Assembly (NCBI GenBank): GCA_029931885.1
Contig: JAOZRJ010000008.1
Span: 1 to 16,627 of the forward strand
Reading direction: 5' to 3'
Origin: Candidatus Omnitrophota bacterium
Lineage (GTDB): Bacteria > Omnitrophota > Koll11 > Zapsychrales > Aceulaceae
DNA: 16,627 bases
A program made the translations under genes and the position numbers. The first letter of the stretch is position 1. Each line of letters opens with the position of its first letter. This document shows, one piece after another, positions 1 to 16,627 of this stretch. The notes beneath the pieces are model-generated. The model ran no database searches, was not told the DNA's origin, and saw only the letters and a list, made by a program, of their open reading frames with translations.

Positions 1-413
1 GCGATAACCCAATCTTTTATATCCACCGGCTCATCAAATGAAGCCTGAATCTTATACATTCCTGTGTTAAGTGAAATTTTATCAGCAATATCTGAAACAA
101 CTCCTTTAAACTTCTTCTTTTCTGTATCAAAGAATACTTCTTGTCCTTTTTTTAGCTGACTTCGTAAGTCCTCAGAAACGTATCCTTCTAGAGTCTTATC
201 AAAAACTTTTATCATTGTTATTTTAATGTTGACTGGAACATTTTCTTTTTTAATTTCATATAAGACAACTGGCTTACCTTTTTCCTCCCATTCAGACATA
301 GAACTTAAAACCTTTTGATTTCTTTCGTTAAGCACAACATGTTGCTTCCAGATGATTAAAACAAAAAACACGAAAAAAAGAATAAAATATACCCAATTTA
401 TTTTCTTATTCAT
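1..413 (-). CDS. Periplasmic adaptor (membrane-fusion)-like protein, N-terminal part only
   Basis: The first 137 residues are visible; the gene runs off the left edge. It begins with a short basic stretch and one hydrophobic segment at about residues 7-22, as expected for an inner-membrane anchor with the rest in the periplasm. From about residue 52 comes a beta-rich stretch (VPVNIK, then LKKGQEVFF, then FKGVVSDI) that resembles the beta-barrel part of HlyD/AcrA-type adaptors. I see no lipoyl or long coiled-coil hairpin between the anchor and this part, so it may be a reduced or rearranged adaptor. Its ATG lies inside the end of the TolC-like gene (8 bp overlap, 406-413), so the two are co-translated and probably form one export complex. 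The family call rests on weak similarity plus context; a generic membrane-anchored periplasmic protein remains possible. Confidence 0.6.
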   Translation of the reverse strand, partial: MNKKINWVYFILFFVFFVLIIWKQHVVLNERNQKVLSSMSEWEEKGKPVVLYEIKKENVPVNIKITMIKVFDKTLEGYVSEDLRSQLKKGQEVFFDTEKKKFKGVVSDIADKISLNTGMYKIQASFDEPVDIKDWVI

Positions 414-1731
414 TTTTACTTTCTATTAAGGTAAGTCTTTCTATCTTAGCCAATATAATACTTAAATTAAACAAAGTTGTCTCTTTGTTCATTTTTGCAT
501 TTGTAAGCTGTAGCTCTGCATCATTTAAATCTGTAATAGATACTTGCCCAGAAGAAAAAAGCTCCTGGCTATATTCAAAAGATTCTTTAGCCCAACGCAC
601 AGCTTCTTCATTCGCTTTTAAAGTTTTCTTATATTCTTCGTATTCATTAATAGATTTATCCAATAACAACAAATAATCTTTACAGCCTTTACTGAAGTTA
701 AGCTCTGCATCATTCTTATCAATTCTAGCCTGAGAAAGTGCTTCTCTGGTTAAACCTCCAAGCCAGATAGGAATGCTTATTTTAAAACCAGCTACACCAT
801 AATCATCTAGATTGTCTCCTCCAACATAATAGTCATTGCCTGTTCCCTTATGATTCCAAGTAGCAAAAGTAGAAACTTCCGGCAAAGTCTCAGCCCTTTT
901 TGATTTAACAAGAAATGTCTTTTCTTTAATTTCTTCAGCTAATGCCTTTATTGCAGGCTGATTATTATATAAAGAAAATGCAAGATATTCTCTATCAAAA
1001 CTAGGATATTCTTCAGTAAATCCTTCTATCAGTTCAACCGTGCTGCCTTTTTCTGCATCTACGATAACTTTTAGGCTTTCCAAAGCCGAGACAAAATCAG
1101 CTCGGGCATTACTAACTACAGGGATTCTAGAAGCAATATCGGATGAAGTTTTAATATTATCATACTTAGAAGCTCGCCCTTTAGAAGTCCTACCTGTTAA
1201 TATTTTCTTGTTTTCTTTTGCATTCTCATAAGATTCCTGCGCTACCTCAAGAATTCTTTTAGCTAAATAAGTATTATAATAAGCAAGCTTTGCATTATAA
1301 ATTATTTCCTGAGAAGTTTCTTCTTTGCTAAAACGGCTGGCTTCAACTGCTTTTTTAGCAGCTTTTATAGCGTTAGAAATCTTACCGAAAGTAAAAAGCG
1401 TCTGCGAAATTGATGCCCCAGCATTAATATAATAATCTTTTGTAGTTGTTGCTACTGCCTGCGGATATTTAAAATTATTTGACCACTCAACATCCCCAGT
1501 AATCTGAGGAAGAGCAAAAGATTGTTCTTCTTTCTGTTTTGATGTCGCCCTTAAAATCTCGTTCCCACTTATTTTAAAATCCTCGCTGGATTTCAAAGCC
1601 ATATCTATTGCTCTATTTATGTTTAATTTTAACTTCTTATCTATTTTTTCTTGAGCAAGAACTGAAGTAATCAAACAAACGAAAAAAATAAGAATAAAAA
1701 CTGATAAACTTTGTATTTTATTTACCTTCAT
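406..1731 (-). CDS. TolC-like outer membrane efflux protein
   Basis: This 441-residue protein has a clear signal peptide (hydrophobic core at about residues 8-25, likely cleavage after SVLA). The mature part is mostly long amphipathic helices, with a beta-strand-like stretch near YYINAGASISQTLFTFGKIS and a second related half later (DDYGVAGFKISIPIWLGG). This internal duplication of strand pairs and helical hairpins is the hallmark of outer-membrane efflux proteins (OEP/TolC), which trimerise into a channel through outer membrane and periplasm. The length is normal for the family. The ATG is preceded by AAGGTG five bases upstream. It lies 16 bp after the ATP-grasp gene and overlaps the adaptor-like gene, so it belongs to an export operon. 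The substrate cannot be read from the sequence; the two enzymes upstream are the only hint. Confidence 0.9.
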   Translation of the reverse strand: MKVNKIQSLSVFILIFFVCLITSVLAQEKIDKKLKLNINRAIDMALKSSEDFKISGNEILRATSKQKEEQSFALPQITGDVEWSNNFKYPQAVATTTKDYYINAGASISQTLFTFGKISNAIKAAKKAVEASRFSKEETSQEIIYNAKLAYYNTYLAKRILEVAQESYENAKENKKILTGRTSKGRASKYDNIKTSSDIASRIPVVSNARADFVSALESLKVIVDAEKGSTVELIEGFTEEYPSFDREYLAFSLYNNQPAIKALAEEIKEKTFLVKSKRAETLPEVSTFATWNHKGTGNDYYVGGDNLDDYGVAGFKISIPIWLGGLTREALSQARIDKNDAELNFSKGCKDYLLLLDKSINEYEEYKKTLKANEEAVRWAKESFEYSQELFSSGQVSITDLNDAELQLTNAKMNKETTLFNLSIILAKIERLTLIESKNE

Positions 1732-1747
1732 ATAAACACCTTGTTAT

Positions 1748-2779
1748 CTATAGCCGACGTATAATGTCCCGAGCTAAATTGTATGTTCTTCTTTTTGGGA
1801 ATCCGGGAAACATATTTACATCAATTACATAAGCATTCTTTAAATCTTTATCTAAAATTACATCAATTCCGGCAAAATTCAAGTCGAGGACACGCATCGT
1901 TTTTCGTACTTGTTTCGTGATTTTTTCAACTATTTGATAAGGTAGCTTTTTTAAAATAGCTGGGCTACCCTTCCCGCCTTGAGAAATATTTGTCGTGACT
2001 GAATGTATGCTATTTTTTCTAGGATAAATGTAAAGAACTTTATCAAAACAAGCATAAACCCTAAGATCTATCTTATTATCCCCAATATTGCATGGAGATA
2101 TGGCTTCTTCCATTATAAAATCGCCATGAATAAGACTCCTTAAAAACTTTACATCCCCGGTAATATCCTTAAATTTCCAACCATAATCAGAGCAACGTTG
2201 AATAATTTTCCCATTCTTAACTTTAAAATTTGTCTGCCATCTATCATTCTCTAAATACGTTATCCCTTTGCCCATAGAGCCGCATCGTGGCTTAATATAT
2301 ATCTTTTTACCCTTCAAAAGCAAATTCATAATACTTTTAGTACTTTTCACTTTAATTTCTGGCGGCACTCTTACTCCTGCTTTTGAAAGCTTCCTCATGA
2401 CTGTAACTTTATCTCTATAGGCAGAAGTCAATTTCGGATCATTTACAAATTCTATTTCCTTGTCTGAAAGCAACTCCTTTACTCTACGTGAAACATCATT
2501 GCAAAACTTTGCAAATTTCTTTAAAAACAAAAGATTTCCATATAGCCCTTTATATTTCTTGCATTCAATATATTTATCCCAGTATTCAAAAGGAAAAAAA
2601 GTCACTACAGTAACTTTTTTACTAGATATATCCAAATGACACCTCTTAAAAATCGTTTTATAATCTATCGCAACATAATCAAACCCTTGTTTTCGAATAA
2701 ACCTTTTCTCTTTATCAAATTTCTTAAAAGAGTCAAAGTCAGCTAAATCACCTATAGCTAATATTGTTATTTTTCTCAT
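1748..2779 (-). CDS. ATP-grasp ligase-like protein (YheC/RimK/tubulin-tyrosine-ligase style)
   Basis: This 343-residue protein has the ATP-grasp fold pattern. The N-terminal third (1-115) is Rossmann-like with no clear signature. The ATP-binding part carries YIKPRCGSMGKG at about 161-172, the phosphate-loop lysine and glycine-rich strand. DLRVY follows at about 238, and the Mg-binding end reads IDVNMFPGFP at about 319-328. ATP-grasp enzymes usually join a carboxylate to an amine through an acyl phosphate, for example adding amino acids to a peptide or acid. Which substrates are used here is not visible. It starts 10 bp after the stop of the lysine-ketoglutarate-reductase-like gene, with no convincing Shine-Dalgarno, suggesting translational coupling. 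No signal peptide or membrane segment is seen, so it should act in the cytoplasm. Its neighbours suggest it works with an amino-acid dehydrogenase and an efflux pair. Confidence 0.8.
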   Translation of the reverse strand: MRKITILAIGDLADFDSFKKFDKEKRFIRKQGFDYVAIDYKTIFKRCHLDISSKKVTVVTFFPFEYWDKYIECKKYKGLYGNLLFLKKFAKFCNDVSRRVKELLSDKEIEFVNDPKLTSAYRDKVTVMRKLSKAGVRVPPEIKVKSTKSIMNLLLKGKKIYIKPRCGSMGKGITYLENDRWQTNFKVKNGKIIQRCSDYGWKFKDITGDVKFLRSLIHGDFIMEEAISPCNIGDNKIDLRVYACFDKVLYIYPRKNSIHSVTTNISQGGKGSPAILKKLPYQIVEKITKQVRKTMRVLDLNFAGIDVILDKDLKNAYVIDVNMFPGFPKRRTYNLARDIIRRL

Positions 2780-2789
2780 ATTTAATTAT

Positions 2790-4106
2790 TTATTGCAGAT
2801 ACTGTCTTAAATACTGATAATTTTCAGTAAGCTCCCCAGCTTGCGTCACAACAGCCCCTCTCAATTCTCCCGGGATAGCAATATGATCTGTTATATTCAC
2901 CACTCCATGAGCAGCTATCTGATATACATATTCGCGAATAAGCTTACTAAAATTTTCAGAAGAATCTGCCGGCAATTCCGTAGGCAAATTATCAATAGCA
3001 AGTATCGTTATGCCCTTATCTTTATAACCCTCTTTGTATGTATCCGTCAAAGGATCATAGGTATATACCGGTTTCTTTTGAGTAGTGGTTTTATAAGTCA
3101 GTTCTACAGAACCGCCGATATCACAGGAAATATCAGATATGAATTTTAAACGTGAATCTTTTTTAGGAAACATCTTTCTAATCATTTTTTTCGTCACCAA
3201 TCTTGGATAATGATGATCCCAATAGCTTGCATTTAAAAGCATATTTAACTTTGGAAGATGCTTACTCATATTGGACTCAAAACTTTCAGGACTTTTAAGA
3301 TATTCTTCAAAATAAAATTTCTTTTTATTCTTTGCTCGTAATTTTTCTTCTCTGTAAAAAACGATAGTATATATTTTCTTATTATCGTGACTTTTCCGCT
3401 TTATAAAACTTTTCATATCCTGAGGGTGCACTTCCTCTGAATCCCAAAATCCCAACATCTCTTGTATGCCGCTACTAACATTTCCTCTCCCAATTACTCC
3501 TATGACAAAGGGTGTAAGTTTTTTACTTAACCCTTTTTGCCGTATCAATTCCCCAACTTTAATCATATCTTTTTTTAAATGATCTATCGATCTATATTTC
3601 CAGCTAGGTTTTAGCGCAAGAAAAGGAGTGTCAATTCCCAGATGCTTCATCTTCTTTCCATAATAGCTAAGACTATCAACAAAACCGCATATTCCTGCAT
3701 ATCTTCCAAAAAAAACCAATCTTTTTCCTCTTGAATCCCTTATCTTCTCATGATCTACTAAAGTAACCCTTTTTTCTATCATCTCTTTAAGCAAAGAAAT
3801 ATTATCTTTCTGCCCTTTGACAGTATGAGAAAATATCATATAAATCTTATCACTAATAACATTTGATGGAGCAGGGGCCTTTACGCCTACAAGAAAAGAA
3901 GCCTTTTGTACACGCCTTACTATTCTTGCCCCAGCCTTAGAATACTCTTTATCTCTAAAAACACGAATCGGGCTGGATTCAACCTCAACCTCAATCCCCA
4001 TGTCTATAAGCCATCTGACATCTACTGGAGTAATTGGGGATCTTTTTTCTCTTTTATTCTCTTCTTTAAGAATCCCTACAATTAATTTCTTTCTTTCAAT
4101 TCTCAT
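2790..4106 (-). CDS. Stand-alone lysine-ketoglutarate reductase (LKR)-like protein of the alanine dehydrogenase/saccharopine dehydrogenase family
   Basis: The 438 residues match the N-terminal (LKR) half of the bifunctional eukaryotic enzyme AASS/LKR-SDH along their whole length. IVGILKEENKREKRSPITP near the start is the AlaDH/PNT N-terminal pattern. IFSHTVKGQ at 91-99 and LVDHEKIRDSRGKR at 116-129 parallel the AASS segments around its SHTIKAQ motif. VIGRGNVSSG at 204-213 is the nucleotide-binding turn. ISDISCDIGGSVELT and DNLPTELP (372-379) follow, then the end motif GAVVTQAGELTENYQYL. The saccharopine dehydrogenase half is absent. The known family reaction joins lysine and 2-oxoglutarate to saccharopine with NADPH, but a different amino/keto acid pair is possible here. 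The ATG has TGAGGT five bases upstream. It is first in a run with an ATP-grasp enzyme and an efflux pair. The family call is firm; the substrate is inferred. Confidence 0.82.
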   Translation of the reverse strand: MRIERKKLIVGILKEENKREKRSPITPVDVRWLIDMGIEVEVESSPIRVFRDKEYSKAGARIVRRVQKASFLVGVKAPAPSNVISDKIYMIFSHTVKGQKDNISLLKEMIEKRVTLVDHEKIRDSRGKRLVFFGRYAGICGFVDSLSYYGKKMKHLGIDTPFLALKPSWKYRSIDHLKKDMIKVGELIRQKGLSKKLTPFVIGVIGRGNVSSGIQEMLGFWDSEEVHPQDMKSFIKRKSHDNKKIYTIVFYREEKLRAKNKKKFYFEEYLKSPESFESNMSKHLPKLNMLLNASYWDHHYPRLVTKKMIRKMFPKKDSRLKFISDISCDIGGSVELTYKTTTQKKPVYTYDPLTDTYKEGYKDKGITILAIDNLPTELPADSSENFSKLIREYVYQIAAHGVVNITDHIAIPGELRGAVVTQAGELTENYQYLRQYLQ

Positions 4107-4181
4107 AGTAACCTCAATTATGTTCTATAAAATCCTAAAAAATATGATTAAAAAACGTATTTCTCAAAATTGCTGTCACCT

Positions 4182-4210
4182 ATTCTATCTCAAGCAAGGC
4201 AATTTCGCAA
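4182..4210 (-). promoter_or_regulatory. Candidate sigma-70 promoter for the LKR-like/ATP-grasp/TolC run
   Basis: On the minus strand TTGCGA (4205-4210) and TAGAAT (4182-4187) are separated by 17 bases. The -10 box matches the consensus at five of six positions and the -35 box at four of six. The predicted start of transcription would be about 70 bases before the ATG at 4106. In such AT-rich DNA chance matches are common, so this is a moderate call. Confidence 0.4.
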
Positions 4211-4273
4211 CTAATTCAAATCCTGCCCCATTTATACCAAAATGAGCATTAATTTGCGCAAACTATTGATATT

Positions 4274-4309
4274 AAAAGAAATGGCGCATGACAAAATTGT
4301 CATACGCCA
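4274..4309 (-). terminator. Rho-independent terminator downstream of the lysine-rich microprotein
   Basis: TGGCGCATGACAA (4282-4294) pairs with TTGTCATACGCCA (4297-4309) with a single mismatch and a two-base centre; the inner pairs would open to make a loop. Read on the minus strand the hairpin is followed by TTTCTTTT, so it terminates minus-strand transcription. It lies about 100 bases after the stop of the microprotein gene, the nearest upstream minus-strand gene, and just before the promoter of the LKR-like run. Confidence 0.7.
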
Positions 4310-4412
4310 AATAAACAACTGTGTAGCTTATATTTCACGCAAAATACAAACAAAACATTAATAAATATAAATCATTTATAAAGATTTATTCAACTATTAA
4401 AATACTCTTCTA

Positions 4413-4466
4413 TTATTTCTTTGGTTTCTTTTTTTCTTTCTTTTGTTTATTCTTGCCTTTTGCCAT
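4413..4466 (-). CDS. 17-residue lysine-rich microprotein
   Basis: The peptide is MAKGKNKQKKEKKKPKK: ten of its 17 residues are lysine, with one proline and no hydrophobic core. It is short enough to be missed by most gene callers. Evidence that it is real: a consensus AAGGAGG at 4472-4478 with a five-base spacer to the ATG, an isolated position with no overlapping gene on either strand, and a terminator hairpin on the same strand at 4274-4309. The start MAKGxxxxxKEKKKPK recalls a family of very short basic hypothetical proteins in proteobacteria (MAKGQ...KEKKKPK), recalled from memory and not checked. Such charge would favour contact with RNA, ribosomes or DNA, but no function is known to me. 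An upstream leader of about 150 bases separates it from any promoter-like sequence. Confidence 0.6.
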   Translation of the reverse strand: MAKGKNKQKKEKKKPKK

Positions 4467-4761
4467 TTTTTCCTCCTTAAGTAAGCCCTGATTTTAAAAA
4501 TATAAATGAACGTAACTCTGTTAGATAAATTTGCCCTAATAGCCCGCCTTCGATAAAAAAAGTGATAAGCGAAGCAAAGCTTTCATTAAAATATATTTTA
4601 TTTTAACACGACTTTGAAAAAACTCTAAGGGTTATTGTAATTTAACAAAAGGTCGATTGTGCCAATGACCACAAGTTAAGAGCATAACGCTTATCCTTTA
4701 ATGCTTTGGTGGAGGGCTCTGCCCAGAAAAAATACTGTTCATGCGTTCACCTGTTCTTATC

Positions 4762-4795
4762 TTGACGTCTTACACCTGGTATGTTAATTTAACAT
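4762..4795 (+). promoter_or_regulatory. Weak promoter with an overlapping palindrome (possible operator) upstream of the ABC transporter
   Basis: TTGACG (4762-4767) is a five-of-six match to the -35 box. With a 17-base spacer the -10 position is TAATTT (4785-4790), a poor match. The perfect palindrome ATGTTAA-T-TTAACAT (4781-4795) lies over this -10 position, which is where a repressor would bind. The layout suggests a regulated promoter, but the core promoter is weak and the assignment is tentative. Confidence 0.3.
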
Positions 4796-4810
4796 TACAA
4801 ATTTCAATCA

Positions 4811-4834
4811 TAGAAAAGAATAAACTCTTTTCTA
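4811..4834 (+). repeat. Perfect inverted repeat in the ABC transporter leader
   Basis: TAGAAAAGA (4811-4819) and TCTTTTCTA (4826-4834) are perfect inverted repeats of nine bases around a six-base centre. No T-run follows, so it is not a typical terminator. It could be a leader hairpin or a dyad operator. A similar but tighter dyad, GAAAAGA-A-TCTTTTC (6509-6523), lies just past the far end of the ABC operon. Confidence 0.45.
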
Positions 4835-4899
4835 ATAATTTTCTTTATTAAATAAACAACTTTCAAAAGAAATTTATTCTTAAATATATTAATATAAAT

Positions 4900-5685
4900 A
4901 TGGCTTCAGAAATCTTAGAGATTCAAGATCTTACAAAGAAATTCTCCCCCTCTTGTTCCCTTAAAAGAGTTTTTTCCACACTTTTCTATCCACTTACACC
5001 CGTGGTTGTTCTTGATCAAATCAGTGTTTCGCTTCAAAAAGGTAAGATTCTAGGAATATTGGGTCCAAACGGCGCCGGGAAGACAACGCTTCTTAAAATT
5101 ATTGCAACGCTTATACTTCCAGATAATGGCTCTGTTAAAGTCGCAAATTATCATACAGAAAAAGATGATAAGAAGATTAGAGCTCTTGTTGGCCTTGTTT
5201 ACGGGGATGAACGTAATTTTTATTGGCGACTAACTGGCCGCCAAAATTTAGAGTTCTTTGCTACACTTTACAACTTGTCTGAAAAGAAAGCAAAAGAAAG
5301 AATTAATTACCTACTTAATCTTTTTGACATTAATTACGCAGACAAGCGCTTTGACATCTATTCAACTGGCATGAAACGAAAGTTTAATCTTATACGCGCT
5401 CTTTTATCAGATCCGCAGCTTTTGCTCTTAGACGAACCAACCAAAAGCTTAGATTACCGCTCAAAAAAAGAGCTTCACTCCTTTATCCAGGATCACATTA
5501 AAGAAAAAACAACAGCTGTTTTGGCCACACATAATTTTGAAGAAGCGCAAAGCCTTTGCGATGAATTTCTCATCCTCAATAAAGGTCTAGCCTGCGCACA
5601 TGGCACGCTTGATGAGATCAAAACACAAACTAAAACTAATAATTTAGAGAACGCTTATCTAGCGTTAACACAACATAATGAATAA
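4900..5685 (+). CDS. ABC-2 type transporter, ATP-binding subunit
   Basis: This 261-residue protein is a complete ABC ATPase: Walker A GPNGAGKTT (55-63), signature STGMK (155-159, a variant of LSGGQ common in ABC-2 exporters), Walker B LLLLDEPT (174-181) and the H-loop histidine in ATHNF (H211). The segment YGDERNFYWRLTGRQNLEFF (101-120) between Walker A and the signature is typical of DrrA/NodI-like exporters. It would power export of a lipid-linked sugar, antibiotic, peptide or similar substrate through the permease encoded next; the two genes overlap by 8 bp. No Shine-Dalgarno is visible before the ATG, and the upstream bases are nearly pure A/T, so the transcript may be leaderless or the start may rely on an unstructured AT-rich region. 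It is convergent with the peptide-maturation operon and may export its product, which is inference. Confidence 0.92.
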   Translation: MASEILEIQDLTKKFSPSCSLKRVFSTLFYPLTPVVVLDQISVSLQKGKILGILGPNGAGKTTLLKIIATLILPDNGSVKVANYHTEKDDKKIRALVGLVYGDERNFYWRLTGRQNLEFFATLYNLSEKKAKERINYLLNLFDINYADKRFDIYSTGMKRKFNLIRALLSDPQLLLLDEPTKSLDYRSKKELHSFIQDHIKEKTTAVLATHNFEEAQSLCDEFLILNKGLACAHGTLDEIKTQTKTNNLENAYLALTQHNE

Positions 5686-6481
5686 AATTCTCGCCTTTAT
5701 TAAAAAAGATTTTCAGATTGAAGCAAGCTACAAACTAGCTTTCCTGTTTAATTTCTTTGCCGTTTTTTCTTCTATCTTCATCTACTATTTCATCGGAGAG
5801 CTTTTCGGACATCAAGCTGTTGATCATCTAAAAAATTTTGGCGTAAACTATTTCTCCTATGTTCTTCTAAGCATGACATTCTTTAATTATATAGGTGTTG
5901 GGTTAGGATCTTTTTCTGACCAAATCCGTCGAGAACAAATTCAAGGAACCCTTGAATCTCTACTGATGACCCCCACAAAAATTACCACCCTTCTTCTAAG
6001 TATGTCTTTGTGGAGTTTTATTTTTGCGACATTCAATGCAGCAATATACATTCTCTGCGGAATCTTTTTATTTAAAATTGATTTTTCTCAAATCAACATC
6101 TTATCCTGTTGTTTTATTCTTATACTAACAATTATCACCTTCAGCTGTTTAGGAATTCTCTCTGCTTGCTTTGTTCTAATCTTTAAACGTGGAAATCCAA
6201 TTGGGTGGGTTATCAATTCTCTGGAAGGTATTTTAGGAGGCGTATATTATCCAATCACAGTGATGCCGATATTCTTACAAACACTTGCAAAATTCATCCC
6301 TATCACTTATGCCATTCGTGCTATACAGCTTGCTGTTTATCAAGGCTACACCATCGTCCAGTTAAAACAGGAAATTCTAATCCTTTTAAGCTTTGCTATT
6401 ATTTTACTACCAATAAGCATCAAAGCATTCGCTTCTGCTCTAAAAAAAGCCCGATTACGCGGACATCTTGCACAGCATTAA
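5678..6481 (+). CDS. ABC-2 type transporter, permease subunit
   Basis: This 267-residue membrane protein has about six hydrophobic segments (near residues 20-41, 60-80, 105-130, 140-168, 180-200 and 230-250). A cytoplasmic segment QIRREQIQGTLESLLMTP between the second and third is characteristic of ABC-2 permeases, and VYYPITVMPIFLQTLAKFIP towards the C-terminus is also typical of the family. It forms the transmembrane path for the ATPase encoded upstream, whose stop codon it overlaps by 8 bp. Its stop codon overlaps that of the convergent nucleotidyltransferase gene by 3 bp, so there is no separate terminator between the two operons. The substrate cannot be deduced from the sequence. Confidence 0.9.
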   Translation: MNKILAFIKKDFQIEASYKLAFLFNFFAVFSSIFIYYFIGELFGHQAVDHLKNFGVNYFSYVLLSMTFFNYIGVGLGSFSDQIRREQIQGTLESLLMTPTKITTLLLSMSLWSFIFATFNAAIYILCGIFLFKIDFSQINILSCCFILILTIITFSCLGILSACFVLIFKRGNPIGWVINSLEGILGGVYYPITVMPIFLQTLAKFIPITYAIRAIQLAVYQGYTIVQLKQEILILLSFAIILLPISIKAFASALKKARLRGHLAQH

Positions 6482-7470
6482 TTATTTCTTAGAATTGACA
6501 ATAACACAGAAAAGAATCTTTTCAAATAGAAAAAATAAAGGGAATATTCTTTTTTCTCAAGATACATACGCTTAAGCTGAGAAATTGGTGGGAAAAAACT
6601 TAAGAACACAAAACAAATCTTTTTCGAAATAGTATCTGCCATTTCAATTAACAAAGGAAAAACCAAATTATTAGATCCTGTTTTATTTTGTGTGATTCGT
6701 GCCAAAAACTTTGTTCCAGCCTTTGAAACCTTAAACGGCTTAACATTATCGATCACGCCTACAGGAACAAGCTCCTTTGACCAGTAACAATTCAGAAGAC
6801 AAAAACTATAATATAACGCAAGTCCTACGCCCCATTTTTGCGCAGTACTAACAAGACTAGTCCAATTTATTTTTTCGCGATTACTCTCAACAACCTTTTT
6901 AATATCATAAAAAAAACTTTCTTTTTCAAAAGAATGTTTAAATGCATGTAACATTAAGAAAATAACTTCATATTCCAAACACATTTTATAAAATGACTCC
7001 AAACCGTCACCTGAAGGAATAGCTTCATTCCAAATATCCTTCATATCAATTTGATCCATTACCATTAAAAGGGGCAAGCTACTATTCAATATATGCCAAT
7101 GTAAATGAATAAAGAATGGAATTTTCCCCGACTTAGTCAGAGCCAAAGAATTGAACGAAAGGCTTCCGGGACTTTTGACATCAAAAGGATATCGCGGCTC
7201 CTGAAACCCAAGACCAACAAGCATCTCAACAGCCAAAGCAACATCTTTTTCCTTAACAAGAACATCAATATCCCCCATATAGCGATTACCAAAATCAGCA
7301 TTGGGTTCCATTAAAAACGCAATACCTTTAAGCGGCATTAATGCAACTTGCTTTTCATGAAAAATATGTGCAACTTTTAGAAACTCATCGAGAAGAAAAA
7401 CATTGCGGGCCGTTAATTGAAGACGGCGATCCTGTGAAGATAGCGTTGAATATGCAATATTAATTGACAT
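6478..7470 (-). CDS. NTP_transf_5 family putative nucleotidyltransferase
   Basis: The 330-residue protein carries the pattern of the NTP_transf_5 family (uncharacterised nucleotidyltransferases, PF14907): PLKGIAF at 46-52, then GNRYMGDIDVLV at 61-72, where the two aspartates of GDIDV are the expected metal ligands, followed by a long helical C-terminal part. Members often sit beside PqqD-like, HprK-related and S26 peptidase genes, as here. They may add a nucleotide to a protein, peptide or small molecule, but no reaction is established that I know of. It begins one base after the S26 protease stop and has no strong ribosome binding site of its own, so it is translationally coupled and last in the operon. 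The C-terminus has a hydrophobic, basic stretch rather than a clear transmembrane helix. The family call is good; function unknown. Confidence 0.78.
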   Translation of the reverse strand: MSINIAYSTLSSQDRRLQLTARNVFLLDEFLKVAHIFHEKQVALMPLKGIAFLMEPNADFGNRYMGDIDVLVKEKDVALAVEMLVGLGFQEPRYPFDVKSPGSLSFNSLALTKSGKIPFFIHLHWHILNSSLPLLMVMDQIDMKDIWNEAIPSGDGLESFYKMCLEYEVIFLMLHAFKHSFEKESFFYDIKKVVESNREKINWTSLVSTAQKWGVGLALYYSFCLLNCYWSKELVPVGVIDNVKPFKVSKAGTKFLARITQNKTGSNNLVFPLLIEMADTISKKICFVFLSFFPPISQLKRMYLEKKEYSLYFFYLKRFFSVLLSILRNN

Positions 7471-7471
7471 G

Positions 7472-7921
7472 TTAACTTACAAAAGCATGTTTTAGTAATC
7501 GTAGACGCTCATACACAATCCATGTTAAATAAGAGAAGATACCAATAAGAAAATTAAAAAAACTTTGCTGCTTGATCATTTTTCCCTTTCGCTCATAAGT
7601 AGCAACGCACCCTAAAATATTTTCTGCTGATATAGGCTGATCTGCGCCCCAGACAGCATCTCCCTTGGTAACCACTTGTTTCAATAAAAAACTCTTTTTT
7701 AAAAGCCTATGAACACAGAAGTCCCCTGCTTGAAAAAAAACAAGAACATCTCCAAATCTTAAATCTTCAAACTTCTTTCTTTCAATAATAACAAAATCAT
7801 CAACTTTTAAAAAAGGACTCATGCTGTCTGAAACAATTTTCAAGCGACACTCTTGTCCTTGTTTCAACTGATCTAAAACCACATCAGCTATCGCAAAACT
7901 ATATTTATCACCTGACAACAT
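7472..7921 (-). CDS. S26 family (signal-peptidase-like) serine protease
   Basis: This 149-residue protein has the S26 signature SDSMSPFL (31-38), with S33 the likely nucleophile. VHRLL (70-74) provides H71 where bacterial LepB has a general-base lysine, so it resembles the ER/SipW (S26B) type with a Ser-His pair. KGDAVWGAD (86-94) is the conserved later box, with D88 a candidate third residue. Unlike normal signal peptidases it has no N-terminal membrane anchor. A single hydrophobic segment lies near the C-terminus (about 121-138), with a basic end. It lies 6 bp after the small Cys-rich peptide and 1 bp before the nucleotidyltransferase gene. Inference: it removes the leader of the matured peptide or processes an exported partner. 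It is shorter than LepB but normal for the small S26 proteins of peptide-maturation cassettes. Confidence 0.8.
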   Translation of the reverse strand: MLSGDKYSFAIADVVLDQLKQGQECRLKIVSDSMSPFLKVDDFVIIERKKFEDLRFGDVLVFFQAGDFCVHRLLKKSFLLKQVVTKGDAVWGADQPISAENILGCVATYERKGKMIKQQSFFNFLIGIFSYLTWIVYERLRLLKHAFVS

Positions 7922-7927
7922 AGCGTC

Positions 7928-8080
7928 TTACCGTGAACGTTTTGAACAAGTCATCTTCATGCAACAAGATCCTGACGGCCCTACCCAATTACTATCACAA
8001 ACAACTGCTAAAGTCTCAATTTGCTTTTCATAAACAATCTTCGGTTTGGTATAAGATTTTTTCTTATTTGCGTCCATCAT
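7928..8080 (-). CDS. Short Cys-containing peptide, candidate RiPP precursor of the radical SAM enzyme
   Basis: A 50-residue ORF (49 if the second of two adjacent ATGs is used) fills the gap between the radical SAM and S26 genes and overlaps the radical SAM end by 17 bp. GAGG at 8087-8090, six bases before the first ATG, can serve as ribosome binding site. The N-terminal half is a charged leader: KKKSYTKPKIVYEKQIETLA at residues 6-25. After it comes a short tail with cysteines at 28, 39, 40 and 45, glycine and serine (GPSGS at 34-38), tryptophan 32, and a basic end KRSR. A leader of the type KPxIxYExxIETLA followed by a small Cys-rich core is how radical-SAM-modified peptides are built. The PqqD-like protein encoded nearby would bind the leader. 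Cysteines or their neighbours are the likely modification sites (thioether, for instance), but this is inference. Confidence 0.75.
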   Translation of the reverse strand: MMDANKKKSYTKPKIVYEKQIETLAVVCDSNWVGPSGSCCMKMTCSKRSR

Positions 8081-9122
8081 TTCCTTCCTCTCTTTGCTCT
8101 ATAATCCCCTGACGAACCTTAGCCAATGTACACTCGTTAGGAGAAGCTCCATAAAGATCTCCCGTCTCCATTAAAGCAAGACCTGGACAACGATCACAAA
8201 AATATGCATACGAACAATCCCGGCACTCAGGCAAATCATCAAATTCCATTTTTTGAATTTCCTCAAAGAATGGCGAGCTTAATATTTCCTTAATCGGAAC
8301 TTCTTTAAGATTACCGCATGGCTTACGTAATGTAACACAAGGATACACTTCTCCTTCCGGCGAAACATATATGGCATTAATCCCTGCAGAACATAACGGC
8401 TTATAATCATGAACCCCACCTTTAATAATATCCTGCGTTACCGACGGCGTTCTTTCTAAAAATGCATGAAGATCTTCTTGGCTCAAACGGTGTTCTAATA
8501 CTTTCTTGTCACCATCAAGTTGAGGAATTACCGTCAACGAATAAATAAACGCAGAACGAATACTTTTTGCAAATGCATCTAAAGCGTTGAATTCATTGAT
8601 GTTTTCCTTCATCAATGTACACTTCACCACAGTGGTGACATTGCGTTCTTTCAAAAGATCAAAAGCCCTACGTGTTTTTGCATAAGAACCAGAAACCCCT
8701 GTAATGTCCTCATGAACCTTAGGATCCATACCATAAAGACTCATCTCAACAGATAATGGTTTAAGCGCAGCAATCTTATCTGCAAGCTTCTCGTCAATCA
8801 AAGTCCCATTCGTAAAAAAACGAATAGCAAACTGCTTTTTACGAGCATAACGTGCGATATCTAAAAAATCTTCACGCACAAAAATTTCACCACCTGTAAA
8901 CGTAATAAACAAGCATCCTAAATCTGCTAATTGATCCAATGCTGCAAATGCCTGATCTGTCGTTATTTCATCAACCTGTTCAGGTCGATGTTGGTAACAA
9001 TGACTACAAGATAAATTACAACGATGTGTAATCTCCCAATCTAATTTTAATGGAATACGCTTATCCAGAGTTTTCTGAATCAATGCATCGTAGCAATCTA
9101 GCTCATGACAAAGGGGACTCAT
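8064..9122 (-). CDS. Radical SAM/SPASM peptide maturase-like enzyme
   Basis: The 352 residues contain the radical SAM cluster motif RCNLSCSHC (C35, C39, C42), the glycine-rich SAM-binding strand FTGGE (75-79), and a C-terminal SPASM region with cysteines at 244, 262, 269, 300, 303, 309, 312 and 331 for auxiliary iron-sulfur clusters. SPASM enzymes of this size modify ribosomal peptides or act in cofactor synthesis (PqqE, AlbA, anSME types). The start codon directly follows the PqqD stop (TAA then ATG), and the stop lies inside the small Cys peptide gene, so PqqD-like chaperone, enzyme and candidate substrate are translated together. Inference: it installs a cross-link or epimer in the 50-residue peptide. 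A heme- or cofactor-type role cannot be excluded. Confidence 0.93.
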   Translation of the reverse strand: MSPLCHELDCYDALIQKTLDKRIPLKLDWEITHRCNLSCSHCYQHRPEQVDEITTDQAFAALDQLADLGCLFITFTGGEIFVREDFLDIARYARKKQFAIRFFTNGTLIDEKLADKIAALKPLSVEMSLYGMDPKVHEDITGVSGSYAKTRRAFDLLKERNVTTVVKCTLMKENINEFNALDAFAKSIRSAFIYSLTVIPQLDGDKKVLEHRLSQEDLHAFLERTPSVTQDIIKGGVHDYKPLCSAGINAIYVSPEGEVYPCVTLRKPCGNLKEVPIKEILSSPFFEEIQKMEFDDLPECRDCSYAYFCDRCPGLALMETGDLYGASPNECTLAKVRQGIIEQREEGNDGRK

Positions 9123-9395
9123 TTAAAATGTCACCATTCCTTTTTCTTGAAGCTCTTCAAAAAATATAACAACATCTCTTTGCGCCTGATCTAAAGAAAC
9201 ATCAAATTCCTGAGTAATAATCTCGGATATATCGTTAATCGTATGTTTTCCGTCAATCAACGGCCAAACACACGAACCTACATCATTTAGCATGCGCACC
9301 AAACCTTCCTGTGGTGTTACAATCACCGCCTCATGATCAATCATACGCGATGCCATATTCTCAGATATTCGAGGGCACGCAGTTAACATAATCAT
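9123..9395 (-). CDS. PqqD-like peptide chaperone
   Basis: Starting at 9395, after GGAGG with a seven-base spacer, the protein has 90 residues. A longer reading from 9440 is open but lacks this signal. The pattern is that of PqqD: PRISE near the start, a strand with HEAVIVTPQEGLVRMLNDVG, the helix CVWPLIDG, then TINDISEIITQEFDV and a final helix ending EELQEKGMV. PqqD proteins and fused PqqD-like domains (RRE) bind the leader of a precursor peptide and hand it to a radical SAM enzyme. The gene overlaps the HprK-like gene by 35 bp upstream, and its stop touches the radical SAM start. It may belong to the subgroup described as HPr-rel-A system PqqD, known from operons with HprK-related kinase A. 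That family assignment is from memory and context. Confidence 0.85.
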   Translation of the reverse strand: MIMLTACPRISENMASRMIDHEAVIVTPQEGLVRMLNDVGSCVWPLIDGKHTINDISEIITQEFDVSLDQAQRDVVIFFEELQEKGMVTF

Positions 9396-10173
9396 CAATA
9401 CACCTCCAAAAAGAATTATCCGGACGAAAATGTAATGCAAAACATGGAATGTCTCGCGCTAAATTCTCTGTTACATGAAAAACTTTATCCACAGCAAATA
9501 ACGAATCCCATGCGCGAGAAATGGTCAACAACTCAAAACTTGCCCGCGCATGAGAAAGCTCTTCTAAAAAAACTTCATTATCTTGTACCAACTTAAATAA
9601 CCCAGCAATCGGATGTGGACCAGTAGCCTCATTCCAATCTTCTTTTCCATAAGGCGTTCCATAGGCCCCAAACTGTCCTTGATCGCATTTAATAGCCACC
9701 AGCTCATCACTTAAAATAAAATGTTCAGAAGAGTTTCTGACTACTGTTGTCTTACCAATTCCCGACGGACCAAAAAAGATATAGGCCTTACCATCTTTTA
9801 CAATACCTGCTGAATGCAGCATAAGACCTCCGCTATGAAAAATTATAGCAGAATAAAAGCTGCGCAAAAAACTCGCCAAAGATTCAAATGGCCAATCCGA
9901 TGAAGTACTAATAACACCCTGTTTTGTGGATAAATCAACATGACCTATAAATTCTTCACAACAGATATGAAAACATCCATCTGCAATAGAAGCTTCTGTC
10001 TGAACAACTGTATCGGATAATGAATCGCTTGCGATCTTAACTACTATAATATAGTCGCAAGGATTTTCTGTTACAAAAGACGAAAAAATCTTTCTGACTT
10101 GCTCTGTAATATTACAATCACAAATCAATCGCGTTGTAACCCCGGCTATTGTTACATGAATATTATTATTCAT
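9361..10173 (-). CDS. HprK-related kinase-like protein (HPr-rel-A system type)
   Basis: This 270-residue protein has the P-loop of the HPr kinase C-terminal family: FFGPSGIGKTTVV (133-145), preceded by GLMLHSAGIV (116-125) with the usual histidine, and followed by ILSDELVAI (153-161), the acidic strand. The later region with GTPYGKEDW (172-180) parallels the HprK substrate strand. The N-terminal 110 residues show only weak sandwich-like strands. HPr kinases phosphorylate a serine in HPr, but HprK-related proteins beside PqqD genes have no known substrate. The start codon overlaps the end of the C25 peptidase gene by 8 bp, so the two are translated from one message. It is shorter than real HprK (about 310 residues). 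Inference: it phosphorylates a peptide or protein of the cassette, or acts as an ATP-driven regulator. Confidence 0.75.
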   Translation of the reverse strand: MNNNIHVTIAGVTTRLICDCNITEQVRKIFSSFVTENPCDYIIVVKIASDSLSDTVVQTEASIADGCFHICCEEFIGHVDLSTKQGVISTSSDWPFESLASFLRSFYSAIIFHSGGLMLHSAGIVKDGKAYIFFGPSGIGKTTVVRNSSEHFILSDELVAIKCDQGQFGAYGTPYGKEDWNEATGPHPIAGLFKLVQDNEVFLEELSHARASFELLTISRAWDSLFAVDKVFHVTENLARDIPCFALHFRPDNSFWRCIDDYVNCVPSNI

Positions 10174-13100
10174 TTCTCAATTCAAGAGCCGGATCGCCTA
10201 AAAGATTAAAAGATTCAATGACATTGCGTCCACCGATACCAGCATTCTCAAAAACTTTTAGTTTAGCCTGAGCTGTAGATGGGCCAATAGTATAATTACC
10301 ATCCACAAAAATACTTTCAAATAATCCTTGATTTAAAAACTGCTGAATTCCAGGATAAGAAATGCCTCCTGGCGCTATTGTTGCGATAGCTCCACCGTTT
10401 GTGGCATAGAGAAGTTCTTCTGCAAAACAATTAAAAATCCCCGATGGAAAAACAAAATATCCACTACCACAAGTCATCATCGGAATAAATGAAAGCCTGT
10501 CAATATTTGTTAAAGATGAAATGTCATCAATCTCAAAAATGTTTTCATGCGCCCACCGCACCACAGAGCTATGCCCAGCATAATTAGTGATAAGCGCTCC
10601 ATCATTTAATGCACCAATAATATCCATCTTGCAAGCTGCCGAACTAGTATAATCATCAAGATAAATTTTGTTCGACATAACATCCGGCGGTAGATAGTCA
10701 GTCAGACTCTCAGAAATATCCACAAAAATGCCATCTAGATTATCGGCAACTAATGTAACATCTTTTTCCCATCCCGCCGAAGACGCTGTTTCATAGCTAA
10801 TAATCTTGTTAACCATCTCTTGCGCCTGAGTAACATTATAAACAGGTAGACGGCCCACAAACATATCCGGCAAGATATCATCTTCACCATCGAGGCAGAC
10901 AAACCAATTATCCGATCCTGTTTCCCCAAAAGCAAGACTGTGCACCATATAAGTCGGAACATAATTCTTTACATCCCACAACTCTAGATCCTGATAGTCA
11001 TAGGTCCCATCTCCCACAAAAAGAACATAGGCGGGCTTAGGGTCTTGCCATTCGCTATACGCATACTGTAAAAACGTCTTGATAGCTTCAGGGCTAAATA
11101 TCCCACCATTAAATTCATCATAAATATCTTGAACTTTAACCGTCATAACGTTTAATCCTTGCGCTGTACGGTGTGCAGCTAAAGGCTGAACAGCAGAATA
11201 AAAATCTTCATGCGTGATAATAATGTAATCGGCTTGATTTTCAGAATTGAACAAATCAGAACCCTCATCTTGTACGACATCTAAAGGACTCTTAAAAGCT
11301 GATTCCTCTAAAACAAGATATTTTTTAGTATTTGCCCTTGAAAACTTATCATGAAAAATAGCCTTGTAAGTTGAACCCTCAGGAACAACATCAACAAGCT
11401 CAATGCGTTTTGGTTTCTTGTGGTTCTTGACAATATAGGCATAAATGTCCTCAGTGTCAAAACCAGAAACTTCATATGCAACTAAGCCCCCTTCTGATTC
11501 ATGAGAAAACTTAAGCTCATCGCTGTTTGCCACAAAGGCCCGAGGATATGACATCTCAAACCAATTAACCAAAATTGAATCAAACTCTACGCCCGTGTCT
11601 CCTGGTGCATCCAAAGTAATGATGTTTGTTCCATCAACAAGATACTCATGCAAAACATCAACGTTAAAGGTGTGATCTTCATTTCCGTACCAAAGCTGGT
11701 CAGAAACAAAATTTCCGTTAACCGAAACCACCACGTGATGATCTGTCTGTTCAAAACCATAAGAAACACCTTGCAAGCTTATCGTTAATATTGCATTTTG
11801 CACATCTGTGCTTAAGTCAGTTACCTCAATCGGAAAATCTAAGACTGTCGGTGCCCAGAGCATATCAAAATAAAACCAATGATCATCAACATGTCCAACG
11901 TCAGGGATGTCCATCCAATAAAGCTCATCAACCTCTTCATGAACCTTTGACATAAAGCTAGTAGGCACTACTCCCGCCTCATACATCCGCCGCGTTTTCA
12001 TCCGAAGACCCTCTTCTCCTTCAAATGTCAACCAATAAACATTTGTCGCACTATAACGTGAATCAAGTGCCTGACCATAAAACTCAATAAAATCTTGATA
12101 ATCAAAGACCCCATCATCTCCACCAATAACATCTATGCGGATTTCTTTGCCTTTATAATACATTTTTATCAAATCAGGATTTAAGGTGACAATATCAATA
12201 CCAGCGTCAATCAATTCCTGTGCGCTAATACGATGCATTCCTTCTTCTTGTACGCTAACTTTATAAGCCGAAGTCCTTGCCAGTTCAAACTGTTGAATCA
12301 TTTTTTCCTTAATCCTTCTTTCCCATCTTCTGGATTTGTAATAATTGCTGAAGGTTCCTTGAAACAATTCTTCAAAAGGATCTGACCCTCCTTGCGGCGG
12401 AACAACTTGAACTTCGACTCCATAATCGATGGTGACAATAACTTTTTTACAAAGCTTTAATTCACTGGTGACTGGATTAAATTGAACTGGATAAATTTTA
12501 AGTTTAGCAACATCTTGTCCACGCATTACCCCCACTGGCTCAACAACAGCTAATTCTCCGACATAAAAGCTATCCTGAAGATAAGCTTCTTCGTCTTTTA
12601 CAAAGCTTTCGCTGACCTCTAAATCAGAAAATCCACCAAGCCCATCTTTTTCAACTTCAAGCGCCGGCACAGGATATAAATTATACCCTAAGAAAACTTC
12701 CTCATCCTCGCTTGTGGCTGTTATAGTCATGTTATTATCAAAAGGAACATTTAAAAGCATACCCTTAACAGGAATTTGCGGCTTACCTTGCTCTTCAGTT
12801 TGTCCATGAGGATAAACAAGTGTAATTTTTTGATAATCCTCACCATCGAACATAATTGTCTCAGTCTCAAATGAATCTGTATTAAGCTCTAAAACCATTC
12901 CTGCATCTGTTGAGGAAAGGATTACAATCCCATCCGTTGATGGCGGCAGAGCAGAATTGTTTTGCGTTGGATCTGTATTCGCACCATATTCTTGTAAATT
13001 AGTAAAATTATCGTTGTCTAAATCAAGCTGTGCGTCTGAAGGATCACTTGCATCAAGCCCATAAAAGTTTTCCCAGTCATCGCTCATACCATCATTATCA

Positions 13101-14554
13101 GCATCTATTCCAGGATGCGATTCAACAGGACCATGAGGTGTTGCCCCTCCATTGTACTCAACATCTTCAAGCTTATAATAATATGTTACCCCGTCGATAA
13201 CATTAGTATCGACATATTCATAATCTTCTCCCATAACAGAATTTCCTAATCCAGGGATAAGAGTATTGTTGATCTTAGAGTACGGGCCATTAAGGTTTTC
13301 ACTTCGGTAAATATTGAATCCAGCATTCTCAATCTCGCTATCTGTGGTCCACTTGACTGCAACCTCGCCGCTGCGGCCAACAGCATCAAAGTTAACAAGA
13401 TCAACAATCGTAACCCCAGGAAGCTGCAAGACCTGCCACTCAATCCAACCCTCCTGACCAGTACGCACACGCTGAATCTGCAAATTTGTTGTTGTTGTTA
13501 ACAATGCCGTCGCAAAAGGCCTTGGATAAGCTCGCCCTGTCGCACTTCCATCACATGTATGACGTTCAAAAACAATTGTATTATTTAGTGTAACCGCAGG
13601 AGATAAAGTCTCATTATGCGTAGCCCAAGTCGTATCAGAGCTATAATCAACCTGACCCCTCTGAGCTACAGCATCCGCACCAAAATTAATCACATACCAT
13701 CGAATCGTATTCGTTGATGAATAATTATCATGCATATAAAAACTGATCTGTGTAGAACTGTCAATATTTCCTGCCATGCCAGAATATTCAATACCATTAG
13801 TGTCTGTTCGAAAATCATATAGCAAAATAGAGGCATCAGTATGGATAGTATCAATAGTTGCCGTTGCGCGGCTTCCTTCAGTATCTCCATTAACAACTGT
13901 CTCCCCAGTTTGAATACTTAAAATTTTGTTCATATCCCAATCAACCACAACCCAATTATAATTAACAGCTGCATTGGTTGAAGCTGCTCGTTGAATTCTT
14001 ACAGTCGTTGCAGCGTTAACATATGCTGTTAAATGTGATTCACTATAAGAGTATCGGTTTCCAGTATCCTGATCATTATCTGCTGTTACAAAAGCGATAC
14101 AATTTGCTGGTGTCACTGTCGCTCCAATCGAAGCACTGGTATCACCATTTCCCGTAGAAAAAGATCCACTGCCACGATAGGCCGTAAATTCATCATCCGT
14201 ACATTCAATGACCTGCCAACTTATCCAAGAGTCTTGTCCCGCGCCATCATAACGGTAAACACGAATCGTTGTTGTATTAAGAAGCTCCCCCCTTACCCAA
14301 TTCTCATCCTCATCAATATGTCTATTACCCTCTCCTGTGCCATAGCTAAAAAGCACAAATGCCTTATTAGTAGCGCTAACCGCTGTGATAGAAATATCCT
14401 GCTGAGCAGATGTGACCTGCGTACGGCCTTGTTGAATCTTGTAGGCCGCCTCAGCATTATTAGCGAAGAGTAAAATTCCGAGCACTATAAAGAGACCCAG
14501 ACAAATTGGCAATATTCTTAATAAAGATACTTGAGTCTTGTGTTTTGAAATCAT
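10166..14554 (-). CDS. Secreted multidomain C25 (gingipain-like) cysteine peptidase
   Basis: The 1462-residue protein has a signal peptide (hydrophobic core 12-31, cleavage likely after AEA at 36). Four related modules of about 80-90 residues follow, each ending in a W-rich strand (SWISWQVIEC at 118, YNWVVVDW at 206, IRWYVINF at 291, WIEWQVLQL at 378). Next come an FN3-like domain (about 381-475) and two calcium loops of the thrombospondin-3/EF type (DADNDGMSDDWE, DLDNDNFTNLQEY, 484-523). After a long central region the peptidase C25 domain begins near 1108. Catalytic residues should be H1328 in NYAGHSSV and C1362 in PMMTCGSG. It ends LLGDPALELRNE with no type IX C-terminal sorting domain. 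AAGGAGAG lies four bases before the ATG. It is first in the operon and overlaps the HprK-like gene by 8 bp. Confidence 0.9.
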   Translation of the reverse strand: MISKHKTQVSLLRILPICLGLFIVLGILLFANNAEAAYKIQQGRTQVTSAQQDISITAVSATNKAFVLFSYGTGEGNRHIDEDENWVRGELLNTTTIRVYRYDGAGQDSWISWQVIECTDDEFTAYRGSGSFSTGNGDTSASIGATVTPANCIAFVTADNDQDTGNRYSYSESHLTAYVNAATTVRIQRAASTNAAVNYNWVVVDWDMNKILSIQTGETVVNGDTEGSRATATIDTIHTDASILLYDFRTDTNGIEYSGMAGNIDSSTQISFYMHDNYSSTNTIRWYVINFGADAVAQRGQVDYSSDTTWATHNETLSPAVTLNNTIVFERHTCDGSATGRAYPRPFATALLTTTTNLQIQRVRTGQEGWIEWQVLQLPGVTIVDLVNFDAVGRSGEVAVKWTTDSEIENAGFNIYRSENLNGPYSKINNTLIPGLGNSVMGEDYEYVDTNVIDGVTYYYKLEDVEYNGGATPHGPVESHPGIDADNDGMSDDWENFYGLDASDPSDAQLDLDNDNFTNLQEYGANTDPTQNNSALPPSTDGIVILSSTDAGMVLELNTDSFETETIMFDGEDYQKITLVYPHGQTEEQGKPQIPVKGMLLNVPFDNNMTITATSEDEEVFLGYNLYPVPALEVEKDGLGGFSDLEVSESFVKDEEAYLQDSFYVGELAVVEPVGVMRGQDVAKLKIYPVQFNPVTSELKLCKKVIVTIDYGVEVQVVPPQGGSDPFEELFQGTFSNYYKSRRWERRIKEKMIQQFELARTSAYKVSVQEEGMHRISAQELIDAGIDIVTLNPDLIKMYYKGKEIRIDVIGGDDGVFDYQDFIEFYGQALDSRYSATNVYWLTFEGEEGLRMKTRRMYEAGVVPTSFMSKVHEEVDELYWMDIPDVGHVDDHWFYFDMLWAPTVLDFPIEVTDLSTDVQNAILTISLQGVSYGFEQTDHHVVVSVNGNFVSDQLWYGNEDHTFNVDVLHEYLVDGTNIITLDAPGDTGVEFDSILVNWFEMSYPRAFVANSDELKFSHESEGGLVAYEVSGFDTEDIYAYIVKNHKKPKRIELVDVVPEGSTYKAIFHDKFSRANTKKYLVLEESAFKSPLDVVQDEGSDLFNSENQADYIIITHEDFYSAVQPLAAHRTAQGLNVMTVKVQDIYDEFNGGIFSPEAIKTFLQYAYSEWQDPKPAYVLFVGDGTYDYQDLELWDVKNYVPTYMVHSLAFGETGSDNWFVCLDGEDDILPDMFVGRLPVYNVTQAQEMVNKIISYETASSAGWEKDVTLVADNLDGIFVDISESLTDYLPPDVMSNKIYLDDYTSSAACKMDIIGALNDGALITNYAGHSSVVRWAHENIFEIDDISSLTNIDRLSFIPMMTCGSGYFVFPSGIFNCFAEELLYATNGGAIATIAPGGISYPGIQQFLNQGLFESIFVDGNYTIGPSTAQAKLKVFENAGIGGRNVIESFNLLGDPALELRNE

Positions 14555-14767
14555 ATTACTCTCCTTAATTTTCGTGGCGTTAAGCCTTGAATATTTTTTA
14601 TAATATCAAGCCTTGCTTCCTTCAAACCTTTTGTATAAAAGGCAACAATATCTTTTAATTTTTTCCTCTCTTGCAATGAAACCTCCATATCCAAGTTCAA
14701 TATAATCAGAATGCGAACCGACAGCCATGATTCTCATTCTTAAAGTTTTCTTATATAAAGTATACAT
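14551..14767 (-). pseudogene. Decayed, frameshifted N-terminal fragment of a PIG-L/LmbE-type deacetylase
   Basis: From ATG at 14767 (or MRI at 14737) the minus strand reads MRIMAVGSHSDYIELGYGG, clearly like the start of PIG-L/LmbE deacetylases (typically MRxLAVGAHPDDxELGCGG). Two of the usual metal-site positions are changed: HPDD became HSDY. The frame stops at 14606 after 53 residues. A single-base shift near the A-rich run at about 14660-14670 would continue as ERKKLKDIVAFYTKGLKEA in the next frame, where family members have their T-x-G strand. That frame ends in a stop overlapping the C25 start (ATGA). The rest of the family, about 200 residues, is gone. An alternative is that the second frame (ATG 14688, 45 residues) is a short leader peptide coupled to the peptidase gene. 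Similarity judged by eye only. Confidence 0.5.
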
Positions 14768-14859
14768 GATAAATATTTATATACACACTAATTTATTAAA
14801 ATTAAAAATAGAAGATTGTAACCCAAAATTATCTGCAAACTATTAAACTATTAAGCTAA

Positions 14860-14904
14860 AAATCTTATTTAAGATTTATACCACGAAAAAATTCCATTAG
14901 TCAA
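14860..14904 (-). promoter_or_regulatory. Promoter of the C25 peptidase/peptide-maturation operon with adjacent dyad
   Basis: On the minus strand TTGACT (14899-14904) and TATAAA (14875-14880) are 18 bases apart, five of six matches in each box. It is the best promoter-like sequence seen in the window. It lies between the tRNA terminator and the operon, so it should start a transcript with a leader of about 310 bases before the C25 ATG. A perfect dyad AAATCTT-N4-AAGATTT (14860-14877) overlaps the -10 box and the start point and might be an operator. Confidence 0.6.
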
Positions 14905-14937
14905 ATATTAGCCGAAGGTGTTTTTGAGCAGAAACAC

Positions 14938-14969
14938 AAAAAGAGCCAATGACCTAAATCATTGACTCT
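14938..14969 (-). terminator. Rho-independent terminator after the initiator tRNA gene
   Basis: AGAGCCAATGA (14942-14952) and TCATTGACTCT (14959-14969) pair with one mismatch around a six-base loop. On the minus strand the stem is followed by TTTT and a T-rich stretch. It ends transcription of the enolase, ftsB and tRNA unit 13 bases after the tRNA 3' end and insulates it from the promoter of the following peptidase operon. Confidence 0.8.
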
Positions 14970-14982
14970 ATTGCTGTTACGT

Positions 14983-15059
<77 letters not shown>

Positions 15060-15093
15060 TTATTTTTAGAAAGAACACTTCAAGCAAAATATC

Positions 15094-15357
15094 TTACTCT
15101 TCTTCTATCTTATATATCACTTCACCTTTGCGAATCAGCCCCATCTTTTCACGGGCAATTTTTTCTAAATATTCAGGATCGGTTTCAAGTCGCTTTCTTT
15201 CTTCTAAAAGATTAACACGCTCTTGTTTTAATTCTTCAATCTGCTCTCGATACTGAATATTTTTGTCTTTCAAATCCTGCATCTTTGTATACGACGGCAA
15301 AAACACAAGCAAAATAAAAAGAGCAATTACAAATAACCAAAAAGCATTTTTAATCAT
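15094..15357 (-). CDS. ftsB: Septum formation initiator FtsB/DivIC-like cell division protein
   Basis: The 87-residue protein has one transmembrane segment (about residues 5-21) with a tiny cytoplasmic end, then a coiled coil (about 25-62, heptad-rich with many E, K, L and Q residues), and the family end DPEYLEKIAREKMGLIRKGEVIY. FtsB/DivIC forms the FtsQLB complex at the inner membrane and signals to the septal peptidoglycan synthase. Length and layout are typical. It is 27 bp after the enolase gene; eno followed by ftsB is a widespread bacterial arrangement, which supports the call. Whether it is functionally FtsB or DivIC cannot be told from the sequence. Confidence 0.93.
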   Translation of the reverse strand: MIKNAFWLFVIALFILLVFLPSYTKMQDLKDKNIQYREQIEELKQERVNLLEERKRLETDPEYLEKIAREKMGLIRKGEVIYKIEEE

Positions 15358-15384
15358 AAATGAGCACGCGTCTAAAATATGCGC

Positions 15385-16627
<1,243 letters not shown>

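Follow-up and report, generated by a model that had tools for sequence, protein, structure and literature searches.

The window (the whole 16.6-kb stretch of DNA analysed here) contains a short minus-strand ORF lying between a radical SAM gene and a signal peptidase gene. This ORF (7928-8080), translated as MMDANKKKSYTKPKIVYEKQIETLAVVCDSNWVGPSGSCCMKMTCSKRSR, shares 17 bp with the radical SAM ORF (8064-9122) and ends 6 bp before the signal peptidase ORF (7472-7921) begins; tandem ATGs starting at 8080 and 8077 immediately follow the purine-rich GAGGAAGGAA. The peptide has cysteines at positions 28, 39, 40 and 45 and a KRSR end. A preliminary description of this DNA had reported an intact ORF with the same overlap, gap, ribosome binding site, cysteines and end, and our coordinates, GAGGAAGGAA and translation agree with it. 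On the minus strand the genes run in the order C25 peptidase, kinase, PqqD, radical SAM, peptide, signal peptidase and NTP_transf_5; that description had overlooked the HprK-like kinase, the NTP transferase and the ABC exporter. The features are as follows.

7928..8080, minus strand: precursor peptide ORF, 50 aa; ATG start, relatives at the same place, pN far below pS
8081..8090, minus strand: Shine-Dalgarno-like, purine-rich GAGGAAGGAA, read directly from the sequence
Within the precursor, minus strand: YxxP at Y10-P13 and IETLA at 21-25 in the leader; C28, C39, C40 and C45 in the core that follows
8042..8053, minus strand: codons 10-13, YxxP-type RRE-recognition motif YTKP (alignment A3)
7997..7999, minus strand: first cysteine codon of the core (codon 28), Cys throughout the 35 rows of A3
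7931..7936, minus strand: codons of the C-terminal pair Ser49-Arg50, which in P0002 and L001 is Ser-Ser and in L087 is Ser-Thr
8064..9122, minus strand: radical SAM/SPASM enzyme, 352 aa (PF04055 1e-25, PF13186 6.7e-12)
9123..9440, minus strand: PqqD-like discrete RRE protein (PF05402 7.5e-17)
9361..10173, minus strand: PEPCK-fold, HprK-like kinase, 270 aa (weak NCBIfam matches and a PEPCK-type P-loop fold)
7472..7921, minus strand: archaeal-type signal peptidase I, LppS-like (TIGR02228 54.8 bits, cut-off 51.85)
6478..7470, minus strand: NTP_transf_5 nucleotidyltransferase (PF14907 2.8e-28)
4900..6481, plus strand: ABC exporter, with ATPase at 4900-5685 (PF00005) and ABC-2 permease at 5678-6481 (PF01061)
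10166..14554, minus strand: C25 (gingipain/PorU-like) peptidase (PF01364 6e-97)
15385-16590: enolase-like ORF

Apart from the window peptide itself, a search of ~5.8 billion protein sequences found a single relative, P0002 (E 1e-16), which has the same cysteines and ends in KRSS. Loci were fetched from species genomes with the radical SAM alignment (33 rows), and the best 80 of at least 573, together with the window, gave 81 sources whose 28,842 stop-ended ORF tails were scanned with a precursor profile. The profile made 37 matches in these tails down to E 2.2e-4, with the next at 0.4 (in the orthologue at L001 an upstream start lengthens the frame, and the stop-ended tail recovers the peptide). 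Among these same 81 sources, a precursor was recognised in 36 of the 43 that carry PqqD, each with a radical SAM match, and in none of the 38 that lack it. The seven PqqD-bearing loci in which no precursor was recognised (L005, L007, L009, L016, L017, L031 and L063) include five with a kinase match, which counts against the pathway proposed below. Relatives beside PqqD/radical SAM genes share the leader and first cysteine with the window peptide, and the window-type orthologues (P0002, L001 and L087) have in common a C...CC...C-x-KRS core. None of the relatives scanned matched a known family (NCBIfam, 10 relatives at E <= 10 and 4 more at 0.001; Pfam, 2 relatives). The whole arrangement, from C25 peptidase through kinase, PqqD, radical SAM, peptide and signal peptidase to NTP_transf_5, plus the ABC pair, recurs in L001 and L087/L134. 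Titles of precursor loci name Omnitrophota, Lentisphaerae, Elusimicrobia, Acidobacteria, Aminicenantes, Deltaproteobacteria, Myxococcales, Chloroflexota, Verrucomicrobia, Planctomycetota and Nitrospinae, and in the phylum of L001 a precursor match at E <= 0.01 occurs in 62 of 384 genomes, the weakest possibly by chance.

The reading frame is conserved at the amino acid level. Between the window and L001, pS is 1.08 and pN 0.24, with different codons at 19 of 30 identical residues; the corresponding values for L087 are 0.89, 0.20 and 20 of 35, and the more distant L104, L002 and L003 give pN of 0.30-0.47 and pS of 0.85-0.92. Synonymous sites are thus saturated while amino acids stay, and the 50-residue ORF is a real gene under purifying selection. 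The preliminary description had taken the peptide to be the substrate of the PqqD/radical SAM pair and had proposed a search beside related pairs and a codon-substitution test as checks; similar small ORFs do adjoin related pairs and the frame is under selection, so that its reading of the peptide as substrate is now well supported by inference.

Conservation within the peptide is concentrated in a leader motif and in the cysteines. Of the 35 rows of alignment A3, 33 have YxxP and the other two FxxP and WxxP, giving [Y/F/W]xxP in 35/35, though the YxxP count is biased by the use of a P-containing pattern in first collecting some of the rows. The YxxP motif is characterised, in the accessible text of two studies, as an RRE recognition motif of lasso and LPP (Linear Polyphosphorylated Peptides) leaders (PMC12710340, PMC13381572). 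Pro13 and Cys28 are invariant in A3 and Tyr10 and Cys39 nearly so. Counting from the first cysteine onward, 20 rows have three cysteines, ten have two and five have four; the adjacent C39-C40 pair is present in the window, P0002, L001 and L087, and cysteines are the most conserved core residues. The KRSR end had been singled out as unusual, but KRS is common to the orthologues (KRSS, KRSS and KRST) and the window's final Arg is the exception.

The radical SAM enzyme carries the cluster motif CNLSCSHC at residue 35, and its profile (A1) recovered as solved relatives SkfB (3e-28), PqqE (8e-17) and 5wgg (4e-16), the last of which we take to be CteB. SkfB and CteB form thioethers, and thioether bonds are our guess, from these sequence relationships, at the likeliest radical SAM chemistry here. 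A substantial minority possibility is that the enzyme instead performs another reaction (a C-C or C-O cross-link, epimerisation or oxidation) and that the cysteines become disulfides or metal ligands. Its 25 listed NCBIfam radical SAM models (of 83 matched) span varied chemistries and all score far below their cut-offs, and PqqE is a C-C cyclase, both of which favour such an outcome; the conservation of Cys above all other core residues, and the presence of sactipeptide/ranthipeptide enzymes (SkfB and 5wgg) among the top solved relatives, argue against it. Two or more radical SAM frames surround the same kind of precursor in L038, L044, L053, L093, L097 and L101. The true start of the adjoining PqqD-like protein is probably an internal ATG near 9395.

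Several neighbouring genes could act on or export the peptide. In the signal peptidase, S33, H71 and D88 are readable as a catalytic triad, and this protein is the probable leader peptidase. The NTP_transf_5 protein has GDID at 66, with D67 and D69 invariant across 10 rows. Signal peptidase and NTP_transf_5 matches fall in one frame in L002 (4219-5895), L003 (2703-4292), L010 (3889-5970), L014 (12078-13721), L022 (5165-6871) and L070 (12161-13798), which suggests fused proteins with linked action. The ABC exporter is convergent with the operon, an arrangement repeated in L001 and L134. The C25 peptidase ORF overlaps the kinase start by 8 bp, probably encodes a secreted protein (judging from a signal-like N-terminus) and has the PorU sortase as its best NCBIfam match (314.8 bits vs a cut-off of 420). 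It recurs in 10 of the 81 sources (best 80 of at least 573 loci and the window), namely, besides the window, L001, L021, L024, L030, L032, L035, L046, L070 and L078, as well as in L134, L136 and L137 among 15 fetched pieces, and could be a processing enzyme or transpeptidase. Elsewhere in the window, consecutive minus-strand genes (406-4106) encode an outer-membrane efflux protein, a YheC/D-like ATP-grasp protein and an AlaDh/PNT-like dehydrogenase.

The putative kinase has H120, the P-loop GPSGIGKTT (135-143) and D156, and its NCBIfam matches (TIGR04249 2e-8, TIGR04352 2e-5) are both far below curated cut-offs. A second acidic residue is Glu in the window, and across its relatives is Glu in 19, Asp in 18 and Arg in one (n = 38). 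The low scores and this Glu count against the pathway proposed below. Foldseek and VIA-align both placed PEPCK entries on top, with no HprK among the 50 rows listed of each; HprK shares the PEPCK-type P-loop fold. Comparison of the kinase profile with PDB sequences gave mainly short P-loop matches, chiefly to ABC proteins (60 listed of 186).

In kinase-bearing sources the precursor usually ends in serine. A C-terminal Ser was found in 27 of 34 such sources (33 loci and the window, from the best 80 of at least 573) vs 14 of 237 pathway-enzyme ORFs (Fisher p 1e-20). This total counts L034 as kinase-less, its supposed kinase match (5e-4) being the same ORF as its ABC match, and omits a second peptide at L027 (E 2.2e-4), just below the cut. 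A leader-only model, blind to the C-terminus though trained on the same set, again gave 27/34, and with it two later sets, partly overlapping each other and the first, gave 33/39 and 29/32. The seven kinase-bearing sources without a C-terminal Ser count against the proposed pathway; they end in Arg (the window and L023), Phe (L003), Pro (L020), Gln (L021), Cys (L028) and Asp (L040), and 11 of 41 database relatives likewise lack it. Kinase-less comparison loci had a C-terminal Ser in 0 of 3 peptides, too few (from 2 loci) to weigh, and the A3 profile had no match in two Bacillota genomes meant as a kinase-less control. One subgroup (L023 3662-3814, P0144, P0150, P0153, P0157 and P0159) has a leader of the approximate form ...INRFF[F/L]GGC and, in place of the C-terminal Ser, invariably closes with ...[R/K]CR; L023 adjoins a kinase match.

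Two published systems offer different precedents for where such a kinase acts. In paeninodin-type precursors the C-terminal Ser is the site at which HprK-like kinases act, and PsmN, of the pseudomycoidin pathway, adds hexoses to the phosphorylated Ser, according to the available text of PMC9266682. In LPP biosynthesis, as far as the available text of PMC13381572 describes it, the target of LppK is an internal core residue, Ser3 of AQSNWK, and not the C-terminus. By analogy with LPP the window kinase could act on internal Ser30 (CDSNW), the C-terminal Ser of relatives then serving NTP_transf_5 or export recognition. We consider this possible but unlikely: Ser or Thr two residues past the first Cys is kept across the window-type clade and occurs in the window, P0002, L001, L002, L003, L087, L104, L111 and L112, and the window peptide itself has no C-terminal Ser, yet no more than 9 of the 35 family rows have Ser or Thr there, a Ser at the C-terminus is much more frequent, and LppK failed on S3T (reported in the same text of PMC13381572) whereas L001, L111 and L112 carry Thr.

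Alone among the orthologues, the window peptide has Arg as its last residue, behind Ser49, and this too counts against the proposed pathway. Because Arg follows the last Ser, the window peptide may be phosphorylated at Ser49 once Arg50 has been removed, at Ser30 as LPP Ser3 would suggest, or not at all. It is improbable, in our judgement, that the window precursor is a drifting or non-phosphorylatable variant whose last Ser is now Arg and whose pathway is limited to the radical SAM step. Orthologues end in SS, SS and ST and the window alone in SR, as drift would have it, but the kinase retains its P-loop and the conserved H and D; a carboxypeptidase or the C25 protease could, speculatively, expose Ser49, and the final Arg, known from one read-out, is possibly a sequencing error. 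The lack of any NCBIfam or Pfam match for the window peptide in library scans would suit a chance reading frame or a non-RiPP small protein, an explanation that can be set aside given P0002, the relatives at the same place, the matches in the phylum of L001, the selection on the frame and the PqqD association across the 81 sources.

Precursors are most numerous in a 1.8-Mb genome, G257 (loci L138-L140, L146 and L148-L186), where a profile built from 10 of its own precursors made 105 matches, two of them with an internal stop. Profiles matched the kinase once and radical SAM proteins twice in this genome, and one of the radical SAM genes forms a same-strand run with the PqqD and kinase genes. 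From the fetched pieces, a leader-only model extracted 104 distinct precursors of one leader type, with a mean pairwise identity of 0.36 (2,000 sampled pairs). A C-terminal Ser is present in 101, and the remaining three (30-40 aa) appear truncated. Three cysteines were counted in 81 precursors, four in 19, two in 3 and one in 1. Conservation reaches 0.98-0.99 in three Cys columns and elsewhere in the core rises above 0.5 at few positions: a GG-x-Y that follows the first Cys, a KG and the final Pro-Ser. The cysteines and final Ser are therefore among the few sites held fixed by selection, as two separate tailoring enzymes would require. An ATG start was found in 93 of the 104, but a Shine-Dalgarno-like 4-mer upstream in only 34, which counts against the proposed pathway. 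Two further genomes carry several precursors: G211 (L107, L141 and L147) has 17 precursor matches, with 17 of 65 candidates scored, and G020 (L098, L143 and L145) has 12 precursor, 12 radical SAM and 4 kinase matches.

The closest published counterpart is the LPP cluster lppAKBSDN of Paenibacillus alginolyticus, described in 2026, in which, according to the accessible text, LppB presents the precursor through an RRE, LppK phosphorylates it and LppS (catalytic S29/H68/D93) removes the leader (PMC13381572). The window shares with it a discrete RRE (PF05402), a YxxP leader (YTKP at residue 10), an archaeal-type signal peptidase I (TIGR02228), an NTP transferase (PF14907 in the window, possibly of the LppN kind), an exporter and an HprK-like kinase, the last recognised by weak below-cut-off profile matches and its PEPCK-type P-loop fold; in both, leaders are conserved and cores variable. 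In function, these window proteins (RRE, kinase, signal peptidase, NTP transferase and exporter) correspond to nearly all of the published LPP core set. The preliminary description called the RiPP undescribed; that combination is already published, and what the window adds is the radical SAM/SPASM enzyme, a term ('radical SAM') absent from the main text of PMC13381572.

The window family differs from LPPs in other respects, as the accessible text presents them. Its core is cysteine-rich, and its commonest conserved Ser is C-terminal. The LPP exporter is MsbA-like, and the window's is split into an ATPase and an ABC-2 permease. Of the LPP motif YxxPxVLxHQxIxFETxxS, the window has YxxP and I-ET (two residues closer to the Pro than in the LPP cleavage region) and lacks H-Q and F; the phosphorylated Ser3 of LPP follows FET, and the window peptide has no Ser three residues past ET. 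LPPs are called restricted to Bacillota (PMC13381572), and no title of a kinase-bearing precursor locus (from the best 80 of at least 573) names Bacillota, some titles naming no phylum. We do not file the window cluster as LPP, because its transporter is of another type and its leader departs from the full motif, including where the phosphosite lies.

Other known systems match in part. Paeninodin/pseudomycoidin lasso clusters, per the available text of PMC9266682, likewise combine an HprK-like kinase acting on a C-terminal Ser with an accessory nucleotidyltransferase and a discrete RRE. A macrolactam synthetase and B2 cysteine protease were not found among 13 ORFs of the 16.6-kb window scanned against Pfam (a set without the enolase-like ORF and small ORFs), and radical SAM and signal peptidase genes are there instead. 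Sactipeptide/ranthipeptide clusters share the radical SAM/SPASM enzyme and RRE (PF04055, PF13186 and PF05402) and a Cys-containing core; in the window these share an operon with a kinase, NTP_transf_5 and signal peptidase, the listed curated maturase models score the enzyme below cut-off, and the thioether is only putative. The SynChlorMet cassette (ScmC, PqqD-related ScmD and radical SAM ScmE/F) has a similar kinase-like, PqqD-like and radical SAM layout, and was rejected on scores of 33.8, 47.1 and 103.3 bits vs curated cut-offs of 125 (ScmC), 100 (ScmD) and 400 (ScmE). In the open PMC literature (subscription papers lie outside it), we found no paper on SynChlorMet, on a radical SAM RiPP with C-terminal serine phosphorylation, on HprK with radical SAM and a precursor peptide, or joining radical SAM, PqqD and gingipain. 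As far as the accessible text goes, the sole match for HPr kinase, RiPP and radical SAM treats lasso clusters, and that for Omnitrophota, RiPP and radical SAM is a general mention. The word 'kinase' is absent from the main texts of PMC7470986, PMC8326336 and PMC12710340.

Taken as a whole, the ORF is probably a RiPP precursor gene whose product would mature through a radical-SAM/kinase pathway. What was observed comprises the gene and its conservation, the cluster with its enzyme families, and the cysteines and C-terminal Ser that the family conserves; the reactions themselves are inferred. The PqqD-like RRE would bind the YxxP leader and present the core, the radical SAM/SPASM enzyme would modify the cysteines, and the HprK-like kinase would phosphorylate a serine hydroxyl, usually the C-terminal one. 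NTP_transf_5 may further decorate the Ser phosphate, after which the archaeal-type signal peptidase would remove the leader and the ABC pump export the product. RRE presentation and leader removal are proposed on LPP precedent (available text of PMC13381572), and C-terminal Ser phosphorylation with later hexose addition on that of paeninodin and pseudomycoidin (available text of PMC9266682).

More tentatively, and with slightly less than even confidence, we suggest that such clusters form a separate RiPP class, widespread in bacteria, whose precursors are shared by a single radical SAM/SPASM enzyme and a single HprK-like kinase, three cysteines being cross-linked and the C-terminal Ser phosphorylated (then perhaps glycosylated or nucleotidylated), with a combinatorial library in some genomes, such as G257. 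If true, uncultured phyla distant from Bacillota have coupled the phosphate-tagging module of paeninodin and LPP to peptide modification by radical SAM enzymes. Cores in this family vary widely around fixed cysteines and a fixed last Ser, with up to ~100 per genome; the enzyme set would accordingly be an attractive, tolerant platform, and the purpose of the phosphate or sugar tag would become testable.
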